Below are positions 1 through 38,011 of a stretch of 38,011 nucleotides of DNA, one piece after another (the stretch's first letter is position 1; every line of letters starts with the position of its first letter). The stretch comes from Deltaproteobacteria bacterium. Its GTDB lineage: Bacteria > Desulfobacterota > Syntrophia > Syntrophales > UBA8958. Location of the stretch: positions 1 through 38,011 of the forward strand of contig JAPLJZ010000110.1 of the NCBI GenBank assembly GCA_026388335.1, read 5' to 3'. Both the position numbers and the translations under genes were made by a program. The notes under the pieces were generated by a model. That model did not search any database and was not told the origin of the DNA. It saw only the letters and a program-made list of their open reading frames with translations.

Positions 1-824
1 AGGCATTGATAGAGGCCCATCAGGTTACAGCGGCAATTCTTGTAACCGTAGAGCACTGTCGGCGTCTTTTTCACCATGCAGATAACCGGTCGAAACTGAC
101 TGAGCATGACTATGGTCTTCGGCATGGCGAACCAACTATCCATGAGAATGAAGCGGGCGTCGATACCAGTGGCGAGGGCTCTTTTTACCATGTCCGCAAG
201 ATGCGCCGTACTCTTGATCGTGGCTTCTTTGCGCCGCTCATAAGCGCTACAGCGTTTGTCAACAATCTTGGTGGCCTCGCAGAATCTCTTAGCGGCATCA
301 GTCGATGAGAGGAGCGCAAAATCCAGGGGCAGGCGGCTGACACCATCTGACCAGCATAGGGTGAGCATCCGAAAACCCCGAATGAAACGACCGGTGGTAT
401 GATCTCGCACTCGGCTGAGCAACTCTACCGTTTTAGATCGTGACCGATCATAGGTGCTGTCATCAATGATCAGCACGGATTCTCTTTCGTTGTCGGTAAG
501 CCGATCGAAGAAACGATACAACCGGACGCCAATGGTCAACAGAACCCGACGCCAGTTCGATCGCGGCCCCTTGAGCACATCATAGGCCGCATCCTTACCG
601 AAGGGAAGATCCTCGTTGATGACGATGCCACGAAAGAAGTTCTTTCCCATGAATGGCAAAGAAAAAATGGGCTTTATCAAAGAGCGAACGGTGTAACCAT
701 GCCGCTTCCGCACGCCGCAGCGATGAAGCACGGTCGGTATATGGAAGTGGCTGAAAAACTCGTCAATCTTGTCAGAAACATGTACATCAGCTTGAGTTTT
801 GGAGGCAATACTGATATGGTCCAT
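1..824 (-). CDS. IS4-type DDE transposase, N-terminal part (cut by window edge)
   Basis: Seen: reading the minus strand from the ATG at 824 gives 274 codons with no stop, running off the left edge. An AAAGGAAAGG ribosome site lies just upstream of that ATG. The protein has LIIDDSTYDRSRSK (about residues 117-130), which fits the first catalytic Asp of IS4-like transposases, and FILMDSWF (about 233-240), which fits the second Asp. The Glu motif would lie beyond the edge. Known: this family cuts and pastes DNA with an RNase H-fold DDE site. Inference: a copy intact in this half; whether it is complete cannot be judged. The IS end should fall between 825 and about 960, but with only one end in view I cannot define the terminal repeat. 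The neighbouring genes show no disruption. Confidence 0.85.
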   Translation of the reverse strand, partial: MDHISIASKTQADVHVSDKIDEFFSHFHIPTVLHRCGVRKRHGYTVRSLIKPIFSLPFMGKNFFRGIVINEDLPFGKDAAYDVLKGPRSNWRRVLLTIGVRLYRFFDRLTDNERESVLIIDDSTYDRSRSKTVELLSRVRDHTTGRFIRGFRMLTLCWSDGVSRLPLDFALLSSTDAAKRFCEATKIVDKRCSAYERRKEATIKSTAHLADMVKRALATGIDARFILMDSWFAMPKTIVMLSQFRPVICMVKKTPTVLYGYKNCRCNLMGLYQC

Positions 825-970
825 TTAAGCCCTTTCCTTTTGATATTATTTTGTTTTTTCGCAGAAAAACTATAAATCAAAAGACTGGGCTTTTTAAGCT
901 TTATTATTAATTATTACAATATGTTATGCCGTATCTGACCTCGTATTTTTTAAACCCGAAAGTTGAGTAT

Positions 971-1936
971 TTAAGCTGTAAAGGTCATCTTTGTTCCGGA
1001 CATGTTCAGGATGAACTTATCCGGCATTGCCTTTTCAAATTCCATGATGGCCTTGCGTCCCGTGCAGTGACAGGGAATGATATAGTCGGGATTGATCTTT
1101 TTCAATTCTTCGACCGTGCGTCCGATGATTCCTTCGAACAAGATGCCGGAAAGGTGAAATCCCCCCATGACGGCATGGACTTTGTCTATTCCCGTGACCT
1201 CCCGGGCGTAATTTACCGTGTTCAAGATTCCTGCATGGGCACAACCCGAGAGAACCACCAATCCCTTGTTTTTCAGATTCATGACTATCGAGGTGTCATC
1301 TTCGATGGGATCCCACTTTTCCTGGCCATCCTCCTGATAATGGGCGATGGGAAAGCCCTTTTCAAAATCCGTTTTGTGGGGGATCTCGCCGAGAAAAAGC
1401 ACTGTATTGCCAAGGAGAGGTACGGGATCCGACGATTCTACAAGCTTCAGACCTGATGCGGCGATTTTCTCCCTCTCCAGGGGCGAGAAGAGGATCTTCA
1501 TGTCCCGTACCGGCAACTTCAGGTAGCGGGGATGACGGAAGACCGTCGGATGGACGATAAAGGGGATGTTTCTCTTCCCGAGCATCTCCGTCAACTTGTC
1601 AAAGCCGCCGGTATGATCGTTGTGGCCATGAGAGAGGACGACAGCTTCCACCGACGATAAATCGGCTCCCAAAATCCCGGCGTTGTATGCGGCGCCATCT
1701 TCGGAAAATCCGAAATCGAAGAGGAGGCTTCTTATCTTTCCGTTGACGCCGGTCTTCACGATAGCGGAAAAGCCATGCTCCGCGAGCACAGACTGGCGGA
1801 AATATCCATCCTTCAAAGGGATAGCTCTGGTCACGACGACGCTGTTGTCCGTGGTCGTCATCTCGATATAGTTGTCCTGCAGGGTCAGTATTTCTAACTT
1901 GTCAATCTCGTTTATCCGGATTTGCGCGGTCATCAT
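971..1936 (-). CDS. Metallo-beta-lactamase fold hydrolase (dihydropterin ribofuranosyl-aminobenzene phosphate synthase-like)
   Basis: Seen: 321 residues with the MBL metal motif SHGHNDHTGG (H103, H105, D107, H108), the later ligand region SGCAHAGILNTV (H234), GGFHLSG (H261) and PCHCTG (H290). Known: this spacing with C-A-H-A-G is typical of the subgroup that includes the archaeal 7,8-dihydropterin-6-methyl-4-(beta-D-ribofuranosyl)aminobenzene 5'-phosphate synthase of methanopterin biosynthesis; bacterial members mostly have no proven substrate. An AGAGGAG ribosome site precedes tandem ATG codons at 1936 and 1933. Inference: a cytoplasmic metal-dependent hydrolase; no signal peptide. It is followed downstream by the transposase gene and preceded by the Fe-S protein gene, both on the same strand but with gaps of about 130-150 bases, so co-transcription is uncertain. 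Confidence 0.85.
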   Translation of the reverse strand: MMTAQIRINEIDKLEILTLQDNYIEMTTTDNSVVVTRAIPLKDGYFRQSVLAEHGFSAIVKTGVNGKIRSLLFDFGFSEDGAAYNAGILGADLSSVEAVVLSHGHNDHTGGFDKLTEMLGKRNIPFIVHPTVFRHPRYLKLPVRDMKILFSPLEREKIAASGLKLVESSDPVPLLGNTVLFLGEIPHKTDFEKGFPIAHYQEDGQEKWDPIEDDTSIVMNLKNKGLVVLSGCAHAGILNTVNYAREVTGIDKVHAVMGGFHLSGILFEGIIGRTVEELKKINPDYIIPCHCTGRKAIMEFEKAMPDKFILNMSGTKMTFTA

Positions 1937-2063
1937 GTCTCCTCTTTGTCATCGTCCATCCACTAAAGCGGTTTTTCTCCGGCAGACTCTTTCCTATTGA
2001 CAGGCGTCAGAGGTATACGATCATTAGGTATTTACGCCCCGCCTACTTCGCTTTTTTATACTC

Positions 2064-3044
2064 TTAAAGTGCCTTTTTGCATAGTTCAGTTATGAATATC
2101 GGATCAATCGAGTCATCCTTACAGAGCTTCCGAAGATTGAGATAGCACATGGGGCATAGGAAAACCATTGCGTCCGCCTTTACTTTTTTTGCATCGTCTA
2201 TATTCCATTTTTTTACAACCGCTGCCCGTTCTTTGTCGCGGGCCATGAGCGGGGCACCGCAGCAAAGTGCATTTATTCTTTCATATTTCCGTGCGGGCCT
2301 CTCCACTCCGAGGAGTTCGAAAATCTTATCGAGGTAGATATCCTTTCCCTGTGTGTATCGCGAGGCGCATGGGGATTGGTAAGCTACGCGTATGGGAACC
2401 GACTTGAGCTGGCCCTCGCGTTTCTTTAGTTCTCTGTAAAGATATTCAAAGATATGAACAGGCTGGAAAGGCACTTTCAATCCATACTCTTGGGCCAGGG
2501 TAGTCAGCATTGTATAACAGTCATCGTGGAAACAGATAACTTCGTTTGCTCCTAAGGCGGCGAGGTTATCTATATATCTTTTTGCCTCCTTCTTGGCGAG
2601 GCTCGGTTTCCCAAGGTGAATATATCCAACGGTACAGAAATAATCTGCGCCTTCTACAATCGTCAAATCATCGAAAAGAGGATTGTCCAAAAGTTCGCGG
2701 ACCATATCTCCCACGATGCACAGATTCAGCACGGCATTTCCCTTTTTGCCTTTTTTTACGACGGCCGGCAGATTATAGAGTTTAGCGAAATTCTGCATAG
2801 CCTGATCGGGAATACCGAGGGCATCCGTTTCTTCCTGACGCTGGTTCAGTAAATCGAATGGATTGGCCTGGGTCGGGCAGACCAAATTGCACGATGCGCA
2901 AGTAACACAGAGACCCACAATAGGCGGTGTTCCTCCCGATACTAGCTCCTTCATTTCCTCCTGAGCCCGCTTAAGGTCGTATTCCACATAAGGACAATAC
3001 TCCAGGCACTTTCCACATAAATTGCATTTTTCTTGGTAAAACAT
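2064..3044 (-). CDS. Fe-S / CCG-domain protein, heterodisulfide reductase subunit D-like
   Basis: Seen: two 4Fe-4S ferredoxin motifs near the N-terminus (C7, C10, C13, C17 and C46, C49, C52, C56, each CxxCxxCxxxC), then a CCG-type region: YQSPCAS, ALCCGAP and FLCPMC in the last third, plus an incomplete first repeat around CFHDDC. Known: this order is that of HdrD/GlpC/LldE-type electron-transfer proteins, where the cysteine-rich CCG domain holds a non-cubane cluster or reacts with disulfides. Start: the frame opens at 3068, but the ATG at 3044 has a strong AAGGGGGA site immediately before it, so I use 3044 (326 residues). Inference: a soluble oxidoreductase subunit; no partner flavoprotein or membrane subunit is adjacent, so its electron donor and acceptor are unknown. 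Confidence 0.87.
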   Translation of the reverse strand: MFYQEKCNLCGKCLEYCPYVEYDLKRAQEEMKELVSGGTPPIVGLCVTCASCNLVCPTQANPFDLLNQRQEETDALGIPDQAMQNFAKLYNLPAVVKKGKKGNAVLNLCIVGDMVRELLDNPLFDDLTIVEGADYFCTVGYIHLGKPSLAKKEAKRYIDNLAALGANEVICFHDDCYTMLTTLAQEYGLKVPFQPVHIFEYLYRELKKREGQLKSVPIRVAYQSPCASRYTQGKDIYLDKIFELLGVERPARKYERINALCCGAPLMARDKERAAVVKKWNIDDAKKVKADAMVFLCPMCYLNLRKLCKDDSIDPIFITELCKKAL

Positions 3045-3172
3045 TGATTCCCCCTTGGCTTTTATCATTGGCCGTTTATGTCAGTACGTTTGGTTAATAC
3101 AATTCAAAAACAAAAGTAAGACAAATTCTGAATTTTGAAATTGATGCTTGGGATAATACTTTTTTTATCAAG

Positions 3173-3628
3173 TCACTTTCTATCTTCCGGTAACTGAACC
3201 ATTACTACTTCGCCTTTTGCGCGAATCTCACCCTCTGCAGATAAAGTAACACTGATAGTGACTTTTCTGCCCTTAATTTCTTTGGCCCTTCCTCTTAGTT
3301 CCAAGACTGTCCCCATCGGTGTTGGTTTTAAAAAATCAGCTGAAACAAAGCGGGAAAGCGGGCGGTCATCCAGGGAAAAACCCTCCTCCTTCAATTTAGC
3401 TGCCGATGCGGTAGCAGCACCGTGACAATCGATCAATGAAGCGATAAACCCTCCATAGACATATCCGGGAAAGCCACCCGTGTAATAAGGCATCGGTGTA
3501 TATTGGCAGACGCTTTCTTCTCCGTCCCAGCAACTTTTAATATGCAATCCATCTTTATTGAGTCGTCCGCAACCGTAGCAATGCGCAAATTCATCAAGAT
3601 AGAAATCTTGAACAACCTTAACCGTCAT
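3173..3628 (-). CDS. PaaI-type hotdog-fold thioesterase
   Basis: Seen: 151 residues, with GFPGYVYGGFIASLIDCHG in the middle, which matches the helix and Asp of the hotdog PaaI/4HBT group, and a beta-rich C-terminal half (LELRGRAKEIKGRKVTISVTL). An N-terminal CYGCG motif is also present, as in several PaaI-like proteins. Start: ATG at 3628 with a very good AAGGAGGAT site. Known: these enzymes hydrolyse acyl-CoA thioesters in the cytoplasm, often clearing dead-end or aromatic CoA esters. Inference: the substrate cannot be read from sequence; in an organism of this type a CoA ester of aromatic or fatty acid breakdown is plausible. It stands alone between the Fe-S protein gene and the FmdB gene. 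Confidence 0.85.
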   Translation of the reverse strand: MTVKVVQDFYLDEFAHCYGCGRLNKDGLHIKSCWDGEESVCQYTPMPYYTGGFPGYVYGGFIASLIDCHGAATASAAKLKEEGFSLDDRPLSRFVSADFLKPTPMGTVLELRGRAKEIKGRKVTISVTLSAEGEIRAKGEVVMVQLPEDRK

Positions 3629-3767
3629 ATGATCCTCCTTACTTTCTATCGTGGCTTTTTAATCGAGAACAAATTTGATCAACCTGCTTGCCTCTAAAAC
3701 GTTTACCATACTTTCGAGTACAAGGTTATCTGGTTATTACTCTGACTATTAAGCAATTGTGTCGTCA

Positions 3768-3995
3768 TCATGAACAGCAGCTTCCCGGTCTCCCGCAGCT
3801 ATTTGGAGTGCCGCAGCATCCGCCGGGAAGAGCCGCTTCACTGCTGGGGGAAGTTATCAGCGAACTGTGTGCAGACATCAGTTTTTCCAGATTGTCTCCG
3901 CCGCACTTTTTGCAGGTTATAGGGTCATCGTTCCCCAGGACGAGTAATTCACTCTCTTCTCCACATGTCTTACATCGGTATTCGTAGATCGGCAT
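3768..3995 (-). CDS. FmdB-family zinc-ribbon protein
   Basis: Seen: 75 residues opening MPIYEYRCKTCG, followed by a second CxxC pair (CKKCGG), the classic FmdB-type regulatory zinc ribbon. The tail is rich in Cys and Gly (GGCCGTPNSCGRPGSCCS), which could bind further metal. Known: these small proteins are common beside metal-enzyme or amide-metabolism genes; molecular role is poorly defined. It follows the NifX-like gene by 56 bases on the same strand, so the two are probably one operon with DUF134. A weak GATAGAG site precedes the ATG. Confidence 0.88.
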   Translation of the reverse strand: MPIYEYRCKTCGEESELLVLGNDDPITCKKCGGDNLEKLMSAHSSLITSPSSEAALPGGCCGTPNSCGRPGSCCS

Positions 3996-4051
3996 TTTTC
4001 TCTATCCTGATTTATTATATTATTTTTAGTTTTTATGACGCGCTGCCGTTC

Positions 4052-4426
4052 CTAATGGCCGCATCCCCCTTGGTGACCTGCACAGGTATTCTCCATGGAA
4101 AGCTCGGGTAATCTGTTAGTCATTAATAAAGCGAGATTCCCCTTTATTGTGCCGGCCATAGACCCATAGACTTTGATACCGGCGGCATTCAGCTTCATAA
4201 GGGCGCCGCCGCCGATACCGCCTACTACGACAGCGTCCACGTTCTGACCGCCCAAAGCCATAATAGGATTGCACGCCCCGTGGATGTGGATCATATCCTT
4301 ATTGTTGACCGTATCTATGCTTTGGCGCTCCGTATCCACGACCACAAAAGCGGGTGCCGACCCGAAATGGCCATAAACGGTGCTGTCCATACCTTCATCC
4401 CCTTGAACTGCAAAACACACTTTCAT
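4052..4426 (-). CDS. NifX/NifB-C-type dinitrogenase Fe-Mo cofactor family protein
   Basis: Seen: 124 residues with the NifX-like fold signature: MKVCFAVQGDEGMDSTVYGHFGSAP at the start, VDAVVVGGIGGGALMKLNAAGIKVY in the middle, and a Cys/His tail (CAGHQGGCGH) that looks metal-binding. Known: stand-alone members of this family are widespread in anaerobes lacking nitrogenase and are thought to carry or sense Fe-S or Mo clusters. Its start codon lies 1 base after the stop of the DUF134 gene, so the two are translationally coupled. Inference: not evidence for nitrogen fixation; no nif structural genes are present here. Confidence 0.9.
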   Translation of the reverse strand: MKVCFAVQGDEGMDSTVYGHFGSAPAFVVVDTERQSIDTVNNKDMIHIHGACNPIMALGGQNVDAVVVGGIGGGALMKLNAAGIKVYGSMAGTIKGNLALLMTNRLPELSMENTCAGHQGGCGH

Positions 4427-4427
4427 G

Positions 4428-4724
4428 TTACTCCTCCTCTTTTACAGATGATTGTTCTATCTTGAGAGCCTTGCCATTGACGATGGCGTCAGCCACTTTA
4501 CGACGCGCATATTTCAGAATCCTGCCAAATGTTGCCCTGGAAATGTTCATACTCTCCGCAGCACTCTCGTGATACATGCCTTCATAGTCGGCAAGGCGAA
4601 TCGCCTCTAACTCGTCCATGTCGAGATCGGTTTCCTCCAACTGAAAAAGGGGTATCCCCCGGGGTTTAAAATAAAATGATCGAGGGTTGCAGCCGACGAA
4701 TCTGCATTTCTTGGGTCTTGACAT
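4428..4724 (-). CDS. DUF134 helix-turn-helix protein
   Basis: Seen: 98 residues opening MSRPKKCRFVGCNP and carrying FKPRGIPLFQLEE, then MDELEAIRLADYEGMYHESAAESMNISRATFGRILKYARRKVADAI, a helix-turn-helix resembling the sigma-70 region 4 type. This is the DUF134 signature. Known: DUF134 genes are very often next to NifX/NifB-type genes, as here, suggesting a local regulator. The start is fixed by family homology (proteins begin M-x-R-P-x-K-C). The predicted transcription start falls on or next to this ATG, so translation may be leaderless. Inference: probable autoregulator of the DUF134-NifX-FmdB operon. Confidence 0.9.
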   Translation of the reverse strand: MSRPKKCRFVGCNPRSFYFKPRGIPLFQLEETDLDMDELEAIRLADYEGMYHESAAESMNISRATFGRILKYARRKVADAIVNGKALKIEQSSVKEEE

Positions 4725-4730
4725 ATCCTC

Positions 4731-4760
4731 ATTATAATCATATGCCCATAACTATGTCAA
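4731..4760 (-). promoter_or_regulatory. Sigma-70 promoter of the DUF134 operon
   Basis: On the minus strand TTGACA (4760-4755) and TATAAT (4736-4731) are both perfect consensus hexamers with an 18-base spacer. Six bases separate the -10 box from the ATG at 4724, so the expected start point is at or within a base or two of the start codon. The only purine-rich stretch, GAGG, is too close to serve as a normal ribosome site. Confidence 0.8.
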
Positions 4761-5381
4761 GAGGGATTATCCGGAATAATCAGATATGGTCTTCTAAGGA
4801 ATACTGTTTGGCGAACTAAACCGCTACGCGGTAGATGCCGAGGTTGGAGCACAGCACGGGTTATTTTAAATTGACAATTCCATTCAATCTGGTGTTGAGT
4901 GGTCCCGGTTGCTGAGTTTTGGCAGCTTATAGAGGTAACACCTCGATTGAAACCCCATAGGATAATCATTTATTCGCGTAGCGGCTAAGTTCTTCATGCG
5001 TCAATCCAAAATTGAATCAATCCCTTGACTTTATAGAATGTTTTGTCTTTAACTCAACTATGGATTGACGCTTACTCGAAATAAAGTATGTCTGGGGGGA
5101 ATCCTAAATGCTCATGGTAGGAGGAAGTTACAAATGCCCCTGATTACCAGAAAAATTACCCTCTATAAATAGCATGTTGCGACCCGTTATCATCAAATAT
5201 TCGTGAAATCCAGTAAATTATTTTTATCAGCGATTTGTAAGCCAGAGAATATATTCACGGATGGGACAGAAGTTGCCTTCTTTGCTTGATATGCCCTCAA
5301 GATCGCATAAGGAAACATAGTCTTTTCTTCTTGGATAAGATATTGGATTTAAGGGACCGAAGTCTATGTGGGCTTTTTTGC
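4761..5381. other. Gene-poor intergenic stretch
   Basis: No convincing gene on either strand. It holds an 11-bp inverted repeat (4998-5008 and 5061-5071, listed separately) and a 12-codon open frame 5134-5172 with a good GGAGGAAG site in front (MPLITRKITLYK), which could be a leader peptide or the stub of a lost gene. Base composition is richer in A+T than the flanking genes. Confidence 0.5.
4998..5071. repeat. 11-bp inverted repeat pair spaced 52 bases
   Basis: GCGTCAATCCA at 4998-5008 is the exact reverse complement of TGGATTGACGC at 5061-5071. The enclosed 52 bases are A+T rich. It could be the ends of a tiny non-autonomous element, a remnant, or paired operator half-sites; I see no flanking target duplication that decides it. 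Confidence 0.5.
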
Positions 5382-5409
5382 TTGACATTTGTCAAACAAG
5401 ACATACTAT
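5382..5409 (+). promoter_or_regulatory. Promoter with overlapping operator dyad upstream of the zinc transporter
   Basis: TTGACA at 5382-5387 is a perfect -35 box; TACTAT at 5404-5409 is a fair -10 box after a 16-base spacer. The -35 box is half of a perfect dyad, TTGACA-tt-TGTCAA (5382-5395), so a dimeric repressor bound there would block RNA polymerase. The transcript would carry the small gene at 5440 and the CDF transporter. Confidence 0.6.
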
Positions 5410-5439
5410 ATAGGCATTTCACGCAAGAAGGATCTGGTT

Positions 5440-5603
5440 ATGGCCACGAAATATGTCAAGGGGAAGGTTTGACTCCTGTGGATGAGGCGGAGCAGATGTC
5501 GTCCCTGATGAAGGAGTATGCCTTCAACCAGTATCAGCTTGGCAACGCCCTGGCGGGCATCCGAAACAAGGCCGAGGAGCTTCTTGCGGACATGGCCCAG
5601 TAA
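5440..5603 (+). pseudogene. Small gene of unknown function, apparently frameshifted
   Basis: Seen: an ATG at 5440 with an AGAAGGA site 8 bases upstream opens MATKYVKGKV and hits TGA at 5470-5472. The frame one base back is open through 5603 and encodes PVDEAEQMSSLMKEYAFNQ and then QLGNALAGIRNKAEELLADMAQ, which looks like real amphipathic helical protein. Joined, this would be a protein of about 54 residues. Alternatives: translation of only the second part from GTG at 5478 (41 residues), programmed -1 slippage near AAGGGGAAG, or an assembly error. I do not recognise the family. It lies between the promoter/dyad at 5382 and the CDF transporter gene and may be its regulator or accessory. Confidence 0.45.
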
Positions 5604-5704
5604 AGTGGAGGAAGAGGAACCGGAACAGCCCCGCGGCGGTCTCGCCTGATATTATCATCTTGCTGATATTTTAGCCTTCCCTGCCCACTGGGAAGGGTGC
5701 CACA

Positions 5705-6628
5705 TTGAACATGGAAACAAACGACAATCACAACCACCGTCACGGTCATGAACCGCCGGCGTCGCTGAAAAACCTGCTTTTCGCCATGGCGATCAATGGC
5801 GGGATCGTGGTCTTCGAGATGATTTTCGGACTGCTCATCCAGAGCATGGCCCTGATCTCGGACGCTGTCCACAATCTGAGCGACATCGCCGCTATGGGCT
5901 TCAGCTATTGGGCGGAGCAGGTCGCCCGCCGCCCCGCGAATAAGGCAAAAACATACGGTTATCGGAAAATCGAGTTTATCACCGCCTTTGTCAACAGCAT
6001 TGTCTTGTCGGTGGTCATTGCCTTCGTCTTCTGGGAGTCCCTCAAGCGGCTGGTGTCGCCACCGGAAATTCCCGGGCAGGCGATGCTCTGGGTAGCCCTC
6101 GTAGCCTTTGTCGGCAACGGAGCGGCCACGTTGCTCTTGCAGAAAATATCGGCACGGAACTTCAATATGAAGAGCGCCTGGCTCCATTCCCTTCAGGACG
6201 CCCTGTTTTCCCTCGGGGTCATTGTCGGCGCCCTTCTGATCACCTTCTTCGGGTGGCGACTCGTCGATCCCCTCATCTCGATGGTCATCTGCATCGTCAT
6301 CGCCCGGGAAATCTACAAGATCGTCCGGCAAACGGTCAACGCCCTCCTGGACGCCGTCCCGCCGGATATCGATTACGTTGCCGTCCGAAACGATCTGCTG
6401 GCGATCCCTGCCGTAGCGGAAGTGAACGATCTCCACATCTGGCAGAGCGGCGCGGCCCAGAAGCTGTTGTCCGCCCATCTCCGGATGACGGAGGAGGCAT
6501 CGGACAGCGAAACGATCATCCGCACGGCTCAGGAGATGCTGCTGCACACCCACGGAATCAATCACACGACGCTCCAGATCCTGCCCTTCTCAGCCGGGGA
6601 AATGGAGCACTGCAACCACTGCAATTGA
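5705..6628 (+). CDS. CDF-family zinc/divalent cation efflux transporter
   Basis: Seen: 307 residues with six membrane segments and the two CDF metal-site motifs, DAVHNLSD in TM2 (H56, D60) and HSLQD in TM5 (H161, D165). The N-terminus is His-rich (HNHRHGH) and the C-terminus ends HCNHCN. The cytoplasmic C-terminal domain (HIWQSG, HLRM) is the usual metal-sensing CTD. Known: CzcD/ZitB-like proteins export Zn2+, sometimes Co2+ or Cd2+, by proton antiport across the inner membrane. Start: TTG at 5705 is 8 bases from GGGAAGG; ATG at 5711 is 14 bases from it, so TTG is slightly favoured. Likely expressed from the dyad-controlled promoter at 5382. The gene ends convergently with the sigma-54 activator gene. 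Confidence 0.93.
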   Translation: MNMETNDNHNHRHGHEPPASLKNLLFAMAINGGIVVFEMIFGLLIQSMALISDAVHNLSDIAAMGFSYWAEQVARRPANKAKTYGYRKIEFITAFVNSIVLSVVIAFVFWESLKRLVSPPEIPGQAMLWVALVAFVGNGAATLLLQKISARNFNMKSAWLHSLQDALFSLGVIVGALLITFFGWRLVDPLISMVICIVIAREIYKIVRQTVNALLDAVPPDIDYVAVRNDLLAIPAVAEVNDLHIWQSGAAQKLLSAHLRMTEEASDSETIIRTAQEMLLHTHGINHTTLQILPFSAGEMEHCNHCN

Positions 6629-6662
6629 TCGAAGAGAAAGCCGGACTACATAAACACCATCC

Positions 6663-8240
6663 TCAGGGTGAGGGAGGATATTTTAGGACTTTTTGCGAGT
6701 ACGCCAAGATTATGCCCAGTTTTTTCATCCTGCTTCTCAGCGTATTGGGATTGATTTCCAGCAAAGTGGCGGCGCCGTCCGGGCCATAAATTTTCCCCCC
6801 TGTTTGTTCCAGTGCCAGGCGGATATGCCGGGACATCGCTTCGTCAAGGGTGAGGAGGGGGCTATTCCCCTCCGGAATACTCTCTGCTGCTTCCGAACTT
6901 TTTGGCCACTGGAAATGCTCAAAGGTCAAGAAACGATTCCCACTCGGCCCCCTGCTTCTTATCAACTCGCGTTCTACGAGATTTTCAAGCTCCCGGACAT
7001 TCCCCGGCCAATGATAATCTTTAAGTCGTTCCAACACTTCTGAGGACAAGGGCGGCGGGGTGTGAATTTTCAACTCCTTGGCCTTCTTTTCAATAAAATG
7101 ATGAATCAGGGCAGGGATATCCCCTTGCCGGTGTCGCAAGGGCGGAATCATGACGGGAAAGATGTTGAGCCTGAACCAAAGGTCTTCCCGGAACTTGCCG
7201 GCGCGGACCATCTCTTCCAGGTTTCTATGCGTAGCGGCAATTATTCGAATATCGACGGGAATTGTTTCAGAGCCGCCGACCCGCTCGATTTCCCTGTTAT
7301 GCAATACTCTCAGTAGCCTCACCTGAACAGACAGCGGCAGCTCGGCAACCTCGTCGAGGAAGATACTTCCCTTGTCGGCCCTTTCAAAACGACCTTTCTT
7401 TAGAGCAATGGCGCCGGTAAAGGCGCCGCGTTCATGTCCGAAGAGTTCGCTGTCCATAAGACTCTCCGGGATGGCGCCGCAGTTAACCGTAATCAAAGGC
7501 TTCTCTTTCCGGGGGGAAGCGTAATGAATGGCATTGGCAATTACCTCTTTACCAACCCCGGTCTCTCCTAAAAGCAGGACCGGACTTTTAAGAGACGCCA
7601 CCTGTCTTACCATTTCCATTACTTCCTTGAGACCGTAATCTGCCCCAACGATTTCGTTTTCCTTAATATTCCGAAGCTCGCGGGTGAGTTCCAGATTTTC
7701 ATCATCCACTATCTCCTTCAGTTTGACAACCTCCCGGTAGCGTAGCGCGTTGGATACAGCAATGTTAAAGGGTTCGCGCAATTGGGAGACGAGGCCGGCG
7801 TGGGCGTTTTTGAACATCCCTTTCCCGTCTGCTAAAAAGATTAGAGATCCTAAATGTTTACCTTCGATTACCAGACTGATGTACATCATGGAGGTTGTGG
7901 ACAGATTCACATGGCCGGATAGAATCCAGCCGGCCGGGTGGAGCTCCAGGCGGTCCAGAATCTTGACCTCCTTCCAGGCGCCGACGTCAAAATTTATCTT
8001 ATCGATTGCCTCTTCCGACAAGGGTTTCGAGGTAATAGGCTTTCTTATTCCCGTCAAGTCAACCCTGGCGAGATTGTGGATTAATCCCAAGTTCGGATCG
8101 AAAATGGTCAGGAGCATCTCCGAGGCGGGCAAATAATTCTGAAGATAGGAGAGGCAATTGAACATCGCTTTTTCAATTTCGAGACTGCTGCAGAGCCGTA
8201 AGGTCGCTTGCCGGAAAAAACCGATTCCGCTCATTTTCAT
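6663..8240 (-). CDS. GAF-domain sigma-54-dependent transcriptional activator
   Basis: Seen: an N-terminal GAF-like sensor region (about 1-170), a short coiled linker, an AAA+ domain with Walker A GETGVGKE (225-232), the sigma-54 contact loop GAFTGA (272-277), Walker B GSIFLDE (291-297), and WPGNVRELENL (411-421), then a Fis-type helix-turn-helix (about 470-507). There is no receiver domain, so it should sense a ligand rather than be phosphorylated. Start: the frame opens at 8306, but the ATG at 8240 follows GGGGTGA and gives a 525-residue protein. It is divergent from the acetate-type transporter gene, with a -24-like box and a dyad between them; inference: it regulates that transporter in response to a small molecule. 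Confidence 0.92.
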   Translation of the reverse strand: MKMSGIGFFRQATLRLCSSLEIEKAMFNCLSYLQNYLPASEMLLTIFDPNLGLIHNLARVDLTGIRKPITSKPLSEEAIDKINFDVGAWKEVKILDRLELHPAGWILSGHVNLSTTSMMYISLVIEGKHLGSLIFLADGKGMFKNAHAGLVSQLREPFNIAVSNALRYREVVKLKEIVDDENLELTRELRNIKENEIVGADYGLKEVMEMVRQVASLKSPVLLLGETGVGKEVIANAIHYASPRKEKPLITVNCGAIPESLMDSELFGHERGAFTGAIALKKGRFERADKGSIFLDEVAELPLSVQVRLLRVLHNREIERVGGSETIPVDIRIIAATHRNLEEMVRAGKFREDLWFRLNIFPVMIPPLRHRQGDIPALIHHFIEKKAKELKIHTPPPLSSEVLERLKDYHWPGNVRELENLVERELIRSRGPSGNRFLTFEHFQWPKSSEAAESIPEGNSPLLTLDEAMSRHIRLALEQTGGKIYGPDGAATLLEINPNTLRSRMKKLGIILAYSQKVLKYPPSP

Positions 8241-8309
8241 GAATTTATTCACCCCATTCCTCATGGCCGAATCTTTTACGATTTGGTGATATATAACGCA
8301 GATCATGGC

Positions 8310-8333
8310 ATTTCACAATTCATTTCGTGAAAT
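8310..8333. promoter_or_regulatory. Dyad, candidate activator binding site (UAS)
   Basis: ATTTCAC (8310-8316) and GTGAAAT (8327-8333) are inverted, and the inner ATTTC-GT-GAAAT (8322-8333) is itself a dyad. The site lies about 85-110 bases upstream of the start point predicted from the -24/-12-like box at 8391, the normal distance for a sigma-54 activator. Confidence 0.5.
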
Positions 8334-8390
8334 ATCGTTATCACCGAACCACAAAATCGCTAACAACTTGATATGAAAGAATATATTATC

Positions 8391-8406
8391 TGGCACGTTT
8401 TTGGTA
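8391..8406 (+). promoter_or_regulatory. Sigma-54-like promoter of the acetate-type transporter gene
   Basis: TGGCACG at 8391-8397 is a perfect -24 element. The -12 element in the correct register is TGGTA (8402-8406) instead of TTGCA, so the match is good upstream and imperfect downstream. Predicted start near 8418, leaving a leader of about 175 bases. The divergent sigma-54 activator gene supports the call. Confidence 0.5.
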
Positions 8407-8593
8407 TGGTTGAAGAGGCAAGAGCGTCTTATTATACGGTGAGGACTGCCTGCTCCGTAACTCATGACGAAACAGGAAAGTTGTCCCAAAGGAAAGGGGG
8501 GAAAGGGGGCGAAAACAGCGAAGCAGTAAGGTTGTGAAGTTTAATTTTATTTATTTTCTAATCGTAATTTAAAAAGAGAGGGAGGGTTTTATT

Positions 8594-9322
8594 ATGGCAC
8601 ACGAACATTCTTTTGCAACTCCGGCTCCGGCCGGACTGGCGGCCCTGGCCGTTGCATGTTTTGGATTTGCAGCGGTATTTCTTGGCAAGGTTGATGTCTC
8701 CGGGTTCCCCCTGCTGGCTGCCTGGCTGTTGGGCGGTTGTCTCGTTCAGTACACCACGGCGGTTATGGAACTGAAAGACCACAATATCACCGGCGGCTGC
8801 GTCTTTTTGTTCTTCTCAGCATTCTTCATGCTGGCTGCGGCATTGAGCGTCTTTGCCAAGTGGTATTCCATCAGCTTCATTTTTGGCCCGAAGGCCGTCA
8901 AAGAGGCTATGGATGCCGCCATGGCGGCAGCCGGGGTGGCGGATGTCAAAATGCTTACTCCGGAGCAGCTTGTGGCGGCCAAGGCCGGTATCGGCAAGGC
9001 CGTAGGCGGCATGGTGGGAAAGATGGTCCATGTTGAGGGGTGGTTGTGGATGGCGGGAGCAGGCTTCCTGACGGTTGTGACGCCAGCTTACGCCAAGAGC
9101 ACTCCTTTGATGTTTATCCTCGTTATCCTGGTTGACATCGTTTTATGGTCCATCGTCGGCATGGACAGCGGCTGGTTTGGAGATCCCAAAACACTGAAGC
9201 CCTTTGCGGGGTGGTTGTTGGTCGCCGTCGGCTGGATCGGCATTTATATGGCCGGGGCCATAACATGCAATACCGTGTATGGTAAACCGGTGTTCTTCGT
9301 ACCCAAACCATGGGTGAAGTAA
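8594..9322 (+). CDS. GPR1/FUN34/YaaH (AceTr) family acetate/succinate transporter
   Basis: Seen: 242 residues, opening with TPAPAGLAALAV (9-20), the NPAPLGL-like hallmark of the SatP family, then six predicted membrane helices and GCLVQYTTAVMELK in the TM2/3 region. Known: family members carry acetate, succinate or related acids across the inner membrane. E. coli SatP has 188 residues; this protein carries an extra segment of about 45 residues (97-145, MDAAMAAAG...LTPEQLVAAK...) between membrane segments. Start: ATG at 8594 with GGGAGGG. Inference: acetate uptake or release, controlled by the adjacent sigma-54 activator. Followed by hairpins that probably end the transcript. Confidence 0.9.
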   Translation: MAHEHSFATPAPAGLAALAVACFGFAAVFLGKVDVSGFPLLAAWLLGGCLVQYTTAVMELKDHNITGGCVFLFFSAFFMLAAALSVFAKWYSISFIFGPKAVKEAMDAAMAAAGVADVKMLTPEQLVAAKAGIGKAVGGMVGKMVHVEGWLWMAGAGFLTVVTPAYAKSTPLMFILVILVDIVLWSIVGMDSGWFGDPKTLKPFAGWLLVAVGWIGIYMAGAITCNTVYGKPVFFVPKPWVK

Positions 9323-9395
9323 TGGTGAGGTGAAGAAACTCGACAACTTGTTAAGGACGTATCGGTTTAGTCATCCTTAATTAAGAAAGCAAAAC

Positions 9396-9460
9396 CCGAA
9401 GGTTAAAACTGTGGCCTTCGGAAACCATAGAGACCGGGGAATGGGCGATTCCCCGGTCTC
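9396..9460 (+). terminator. Tandem hairpins after the acetate-type transporter gene
   Basis: First hairpin: CCGAAGG 9396-9402 pairs with CCTTCGG 9415-9421. Second: a perfect 13-bp stem, 9430-9442 with 9448-9460, loop GGGCG. The second is followed by CTCCTT rather than a run of T, so it may act as a weak intrinsic terminator or an mRNA-stabilising end. Between 9461 and 9660 I see no gene. Confidence 0.6.
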
Positions 9461-9660
9461 CTCCTTAAAACCGTCGCGGTTACGAAAAATAGAATCAGTC
9501 TTGTGAAACCAAAGAACACCTGCGCTCCGTATCTCAGACATACAATCTAAAAAATGGGAATGGATGTAACGTAACGGCACCGAGGAGGACGATGTAGAGG
9601 ATATCAACCTTCCTTCCGTCCTGAATCCTACGTATGCCGCTGTCTGCATCGACAAATATG

Positions 9661-9716
9661 TGGATACTTATTATCCATACGGATACCATAAATGGATAAA
9701 TGGTATCCATTTATGG
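9661..9716. promoter_or_regulatory. Array of overlapping TATCCAT inverted repeats, candidate enhancer (UAS)
   Basis: Three inverted repeats share the half-site GGATA/TATCC: TGGATA 9661-9666 with TATCCA 9672-9677; GGATACCAT 9681-9689 with ATGGTATCC 9700-9708; and a perfect 13-bp arm pair 9686-9698 with 9704-9716. The last two are mutually exclusive as hairpins. The array covers about -171 to -116 relative to the sigma-54 start point predicted from 9806-9821, the usual place for an enhancer-binding protein. Confidence 0.7.
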
Positions 9717-9805
9717 CTTGACGTGAATTGTATATGCAATCAGGCCGTTTATCAATGCAAAGTAAACTGTATGAAATTAAGCACATAAAGGGGATCTGCC
9801 ATTTC

Positions 9806-9821
9806 TGGCATAGCCCTTGCT
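9806..9821 (+). promoter_or_regulatory. Sigma-54 (-24/-12) promoter of the ZraP-like/ABC exporter operon
   Basis: CTGGCA at 9805-9810 and TTGCT at 9817-9821 fit the consensus YTGGCACGrNNNTTGCW in exact register; only two bases of the -24 block (T, A for C, G) differ. Predicted start about 9832. Known: E. coli zraP, a gene of the same family as the first gene here, is also sigma-54 dependent. Confidence 0.8.
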
Positions 9822-9862
9822 CAAGATAAAATCAAAACATTAGGAAAAGACGGGTTGAAACC

Positions 9863-10054
9863 ATGAAAAAGGTTGCCGAAACAATAATCAAACTGATTTT
9901 GGTTCTCACAGTAGGAAGAACGATCGGCTACTTTTTACCGCACATTTATTACCAGGGGGGAACCTACCTGGGGACTCTTGCATCCCTATTGTCAAACCCG
10001 TTACCTACTGCCACCGGCCTCATCTACGGATTGTCAAAGGATGGAGAAAAGATC
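9863..10054 (+). other. In-frame upstream extension of the ZraP-like gene
   Basis: The reading frame of the ZraP-like gene is open from an ATG at 9863, 64 codons before the ATG at 10055, and encodes a hydrophobic segment (IIKLILVLTVGRTIGYFL) followed by a neutral stretch. The ribosome site before 9863 is weak. As the second ATG starts a good signal peptide, this part is either a long leader, a second translation start giving a membrane-anchored form, or a short gene fused by loss of its stop. Confidence 0.4.
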
Positions 10055-10576
10055 ATGAAAAGGACACTGGTTATTTTATCGACGCTGCTCCTTTTCACTG
10101 TGGGAACGACAAGCGTACTCCATGCGTGGCGGGGAGGTCCGGAAGGCGGCATGGGTTACGGGAGCGCCCCTTACGGCGCCGTTGTGCTGGCCGATCCCAA
10201 CCTGGATCTGACAACGGAACAGGCCGCCCAGATACACGCTCTGGACGAAAAATACCTGCGGGAGATCAAACCACTCAAGGATCAGCTATACAGCAAGGGC
10301 GTCGAATTACGATCAGCATGGTTGCAAACAACACTGGATCGGATCAATATCAATGACTTGCAAAAGGATGTAACGAACCTGCGCGGTCAGATGTGGGAGA
10401 AAATAACCGCTCACCGCCTGAACGTTCTCAATGTTCTGACTCCCGAACAGCGTGCAAAGGTGCAGGCTTACGATGCAAGACGCGCTTATGGTTCCGGCAA
10501 AGGTATGAGAGGCCGGGGCGGCATGACCGGCTTCCCACCGAATCCCGCAGTTCCCATTACCGGAGGCAATAAATGA
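10055..10576 (+). CDS. Periplasmic Spy/CpxP/ZraP-like heavy-metal-stress protein
   Basis: Seen: from the ATG at 10055 (GGAG site 9 bases upstream) the protein is 173 residues, with a signal peptide (about 1-24, cut near LHA), a Gly/Met-rich stretch, then two LTxxQ-type motifs, DLTTEQAAQIHAL (51-63) and NVLTPEQRAKV (126-136), joined by a long charged helix. The tail is Gly/Arg/Met rich (GMRGRGGM). Known: LTxxQ-motif proteins are periplasmic chaperones or metal-binding sensors (Spy, CpxP, ZraP, CnrX). It is the first gene after the sigma-54 promoter at 9806 and overlaps the FtsX-type gene by ATGA, so chaperone and exporter are one unit. Inference: binds metal or unfolded proteins in the periplasm. 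Confidence 0.85.
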   Translation: MKRTLVILSTLLLFTVGTTSVLHAWRGGPEGGMGYGSAPYGAVVLADPNLDLTTEQAAQIHALDEKYLREIKPLKDQLYSKGVELRSAWLQTTLDRININDLQKDVTNLRGQMWEKITAHRLNVLNVLTPEQRAKVQAYDARRAYGSGKGMRGRGGMTGFPPNPAVPITGGNK

Positions 10577-11823
10577 ATCTGCGTTACGTTTTCAAGGAAC
10601 TTACCCACCAGAAGCGAAGAACGGTCATTTCCGTTCTCGGCCTCTCCATCGGTATCGCGCTCTTTGTCATCCTTAACGCCCTGTCCCTGGCTTATCACGA
10701 GGCGGCACGCGCACCGCTGAAAGAGGTCGGGGCCGACATTACGGTGCAGAGACCCGGAAACGTGCCCCAGGAGCTTGCGGGCGCCGTCTTCCCCTGTTCC
10801 GCCGTGACGATCGACGAAGAAGAAATAGAAGATATCAAAGCGATACCGGGCATCCGGGGCATGGGCAAGGCAGTGCTCCTGTGGATCTTCGACCCGAACC
10901 GGGCCTGGATCGTGCTGGGAATCGAACAGAACAATCCGGTCGGACCGTCGATTCTCAAAAACTTCATCACGGCGGGGTGTTATCTCGAAACCGGGAAGCC
11001 GGAGGTCCTCGTGGAAACGGCATACGCCCGTCAATTCGGCATCCGGCTTGGAGACCATGTTAACGTAGCCGGAAGATCATATCCTGTCGTCGGCCTGATC
11101 GATGCGTCCCACGCTTCCAAAATCGCCGTGGCCAATCTCTACCTGCCACTGGCAGAAGTGCAGTCTATCGCGGCGGCGTCCAAAAATTTGCAGTCCGTTT
11201 CCCCGTTTGCCGGAGGAGATGCCAACCTCCTGTTTATCAGGGCCGATCAGGATCGGATCACAACCGTCGCCGCGTCTGTCAAGGCAATCCTCGGGGGAAA
11301 GGCCACCGTTGCCACCCCGGAGTCATTTCTGAAACTCCTGGGCAGTCTCTTTGCCCTGTCGGACAAATTTACCCTGGCTGCCTCGATTATTGCCATGATT
11401 ATTGCCATCCTCATTGCCTTCAAGACCATGGCGGGAAATGTTGCGGAAAGGGCCAGAGAAATCGGTGTTATGAAGGCTGTGGGCTGGACCCATCGTAACG
11501 TCACGATGCAGCTCTTGGCGGAATCGGTCATCCAGGGTTTCGCCGCTGGGCTCCTGGGGCTCCTGATTGCCCAGGCGGCCGCCGTCGCCCTGGGTTTCAT
11601 GACCGTCAACATCCCCATTCCCTGGGAGATGAGCCCGACCCCCCATTTTCTCCCCGGCGGCGGCGACCCGCTCTTTAAAACCCTGCGCCTTCCCGTTCAT
11701 ATCCCCTGGTCCCTGGCGGCCTTTGCCCTGCTCCTCTCCGTTATCATCGGGGGCCTGACAGGGGCGCTTTTAGGCAGACACATCTCCAAAATCAAACCTT
11801 CGGAGGTTTTAAGGCATGAATAA
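10573..11823 (+). CDS. FtsX/MacB-type ABC transporter permease (first of two)
   Basis: Seen: 416 residues, one membrane helix near the N-terminus (about 18-38), a large periplasmic domain of about 220 residues with GADITVQRPGNVP, then three C-terminal helices, with REIGVMKAVGWTHRNV before the second of these, the FtsX-type signature. Known: type VII (MacB/LolCE-like) permeases work mechanically with a LolD-type ATPase to extrude molecules from the periplasm or pull lipoproteins. It overlaps the ZraP-like gene (ATGA) and the ATPase gene by 8 bases. It is a close paralogue of the permease at 12899 (HxxxRTxxxxLGxxxGIALFVxxNAxSxAY in both), suggesting a heterodimer. Confidence 0.92.
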   Translation: MNLRYVFKELTHQKRRTVISVLGLSIGIALFVILNALSLAYHEAARAPLKEVGADITVQRPGNVPQELAGAVFPCSAVTIDEEEIEDIKAIPGIRGMGKAVLLWIFDPNRAWIVLGIEQNNPVGPSILKNFITAGCYLETGKPEVLVETAYARQFGIRLGDHVNVAGRSYPVVGLIDASHASKIAVANLYLPLAEVQSIAAASKNLQSVSPFAGGDANLLFIRADQDRITTVAASVKAILGGKATVATPESFLKLLGSLFALSDKFTLAASIIAMIIAILIAFKTMAGNVAERAREIGVMKAVGWTHRNVTMQLLAESVIQGFAAGLLGLLIAQAAAVALGFMTVNIPIPWEMSPTPHFLPGGGDPLFKTLRLPVHIPWSLAAFALLLSVIIGGLTGALLGRHISKIKPSEVLRHE

Positions 11824-12487
11824 TAAATCGGATATTCTGGTTGGTATCGATCTGGCCAAAACATACGGCGAGCTTGCTGTCGTCAAGGGGGTCTCTCTGG
11901 CCATCCGGGAGGGCGAGTTCGTTTCCCTGGTCGGCAAATCAGGCTGCGGCAAGACGACGCTACTTTCCATTTTGTCAGGATTGGAACATCCCACCCGTGG
12001 GCAGGCATTCCTCAACGGTAAGGAGATCACCGGCGCCTCGGAGGACGAGCTCGCTCTCTTCCGCCGGGAGAACGTCGGCTTTATCTTCCAGTCCTTCAAT
12101 CTCATTCCTACCCTCTCGGCTTGGGAAAATGTGGCCCTGCCACTCTTTCCCATCCAAATGTCCGAAGCGGAGCGCCGGCGGCGGGCAACGGAACTCCTCG
12201 ACCAGATGGAACTGGCACACCGCCTGGAACATCTGCCGGCCGCCCTCTCCGGGGGGGAGAAACAGCGGGTCGCTATTGCCCGCGCCCTGATCAATCACCC
12301 CAAGATCGTCTTCGCCGACGAACCGACGGGCAATCTGGATACGGCCACGGGCGACGCCATCATGGCGATCCTAAACGGGCTACACCGGAAGCAGGGCATG
12401 ACGATCCTGATGGTCACCCATGAATCGGAACTGGCTAAAACGGCCGATCGCGTCCTGCACATGCAGGACGGGGAGGTGTTGTCATGA
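11816..12487 (+). CDS. LolD/MacB-type ABC transporter ATPase
   Basis: Seen: 223 residues with Walker A GKSGCGKTT (40-48), Q-loop FQSFNLIP (91-98), signature LSGGEKQRVAIARAL (144-158), Walker B IVFADEPTGNLD (164-175) and the H-loop in MVTHE. These fit the LolD/FtsE/MacB ATPase group exactly. Known: it powers the FtsX-type permeases. It lies between two permease genes, overlapping the first by 8 bases and the thioredoxin-like gene by ATGA, so stoichiometry of one ATPase gene to two permease genes is built into the operon. Confidence 0.95.
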   Translation: MNNKSDILVGIDLAKTYGELAVVKGVSLAIREGEFVSLVGKSGCGKTTLLSILSGLEHPTRGQAFLNGKEITGASEDELALFRRENVGFIFQSFNLIPTLSAWENVALPLFPIQMSEAERRRRATELLDQMELAHRLEHLPAALSGGEKQRVAIARALINHPKIVFADEPTGNLDTATGDAIMAILNGLHRKQGMTILMVTHESELAKTADRVLHMQDGEVLS

Positions 12488-12891
12488 AAAAAATGATCTT
12501 ATGCGGCATGATCATGTCACTCTTTTTTTGCCTTCCCACAATCATCCCGGCCGCTCCAAGCGTTTCCGTGGAAATTCTCTACATGAGCCACGGCCCGCTG
12601 ATGCCGACGGTGAAAGAGATCCAGAATCTCTGCAATCGTTACGGCAAGAAGATTACGGTATCATGGCATGACTTTGAAACCCCGGACGGGGAAGCGTTCA
12701 TGGCGCGTAAGGGCATCCGCCAGCATGTCCCCCTGATTATCTGGATCAACGGTAAGTCCACTCTGAAGGTAAAGGGGAAAGATGTTCCCTTTGTCGGCTT
12801 TCCGACCGGATCGGGACCCGCTTTCTTTCAGGGAAAATGGACTATGGACGATCTGCGCGGGGCGTTGGATCTGGCTACCGGTCAGAAGTGA
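12484..12891 (+). CDS. Exported thioredoxin-fold protein lacking CxxC
   Basis: Seen: 135 residues with a signal peptide (about 1-24, MILCGMIMSLFFCLPTIIPA), then a short alpha/beta protein (VSVEILYMSHGPLMPTVKEIQNLCNRYG...QHVPLIIWINGK). The V-P-x-I-x-W-I-N pattern resembles the cis-Pro strand of the thioredoxin fold, but there is no CxxC; position of the active site is occupied by SHGP. Known: redox-dead thioredoxin-like proteins serve as substrate adaptors. It sits inside the exporter operon between the ATPase and second permease genes, which argues for a role in the same machine. Confidence in exported small protein is high, in fold only moderate. Confidence 0.7.
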   Translation: MKKMILCGMIMSLFFCLPTIIPAAPSVSVEILYMSHGPLMPTVKEIQNLCNRYGKKITVSWHDFETPDGEAFMARKGIRQHVPLIIWINGKSTLKVKGKDVPFVGFPTGSGPAFFQGKWTMDDLRGALDLATGQK

Positions 12892-12898
12892 GGTCATT

Positions 12899-14137
12899 AT
12901 GTATCATGCTTATATCTTGAAGGAACTTCGCCATCATCGTCACCGGACGCTGGTCAACATCCTGGGCATTGCCGTGGGCATTGCCCTCTTTGTTTCCATC
13001 AACGCCGTTTCGACGGCCTACCAAGAGGCAGTGAGCCTCCCCTTCAAAAATCTGGGGGCGGATCTCGTGGTCCAGCGGGCGGAAAAGCGCGCCGTGAACT
13101 CATCGCAGGCCGGTCCCTCCATGCGGGGGATACGTCTTCCTTTTTCAAATCAGCTTCTTTCCTCTGACGATCTCGATAAGCTCCGCATCTTTCCCGGTAT
13201 CGACGCCATGGCCGGATCGCTCCTCCTCTGGAATTTCGACCGAGGCGGTTTCCGGACGATCATGGGGGTAGATATGTCTCAGCCGAGTTTGGGGCCGGTA
13301 CATATTAAAGAATGGCTGGCCAAGGGTCGTTTTCCGGAGAAAAAGGGTGAGGTTGTCCTGGAAAAGCACTACGCCAAGTTTAACAACACGCAATTGGGCG
13401 ACCCGTTTACCATCGGCAGCCGGTCTTTTAGCGTCGTGGGGCTTCTGGAGATCCGGGAAGGCGCCCAGATTGCTTCGACAAACATCTACTTGCCTTTGGC
13501 CGATGCCCAGGACCTGATGGGAAATGAATCCAAAATTGTGAATCTCGTTTATCTCCGCTTGCAGAACCCGTCCCGCCTGAACCAGACGAAAACAGAGATT
13601 ATGCAGTCCATGCCGGGAATTTCCGTGGCCAGTTCCGACGCCATTCTCGAAGTAATGGGAGGTGTTTCCCGGATTTCCGACCAATTTTCACTGGTCGTCT
13701 CCCTGGTTGCCCTGGCAGGAGCCATCTTTCTGATCATTAAAACCATGCTGGGAAACCTTGTGGAACGATCCCGCGAAATCGGCATTCTGAAGGCCGTGGG
13801 CTGGACCGGCGGCGATGTGCAGAAGCAACTTATGGGAGAGGTTTTTCTTCAATCCGCGGTGGGAGGGATTGTGGGTGTCGCCGCCGGATATCTCATCTCT
13901 TATCTTCTGGGTTATCTTGCTATTCCGGTCACAACCCCTTGGGAGGTAAACCTTTTGCCCGCCTTTGCCAAAGAGGCCGGGGCTGCCGCCCAGACGATCC
14001 GCCTACCCGTCAGCTTCTCTGTCGGCTTGACCGCCGCCGCCCTGGCCCTTTCCCTGCTTGCAGGCGGCCTGGCAAGTTATTTCATGGGGAGGCGCATGGC
14101 AAAGATGAAACCAGCCGATATCCTACGACGATTGTAG
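12899..14137 (+). CDS. FtsX/MacB-type ABC transporter permease (second of two)
   Basis: Seen: 412 residues with the same layout as the permease at 10573: N-terminal helix, periplasmic domain (GADLVVQRAEKRAVNSSQAG onward), then REIGILKAVGWTGGDVQKQL and three C-terminal helices. Start: an in-frame ATG at 12782 exists inside the preceding gene, but the ATG at 12899, after GTGAGGTC and 7 bases past the stop of the thioredoxin-like gene, gives a normal N-terminus that aligns with its paralogue. Inference: pairs with the first permease and the ATPase at 11816. Known: LolC/LolE are such a pair in lipoprotein release, though no lipoprotein-specific feature is visible here. Confidence 0.92.
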   Translation: MYHAYILKELRHHRHRTLVNILGIAVGIALFVSINAVSTAYQEAVSLPFKNLGADLVVQRAEKRAVNSSQAGPSMRGIRLPFSNQLLSSDDLDKLRIFPGIDAMAGSLLLWNFDRGGFRTIMGVDMSQPSLGPVHIKEWLAKGRFPEKKGEVVLEKHYAKFNNTQLGDPFTIGSRSFSVVGLLEIREGAQIASTNIYLPLADAQDLMGNESKIVNLVYLRLQNPSRLNQTKTEIMQSMPGISVASSDAILEVMGGVSRISDQFSLVVSLVALAGAIFLIIKTMLGNLVERSREIGILKAVGWTGGDVQKQLMGEVFLQSAVGGIVGVAAGYLISYLLGYLAIPVTTPWEVNLLPAFAKEAGAAAQTIRLPVSFSVGLTAAALALSLLAGGLASYFMGRRMAKMKPADILRRL

Positions 14138-14146
14138 ATAAGGATT

Positions 14147-14227
14147 ATGAAAGCGGAATCTTTGATTTTGTGGATGATGGGCGTTATAATCGCATCCGTG
14201 ATGATTGAGGTGGAGTTCCGTCTGTGA
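14147..14227 (+). CDS. Possible 26-residue single-span membrane peptide
   Basis: Seen: ATG at 14147, 9 bases after the permease stop, opens a 26-codon frame ending at TGA 14225: MKAESLILWMMGVIIASVMI then EVEFRL. It is one hydrophobic helix with charged ends, the pattern of small membrane regulators. The ribosome site AAGGA is only 2-3 bases from the ATG, which is unusually close. It would be the last gene of the exporter operon. Chance occurrence cannot be excluded; conservation next to homologous operons would decide. Confidence 0.35.
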   Translation: MKAESLILWMMGVIIASVMIEVEFRL

Positions 14228-14243
14228 TGGCCGGATGCTTTAC

Positions 14244-17117
14244 CTACGGGCGATCCAACTCTTTTCGTATGGCCAGACCGATTTGTTCCATGATGTAGGG
14301 TTTACGGACATAGGCCCCGGCGCCTAACTCCTGTGTCTGCCTAACCCGTTCCGTTTCCGAAAAACCGCTTACCACTATGGCCCGCTGTTGCGGATTGATC
14401 TCCAACACGCGCCGATAGGTAGCCAATCCGTCCATACCCGGTTCCATGATCATATCCAGCACCAGCAGCTTAACCGAGTGACTTTCCAGAAAGGCCACGG
14501 CCTCTTCCCCACTGGCGACGGTTTGTACGTTATAGCCCAGGTCGGTCAGGATACTTGCGGCTAATTCCCGTTGCTCCTGAACGTCATCCACCACAAGGAT
14601 CGCTTCCCCGGTGCCGGCATAAGCAGCAAGCGGCACTGCGGGCTGCTCTTTCCGTACGTCTTCGCGGGTCACCGGGAAGAAAAGGATAAATTGCGTCCCC
14701 TTTCCTTCCTCGCTTTGCACATCAATGAAACCGTTATGATCCTTTACGGCGCCCCAGACCACGGCTAATCCTAATCCCGTCCCGCTCTGGCCCATAACCT
14801 TCCTCGTGTAGAAAGGTTCAAAAATCTTCCCCATATTCGTTGCGGGTATCCCCTGGCCGTTGTCGGATACGGTTAGGACCACGTAATCTCCTTCCTTGGC
14901 AACCTCGTAACCGTGGATGGGCTTGTCAAGATACCGATTTTCCGTACGGATCATCACGATGCCCCCGTCGGTAATGGCTTCGGCGGCATTGGTAACCAGG
15001 TTCATCAAGGTTTTGCCCAGATGGACCGGGGAGCCCTTGATGTTCAACAGCCTCGGATCGAGATCCAGCCGGAAATCGATATGGGGATGTAAGGAGGCCA
15101 GCTTCTCAAAATCAGGAGTCTTCAAATACTCGGCAATCATGTTATTGATATTGACCACTTCCGAGACCGTCACCCCCCTCCGGGCCAGTGTCAGGAGATC
15201 CTGAATGATGGCAGCGCCCCGTTCACTGGACTTCATGATATTGGCGACATACTTGCGCAAGGGATCTTCCGCGGGAATTTTTGACAACATCAGTTCCGAA
15301 TAGCCCACCAGGACCCCCAGCACATTATTCAGGTCATGGGCCACGCCTCCGGCCAGGGTTCCCAGGGCCTCCATCCTTTCCGCCCGCCGCAGCCGTACTT
15401 CCAGTCCCTGGCGTTCCTCATCGTTACGCTTGCGTTCGGTGACATCGCGGACAGTTGTTACAAAGCTGGCAATAGCTGGATTATGCAAGAGATTCTTGCC
15501 GAAACCTTCCATGATAAGTTCCGTACCGTCTTTATGCCTGATACGGAAACTGTTCGGAATAGCAACATCTTTTGTGAGCAGCGCCTTCTTAAAATCACTG
15601 AATGCTCTGGGAAGGTCTTCAGGTATAAACAGATCGAAAGTGCTTGTTCCGATCACCTCGCTTGGACTGTAGCCGACTATTCGTTCAACGGAGGGACTCA
15701 CATAGGTTATTATACCCCGCTCATCCACAGTAAAGATAATGTCTGATGCATTCTGGATGATTTCCCGAAAATATTCCTCGCTTTCTTTTATTTTATGATA
15801 AGCGAGCGCATTATTGATGCTGATGCCGATCTGCGGGGCGATGCCCATCAAAAGACTCATCTCCGTTTGGCTGAGAGGCTTCTTTGATTGCACATTATCC
15901 ACCATCAGGACCCCCAGGGATTCCCCTTTATAAACAATAGGAACGCAGATGAAAGACTGTGAGCCCATGGCACGAACGAAATCGAGACTTTTCGGTGAAA
16001 GATCATTCTCAATGTCAGAGACGTCATTTACTAAGAAAGGTTTCTGTTTTCTGAATGCCTCCACCGCCACACCCTTTGACAGAGGATTATCAAGATGGAA
16101 TTTTATATTTTTCAGGTAATCTTCATCTTTCGGATTGTATCCGTAGCTGACCGTATAAACGAGACAGTTTTTTTGCTTGTCGGCAAGCATGATCATGCCC
16201 CGGTCGAAATCCAGTCTTTTCTCCAGTGATTCCATAATGGATACGAGCAGTTTGTCAACGTCCAGGATCATGGAGGCGGCTTGACCGATCTCCTGGATCA
16301 GGAGGGCCTCATTATATCGTTTATTGATCTGGTCCAGGAGACGGTCCGCCGCATCCCCCTGGTTCTGGATGTTGGCAAGCAAATCCTTTTTTTCCAAATG
16401 TTCGGTATACAGCGTCACGCCCATCGCGGTGACAATATACAATAAGACCAGCGTGTCCCAATACATGGGATTTAGCATTCCTAAGGATATCAAACAGAGA
16501 ATAAAGCCTAAGATAAAAGAATAATTACGGATCCGTTTCCAGAAAAAGACGCGTGTTTTTTCCCAGGTGATGAGATAGAGGCAGCAGTCGCCGCCCTTGT
16601 GAATGCAGACAGGATGTTCAATAATCGCAAATTCATTGGTGGAAAGTCTCGCCAGGGCCTCAAATCCACCCAGCCGGTTGTGACACTGATAGGGCTTCTC
16701 AACCACCCCCGGCTGCAATACGGCCTTCACCTCGATCTTATCCGCCCCGATGGCTTTGGTCTTCAATACCGCCGCCCGGCTGAGACGGGCGTTGATTTTT
16801 TCCAGAACGCTATAAGCTGTCGCCGGATTAATGAACCCCAGCATATACTGTCCCAAAGCCCCTGAGGCGCGGGACGTGACGGAAAAACGCCCTACTTTCC
16901 TGGAAATGTCTGCATCTTGGGTCGTCTTCGCAAGCATTGTGTGAAAACGATCAACCTGCCTTTGAGTCAGCCAATGCCCCTCGTCATCAAGCTGATAAGT
17001 CTCAATATCCGCATAGTTTAAAAGGGGGGCGATATCGATATCCGGAAGGTACCTCTTCAGATACTCCACATAGCTTTTGAGGATGCGGCTGTTATATAGG
17101 GGGGTGTCATCCGTCAT
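14244..17117 (-). CDS. Hybrid sensor histidine kinase (N-terminal sensor, 2 TM, GAF, PAS, HisKA, HATPase, receiver)
   Basis: Seen: 957 residues. Residues 1-190 form a soluble region I cannot name with certainty, ending HPVCIHKGGDCCLYLITW, reminiscent of 4-vinyl-reductase-like small-molecule domains. Then two hydrophobic helices (about 199-216 and 219-236), GAF (about 270-440), PAS (about 445-563, ending RDVTERK), HisKA with H594 in GGVAHDLNN, HATPase with DNGQGIP and GTGLGLAV, and a C-terminal receiver with D888 in LLVLDMI. It starts inside the stop of the PilZ protein gene (overlap ATGA), so the two are coupled. Known: hybrid kinases relay phosphate through an Hpt protein; none is encoded nearby. 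The receiver coding region is duplicated as a 116-bp remnant at 21592-21707. Confidence 0.93.
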   Translation of the reverse strand: MTDDTPLYNSRILKSYVEYLKRYLPDIDIAPLLNYADIETYQLDDEGHWLTQRQVDRFHTMLAKTTQDADISRKVGRFSVTSRASGALGQYMLGFINPATAYSVLEKINARLSRAAVLKTKAIGADKIEVKAVLQPGVVEKPYQCHNRLGGFEALARLSTNEFAIIEHPVCIHKGGDCCLYLITWEKTRVFFWKRIRNYSFILGFILCLISLGMLNPMYWDTLVLLYIVTAMGVTLYTEHLEKKDLLANIQNQGDAADRLLDQINKRYNEALLIQEIGQAASMILDVDKLLVSIMESLEKRLDFDRGMIMLADKQKNCLVYTVSYGYNPKDEDYLKNIKFHLDNPLSKGVAVEAFRKQKPFLVNDVSDIENDLSPKSLDFVRAMGSQSFICVPIVYKGESLGVLMVDNVQSKKPLSQTEMSLLMGIAPQIGISINNALAYHKIKESEEYFREIIQNASDIIFTVDERGIITYVSPSVERIVGYSPSEVIGTSTFDLFIPEDLPRAFSDFKKALLTKDVAIPNSFRIRHKDGTELIMEGFGKNLLHNPAIASFVTTVRDVTERKRNDEERQGLEVRLRRAERMEALGTLAGGVAHDLNNVLGVLVGYSELMLSKIPAEDPLRKYVANIMKSSERGAAIIQDLLTLARRGVTVSEVVNINNMIAEYLKTPDFEKLASLHPHIDFRLDLDPRLLNIKGSPVHLGKTLMNLVTNAAEAITDGGIVMIRTENRYLDKPIHGYEVAKEGDYVVLTVSDNGQGIPATNMGKIFEPFYTRKVMGQSGTGLGLAVVWGAVKDHNGFIDVQSEEGKGTQFILFFPVTREDVRKEQPAVPLAAYAGTGEAILVVDDVQEQRELAASILTDLGYNVQTVASGEEAVAFLESHSVKLLVLDMIMEPGMDGLATYRRVLEINPQQRAIVVSGFSETERVRQTQELGAGAYVRKPYIMEQIGLAIRKELDRP
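14345..14460. repeat. Source copy of a 116-bp dispersed repeat (receiver-domain segment)
   Basis: This part of the hybrid kinase gene, encoding LDMIMEPGMDGLATYRRVLE onward, matches 21592-21707 with about 10 mismatches over 116 bases and no gaps in my alignment. The copy here is in an intact gene, so it is the likely source. Confidence 0.8.
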
Positions 17118-19228
17118 ATTTTTAGATATTTTTTCATAAGGGCCCGAAAGATAAAGCTAAGTCGCAGCTTCGCGTTTTTCATCATATACTCGCTATATTC
17201 CCGTGCATGATGACCGTCAATTATCCATAGATTGTATAGTTTTTCAAAAGGAACACCCTTCGTCTCCAAATAGCTGGATGGATAAACGAGAAGCGATATT
17301 TTGTCAATCGTATAAAGGCCGGCTAATTGAGAAATGGCTGCCGATAGTGTTTCCCAGGGCAATCCGTCCGTATCATTGACCAGAATTTTGATCCCATTCA
17401 GGAAGTCCGACAGGCTTAGGCCCAAGTCCGATTGGTTGGCAATGAGCGTAGCCTTTAACAGCCCGTTTTCCTTAAGTGAAAAGCTTTGACAGTTTCTTTT
17501 GAACCCATGCCGGGCATACAGTTGCGACAGATATTCTCCGTGCTTCCTATCTTTGCCCAAACGCAACACATCCAAAAGGAGACCGCCGGAGGCATTCCGG
17601 TAGAAACGATCTAATTCACCGATATCAGATGATATAAACGGCTCAAGCGACCACCCCTCCGGGAGCGGTTGGCGGACATCGGATGTCGGATAATTAAGAT
17701 AGGAAAAGAGATCGAGAGAACAGGCGCGTGGATTATTGAAATGCCTGGAGAAGCCGCCAAAAAAATGATCAGGAAAACGGTTTTCGGGACGAAAATAGAA
17801 CATCATATAGTCCATCTCAACGGCAGGGAGACGATAGAGACCATTAAAATAAAGCATGACCTGTTTCAGGACTTGAAGACCGGTCCTTTTATTTTTTAGT
17901 GGTCTTGCGGCAAGGTGATGAACCATCCAGGTCCGCTTGTACGAGCGGACCATGGAGGCGTGTCCATAGATCCGACCGTTGCGCTGATAGGTTATCTGGG
18001 TGAAAATTTCCGGGTTATCGCGATAAAGCCTCCGATAGGTTTCTTTCAGGGGCTCCCGGTAAGCCTGGACCAAATCATACTTTTGGGGGTAGATGAACCC
18101 GCTTTCAAAAAGAAATTCCCATAATTGATCCACATCGACTTCATCGGCAACATGGGCGCCGGGATCAATAAAATTCATTACGATATGACTCAGTCGATCA
18201 TAGTTGGCAACATCCATATCCAGGATGACAAAACCGTAGCGGATACCCTTCTTTTTATCTACATGACGGTAGAGAACCTGGGCCTTGCATCTTATTTTCA
18301 AGGCCCCGGCATAATTCATGGTCAGATCAGGAATGATCATCCCCGCCATGAGGACATCCTCAGCGGTGGAGACATGAACGGCGAAGCCCGAGGTTGAAAG
18401 ATCATGTATATCCAGTTGGATTTTCTTTTTTGTCGCCGGGTGATCAAAAGTAATATTCGGTACGGGTTTGATTTGGACACGGGGATCGCGCCATTTTTTC
18501 TTTGGGAAACGGCTCATTTGAGTGGTTGCTGGGGCAAGAACAATATCCCGTACCTCATGGTCCGCTGTCTGCCGAATACAGTGACAGGATGCCGAAAAAA
18601 TCATCTGCCCATCCCGATAAAGATGGACGGTTGATGGGCATTCGGCATTAAACCAGCGAAAAGAGCCGGTTACCTCCGGACTGACCTTGACAGCAATGGC
18701 CAGGGCACTGAAATCATTCAGTAGGCCCCATGCCCGAAAACCGTTCTGCACCACTTCGGCAGATATACCCCGACAAAGAAAGCGTCTGGCCCGCCGTTGA
18801 CCCAGGATATAACCCTTATCGGGCAAGTAGATGGTGAAATGATCCCTTTGCACTTCCCGGAGCCGGGTCGGGATGAGAAACACCGAAAGCCCGTCTGTGA
18901 GGATGATATTCAAAATGTTGGCGTTTTCCGTAATGCGGCGGCTTTCCTCCGGCCAGCGGCAGGCCATCGAGCCGTTGCTGCAAGGTTCCGGATAGGCCCG
19001 GACGAGAATATCCTCCTTATACTGAGGGTGATGGAGATGTACGTATACCATGCCCTCCGTGAAGTGATGGCGGTTCCACATATTAATCAGTTTTTTCTGT
19101 TTGATGGTCTTACTGGAGTCGGGATTGCGGACAAGATCCTGGTTGTGGAAAGGCCAGGGGGTAAATATTTCGTCATGTTGCGTAAAGCCTTTACCCAGTT
19201 TGAATATTTTCTGAACATCTTGATCCAT
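17114..19228 (-). CDS. Double-PilZ protein with C-terminal GNAT-like domain
   Basis: Seen: 704 residues. First PilZ-like unit about 140-235: RRARR (145-149) and DFSALA (172-177, the usual DxSxxG with the Gly replaced). Second PilZ unit about 245-355: KWRDPR ending at R250, and DLSTSG (276-281), complete. Residues about 365-700 resemble a GNAT acyltransferase: GHASMVRSYKRTWMVHHLAA followed by LKNKRTGLQVLKQV. Known: PilZ domains bind cyclic-di-GMP through RxxxR and DxSxxG; the second unit has K-W where R-R is normal. Start ATG 19228 has GGAGAG. Coupled by ATGA to the hybrid kinase gene. Inference: cyclic-di-GMP-controlled transferase; substrate unknown. The GNAT call rests on motif impression. 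Confidence 0.75.
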   Translation of the reverse strand: MDQDVQKIFKLGKGFTQHDEIFTPWPFHNQDLVRNPDSSKTIKQKKLINMWNRHHFTEGMVYVHLHHPQYKEDILVRAYPEPCSNGSMACRWPEESRRITENANILNIILTDGLSVFLIPTRLREVQRDHFTIYLPDKGYILGQRRARRFLCRGISAEVVQNGFRAWGLLNDFSALAIAVKVSPEVTGSFRWFNAECPSTVHLYRDGQMIFSASCHCIRQTADHEVRDIVLAPATTQMSRFPKKKWRDPRVQIKPVPNITFDHPATKKKIQLDIHDLSTSGFAVHVSTAEDVLMAGMIIPDLTMNYAGALKIRCKAQVLYRHVDKKKGIRYGFVILDMDVANYDRLSHIVMNFIDPGAHVADEVDVDQLWEFLFESGFIYPQKYDLVQAYREPLKETYRRLYRDNPEIFTQITYQRNGRIYGHASMVRSYKRTWMVHHLAARPLKNKRTGLQVLKQVMLYFNGLYRLPAVEMDYMMFYFRPENRFPDHFFGGFSRHFNNPRACSLDLFSYLNYPTSDVRQPLPEGWSLEPFISSDIGELDRFYRNASGGLLLDVLRLGKDRKHGEYLSQLYARHGFKRNCQSFSLKENGLLKATLIANQSDLGLSLSDFLNGIKILVNDTDGLPWETLSAAISQLAGLYTIDKISLLVYPSSYLETKGVPFEKLYNLWIIDGHHAREYSEYMMKNAKLRLSFIFRALMKKYLKI

Positions 19229-19330
19229 CCGGAAGCTCTCCGTTATTGATAAGGTTTACCAATTTATTGTAGGCGATCTTACGAAAACAGGAAATCGACA
19301 AAGCTTCTACTTCTGATGGGTCTTAAATCT

Positions 19331-21364
19331 TCATCTATGCTTCCGAATAAAAGTTAAAATTGCCGTGGCAACTTCCTCAGCCTTTTCAAACTGGATGGCA
19401 TGGCCGCTTGCCAATGAAACCAACCGGTTCTCATTTTCACCGGAAAACAAATGACCGATGAATTGCAGGACTTTACTGTTGTCCACAATTCGATCATGTT
19501 CCGCCATAATCGCCAGCACGGGGAGACGGTTCTGCAGCATGGCGAACCAGGAAAGCTCCTGAATCTCGTCCATAATGCTTACGGACTTTAATGTGATTAA
19601 GGTGGTTTTAAGATCATCCTTTTCAATAAAATCAAGCCATTCATCAACGAGCGTAAAATCGGTCGCTTCCATGGGAATGGGGATACAGGCATGGTCACGA
19701 TCGGGTTTCAGTTTGAATCCGGAAATCATCTCCATCACGATTTTTTCGGCAATACTTAAGACAGACCTGAAACGCTCATTCCAGAAAAAGCCCGGCGTCA
19801 GCAAAATCAGGCTGGAGAGCGCATCTCCCAGTCTGGCCGCCGCGACAGCGGCGTATTGCGCCCCCTGGCTCCAACCTGCAAGATGAACCCGCCGGAAAGA
19901 TCCTTTTAGAAATTCAACCTGTTTTATTACATCATCAATGACGGAGGGAACTGAACCCAGGTCTCCGCGCTGTCCGTTTAAACCGCACCCCCGCCGGTCG
20001 GGTGCGACAACGGTTATGTCCGGCGACATGGACCGTAATTGATTCGCCAGCGGCGCCTGCCAGCCGGAATGACTCATGCCTCCGTGTAAAATCACTACCA
20101 CATCTTCCCCTGCGGCTTTACCCCAGCGGCGGTAGTGAATTTTATACCCGTCGGGCGTTTCGAGAAAATGAACGCCCGGTGCGCCGTCATCCATAATGAG
20201 GGGCATACGACACTGCATCCCAAATCCGACGTTCCAGTTTTCGGCCGGGATGATCTGAAGTCCCTGAACCGTTTTGAAGTAGTAGGGAGAACGCAAATCC
20301 AGCAGCCCCTGGCGGCCGAATTTCAACATCGGGTTCGCCGGTTCCCGTTCCACCAGATGATCGCCAAATGCCCCCTCATGGGCAATAAGGCTCTCTCCGG
20401 CAGCACCGGTGGCCACAAGAGCAGCCCTTGTGAGCAGAGAGGTTTCACCCACATGGCATCCGATTATGACCGGCCAGCCCAGTTTTTTCAGCTCTTCAAT
20501 CATTTTCAAGGCTCTTATAAGACCGCCCACCCTCGATACCTTGATATTCGCTATGAATTCCCCTGCAATATTTCTGTAAAGCGACAAATCATCGAGGGTG
20601 CAAAGGCTTTCATCCAGAATAACAGGGAGCCCCGTAACGGTGCTGAACTTGCTAATATCTTCGGCATTTCTCGCCCCCACAGGTTCTTCCACGGCAAATG
20701 CCCGCCCGTTCCCCAGCATCATTATGTATTTTATGGCTTCGTCACAGCGATCCTTCCATAAATTATTGGCATCAAGACGAATACGTACGGGTCCGGCATG
20801 ATGTTGCACTGATAATTCTTCAAGAATATCAAGATGTTCAATATCACGTTCCAGGTTGCCGCTTAACTTGATTTTGAAATCCGAAAATCCGCGGATCAGA
20901 TATTTATCTACCAGCGTGGTATATTTCCATTTTTTGTCATCTCCCAGCACGGCAGTGTAACGACCACAAAGTTTGCCGTCGTCCAGTCCCAACAGTTTTT
21001 CAACCGTGCAACCCCTCTCCCGGGAAAGTAGATCAAGGACCGCCATTTCTACGGCACACCATGCCGATGGGTAGTTATCGACTTCTTTTCCATTTCCTTC
21101 TACCCACTGCTTAAGAGCTTCCACTGTTTCAAAATTCACCTTGTCGGAAGGAAAATTCTCCTTTATCCAGGTGATGCTCGTGTCAAGGTCATCGCCTGCC
21201 ACATAGATTCGCGGACAACCCTCGCCATATCCGGCGTTTCCATTTCTTTTGGCCTGGACCCAGATACTTTCTCCTTTGTTCCTGGTTACCGCGGCATGAC
21301 GGATGGTTGTTTTCAAATTCAACCGCAATGGTTCTGCTTCTATGCGCATGGTTCGCTTCGTCAT
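19331..21364 (-). CDS. Fusion of enolase-superfamily (MLE subgroup) enzyme and alpha/beta hydrolase
   Basis: Seen: 677 residues. Part 1 (about 1-385) has the full muconate-lactonising-type set: K164-x-K166, metal ligands D198, E226 and D251, and K275 in NIKVSRVGG, as in dipeptide epimerases and o-succinylbenzoate synthases. Part 2 (about 395-677) is an alpha/beta hydrolase with HGG oxyanion loop (427-429), S499 in GWSQG, D624 in AEHD and H655 in SGHA, and a monoglyceride-lipase-like DRRGCGLNGQRGD. Both active sites look intact. The frame is continuous and linked without a stop. Start ATG 21364 with GAGGAAAG. It is followed after 102 bases by the PilZ protein gene. Known: MenC and MenH are of these two families but are not usually fused. 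Substrate not identifiable. Confidence 0.85.
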   Translation of the reverse strand: MTKRTMRIEAEPLRLNLKTTIRHAAVTRNKGESIWVQAKRNGNAGYGEGCPRIYVAGDDLDTSITWIKENFPSDKVNFETVEALKQWVEGNGKEVDNYPSAWCAVEMAVLDLLSRERGCTVEKLLGLDDGKLCGRYTAVLGDDKKWKYTTLVDKYLIRGFSDFKIKLSGNLERDIEHLDILEELSVQHHAGPVRIRLDANNLWKDRCDEAIKYIMMLGNGRAFAVEEPVGARNAEDISKFSTVTGLPVILDESLCTLDDLSLYRNIAGEFIANIKVSRVGGLIRALKMIEELKKLGWPVIIGCHVGETSLLTRAALVATGAAGESLIAHEGAFGDHLVEREPANPMLKFGRQGLLDLRSPYYFKTVQGLQIIPAENWNVGFGMQCRMPLIMDDGAPGVHFLETPDGYKIHYRRWGKAAGEDVVVILHGGMSHSGWQAPLANQLRSMSPDITVVAPDRRGCGLNGQRGDLGSVPSVIDDVIKQVEFLKGSFRRVHLAGWSQGAQYAAVAAARLGDALSSLILLTPGFFWNERFRSVLSIAEKIVMEMISGFKLKPDRDHACIPIPMEATDFTLVDEWLDFIEKDDLKTTLITLKSVSIMDEIQELSWFAMLQNRLPVLAIMAEHDRIVDNSKVLQFIGHLFSGENENRLVSLASGHAIQFEKAEEVATAILTFIRKHR

Positions 21365-21402
21365 CCGATTCTTTCCTCTATCCGCATTTGCCGCTTATGA
21401 TG

Positions 21403-21419
21403 CCCAATAAATCATTGGG
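21403..21419. other. Small hairpin in the leader of the fusion enzyme gene
   Basis: CCCAAT (21403-21408) pairs with ATTGGG (21414-21419) around a 5-base loop, in the leader between the promoter at 21493-21521 and the start codon at 21364. A 6-bp stem is weak and could also serve as a terminator fragment for plus-strand transcription. Confidence 0.3.
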
Positions 21420-21492
21420 TTTATTATTCGTTGTAGCTTTTAGATATGGGTCTGCAATAATTATTGAAAAGAACTTCCTTTTTTGCGACGGG

Positions 21493-21521
21493 AGTATATG
21501 AAGAAAGATCTTGTGTGTCAA
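21493..21521 (-). promoter_or_regulatory. Promoter upstream of the fusion enzyme gene, a near copy of the MFS promoter
   Basis: On the minus strand: TTGACA (21521-21516), 17-base spacer, TATACT (21498-21493). Predicted start near 21486, leaving a leader of about 120 bases before 21364. The bases CTTCATATACTCCCG and the following AAAAAGGA stretch are repeated at the MFS promoter 23022-23050. Confidence 0.75.
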
Positions 21522-21591
21522 GAGGATGTTGACCACAATATATAGGGTGCGTTGCCGATCGTTCTGCGAGTGATGTATCGCGTCCGCCGGA

Positions 21592-21707
21592 CCCGCTCCG
21601 TTTCCGAAAACCCGCTTACCACTATGGCCCGCTGTTGCGGATTGATCTCCAGGACGCGCTGATAGGTAGCGAGTCCGTCCATGCCCGCTTCCATGATCAT
21701 ATCTAGC
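21592..21707 (-). pseudogene. Remnant of a receiver-domain gene (duplicated kinase fragment)
   Basis: Seen: encodes LDMIMEAGMDGLATYQRVLE and then INPQQRAIVVSGFSETERVR, matching the receiver of the hybrid kinase at 14345-14460 with about 10 mismatches in 116 bases. The flanks do not match, and nothing around it restores a receiver domain. The open frame of 72 codons around it starts outside any domain boundary. It is a fragment left by duplication or recombination between the MFS gene and the fusion enzyme promoter. Confidence 0.8.
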
Positions 21708-21797
21708 TCCGGATGATATTTCCGGATATATGTCAAAACTTTTAATTCAGTTTAGAATGGAATTGATGATAACTGTTTCAAATATAGACCGCCGTAT

Positions 21798-23015
21798 TCA
21801 TGTTTCCTTGAAATTCCTTCCGAAAACCCAGAAATAAATCGTCCCAACGAGACCGCATCCTGCGGCAGTAAGGAGGTTCGCAGTCGGCGATATCTGCCAG
21901 AGGAACGCTCCACCTAAGGCGGCGGCGGAAACGATAACATCCCGTATGAGGTAGTAGAGCCCAAACATTCCCGCCTTATTGTCCTCCGGGGCGAGGTCCA
22001 TGATCAGGGCCTTGCGGGTAGGTTCGCCGAATTCTTTCAGCCCGCGGATTATGAAGGCGATTACCATCATGGAGAAGGACCGGGAGAAAAGAAGAAACAA
22101 AGGAAAGATGGTAAAGTTGAAGAAGGTGATAATAATGAAGGGCTTTTTCGTACTCCGGTCGGCGAGGTAAGCGACAGGGATGTAAACCAAGAGCGCGGTC
22201 GCCATCTCGATCGTGGTGAGGATGCCGAACTGGATGGCACTGATGCTGTTCACTTTCATACACCAGACAACGACAAATGCATATGGGATCTGCTCGGCGA
22301 AACGGATCAAAATATCGGAGACAAGGAGATTTTTGAGGGCCGGGCTCATGAAGCGCCAGAGCTTCGACGGCCGTTTCTCCGGTTTGCCCCGACGCTGGTC
22401 GTCTTCAATCATCACCTGCTGGAGGATGAGGGATGCGAACCCCAGGATCAGGGCGGCAACAAAGGCCAGACGTATCCCCATCTTCTCGCCGTAGAGGGCG
22501 ATCATCACACCGCCGATGACGGGACCCAGCGCCATGGGAATTCGCCGGACGAGAGAATGGACGGAGACCCCCATCGTCCGTTTGTCTTCAGGAAGGGCGC
22601 GGGAAACGAGGCTCATCGTGGCGGGAAGCGAGATGGCCGTCCAGGAGAGGAAAAAGACGGAGCCGATGATGACCGCCTGCCAGTAGGGGAAAAAAATAAC
22701 GATCAGATACCCGAACATGGCGATGAGATTGAAGACGAAGAGGGCTTTCTTGTAACCGAAGCGATCGCTCAGGTAGCCGCCGGGGTAGGAGTAGAGGGCG
22801 GACAGAAGGTTGTCCATGGCGTTCAGGAGGCCGATGGACAAGACGCCGCCGCCCAAGGCCAGGAGGTAGATGGGCAGGAACCGCTCCGCCATCTTTTCGC
22901 CCAGCCCCACAAGGATGCCCATGGCAAGCAGGGCGACGATGCTCTTTTTCAATCCAAAAAAATCGGCGAGTTTGCGCTGCCAGGGCATAACTATTGATAA
23001 AAACTCCTTTTTCAC
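21798..23015 (-). CDS. Major facilitator superfamily transporter
   Basis: Seen: 405 residues with 12 hydrophobic segments and the MFS loop motif GGYLSDRFGYKKAL between TM2 and TM3, with a related ADRSTKK between the halves. Known: single-polypeptide secondary transporter, inner membrane; substrate not evident. Start: GTG at 23015 coincides with the predicted transcription start, so translation from it would be leaderless. The ATG at 22988 has AAGGAG 15 bases upstream, longer than usual. Its promoter is nearly identical to that of the fusion enzyme gene, so the two are probably co-regulated. Confidence 0.87.
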   Translation of the reverse strand: MKKEFLSIVMPWQRKLADFFGLKKSIVALLAMGILVGLGEKMAERFLPIYLLALGGGVLSIGLLNAMDNLLSALYSYPGGYLSDRFGYKKALFVFNLIAMFGYLIVIFFPYWQAVIIGSVFFLSWTAISLPATMSLVSRALPEDKRTMGVSVHSLVRRIPMALGPVIGGVMIALYGEKMGIRLAFVAALILGFASLILQQVMIEDDQRRGKPEKRPSKLWRFMSPALKNLLVSDILIRFAEQIPYAFVVVWCMKVNSISAIQFGILTTIEMATALLVYIPVAYLADRSTKKPFIIITFFNFTIFPLFLLFSRSFSMMVIAFIIRGLKEFGEPTRKALIMDLAPEDNKAGMFGLYYLIRDVIVSAAALGGAFLWQISPTANLLTAAGCGLVGTIYFWVFGRNFKET

Positions 23016-23021
23016 GGCGGG

Positions 23022-23050
23022 AGTATATGAAGAAGGCTCTCTTGTGTCAA
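23022..23050 (-). promoter_or_regulatory. Sigma-70 promoter of the MFS gene
   Basis: On the minus strand: TTGACA (23050-23045), 17-base spacer, TATACT (23027-23022), a strong promoter. It lies in the 66 bases between the large kinase gene and the MFS gene, and is duplicated at 21493-21521. Confidence 0.8.
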
Positions 23051-23081
23051 TGGAATATTATAGAGATAGACCATTCAAATC

Positions 23082-26000
23082 TTAGCCAAGGGGTTGTTTT
23101 TTGTCCAGTACCTCACGAATGGCATTGGCCAGCGCGCTCATCCGGATCGGCTTGGTAATCAACCGGTTGATGCCGAGGGTGGTGAGTTTTTCCAGGTCTC
23201 CTTTTTCCTGAAGTCCTGAACAGAGCACGATGGGAATGTCCGTGCGAATACGTCTTATTTCCCCTGCCACATCGAAGCCCGTCAGGTGGGGCATGGTCTT
23301 GTCCGTGATCACAAGATCAAAAGTGTCTCTACTCTCCTTGAATACCTCGATCGCCTTTACAGGATCGGTTTCCGTTACTACCCGGTAACCAAGTTCCTCC
23401 AGCAAATCCTTGCTCAGCTCGGCCACCATTTTTTCATCATCAATAAACAGGATCGTTTCGCCTTTCCCCGGCAAGAGGGCTTCTTCTATGTCCTTGCCGC
23501 CTTCCTTCTGCTTTTCCATCAGCGGCAGGTAGACCCTGAAGATCGTTCCCTTGCCCACCTCGCTGTACACCCTGATCTCCCCGCCATGATCCTTGGCGAT
23601 TCCGTGCACAACGGCCAGTCCCAAACCCGTCCCCTCTCCCTTTTCCTTGGTCGTAAAGTAGGGCTCGAAGATTCTCTCGAGATTTTCCTGCGGGATTCCC
23701 TGCCCGGTATCCCTAACGGTCAATACCAGGTAATGGCCGTGCCTTATCGGCGGACGATGCAAGCGATCATCCGCATTGATGACGACTTCTTCCAGGCCGA
23801 TCTCCAGGACGCCCCCGGTCTCCCTCATGGCATGCCCGGCGTTTGTGCACAGGTTGATCAGCACCTGATGCATCTGCGTGGGATCGGCCATGATGACATC
23901 GGCAGTCTCTTCGATCTTCTGAGTTATTTCTATCGTCGTCGGCAGAGATGCCCGCATAAAGTTGAAAACTTCTTTAACGATAGGAGCGAGTGCGATGGGC
24001 TTTTTTTCCTGCTCGGCCTTGCGACTGAAGGTGAGGATCTGCCGCACCAGATCCCTTGCCCGCTCGGCGGCCTTGAGCACCTGTTCCATATGGTGGTGGA
24101 CTTTCGGCCGGTCCTGCACCGCCTTCAGACATAGTTCCGAATAACCCATGATGCCGCTAAGGATGTTGTTGAAATCATGGGCGATGCCGCCCGCCAGGGT
24201 GCCGACGGCCTCCATCTTCTGGGCCTGGATGAGTTGACTTTCAAGCTTGCTGCGCTCCTCTTCCGCCTGCTTGCGCCCGGTGATGTCCCGGAATACTCCC
24301 TCGACCCCGACAATATTCCCGGCGTCGTCGAAGTAGAAGTGGCTGTTCGTTTCCACCGTGACAGGTGTGCCGTCCCTTCTTTTCAAGTCCACTTCATAGT
24401 TCGTGACGCTTCCCTTTTCCTGAACCTGCCTGAGAAATTCCGCACGTTTCTCCGGATCGTAATAGAATGTCCCGGCAATGGGTCTGCCAAGGCATTCAGC
24501 GAGGGATTCATACCCGAGAAGAGTCAAAAAACTGGGGCTTGCCATGATGAGATTGCCCTGGACATCACTGCGGTAAAAGACATCCTGGATGTTCTCGATG
24601 ACGCTACGGTAATTGGCCTCGCTCCGCCTGAGCGCCTCCTCGGCCTGCTTGCGCTCGGTAATATCCCGGATGCACTCAATGGCTCCGATAAGCCGTCCCT
24701 CGGTGTCCCGAAGCGGCGAGGCCTTTGCCCAGACGAATGCTCCTTTGCCACCGTACAGGGCGGGACAGAACACCTCGATGACGAGATTCTCGCCTTCTCT
24801 TTGCAGAAGGGGGTACTTTGCGGCAATTTCGTGCGCAGGTTCCCAGAAAAGATCCATGAGCTGCGGACGGGCCACCCCGTAAAAAGGGATCGTATAGGCA
24901 TATTCACCCTTGCCGATCATCTCTTCGGCAGGTATGCCCGTCATCTCCTCGATCGCACGGGTCCAGATGATGATCCGCTTGTTTTCATCGATGGCCAGGG
25001 TCGCATCGGGGAGAAAGTCGATGATGTCAGACAGGCGCCGTTCACTGTCGCTCTGGGCCGTTTCCGCCCGTTTCCGCTCCGTGATATCCTCGGAGATGCC
25101 CAGCAGATATTCGGCTTCTCCGGTTACGTTCAAGATCGGCACCTTCTTGGTGTGCAGGATACGCTCTCCCTTGCTGTGGGTCTGGATGCGTTCTTCCGGG
25201 ATCTCTACAATCTCCTTTCTGTGCAGAACATCCCTGTCCTTCTCCGTAAAAAAATCAGCCTGTTCCTTCGGAAAGAAATCATAATCGCTCTTCCCCAACA
25301 GGTCATCTCTGGAATGACCCAGTAGATCCTCTCCCGCCCGGTTGAAACGTACAAACCGGAGATCCATGGCATCCTTGAGGAATATCATGTTCGGGATATT
25401 CTCGACAATCGAGTCCAGGAACGTATTCATCCTGAGCAGTTCCTCCTCCGTCCGTTTGCGGTCGGTCATGTCGCGACCGACACCGAACCTGCCGACCGGT
25501 TTACCATCGAGATCAAATAATGTCGTTGTGAGAAACTCCACCGGTGTTTTCGCCCCGGTCTTATGGATGATCTCCACTTCGTAAGGAAGGGTAACCTCTC
25601 CCCTTATTCCCCTTCTAAACTGTTCCACCGCCGCTTCCCTGGATTCGGAGGCCAGGGTGTCCGTGAACGGCCTGCCGGTCAATTCATGGGTGGAATAACC
25701 CGTGAGGACTTCGAGTCTCGGATTGGCATAGGTAAACATCCCCCGTCTGTCCACGATGAAGACCAGGTCGCGGGTCGTTTCAATCAGGGTGCGGTACTTC
25801 TTCTCGCTCTCACACAATGCCTTGTTTGCCCGCCCAAGCGCCGCTGTCCGCTCTTCGACCCGCCTTTCCAACAACTCCTTCTCTTCCCGAAGCCTATTTG
25901 TCAGTTCCCGGATGCGCAGATGCACACCCACGCGCGCCAGCACCTCTTCCCGCTGGAAAGGCTTGGTAATATAGTCCACGGCGCCCGCGGCAAATCCTTT

Positions 26001-26315
26001 GATCTTATGTTCCGTTTCCGCCAGGGCCGTCATGAAGATCACGGGAATTTCCTTTGTGCTTTCCATGGCCTTCAACCGGCGGCATGTCTCGTATCCGTCT
26101 ATTTGCGGCAAGAGGATATCGAGCAGTATTAAATCGGGCCGAGCATAGTGTGCCCTTTTCAGCCCGCTCTCACTATCTTCCGCCACCAGAATCGAAAAAT
26201 TACGATCCTCCAGAAAACTCGTCATCATGGCCAGATTATTGGGGTCATCGTCGATGATCAGGATGGTTGGTTCCCTGGCATCATTATCCCCTTGATTCTT
26301 CATGGCGTCGCTCAT
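23082..26315 (-). CDS. Multi-PAS hybrid histidine kinase with receivers at both ends
   Basis: Seen: 1077 residues. N-terminal receiver (D66 in [15 protein letters not shown] at 116-120), coiled coil (about 140-170), four PAS units (about 170-287, 296-415, 425-556, 562-684, each ending RDMT/EDIT/RDIT), HisKA with H713 in GGIAHDFNN, HATPase with DTGQGIP and GTGLGLAV, and a C-terminal receiver (D1005 in LVITDKTMP). No membrane segments, so it is cytoplasmic. Start ATG 26315 has AGAAGGAAA and overlaps the stop of the Cache-type kinase gene (ATGA), so the two kinases are translationally coupled. Inference: it receives phosphate from the upstream membrane kinase through its N-terminal receiver. No DNA-binding output is encoded nearby. 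Confidence 0.93.
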
Positions 26316-29300
26316 TTTCCTTCTCCCATATGCTGCTCTACCAACTCCAGGATAGCCTTGGTCTTGAATCCTCCGGCCAGGTGGCGGAGTTGCCCGGCAA
26401 AGCGACCGTATTTCTTGTCCTTCCCTGCCAACTCGGCTGCCCAGGCCTTAATTTTTCGCATATTACCCATTACGGCCAATTCATGCAAGACCTGCATCTC
26501 TTCCCCCGGAGGAATCATCAGCGTCGCATCCGGGCCTTCAAGCGCTTCGTCCTCGTGAGTGACATCCTGGCCCTTGCTTTCCCGGTGGAACCATTCAAGT
26601 TGCAAGTGCGCAGCAAGGATACTCAGCAACTCCTTCATTCTAACCGGCTTGCGCAGAAAATCAGTACATCCCGCCAGCAGGCTTTGTTGCTTATCCCTGT
26701 CAAAGACACTGGCGGATATGGCAATGATGGCAATATCTTGCAACTGGGACATCCGGCGTATTGCCTGAACGGCCTCATAACCGCTCATGATCGGCATCCT
26801 GATGTCCATAAGGATCAGATCCGGGTGAATGGCCTTCGCCTTCTCCACGGCCTCTTTCCCATTTTCCGCTTCCGACAGATCAAACCCAAGGGGCTTAAGC
26901 AGATCGATCAACACCGCCCGGTTGTCATCCTTGTCATCCACCACCAGCACCGTCCGGCGCCTGCCTTTGTACCCTGTGATCGTCTCTTCCCAGGCCGGTT
27001 CCTCTCTCACGTCTCCTGGGACAACAGGCAACGCCACTTCGAAAGAGAAGGTGCTCCCTTCACCCGGCCGGCTTTGCACCTGGATAACGCTGCCCATGGC
27101 CTGCACCAGCGCCTGGCTGATGGCCAATCCGAGCCCGGTACCCCCGGTCCTGAATTTGTCGGCGCCTGCCTGCACAAATGGAAGAAACAACCGATCCATA
27201 TGATCCGGGGTGATGCCTTCACCCGTATCGGTTACTTCGAAGTGGATGGTGACCGTTTCCCCTTGCCCGGCGCCTGCCGACTGTTGATTGACGATAACCG
27301 CCGCCTTGAACGTCACTGCCCCGTGATCGGTAAATTTGACCGCGTTGCCGAGGAGGTTGAGCAGCACCTGCCGCAATCGCGTCTCATCGGCGTGCACCGT
27401 GGTGGGAAGCGTTGTGACCGGCTCATAATTGAAAGCAAGCTCCTTTTCTTTAGCCCGCATGCCGATAATCCCGGAAATATCCTGCAAGAAGGTGGGCAAC
27501 GTAAAATCAATAGGATGAAACTCCATCTTTCGGGCCTCGATCCGTGAAATGTCCAGAATGTCGTTGATCAGCGTGAGCAGATAGTTGCCGCTCTTCTCGA
27601 TGATATTTACCGCATTTTCCTGTGGGCGGTTCAAATCCCTGCTGAGTTTAAGGATCTGGGCATATCCCAGTATCCCGTTCAGCGGCGTCCGGAGTTCATG
27701 GCTCATGTTGGCCAGAAAGGAGCTTTTGGCCTGGTTTGCCACTTCGGCGCGTTCCTTTGCTTCCATCAGTTCGGCGGTTCGTTCTCGGACCAGCTCTTCA
27801 AGATGGTCGCGGTGTTTCTTCAGCTCCTCCTCCGCCCGCCTGCGGTCACTCACATCGGCGAAAAAACCTTCAATGAAGAGCGGTTTTCCGGCCTCATCGT
27901 GCACCATGCGGGCGCTGATGGATACCCAGATCTTTTGCCTGTCCTTGCGGTAGAATTGAACTTCTCGGCCGAGAACCTCCCCCTTTTCGAGAATAGTGGA
28001 AACGATGTCATTACGGTCGTCGGGTTGAGCATAAAGCTGCTGTTTGATATCGGTGATGCCTGCCAACAACTCATCGGGCGAATGATAACCCAGGATGCGG
28101 GCCATGGCCGGATTGGCGCTCAGAAACCGACCCTCGAACGAGGTTTGGAAGAGCCCTTCCAGGGAGTTCTCAAAAATGCCCCGGTATTTTTCCTCGCTCT
28201 GCCGCAGCCCCTCCATCGTCTCCCTGAGCCTGCCCGTCATAATGTTGAAGGTCCGGGCCAGGGCGCCGATCTCGTCCCGTGAGTGAACATCCACGACCTG
28301 ATTCAGGTCGCCTTGGATTATGGTCTCCGCGGCTTCCGTCAACTGCCTGACCGGACGGGCGATCGTCCAGGCCATGAAGATGCCGACCAGACCGATCAAA
28401 AGCGTGATCGTCAATCCGGCCAGACCCATAATGGTCGTCATCCTGGTTCGTCCGCCGCTTAAAACAGCCCGGTAATTCAGGAGTTCATCCTCGTAAACAC
28501 TGGTGCCGATCACCCAGTCCCATGGTTCGTAATAGGCGAGGCGGGCTACTTTCCAGCGTGGTGCGGGTTCGCCCGGGTTCTGCCAGCGATAGCGCTCGGT
28601 GGCCAGTTCTCCGGGCTTCAGGGCCTTCGCTTTGTTGATGATCGACTGAATGACATAGCGGCCGTCGCTGTCCTTGTTCTCCCAAATGTCTTCGCCGTCG
28701 CGCTCGCCTCTTTGGGAAATGATATAGCGGCCCCGGCCCTCACCTTTGCCTCCCAGGACATAGACATAACCCGTCTTGCCGACTCTGGTCTGCAGGATGG
28801 CCTGGTGCACCCTCAGCTCGACCGTTTTCTGTTTGACGCCGACATACAACATGCCCACCAGGTGGCCCGTTTTATCCTTGATCGGCTCATAGGCGGTGAG
28901 ATACCATGTATTGACGACAAAGGCGCGTCCGTGATAGGTTTTACCCTTCAGAATAGCTGCTGTTACGGGATTGGGTTTGCCGCCCGCAGCAACGGCAGGG
29001 ATGTAGGTGCCGATCGCCCGCCTGCCCTCCGCATCCTTGACGGTGGTAGCCACACGGATCATATCGCCTTTCTCGTTCATGCGCTGAAAGACGGTCGCTG
29101 TCTCGCCGACCAATCTTGTCACTTCATCGACAACCGCAGACTCGACACCGGGGTCGGTATTCCGTCCCAGCCATTTGCCGCCGATTAGCATCCTCGGCAG
29201 TTGAATCCTGGATCGTGTATTGGCAAACTGATTGGTTGCCGTCCAGGTTACGGTCTCTTCCGACAAACTCACCCTGCCTGCGTTGGCCAGGACGTGCCGT

Positions 29301-29554
29301 GCGACATTGAGATTGTAGTCGACCTGGTGTTGGACCGCCTCGTTCTCCGTTCTGACGAGGTTGTAGACGCCTTGCGTGATGTGATCCAGGTCGGCGTCGA
29401 TCAACGCATCCACTTCGCTTTGGGCCAGGGTATTGTACTGACCGCTTTGCCACACGGCCAGGGACACAAGGGCAACCGCCGTGATCAGCACACTGCCTGC
29501 CCCCAGCAAAGCTACTTTGACGTTGAGCCGGAGATTCCTGATAAGTTCGATCAT
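26312..29554 (-). CDS. Membrane Cache-HAMP-PAS hybrid histidine kinase
   Basis: Seen: 1080 residues from the ATG at 29554. TM about 11-35, a large periplasmic Cache-type sensor (about 40-365, with Cache-like VGMLYVGV and GTSVYEDE), TM about 373-395, HAMP (395-447), PAS (about 452-572), coiled coil, HisKA with H619 in SHELRTPLNG, HATPase with DTGEGIT and GTGLGLAI, receiver with D917 in DLILMDIRMP, and a C-terminal tail of about 95 residues that is not a named domain. Start: a TTG at 29593 extends the frame by 13 codons, but the ATG at 29554 follows GGAGAGAGGG. Known: Cache domains bind small molecules such as carboxylates or amino acids in the periplasm. The ligand is unknown. Confidence 0.93.
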   Translation of the reverse strand: MIELIRNLRLNVKVALLGAGSVLITAVALVSLAVWQSGQYNTLAQSEVDALIDADLDHITQGVYNLVRTENEAVQHQVDYNLNVARHVLANAGRVSLSEETVTWTATNQFANTRSRIQLPRMLIGGKWLGRNTDPGVESAVVDEVTRLVGETATVFQRMNEKGDMIRVATTVKDAEGRRAIGTYIPAVAAGGKPNPVTAAILKGKTYHGRAFVVNTWYLTAYEPIKDKTGHLVGMLYVGVKQKTVELRVHQAILQTRVGKTGYVYVLGGKGEGRGRYIISQRGERDGEDIWENKDSDGRYVIQSIINKAKALKPGELATERYRWQNPGEPAPRWKVARLAYYEPWDWVIGTSVYEDELLNYRAVLSGGRTRMTTIMGLAGLTITLLIGLVGIFMAWTIARPVRQLTEAAETIIQGDLNQVVDVHSRDEIGALARTFNIMTGRLRETMEGLRQSEEKYRGIFENSLEGLFQTSFEGRFLSANPAMARILGYHSPDELLAGITDIKQQLYAQPDDRNDIVSTILEKGEVLGREVQFYRKDRQKIWVSISARMVHDEAGKPLFIEGFFADVSDRRRAEEELKKHRDHLEELVRERTAELMEAKERAEVANQAKSSFLANMSHELRTPLNGILGYAQILKLSRDLNRPQENAVNIIEKSGNYLLTLINDILDISRIEARKMEFHPIDFTLPTFLQDISGIIGMRAKEKELAFNYEPVTTLPTTVHADETRLRQVLLNLLGNAVKFTDHGAVTFKAAVIVNQQSAGAGQGETVTIHFEVTDTGEGITPDHMDRLFLPFVQAGADKFRTGGTGLGLAISQALVQAMGSVIQVQSRPGEGSTFSFEVALPVVPGDVREEPAWEETITGYKGRRRTVLVVDDKDDNRAVLIDLLKPLGFDLSEAENGKEAVEKAKAIHPDLILMDIRMPIMSGYEAVQAIRRMSQLQDIAIIAISASVFDRDKQQSLLAGCTDFLRKPVRMKELLSILAAHLQLEWFHRESKGQDVTHEDEALEGPDATLMIPPGEEMQVLHELAVMGNMRKIKAWAAELAGKDKKYGRFAGQLRHLAGGFKTKAILELVEQHMGEGK

Positions 29555-29900
29555 ACCCTCTCTCCAGAACACAAAACCCCACACTCTTTTCAAGTAATGG
29601 GGTTTTCTTGATCAGTCTATACCATGTGACCCTCACGCAGGTTAAGGGTTCAGAACTTCTATTTCGACAGTATTTCACATAACTGAATTAGTATCATGCT
29701 TTCCCTGAGAAAGCCATAAAAATGCCTTTGTTCCCTATCTAAGATTAAAATGCATATATTCCTCACAAGCATGGTTATTCAATGTCTCCTTTTAAAAGTC
29801 TTTGAATTCTCTTTCATCATCGAACGGGATCAAATGCACAGGAGGTCTTTCCTTCCTCTTTGCCCTTGGCGAATCACTTTTCTTTGACATTTAAAACTCC
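29555..29900. other. Divergent intergenic region between the kinase pair and ArsR genes
   Basis: A+T-rich, about 340 bases. It must hold the promoter of the minus-strand kinase pair, though I find no strong hexamer pair. It carries a possible tiny minus-strand gene (29792-29890, listed) and, on the minus strand after its stop, a second short frame with no homology that I recognise. Confidence 0.5.
29792..29890 (-). CDS. Possible 32-residue basic peptide
   Basis: Seen: minus-strand ATG at 29888-29890 opens MSKKSDSPRAKRKERPPVHL and ends DDEREFKDF before TAA at 29792-29794. The strong basic first half and acidic tail look protein-like, but I see no clear ribosome site and do not recognise the family. 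It may be the 5' end of a lost gene. Its 5' end lies 10 bases from the -35 box of the ArsR promoter. Confidence 0.3.
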   Translation of the reverse strand: MSKKSDSPRAKRKERPPVHLIPFDDEREFKDF

Positions 29901-29929
29901 TTGACAGTCAGGGGGCATCCTTGTATATC
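29901..29929 (+). promoter_or_regulatory. Sigma-70 promoter of the ArsR-DsbA-VKOR operon
   Basis: TTGACA (29901-29906), 17-base spacer, TATATC (29924-29929). Start expected near 29936, 22 bases before the ArsR start codon. A second TTGACA lies 16 bases upstream (29885-29890), which could be part of an operator or an alternative -35 box. Confidence 0.7.
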
Positions 29930-29957
29930 TCTAAAAAAGAATATAGGGACTGTAGCC

Positions 29958-30305
29958 ATGAAAGATTATATCAAGGTAATGAAGGCCGTGTCCGACCCGA
30001 ACCGGGTGAAACTGTTGAAGATCCTGCAAGCCCGGGTGATGTGCGTCTGTGAAATCCAGGCGCTGCTGAGCATCGCCCAGCCCACCGTTTCCAAGCACTT
30101 GAAGGTTCTCGAAGAAGCCGGCCTGGTGACCTTCACGAAGGACGGCCTGTGGGTCAATTATCAGATTGCCGATGGCAGGAAGAGTCCTTACGCCGCCACG
30201 GTTTTAGGGAATCTCCGTCACTGGCTCGGCGACGATCCCGAAATTCGGACCCTGGTGGAAAAGACCCCGGATGTTTCCCGCGAACTGATCCGCCTGAAAC
30301 CATGA
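29958..30305 (+). CDS. ArsR/SmtB-family metalloregulator
   Basis: Seen: 115 residues; N-terminal KVMKAVSDPNRVKLLKIL, then CVCEIQ with C29 and C31 on the DNA-reading helix region, and QPTVSKHLKVLEEAGLV (winged helix, about 41-57). Known: the CVC pair is the ArsR-type site for As(III)/Sb(III), whose binding releases DNA; a third Cys found in E. coli ArsR is absent. Start: an upstream ATG at 29901 coincides with the -35 box, so the ATG at 29958 (GGGA site) is right. Inference: represses its own operon, which codes for a DsbA-like protein and a VKOR-like protein, so the response would be thiol oxidation or folding rather than arsenite efflux. Confidence 0.93.
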   Translation: MKDYIKVMKAVSDPNRVKLLKILQARVMCVCEIQALLSIAQPTVSKHLKVLEEAGLVTFTKDGLWVNYQIADGRKSPYAATVLGNLRHWLGDDPEIRTLVEKTPDVSRELIRLKP

Positions 30306-30348
30306 AAAACACGCAGACCATGACCATGGCCTATTGTGGATGAACGCA

Positions 30349-30370
30349 AGGCATGGAATGCCTGGTTTTT
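30349..30370 (+). terminator. Rho-independent terminator or attenuator after the ArsR gene
   Basis: AGGCAT (30349-30354), loop GGA, ATGCCT (30358-30363), then GGTTTTT (30364-30370). Sits 44 bases after the ArsR stop. No separate promoter for the downstream genes is seen, so partial read-through would lower their expression relative to the regulator. Confidence 0.65.
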
Positions 30371-30403
30371 GAGAAAAAGTGAAAGGAGCGCAGGAAGATA
30401 AAA

Positions 30404-31000
30404 ATGTGGACAAGGGATATGCGAGGTAAGAAGAGGACTTGGAGGGGTCTTGTCGTCATTGCTGTCTTTGGGTTAATTTTTGCGGGCAGCTTATACGCCC
30501 AAGGTCCGGCTTCCCCGTTTCCGACCTATGGCGCGGGGGTGATTCAGGTGCGGTTGTACACGGACTATTTCTGTCCTCCCTGCCGGGCTATGGAACCGCC
30601 GGTCGAACCGGTGTTACGGAATCTACTGAAGAGAAAGGTAATCACCCTGACCCTGGTGGATGTCCCCTTACACCGTTACAGCCCCCTGTATGCACAATAC
30701 TTCCTCTATGCCCTGATGGGAAAAAACGACTTGGAACACGCTCTCAGGGTCCGCAATATCCTCTTTGAGGCGGCGACCAACACGCATATCACGACCAAAG
30801 AGCAACTTGAAGAAATCTTCAAAAGCAAGGGGATACCCTTCGCAGTCTTTGACCCTAAACCCGCCTTTAACCGTTACAACGGCCTGATCACGGAGGAGGG
30901 CATCAAGTCCACGCCGACCTGCGTCATTATCAGAGGGGGTAAGAAGGAGACGTTTACCGGGAGCCAGGATATTCTCAAGGCCCTCAAACATTTGCAGTAA
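30404..31000 (+). CDS. DsbA-like exported thiol-disulfide oxidoreductase
   Basis: Seen: 198 residues with an N-terminal signal anchor (about 11-32), then YTDYFCPPCRAMEPPVEPVL with C57 and C60 as CPPC, an inserted helical region, and a cis-Pro strand GIKSTPTCVII. These fit the DsbA/thioredoxin-like family. Known: CPPC with a downstream cis-Pro catalyses disulfide transfer in the periplasm. Start ATG 30404 follows GGAAG. It is followed by the VKOR-like gene, the usual reoxidising partner where DsbB is missing. Confidence 0.88.
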   Translation: MWTRDMRGKKRTWRGLVVIAVFGLIFAGSLYAQGPASPFPTYGAGVIQVRLYTDYFCPPCRAMEPPVEPVLRNLLKRKVITLTLVDVPLHRYSPLYAQYFLYALMGKNDLEHALRVRNILFEAATNTHITTKEQLEEIFKSKGIPFAVFDPKPAFNRYNGLITEEGIKSTPTCVIIRGGKKETFTGSQDILKALKHLQ

Positions 31001-31031
31001 TGGGCGGCAACTTTTTTATGATGGCATATTG

Positions 31032-31493
31032 ATGGCGACTCAGCGGGTGAGATGGGATAAGCTCTTGAAAATCGCCAATCTAATTTTTCCGATCATCGGC
31101 TTAGGGCTGATGGTCTTCTATGAGGTCTGCGACACCTCCTGCTCCTCTCTGCGGGGTACCTTTGGGGGCGTCGATCTGAAATATGTCGGGATTCTCTTTA
31201 TGGCGGTGCTTCTGGCACTGAGCCTGCCGCCTGTCTCCCGTTACGCGACCCCGGTCAGCCATTTACGGACCATGATGCTTTCCGGCGCCCTGGGCGGGGA
31301 AATTCTCCTCGTCCGCTTTCAGATGGTCCATGATACCTACTGTCCCTTTTGCCTGGCCTTCGGCTTGTGCGTCCTGATCATTTTTGCCGCTAATTTCCCG
31401 AAGATGAATAAATATCTGGTGTTGGGGGCCTTCCTTGCCGGACTTGGCGCCTTTGCCCTCTTCTTCAAAGGGTCGGTGCTGCCAATCTATTGA
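31032..31493 (+). CDS. VKOR-family membrane thiol oxidoreductase
   Basis: Seen: 153 residues, four membrane helices, a first-loop Cys pair CDTSC followed by SSLRGTFGG, and the active-site YCPFC in the third helix region. This is the VKOR layout: two loop cysteines, Ser/Thr, and CxxC. Known: bacterial VKOR homologues replace DsbB, passing electrons from DsbA-like proteins to quinone. Start: ATG 31032 (TTG 31029 just before it). Weak ribosome site. Inference: with the upstream DsbA-like protein it forms a complete disulfide-forming pathway. Confidence 0.88.
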   Translation: MATQRVRWDKLLKIANLIFPIIGLGLMVFYEVCDTSCSSLRGTFGGVDLKYVGILFMAVLLALSLPPVSRYATPVSHLRTMMLSGALGGEILLVRFQMVHDTYCPFCLAFGLCVLIIFAANFPKMNKYLVLGAFLAGLGAFALFFKGSVLPIY

Positions 31494-31540
31494 GAAATAT
31501 GCGGTATTTGAGCACGCTCCCCAATCTGTTGCTGCTTAAT

Positions 31541-32743
31541 CTACATGGAGGCCCTGGCAATCGCCTCCGCCTCCCGTAGCTGCCCCAAGAGGGATCGGTC
31601 GAGGAGCAGTTGTTGGAGCTTCTTCTGGTCGATCAGGCCATGGTAGGATGGATGTAAGCGGTCAATGGGAGCGTCCCTTATGCCAGCCCCGTTGCTCTCA
31701 CCGGCAATCAGGCAGGCGGCCTGGTCGGCAAGAAACAGAACAAGCAGGTATTGTAAGGCTTCGTGATCCAGCCCGAGTTCGTTCCGGTGAAGATAGGCCG
31801 GGACGTGGTGAAGACTGACGGTCTCAACCATCAACTCCGATAACCCCCAGTGCTGCAAAGCCAGCCTCCCGACGAGGGCGTGATTGATCCCGTAAATGTC
31901 TTCCTCCTCTCTCATCGTCCAATCTGGCGAATAGATTCTGGCCGTGGCTGAATCGTTCTGCGGGAGGGACGGTAGTTTCATCATGAGAAATTTCCCGATG
32001 TCGTGGAGAATGCCCAGGGTGAAAAGGGTCCCCTGATTCAGATCTCTAAAGAGATAACCCAGGTAGGAGGCGCAGATGGCCGTATAATTCGCGTGTTGCC
32101 AGAGGGCCTGCATGGTCGGATCGCGATGGAAACTCTTTTCATTCAAGACATTCAGGATGCCTTCATTGTAGATAATGCCCTTCAGATTAGCCAACCCGAT
32201 AATCATGATGGCATGGCTGATGGAATTGAGCTTTTGCTCCATGCCGTAGTAGGGTGAATTGGCAACCCGGAGAATCTTGGCCGTCAACATGGGATCGCCG
32301 GTTATCATTCGGGACAGCTCAGCCATTGCCGCCTGAGGATCACCTATCATCCTCTGCAGTTTGTGAAGGGTGTCAAAATTCTTAAGGGATCCCAGATGTA
32401 ATAAGACTTTTTGTTTTACCTCCGCGCCGACGTCGTCAAGTTTGAGCAACGACGCCCTGTTTTCAGGCGGCAGGTCCTCAACGGAAAAGGTCAGGGCCAT
32501 GCCTTTTGTTAGACAGGCTTGAAGGCTTTGGGCGCTGTCTCCCGGATCGCCGTATGGGGGAACAGAAGGATGATCGGCGCTACGGTCATCATCGCCCTGC
32601 CCAGGCATATCCTTGATCGAAGGCCGGAACCCGCCGCGCTTTAACGGTTTTTTGTTCCCGCCAGGGGGCTCACGCATCAAAATATACAGAATCCCACAAA
32701 GCAAAACAACCGCCAGCATCATTATGACCGCAAAAGCGACCAT
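31541..32743 (-). CDS. Membrane-anchored HDOD-domain signalling protein
   Basis: Seen: 400 residues from the ATG at 32743 (GGAGG 5 bases upstream). One N-terminal membrane helix (about 3-23), a low-complexity linker rich in Pro, Gly and Asp (25-75), then the HDOD domain (about 115-310) with AKILRVANSPYYG, SISHAIMIIGLANLK and LGILHDIGKFLM. Known: HDOD proteins are catalytically inactive HD-type domains that act in signalling and development; HDI is kept here. The C-terminal 90 residues are a helical extension. It stands alone and runs toward the VKOR gene. Confidence 0.85.
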   Translation of the reverse strand: MVAFAVIMMLAVVLLCGILYILMREPPGGNKKPLKRGGFRPSIKDMPGQGDDDRSADHPSVPPYGDPGDSAQSLQACLTKGMALTFSVEDLPPENRASLLKLDDVGAEVKQKVLLHLGSLKNFDTLHKLQRMIGDPQAAMAELSRMITGDPMLTAKILRVANSPYYGMEQKLNSISHAIMIIGLANLKGIIYNEGILNVLNEKSFHRDPTMQALWQHANYTAICASYLGYLFRDLNQGTLFTLGILHDIGKFLMMKLPSLPQNDSATARIYSPDWTMREEEDIYGINHALVGRLALQHWGLSELMVETVSLHHVPAYLHRNELGLDHEALQYLLVLFLADQAACLIAGESNGAGIRDAPIDRLHPSYHGLIDQKKLQQLLLDRSLLGQLREAEAIARASM

Positions 32744-32944
32744 CACGCCCTCCGGAATTAGTCTTTCAGGAGCCCCTTATTTTTATAACTATAGATGGCC
32801 AGCGATTTACCGTCAAGAAAAATTGTACATGGGTGCATGGATATTCCGGGCTATGGTGAACTCAAAGATGACTGGGCATTTGCATAGGCAGGCAAAAAAT
32901 ATCCTTAATATTCCTTATTTTACCTTTCCCCCTAAAGAAGTTTA

Positions 32945-32972
32945 TTGACTAATATCGGAAACTATGCATAAT
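32945..32972 (+). promoter_or_regulatory. Promoter of the S11 peptidase gene, with a structured leader
   Basis: TTGACT (32945-32950), 16-base spacer, CATAAT (32967-32972), one mismatch in each hexamer. Start expected near 32979, so the leader is about 127 bases and contains short complementary stretches (CTCC/GGAG around 33010-33030). I do not recognise a riboswitch class. The rest of 32744-32944 holds no gene. Confidence 0.5.
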
Positions 32973-33105
32973 TGCAATTGAAAACGTATGCAGCTCCCGA
33001 GGTTCTCCAGTTCACGAGTCACGGAGAGGAGTCTGAGAGGCTGCGGAAAGTCTAATCGATGATTCCCGAGAGGTATATTCTTCGGCATCTTCTGAAGGAG
33101 GGATA

Positions 33106-34017
33106 ATGGCACAGAGATATGACAGGGCGATCTTGACAATCCTTTTGTGTGCAGGGATGCTGGTGGCAACGGGGGACATGGGATTCGCAAAAACATCAAA
33201 ATCTCTGGCTGCCCATAAGCATTATGCCTCTGTTGGGGTCATCCGGACACCCCAGAATCTCGATCTGCGCTCTGCCTCGGTATTGGTGGAGGATCAGCGG
33301 ACGGGTGAATTCCTGATTCAGAAACGTGCAGCGGCGGTCGTTCCCATCGCCTCCATCACCAAACTCATGACGGCCATGGTAGTCCTGGATGCCCAAATGG
33401 ACCTCAAGGAATCGCTCATCATCAAACCTGAAGACGTGGACACGCTTCGCCACAGCCGCTCCCGCCTGCCGGTGGGGGCCAGTCTCACCCGCGAAGAGGC
33501 CCTGCTGCTGGCCTTAATGGCTTCCGAGAACCGCGCCGCCCATGTTCTGGGACGGGCTTATCCAGGTGGTGTCAACGCCTTCGTCATGGCCATGAACGCC
33601 AAGGCCCAGTCACTGGGACTCGCCGAGACGCGCTTCGACGATCCAACAGGGCTCTCCAGCCGCAACGTCTCCTCTGCCCGGAACTTGGCCGACATGGTGA
33701 ACGCCGCATACAACTATCCTCTTATCCGTGAATTCACCACCCGCGACGATGCCGTGATACACTCAGGCCGCCGCACAGTGGCATTCCATAACACAAATCG
33801 CTTGGTCCGGAGCCCGCGCTGGCAGATCGGTCTCTCCAAAACAGGCTTCATCGATGAGGCCGGCCGGTGCCTGGTGATGCAGGCCCATGTGGCTCAGCGT
33901 CCCGTCTTGATCGTACTCCTCGATGCCCAGGGCAAACAGACCCGCTTCGCCGACGCCAACCGCATCAAGCAGTGGATGGAGGGACCGCCGCCGTCGCGGC
34001 GAACACGCAAAGGATAA
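33106..34017 (+). CDS. D-alanyl-D-alanine carboxypeptidase/endopeptidase, S11 family (PbpG-like)
   Basis: Seen: 303 residues with a signal peptide (about 1-28), the S11 motifs S83-x-x-K86 in ASITKLM, S140-x-N142 in ASEN, and K245-T-G in LSKTGF. All three active-site blocks are intact. Known: these periplasmic enzymes trim peptidoglycan cross-links or stem peptides; PbpG/PBP7-like members are endopeptidases. No C-terminal amphipathic helix (DacA-type) is visible, which favours the PbpG side. Start ATG 33106 follows GAAGGAGGG. Confidence 0.9.
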   Translation: MAQRYDRAILTILLCAGMLVATGDMGFAKTSKSLAAHKHYASVGVIRTPQNLDLRSASVLVEDQRTGEFLIQKRAAAVVPIASITKLMTAMVVLDAQMDLKESLIIKPEDVDTLRHSRSRLPVGASLTREEALLLALMASENRAAHVLGRAYPGGVNAFVMAMNAKAQSLGLAETRFDDPTGLSSRNVSSARNLADMVNAAYNYPLIREFTTRDDAVIHSGRRTVAFHNTNRLVRSPRWQIGLSKTGFIDEAGRCLVMQAHVAQRPVLIVLLDAQGKQTRFADANRIKQWMEGPPPSRRTRKG

Positions 34018-34333
34018 TCGGATCCTTGATCAGGCATCCTCCTTGGCACGGCAGGAGGGAACGTCAATGATTCTTGTGCTGAGAAAATGTGATTTCGCCG
34101 GACAAGCTCTTGGTTTGTCATCCTTCTGCACCCATCTTTAAGCATCAACTCTTCAGATATTCTAAGATCAAGTCATTTAACACCTAAGATGACTTGATCT
34201 TAGAATATGACCAGCGCTCAAACTTGCGCGGCTTTGCCCTGGAAAAGTACCTGCGGTTATGTTATGAATCTGCCCGCTTTAAAAAAGGAATGTTGCCTTA
34301 AGAAAAGCATATATGAGTGCTGGAGAGCCCGTC
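34018..34333. other. Intergenic region with a long hairpin
   Basis: About 316 bases. It holds the 20-bp perfect inverted repeat at 34157-34208 (listed separately) and a weak sigma-54-like match at 34240-34255. No gene is convincing. Confidence 0.5.
34157..34208. repeat. Perfect 20-bp inverted repeat, long hairpin
   Basis: Arms 34157-34176 and 34189-34208 are exact reverse complements with a 12-base loop. CTAAGAT/ATCTTAG also recurs so that an internal smaller dyad overlaps the second arm. There is no T-tract, so it is not a standard terminator; a REP-like element or a transcript-stabilising end of the S11 peptidase mRNA are options. Confidence 0.75.
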
Positions 34334-35554
34334 ATGCCTGGGGAAGATATTGCCAAGCTGAAGATCGAAAAGTCGGAAAAGATCGTTAAGCCCAGCCGAT
34401 ACAAAAAGAAGCCCCTTGTCATCGCGGCTATTATCCTGCTGCTTTTGGTAACGGCCGGTCTTTACTTTGGCGGCATCATTGCCCCGGCCATAGCTGTAGA
34501 TGTAACGACCGTTTCCCAAGTCTACCCCTCGCAGTCCATATCCATGTTGAACGCCAGCGGTTACATTGTCGCTCAACGGAAGGCCGCCGTGGCCTCCAAG
34601 GTGACGGGCCGTCTGGTGGCGCTGATGGTAGAGGAAGGAGGCAGGGTCAAGGAGGGGCAGGTGATTGCCCGGATGGAGAATGTGGATGTGACCGCAGCCA
34701 GAGACCAGGCGGCAGCCAATCTGAATACGGTTCGGGCCACCCTTGAGCAGACCAAGGCGGAAAGGGACATGGCGTCGCTGGAGTATACCCGTTACAAAAA
34801 ACTGTTTGCCAGTAATTTTGTTGCCAAGTCCGATTACGACGTGGCCGAGACACGCTACAAGCGGGCCGTTGAAGGGGTAAAGGGGGCGGAAGCCACCGTT
34901 CGGGCGGGAAGCGCCGCCTTGCGGAACGCCGAGGCTTCTCTCGACTACACCCTGGTACGGGCCCCCTTCGATGCCGTTGTATTGACCAAAAATGCCGACG
35001 TTGGCGACATCGTAACCCCCATGGGTTCTGCCGCCAATGCGAAGGCCGCCGTCGTTACCATTGCCGATATGAAATCCCTGCAAGTCGAGGCCGATGTCTC
35101 GGAAACGAGCATTGCCTCCATCCGGGTCGGCCAGCCCTGTGATATCCAACTTGATGCACTCCCGAACATGCGGTTTCAGGGGGAGGTCTATACTGTCGTG
35201 CCAACTGTTGACCGCAGCAAGGCCACCGTTTTGGTCAAGGTTCGCTTTCTCGACAAGGACCCTCGCATGCTGCCGGACATGAGCGCCAAGGTTTCCTTTC
35301 TTTCACGGAGGCTCGAACCCGAGGAGCTGAAGCCTCGTCTTGCCGTCAACCAATCCGCCTTGATCAGCAGGGGCAATAAGACATTTGTTTTTCTCCTGCA
35401 AGGGAACCGTGTCAAGGAAACACCCGTCCAGGTTGGTCCTAAACTGGGAGATATGACGGAGATCGTCTCAGGCCTTAAGCCGGGAGACCGTGCCGTCATA
35501 AAGCCGCCGAAGGGATTGAAGGATGGAGCGAGGATCAAAGTCGCCGAACGATAA
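34334..35554 (+). CDS. MacA/HlyD-type periplasmic adaptor (membrane fusion protein)
   Basis: Seen: 406 residues from the ATG at 34334, one membrane helix (about 27-47), then a lipoyl-like half (SGYIVAQRKAAVASKVTGRL), a coiled coil (about 110-200), the second lipoyl half (LVRAPFDAVVLTKNADVGDIV) and a beta-barrel region. Known: adaptor linking inner-membrane ABC exporters to an outer-membrane channel. Start: the frame opens at 34313, but the ATG at 34334 has GGAGAG 6 bases upstream. It overlaps the next gene by 32 bases. Inference: with the three downstream genes it forms a MacAB-like exporter; the outer-membrane channel is not in the window. Confidence 0.92.
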   Translation: MPGEDIAKLKIEKSEKIVKPSRYKKKPLVIAAIILLLLVTAGLYFGGIIAPAIAVDVTTVSQVYPSQSISMLNASGYIVAQRKAAVASKVTGRLVALMVEEGGRVKEGQVIARMENVDVTAARDQAAANLNTVRATLEQTKAERDMASLEYTRYKKLFASNFVAKSDYDVAETRYKRAVEGVKGAEATVRAGSAALRNAEASLDYTLVRAPFDAVVLTKNADVGDIVTPMGSAANAKAAVVTIADMKSLQVEADVSETSIASIRVGQPCDIQLDALPNMRFQGEVYTVVPTVDRSKATVLVKVRFLDKDPRMLPDMSAKVSFLSRRLEPEELKPRLAVNQSALISRGNKTFVFLLQGNRVKETPVQVGPKLGDMTEIVSGLKPGDRAVIKPPKGLKDGARIKVAER

Positions 35555-36266
35555 GCAAAACATCGTAGAGATAAGAAATCTTTACAAGTCCTATCATCGG
35601 GGAAGTCTTGTCGTCCCGGTCTTGTACGATATTACGTTCGACATCGCCGCGGGGGAATTCCTGGCCCTCATGGGGCCTTCCGGTTCGGGGAAAACGACCC
35701 TCCTGAACCTCCTTGCCGGCATCGACAAGGCTGATAAGGGGAGCATCCGGGTAGGCGATATGGATATCACTACCCTTTCGGAAACGGAGCTCGCCCATTG
35801 GCGGGCCAATCACGTCGGTTTCATCTTTCAGTTCTATAACCTGATCCCGGTCCTGAAGGCGATTGAAAATGTGGAACTGCCGCTTCATTTGACATCGCTG
35901 TCCAAAAGAGAAAGACGGGAACATAGCGAGACGGCCCTGCGCATGGTAGGTCTGGAACACCGGATGGATCATTATCCCAAGGAGCTGTCCGGCGGCGAAC
36001 AACAGCGGGTGGCCATTGCCCGCGCCATTGTCACCGATCCCACCATCCTCGTTGCCGATGAGCCTACGGGTGATCTCGACCGCGTATCGGCCGAGGAAAT
36101 CCTGGCGATGATGGAACGCCTCAACGCGGAAATGGGTAAGACCATCATCATGGTAACCCATGACCCACGGGCGGCGCAACATGCCAAGATCCTCCGGCAT
36201 CTGGAAAAGGGATACCTGAATGATACACTGAAGGGCGCCCATGACGATTCTCAAAATCCTCTTTAG
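35523..36266 (+). CDS. LolD/MacB-type ABC transporter ATPase (second system)
   Basis: Seen: 247 residues with Walker A GPSGSGKTT (51-59), Q-loop IFQFYNLIP (101-109), signature LSGGEQQRVAIARAI (155-169), Walker B ILVADEPTGDLD (175-186) and H-loop MVTHDPR. Overlaps the adaptor gene by 32 bases and the next permease gene by 26 bases, so it is tightly packed in the operon. Inference: powers the two permeases that follow. Confidence 0.94.
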   Translation: MERGSKSPNDKQNIVEIRNLYKSYHRGSLVVPVLYDITFDIAAGEFLALMGPSGSGKTTLLNLLAGIDKADKGSIRVGDMDITTLSETELAHWRANHVGFIFQFYNLIPVLKAIENVELPLHLTSLSKRERREHSETALRMVGLEHRMDHYPKELSGGEQQRVAIARAIVTDPTILVADEPTGDLDRVSAEEILAMMERLNAEMGKTIIMVTHDPRAAQHAKILRHLEKGYLNDTLKGAHDDSQNPL

Positions 36267-37398
36267 AAATGCCTTTCACAATAAGCTGCGCAGCGGCCTG
36301 ACGATTCTGGGCATCGCCGTAGCCATTCTGGCCTTCGGCCTCCTGCGGACGGTGATCAGCTCCTGGTATGCCGGTGTCGAGGCCGCTTCGACGTCCCGCC
36401 TTGTCACCAGAAACGCCATCTCCATCATCTTTACGCTTCCCCTCTCCTATAACGAGAAAATCCGCCAGCACGAAGGGGTGAAGATGGTGTCCTACGGCAA
36501 CTGGTTCGGCGGTATTTACATTGATGAAAAAAACTTCTTTCCCAACTTCTGCGTCGAGCCCCGGACCTACCTGGAAATCTATCCGGAATTCGTGCTTGGC
36601 CCCGCGGAAAAAAAGGCGTTCCTTGCCGACAGGAAAGGGTTTGTGGCCGGCAGAAAGCTGGCGGCGAAGTACGGCTGGAAGATTGGCGACACGGTTACCC
36701 TCAAGGGAACAATCTACCCGGGGAACTGGGATTTCGTCCTCCGGGGCATCTATAAAGGCAGGGATGATACGACGGATGAAACGCAGTTCTATTTCCATTG
36801 GGATTACCTAAATGAAACGATCAAAAAGGCATCAGCCCAGCGGGCCGATCAGGTAGGATTCTATATGATTGCCGTCACCAGGCCCGATCTGGCGGCGGAT
36901 GTGGCCCTGGCCGTGGACAAAACCTTCAAAAACTCCCTGGCCGAGACATTGACGGAGACGGAGAAGGCCTTTAATCAGGGATTTATCGCCATGAGCGGCG
37001 CCATCGTCACGGCCATCCAGATGGTATCCTTCGTCGTCATCATCATTATCATGGCCGTTGTCGCCAATACCATGGCCATGACCACGCGGGAACGAATCGG
37101 CGATTATGCGATCATGAAAACCCTGGGATTCGGCGGCCGGGATATCACGGTCCTGATCTTCGGGGAATCCCTCGTGATTACCCTGACCGGCTGCTTCACC
37201 GGCATGATCCTCACGTTTCCCGCGGCAGCGGCCTTTGGCCAGGCGCTGGCCACCTTTTTTCCAGTCTTCATTGTTTCCCCGGAAACGCTTTACCTCGATG
37301 TTTTGGCAGCCCTCCTCATCGGCTGCCTGGCGGCGGTCATTCCGACCCGCCAGGCGATCCGTATCGGCATTGCCGATGGGCTGCGGAGGATCGGCTGA
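36241..37398 (+). CDS. FtsX/MacB-type ABC permease (second system, first of two)
   Basis: Seen: 385 residues, N-terminal membrane helix (about 18-38), a periplasmic domain of about 220 residues, and three C-terminal helices. The FtsX motif between them reads GDYAIMKTLGFGGRDI. Different in length and sequence from the permeases at 10573 and 12899. Overlaps the ATPase gene by 26 bases and the next gene by one base (TGATG). Inference: half of a heteromeric permease with the gene that follows. Confidence 0.9.
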   Translation: MTILKILFRNAFHNKLRSGLTILGIAVAILAFGLLRTVISSWYAGVEAASTSRLVTRNAISIIFTLPLSYNEKIRQHEGVKMVSYGNWFGGIYIDEKNFFPNFCVEPRTYLEIYPEFVLGPAEKKAFLADRKGFVAGRKLAAKYGWKIGDTVTLKGTIYPGNWDFVLRGIYKGRDDTTDETQFYFHWDYLNETIKKASAQRADQVGFYMIAVTRPDLAADVALAVDKTFKNSLAETLTETEKAFNQGFIAMSGAIVTAIQMVSFVVIIIIMAVVANTMAMTTRERIGDYAIMKTLGFGGRDITVLIFGESLVITLTGCFTGMILTFPAAAAFGQALATFFPVFIVSPETLYLDVLAALLIGCLAAVIPTRQAIRIGIADGLRRIG

Positions 37399-38011
37399 TG
37401 GCGGTTCCCCTTTCCTACAGTTTGCGAAACCTCTGGAAGCGCAGATTGACGACGATCCTTACGGTTTCCGGCATGGCCCTCGTCGTCTTCGTATTCGCCG
37501 CCATCCTGATGATGGCCGAGGGCTTGGAGAAGACCCTCGTGGAGACGGGTTCTTATGACAATGCAGTGGTGTTCCGCAAAGGCTCCACCTCGGAGGTTAT
37601 GAGCAGCATTGAGCGTAATCAGGCTTCCATTGTGGAAATGCTTCCCCAGGTGGCCATTGATCAGAACGGGCGACGACTCCTGGCCAAGGAGGTCGTTGTC
37701 CTCATTTCCCTGCAAAAGCGGGGTGATGAGAAGGCATCGGCCCATTCCAACGTCGTCGTCCGCGGCGTGGAGGAGAGTTCCATGCCCTTGCGGCCCCAGG
37801 TAAAGCTGGTCTCAGGTCGCATGTTCAGAATGGGCTCCTCGGAGATTATCGTGGGAAACAGCATCGCCAAAGGATTCCAAGGAGTCGGCCTACAGGGCGC
37901 CCTGAACTGGGGGATGAGGACCTGGACGGTCGTGGGTGTTTTCGATGCCGGCAATACGGGATTCAGTTCGGAGATATGGGGCGATGTGGATCAGGTGATG
38001 CAGGCCTTCCG
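37398..38011 (+). CDS. FtsX/MacB-type ABC permease, N-terminal part (cut by window edge)
   Basis: Seen: ATG at 37398 overlaps the preceding stop (TGATG) and opens a frame of 204 codons that runs off the right edge with no stop. It begins MAVPLSYSLRNLWKRRLTTI, then a membrane helix (about 18-40), then a periplasmic region with VVVRGVEESSMPLRPQVKLV and GSSEIIVGNSIAKGF, the MacB-type fold. Inference: second permease of the exporter encoded from 34334. Confidence 0.87.
   Translation, partial: MAVPLSYSLRNLWKRRLTTILTVSGMALVVFVFAAILMMAEGLEKTLVETGSYDNAVVFRKGSTSEVMSSIERNQASIVEMLPQVAIDQNGRRLLAKEVVVLISLQKRGDEKASAHSNVVVRGVEESSMPLRPQVKLVSGRMFRMGSSEIIVGNSIAKGFQGVGLQGALNWGMRTWTVVGVFDAGNTGFSSEIWGDVDQVMQAF

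Follow-up and report, generated by a model that had tools for sequence, protein, structure and literature searches.

A recurring operator points to a probable ZraR-type sigma-54 regulon for envelope stress in an uncultured Syntrophus-like bacterium

Genes for a ZraP-like protein and a MacB-type ABC exporter stand together in the window, as we call the whole analysed stretch of 38,011 nucleotides (contig C193), and are preceded by an apparent sigma-54 promoter. Which protein controls this promoter, and which other genes answer to the same switch? A sequence-only reading of the window had described the promoter, added an enhancer built of inverted repeats together with a comparison to zraP of Escherichia coli, and called the controlling protein unknown. 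Comparative evidence upholds the promoter, the enhancer and the comparison. The last statement can be amended: a ZraR homologue, whose gene lies on contig C2 of this genome, is very probably the controller. We consider it highly probable, from the comparisons described below, that positions 9661-9821 are the control region of a ZraR-type sigma-54 envelope-stress regulon. An orphan promoter thereby receives a proposed controller, and eight promoters of an uncultured Syntrophus-like bacterium are outlined as one regulon.

Promoter, operator array and operon of the window

The control region and the operon comprise the following features:

9661..9677, plus strand: putative enhancer site 1, a 17-bp dyad TGGATACTTATTATCCA (motif count, alignment, matrix score)
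9680..9686, plus strand: middle half-site CGGATAC, 2 bp after site 1 (alignment)
9693..9709, plus strand: putative enhancer site 2, a 17-bp dyad TGGATAAATGGTATCCA, 32 bp from site 1
9806..9821, plus strand: sigma-54 -24/-12 promoter TGGCATAGCCCTTGCT, 96 bp after site 2, GG-N10-GC in register
9863..10576, plus strand: ZraP/CpxP-like protein (Pfam Metal_resist, LTXXQ), its N-terminus bearing a hydrophobic extension (about 64 residues)
10573..11823, plus strand: MacB/FtsX-type ABC exporter permease 1 (domain search)
11816..12487, plus strand: ABC exporter ATPase, LolD/MacB-like (domain search, NCBIfam)
12484..12891, plus strand: small protein of 135 amino acids, probably exported, no family found (Pfam, NCBIfam, PDB)
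12782..14137, plus strand: MacB/FtsX-type ABC exporter permease 2, true start probably near 12900

Sigma-54 boxes follow the consensus TGGCAC-N5-TTGC, which was used as match criterion. The -24/-12 element claimed in exact register at 9806-9821 is indeed there: by inspection of the window, TGGCATAGCCCTTGCT is of this type and has the GG-N10-GC spacing. We regard it as a good sigma-54 box, and its position predicts a transcription start near 9832. Taken alone, such a box is weakly suggestive, because the pattern is just about twice as common in the genome (79 matches) as its reversed control (41 matches); the box by itself was for this reason rejected as proof.

The gene for sigma-54, rpoN, was not found in the window's own assembly (G000). 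The same search found it in 18 of 21 genomes, including all seven congeners, and missed it also in G015 and G019, the latter of which nevertheless has operators. An assembly gap is likely, because contig C68 (L257, G000:C68:1-4860, 4,860 bp) ends with its match to the rpoN neighbourhood of G002, about 0.8 kb before the expected place of rpoN. With this contig end and rpoN in all seven congeners, true loss of the gene is thought unlikely.

All three inverted repeats built on GGATA/TATCC that had been noted upstream of the box are present at 9661-9716, well above chance: TGGATA-cttat-TATCCA (9661-9677), GGATACCAT/ATGGTATCC (arms 9681-9689 and 9700-9708) and CCATAAATGGATA-aatgg-TATCCATTTATGG (9686-9716). 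Sites of the form TGGATA-N5-TATCCA with up to two mismatches number 171 in the genome, against 58 for the control. Perfect ones are just three in 4.06 Mb, and two of these lie in the window, 32 bp apart. The array is better described as five half-sites, namely those of site 1, one middle half-site and those of site 2; the repeats look overlapping since pairing is also possible for the middle half-site and for the sequences flanking site 2. Close relatives conserve the arrangement: G002 and G006 keep the -24/-12 box identical, and both dyads are recognisable in the two genomes. They start at unchanged distances from the box (113 and 145 bp), while the half-sites of site 1 differ by one or two letters. 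Lack of conservation in close relatives, named in the sequence-only reading as a refutation, was thus not observed. We take promoter and repeats as confirmed; together they make up a single element that recurs.

Pfam assigns Metal_resist and LTXXQ to the zraP-like proteins of both the window and C2. Among NCBIfam models, that of ZraP gives the C2 protein 28 of 200 bits and does not list the window protein; the CpxP-family model fits better (48 bits for C2 and 34 for the window, of 148), still far below its cut-off. The N-terminal extension of the window protein (9863-10054) is of equal length in G002 and G006; in G006 translation cannot start at the signal-peptide methionine, because the internal methionine is threonine there. 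The 135-amino-acid protein, for which there was no match in Pfam or NCBIfam and none convincing in PDB, accompanies the operon in G002, G006 and the second exporter copy on contig C90. The gene that follows permease 2 (14244-17117) has the opposite orientation.

Two further observations concern the surroundings of the operon. A second exporter cluster at 34313-38009 (adaptor, ATPase and two permeases, named by eye) showed no enhancer upstream in the scan. Upstream of the operon, a sigma-54 activator gene at 6663-8306 (minus strand) is divergent from a gene of the GPR1/FUN34/YaaH type (acetate-transporter-like) at 8594-9322 (plus strand).

The same operator at eight promoters of the genome

Twelve regions of the own genome and three regions of relatives, all around motif or promoter matches, were scanned along with the window. 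The same composite operator was found upstream of sigma-54 boxes at eight places of the own genome: on C2, C20, C59 (two), C90 (two), C127 and C193, the last being the window. Searched against the whole own genome at E<1e-3, an operator profile returned these eight and one duplicate, nothing more. Their consensus layout consists of site 1 (a 17-bp dyad close to TGGATACTTATTATSCA), N2, a TGGATAC half-site, N6 or N7, and site 2 (a 17-bp dyad). A leave-one-out matrix, trained each time on the other seven operators after removal of one linker base from the three with 33-bp spacing to allow alignment, gave every one of the eight a higher score than any of the 505,140 other positions, counted on both strands of 253 kb from the own genome. 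The window operator obtained 47.3 bits, a score reached by none of the 505,140 positions outside the known sites.

The gene sets behind the eight promoters, which gene order and strand suggest to be single operons, are:

C2: zraP-like gene
C20: outer-membrane efflux protein, HlyD-type adaptor, AcrB-type RND pump
C59a: two M16 peptidases among other genes
C59b: zraP-like gene, outer-membrane factor and adaptor (identified by their likeness to the C20 proteins), RND pump
C90a: zraP-like gene, 302-amino-acid protein without family, ECF-like sigma-70 factor, zf-HC2 (anti-sigma-like) protein, second zraP-like gene, second copy of the window's ABC exporter
C90b: TPR protein and a 181-amino-acid protein (zraP-like by eye; no Pfam match)
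C127: glycine-zipper protein and others
C193: the window operon

One envelope-stress sensor, a relative of E. coli ZraSR, most likely commands all eight of these matching switches.

Contig C90 offers two side observations. The second exporter copy (L058, G000:C90:5001-25000, at about 9149-15900), whose permease 1 is 95% identical and which has its own enhancer copy upstream, lies after the genes for the ECF-like sigma factor and the zf-HC2 anti-sigma-like protein, so that a cascade from sigma-54 to ECF is possible. At L059 (G000:C90:25001-45000, 5119-5265) the whole operator is tandemly duplicated with a 97-bp period, 99 bp being exact; the duplication is either real or an assembly artefact.

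Recurrence, spacing and the candidate regulator

The recurrence, geometry, conservation and genetic linkage of the operator were observed directly. A profile of the operator only was searched in 60 genomes of the order Syntrophales, the own genome included. At E<1e-3 the operator was present in 36 of them, and 64 places were examined; this number excludes the duplicated operator (C90:30216), and matches above E=1e-3 were uncounted, five of them (to 1.1e-2) being inspected. A sigma-54 box scoring at least 0.85 lies downstream of 56 of the 64 operators, against 6 of 64 in antisense (median scores 0.96 and 0.71), where ten of the 64 are training operators, eight of them chosen together with their box and the others known to have one. 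When the training operators are removed, 46 of 54 have a downstream box, compared with 6 of 54 in antisense; for operators outside the genus the two counts become 32 of 39 and 6 of 39. Eight of the 64 have no box of at least 0.85.

Class-wide, the operator was found at E<=1e-3 in 94 of 155 genomes, every genome listed being from the same order. Fifteen loci of the class, the best-scoring ones from genomes outside the 60, have gaps between site 2 and box of 84-87 or 96-98 bp throughout, and a box of at least 0.85 in 13 cases. Of 395 genomes sampled across the phylum, 12 have the operator at E<=1e-4, and six of these 12 do not belong to the order. Five of these six operators adjoin ZraS/ZraR-like genes and have a sigma-54 box (0.86-0.96) 92-100 bp downstream; the sixth, in G440, has neither such neighbours nor a box.

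The putative binding sites are laid out with unusual regularity. Between dyad centres the distance is 32 bp in 51 operators of the 64, 33 bp in nine and 31 bp in four; outside the order, four of the six operators have 42-44 bp between dyads, not 32. Six or more of the seven letters of TGGATAC are matched by the middle half-site of 52 operators among the 64, or 43 among the 54 that remain without the training set; both counts are biased upwards, since the profile contains this half-site. Operators of G017, G033 and G047, found with the dyads alone, have CGGATAC or TGTATAC at the same middle place, site 1 being poor in two of them.

In the 56 operators with a good box, the gap that separates this box from site 2 measures 65, 75-76, 82-89 or 93-98 bp, while the values 77-81 and 90-92 bp do not occur; the clusters are about one helical turn apart and mostly near 85 or 96 bp. 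Seven weaker boxes (0.78-0.84) lie at 76, 82, 85, 85, 86, 87 and 96 bp, and the eighth operator, in G057, has no box (score 0.44). When the set is de-duplicated to 33 operators (one per genus and gene class), the trough at 77-81 and 90-92 bp stays empty (p=0.00065 against a smoothed null), a statistic weakened by relatedness and by the post hoc choice of the trough, which was picked once the gaps were known. The best period of the gaps is broad, about 10.5-12 bp. Exceptions are a gap of 78 bp, inside the trough, at a sub-threshold operator of G035 with a box, and gaps of 92 and 100 bp outside the order. We read the clustering of the gaps as helical phasing.

Close relatives of permease 1 (at least 75% identity) occur in 4 of the 60 genomes. 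Among 20 orthologous exporter operons of GTDB genomes (assemblies named Syntrophus sp., Syntrophaceae, other deltaproteobacterial and a few otherwise; a 21st locus, L209, 28% identical, was excluded), operator and promoter occur together in five, two of which, in G006 and G002, were used for training. All five have a box scoring 0.96, separated from the operator by 96 or 85 bp. We rejected, on this count, the idea that the exporter operon is universally controlled in this way. The pattern indicates control that is kept in those members of the genus that have the operon and is patchy beyond, because the other 15 operons show no operator and no box of at least 0.9 within 4.5 kb or the shorter flank.

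The genes beside the operators point to the regulator. On C2, the operator sits between the zraP-like gene and divergent genes for a kinase (PAS, HisKA and HATPase domains) and a regulator (receiver, sigma-54 AAA+ domain with GAFTGA, Fis-type HTH). Alignment and leave-one-out scores show that this zraP/zraSR-like locus shares its operator with the window operon, which is not adjacent to the C2 regulator gene. Half of the 64 operators (32) stand before a zraP-like gene and have, on their other side, the divergent gene of a ZraS-like kinase; two more are beside such a kinase gene (34 of 64). Among 24 enhancer-binding proteins of the own genome, out of about 26 activators (two, on C38 and C88, were outside the comparison; four weak matches were excluded), the best match of E. 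coli ZraR is the C2 regulator with 56.6% identity and 508 bits, the next having 378 bits. Because of this match and of the linkage of operators to zraP-like/ZraS-like loci, the C2 ZraR homologue is very probably the activator of the window operon. Its top PDB match is ZraR (1ojl). It is best called ZraR-type and is not certified as a ZraR equivalog, because ZraR and ZraS, though the top NCBIfam models of the C2 regulator and kinase, give 582 and 431 bits, below the equivalog cut-offs of 760 and 479.

Operator and regulator also tend to occur in the same genomes. With presence of the regulator judged by hand (about 60% identity or more to the C2 protein, or a near-identical fragment; G058, at 54%, was called absent), 33 of the 60 genomes have both, 13 the regulator alone, three the operator alone and 11 neither (Fisher p=0.0013). 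The operators without a counted regulator are in G050, G058 and G027, the last with its kinase gene at the end of a contig. Weaker operators beside the kinase gene are present in five (G015, G039, G017, G033 and G047) of the 13 genomes that have the regulator alone. Six others (G008, G010, G016, G022, G034 and G049) show no dyad pair, zraP-like gene or sigma-54 box beside it, and in the remaining two, G030 and G048, the kinase side is unreadable. A second paralogue in G033 is accompanied by a weak zraP-like match (20 bits) and a poor box.

Three other explanations have to be weighed against control by the C2 regulator. A paralogue sharing the TGGATA motif might control the window operon together with the C2 protein or by itself, and the genome has enough candidates: about 26 sigma-54 activators, several of them about 42-50% identical to the C2 regulator or its relatives. 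We nevertheless consider this improbable. Divergent from operators, 32 activator genes were found (at two of these loci the operator is above the E cut-off). For 31 of the 32, among which the C2 gene itself is counted, the best match is the C2 regulator, and no paralogue is the best match of any, with the sole exception of the window's own activator at its own operator. This last protein might also bind the enhancer in place of the C2 regulator. It had been stated that no receiver-type activator is encoded in the window, which is correct; yet the gene at 6663-8306, 1.4 kb upstream, codes for a sigma-54 activator without detected receiver and with the sigma-54 interaction domain. Control by this activator, as by any other of a type different from C2, seems very improbable and is unsupported by the comparison: G006 keeps operator and promoter with no activator-like gene detected within 5 kb upstream (in G002, 1.6 kb is readable), the 31 of 32 divergent activators are of the C2 type, and the 6663-8306 gene is itself divergent from the acetate-transporter-like gene (8594-9322).

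The repeats might also not be protein sites at all and instead act as a cruciform or RNA structure with two mutually exclusive hairpins. The window has perfect arms for it, with 13 pairs around 9701, and of the earlier claim that overlapping repeats pair one at a time, the overlap stands. A conserved switch does not, and we rejected the hairpin reading as extremely improbable: the longer hairpin has 13 of 13 pairs in G002 and only 10 of 13 in G006, where its arms are broken. Long arms are likewise not evident by eye in the other own-genome operators, half-sites and spacing are conserved while the N5 centres of site 2 vary, and the sites lie upstream of the promoter, hence outside its transcript.

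Proposed mechanism and relation to known systems

The mechanism that we infer, with its signal, binding, looping and direction of regulation, would run as follows. A periplasmic or envelope signal would be sensed by the ZraS-like kinase encoded on C2, which would phosphorylate the ZraR-like regulator encoded on the same contig. Regulator dimers would bind both 17-bp dyads, aided by the middle half-site, and assemble into an AAA+ hexamer. By a loop of about 96 bp that keeps to one face of the helix, the hexamer would reach RNA polymerase-sigma54 at 9806-9821 and open the promoter. Transcription from about 9832 would then supply a ZraP-like chaperone, periplasmic or membrane-anchored, and the MacB-type ABC exporter.

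A broader generalization is offered tentatively, and we hold it with somewhat less than even confidence. The ZraR enhancer of Syntrophales, and of some further members of the phylum, may be a rigid scaffold in which five half-sites follow each other as dyad, N2, half-site, N6-7 and dyad. It would stand in helical register with its promoter, with spacings that change mostly in whole turns. The lone middle half-site may place a third dimer, so that the DNA would set assembly and orientation of the activator hexamer. A small Zra switch may in this way have grown into a genome-wide regulon of efflux, chaperone and protease genes which also drives an ECF sigma factor. The operators present a natural series of enhancer-promoter spacings, in steps of about one helical turn, for testing how the layout of DNA affects assembly and looping of sigma-54 activators.

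No paper on this Syntrophus/Syntrophales ZraR-type regulon was found in the literature, among the matches listed. As far as the available parts of the literature show, its nearest relative is DVU3381 of Desulfovibrio vulgaris, a sigma-54 response regulator annotated 'Envelope stress response', whose targets are DVU3384 and its own operon (PMC4641369) and whose motif was tested by EMSA (PMC3333781). The likeness is one of description, and DVU3381 has as listed targets three genes in two units, compared to eight promoters here. For a multi-site enhancer as scaffold of a higher-order AAA+ oligomer, E. coli NorR is a precedent (PMC2941729); NorR senses NO via a GAF domain and uses three enhancer sites, in place of the two dyads and one half-site found here.

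E. coli ZraR binds the spacer between zraP and zraSR (PMC8249747), and zinc and envelope stress are known from E. coli work as signals of the Zra system (PMC7657598, PMC8249747). As at the core locus described here, zraP is divergent from zraSR in E. coli and has a sigma-54 box. Two 17-bp dyads with N5 centres can be read in the E. coli zraP sequence by our own analysis; they are 31 bp apart, compared to 32 bp here, in both cases about three helical turns. Half-sites differ: those of E. coli, read as YGAGTM, form GAGT-type dyads, whereas TGGATA is used here, which means that the binding sequence of E. coli ZraR does not recur. The nearer dyad of E. coli is 41 bp from the promoter, while gaps here are mostly about 85 or 96 bp, and the middle half-site, present here, was not seen in the E. 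coli zraP sequence. A single target of E. coli ZraR was obtained by in vitro screening, against eight operator-bearing promoters here; the same paper, in the part available, quotes ChIP-seq with 25 further targets (PMC8249747), and ChIP-exo confirmed zraSR and zraP and added mgtA (PMC7657598). A regulon extending beyond zraPSR is not new in itself, because of these further targets from ChIP-seq and ChIP-exo work. What differs from E. coli, as far as the sequence comparison tells, is the operator common to eight promoters, and its geometry. The system described here thus appears to be of a known kind, a ZraR/sigma-54 regulon, which is set apart by its larger size and by a phased enhancer of five half-sites.
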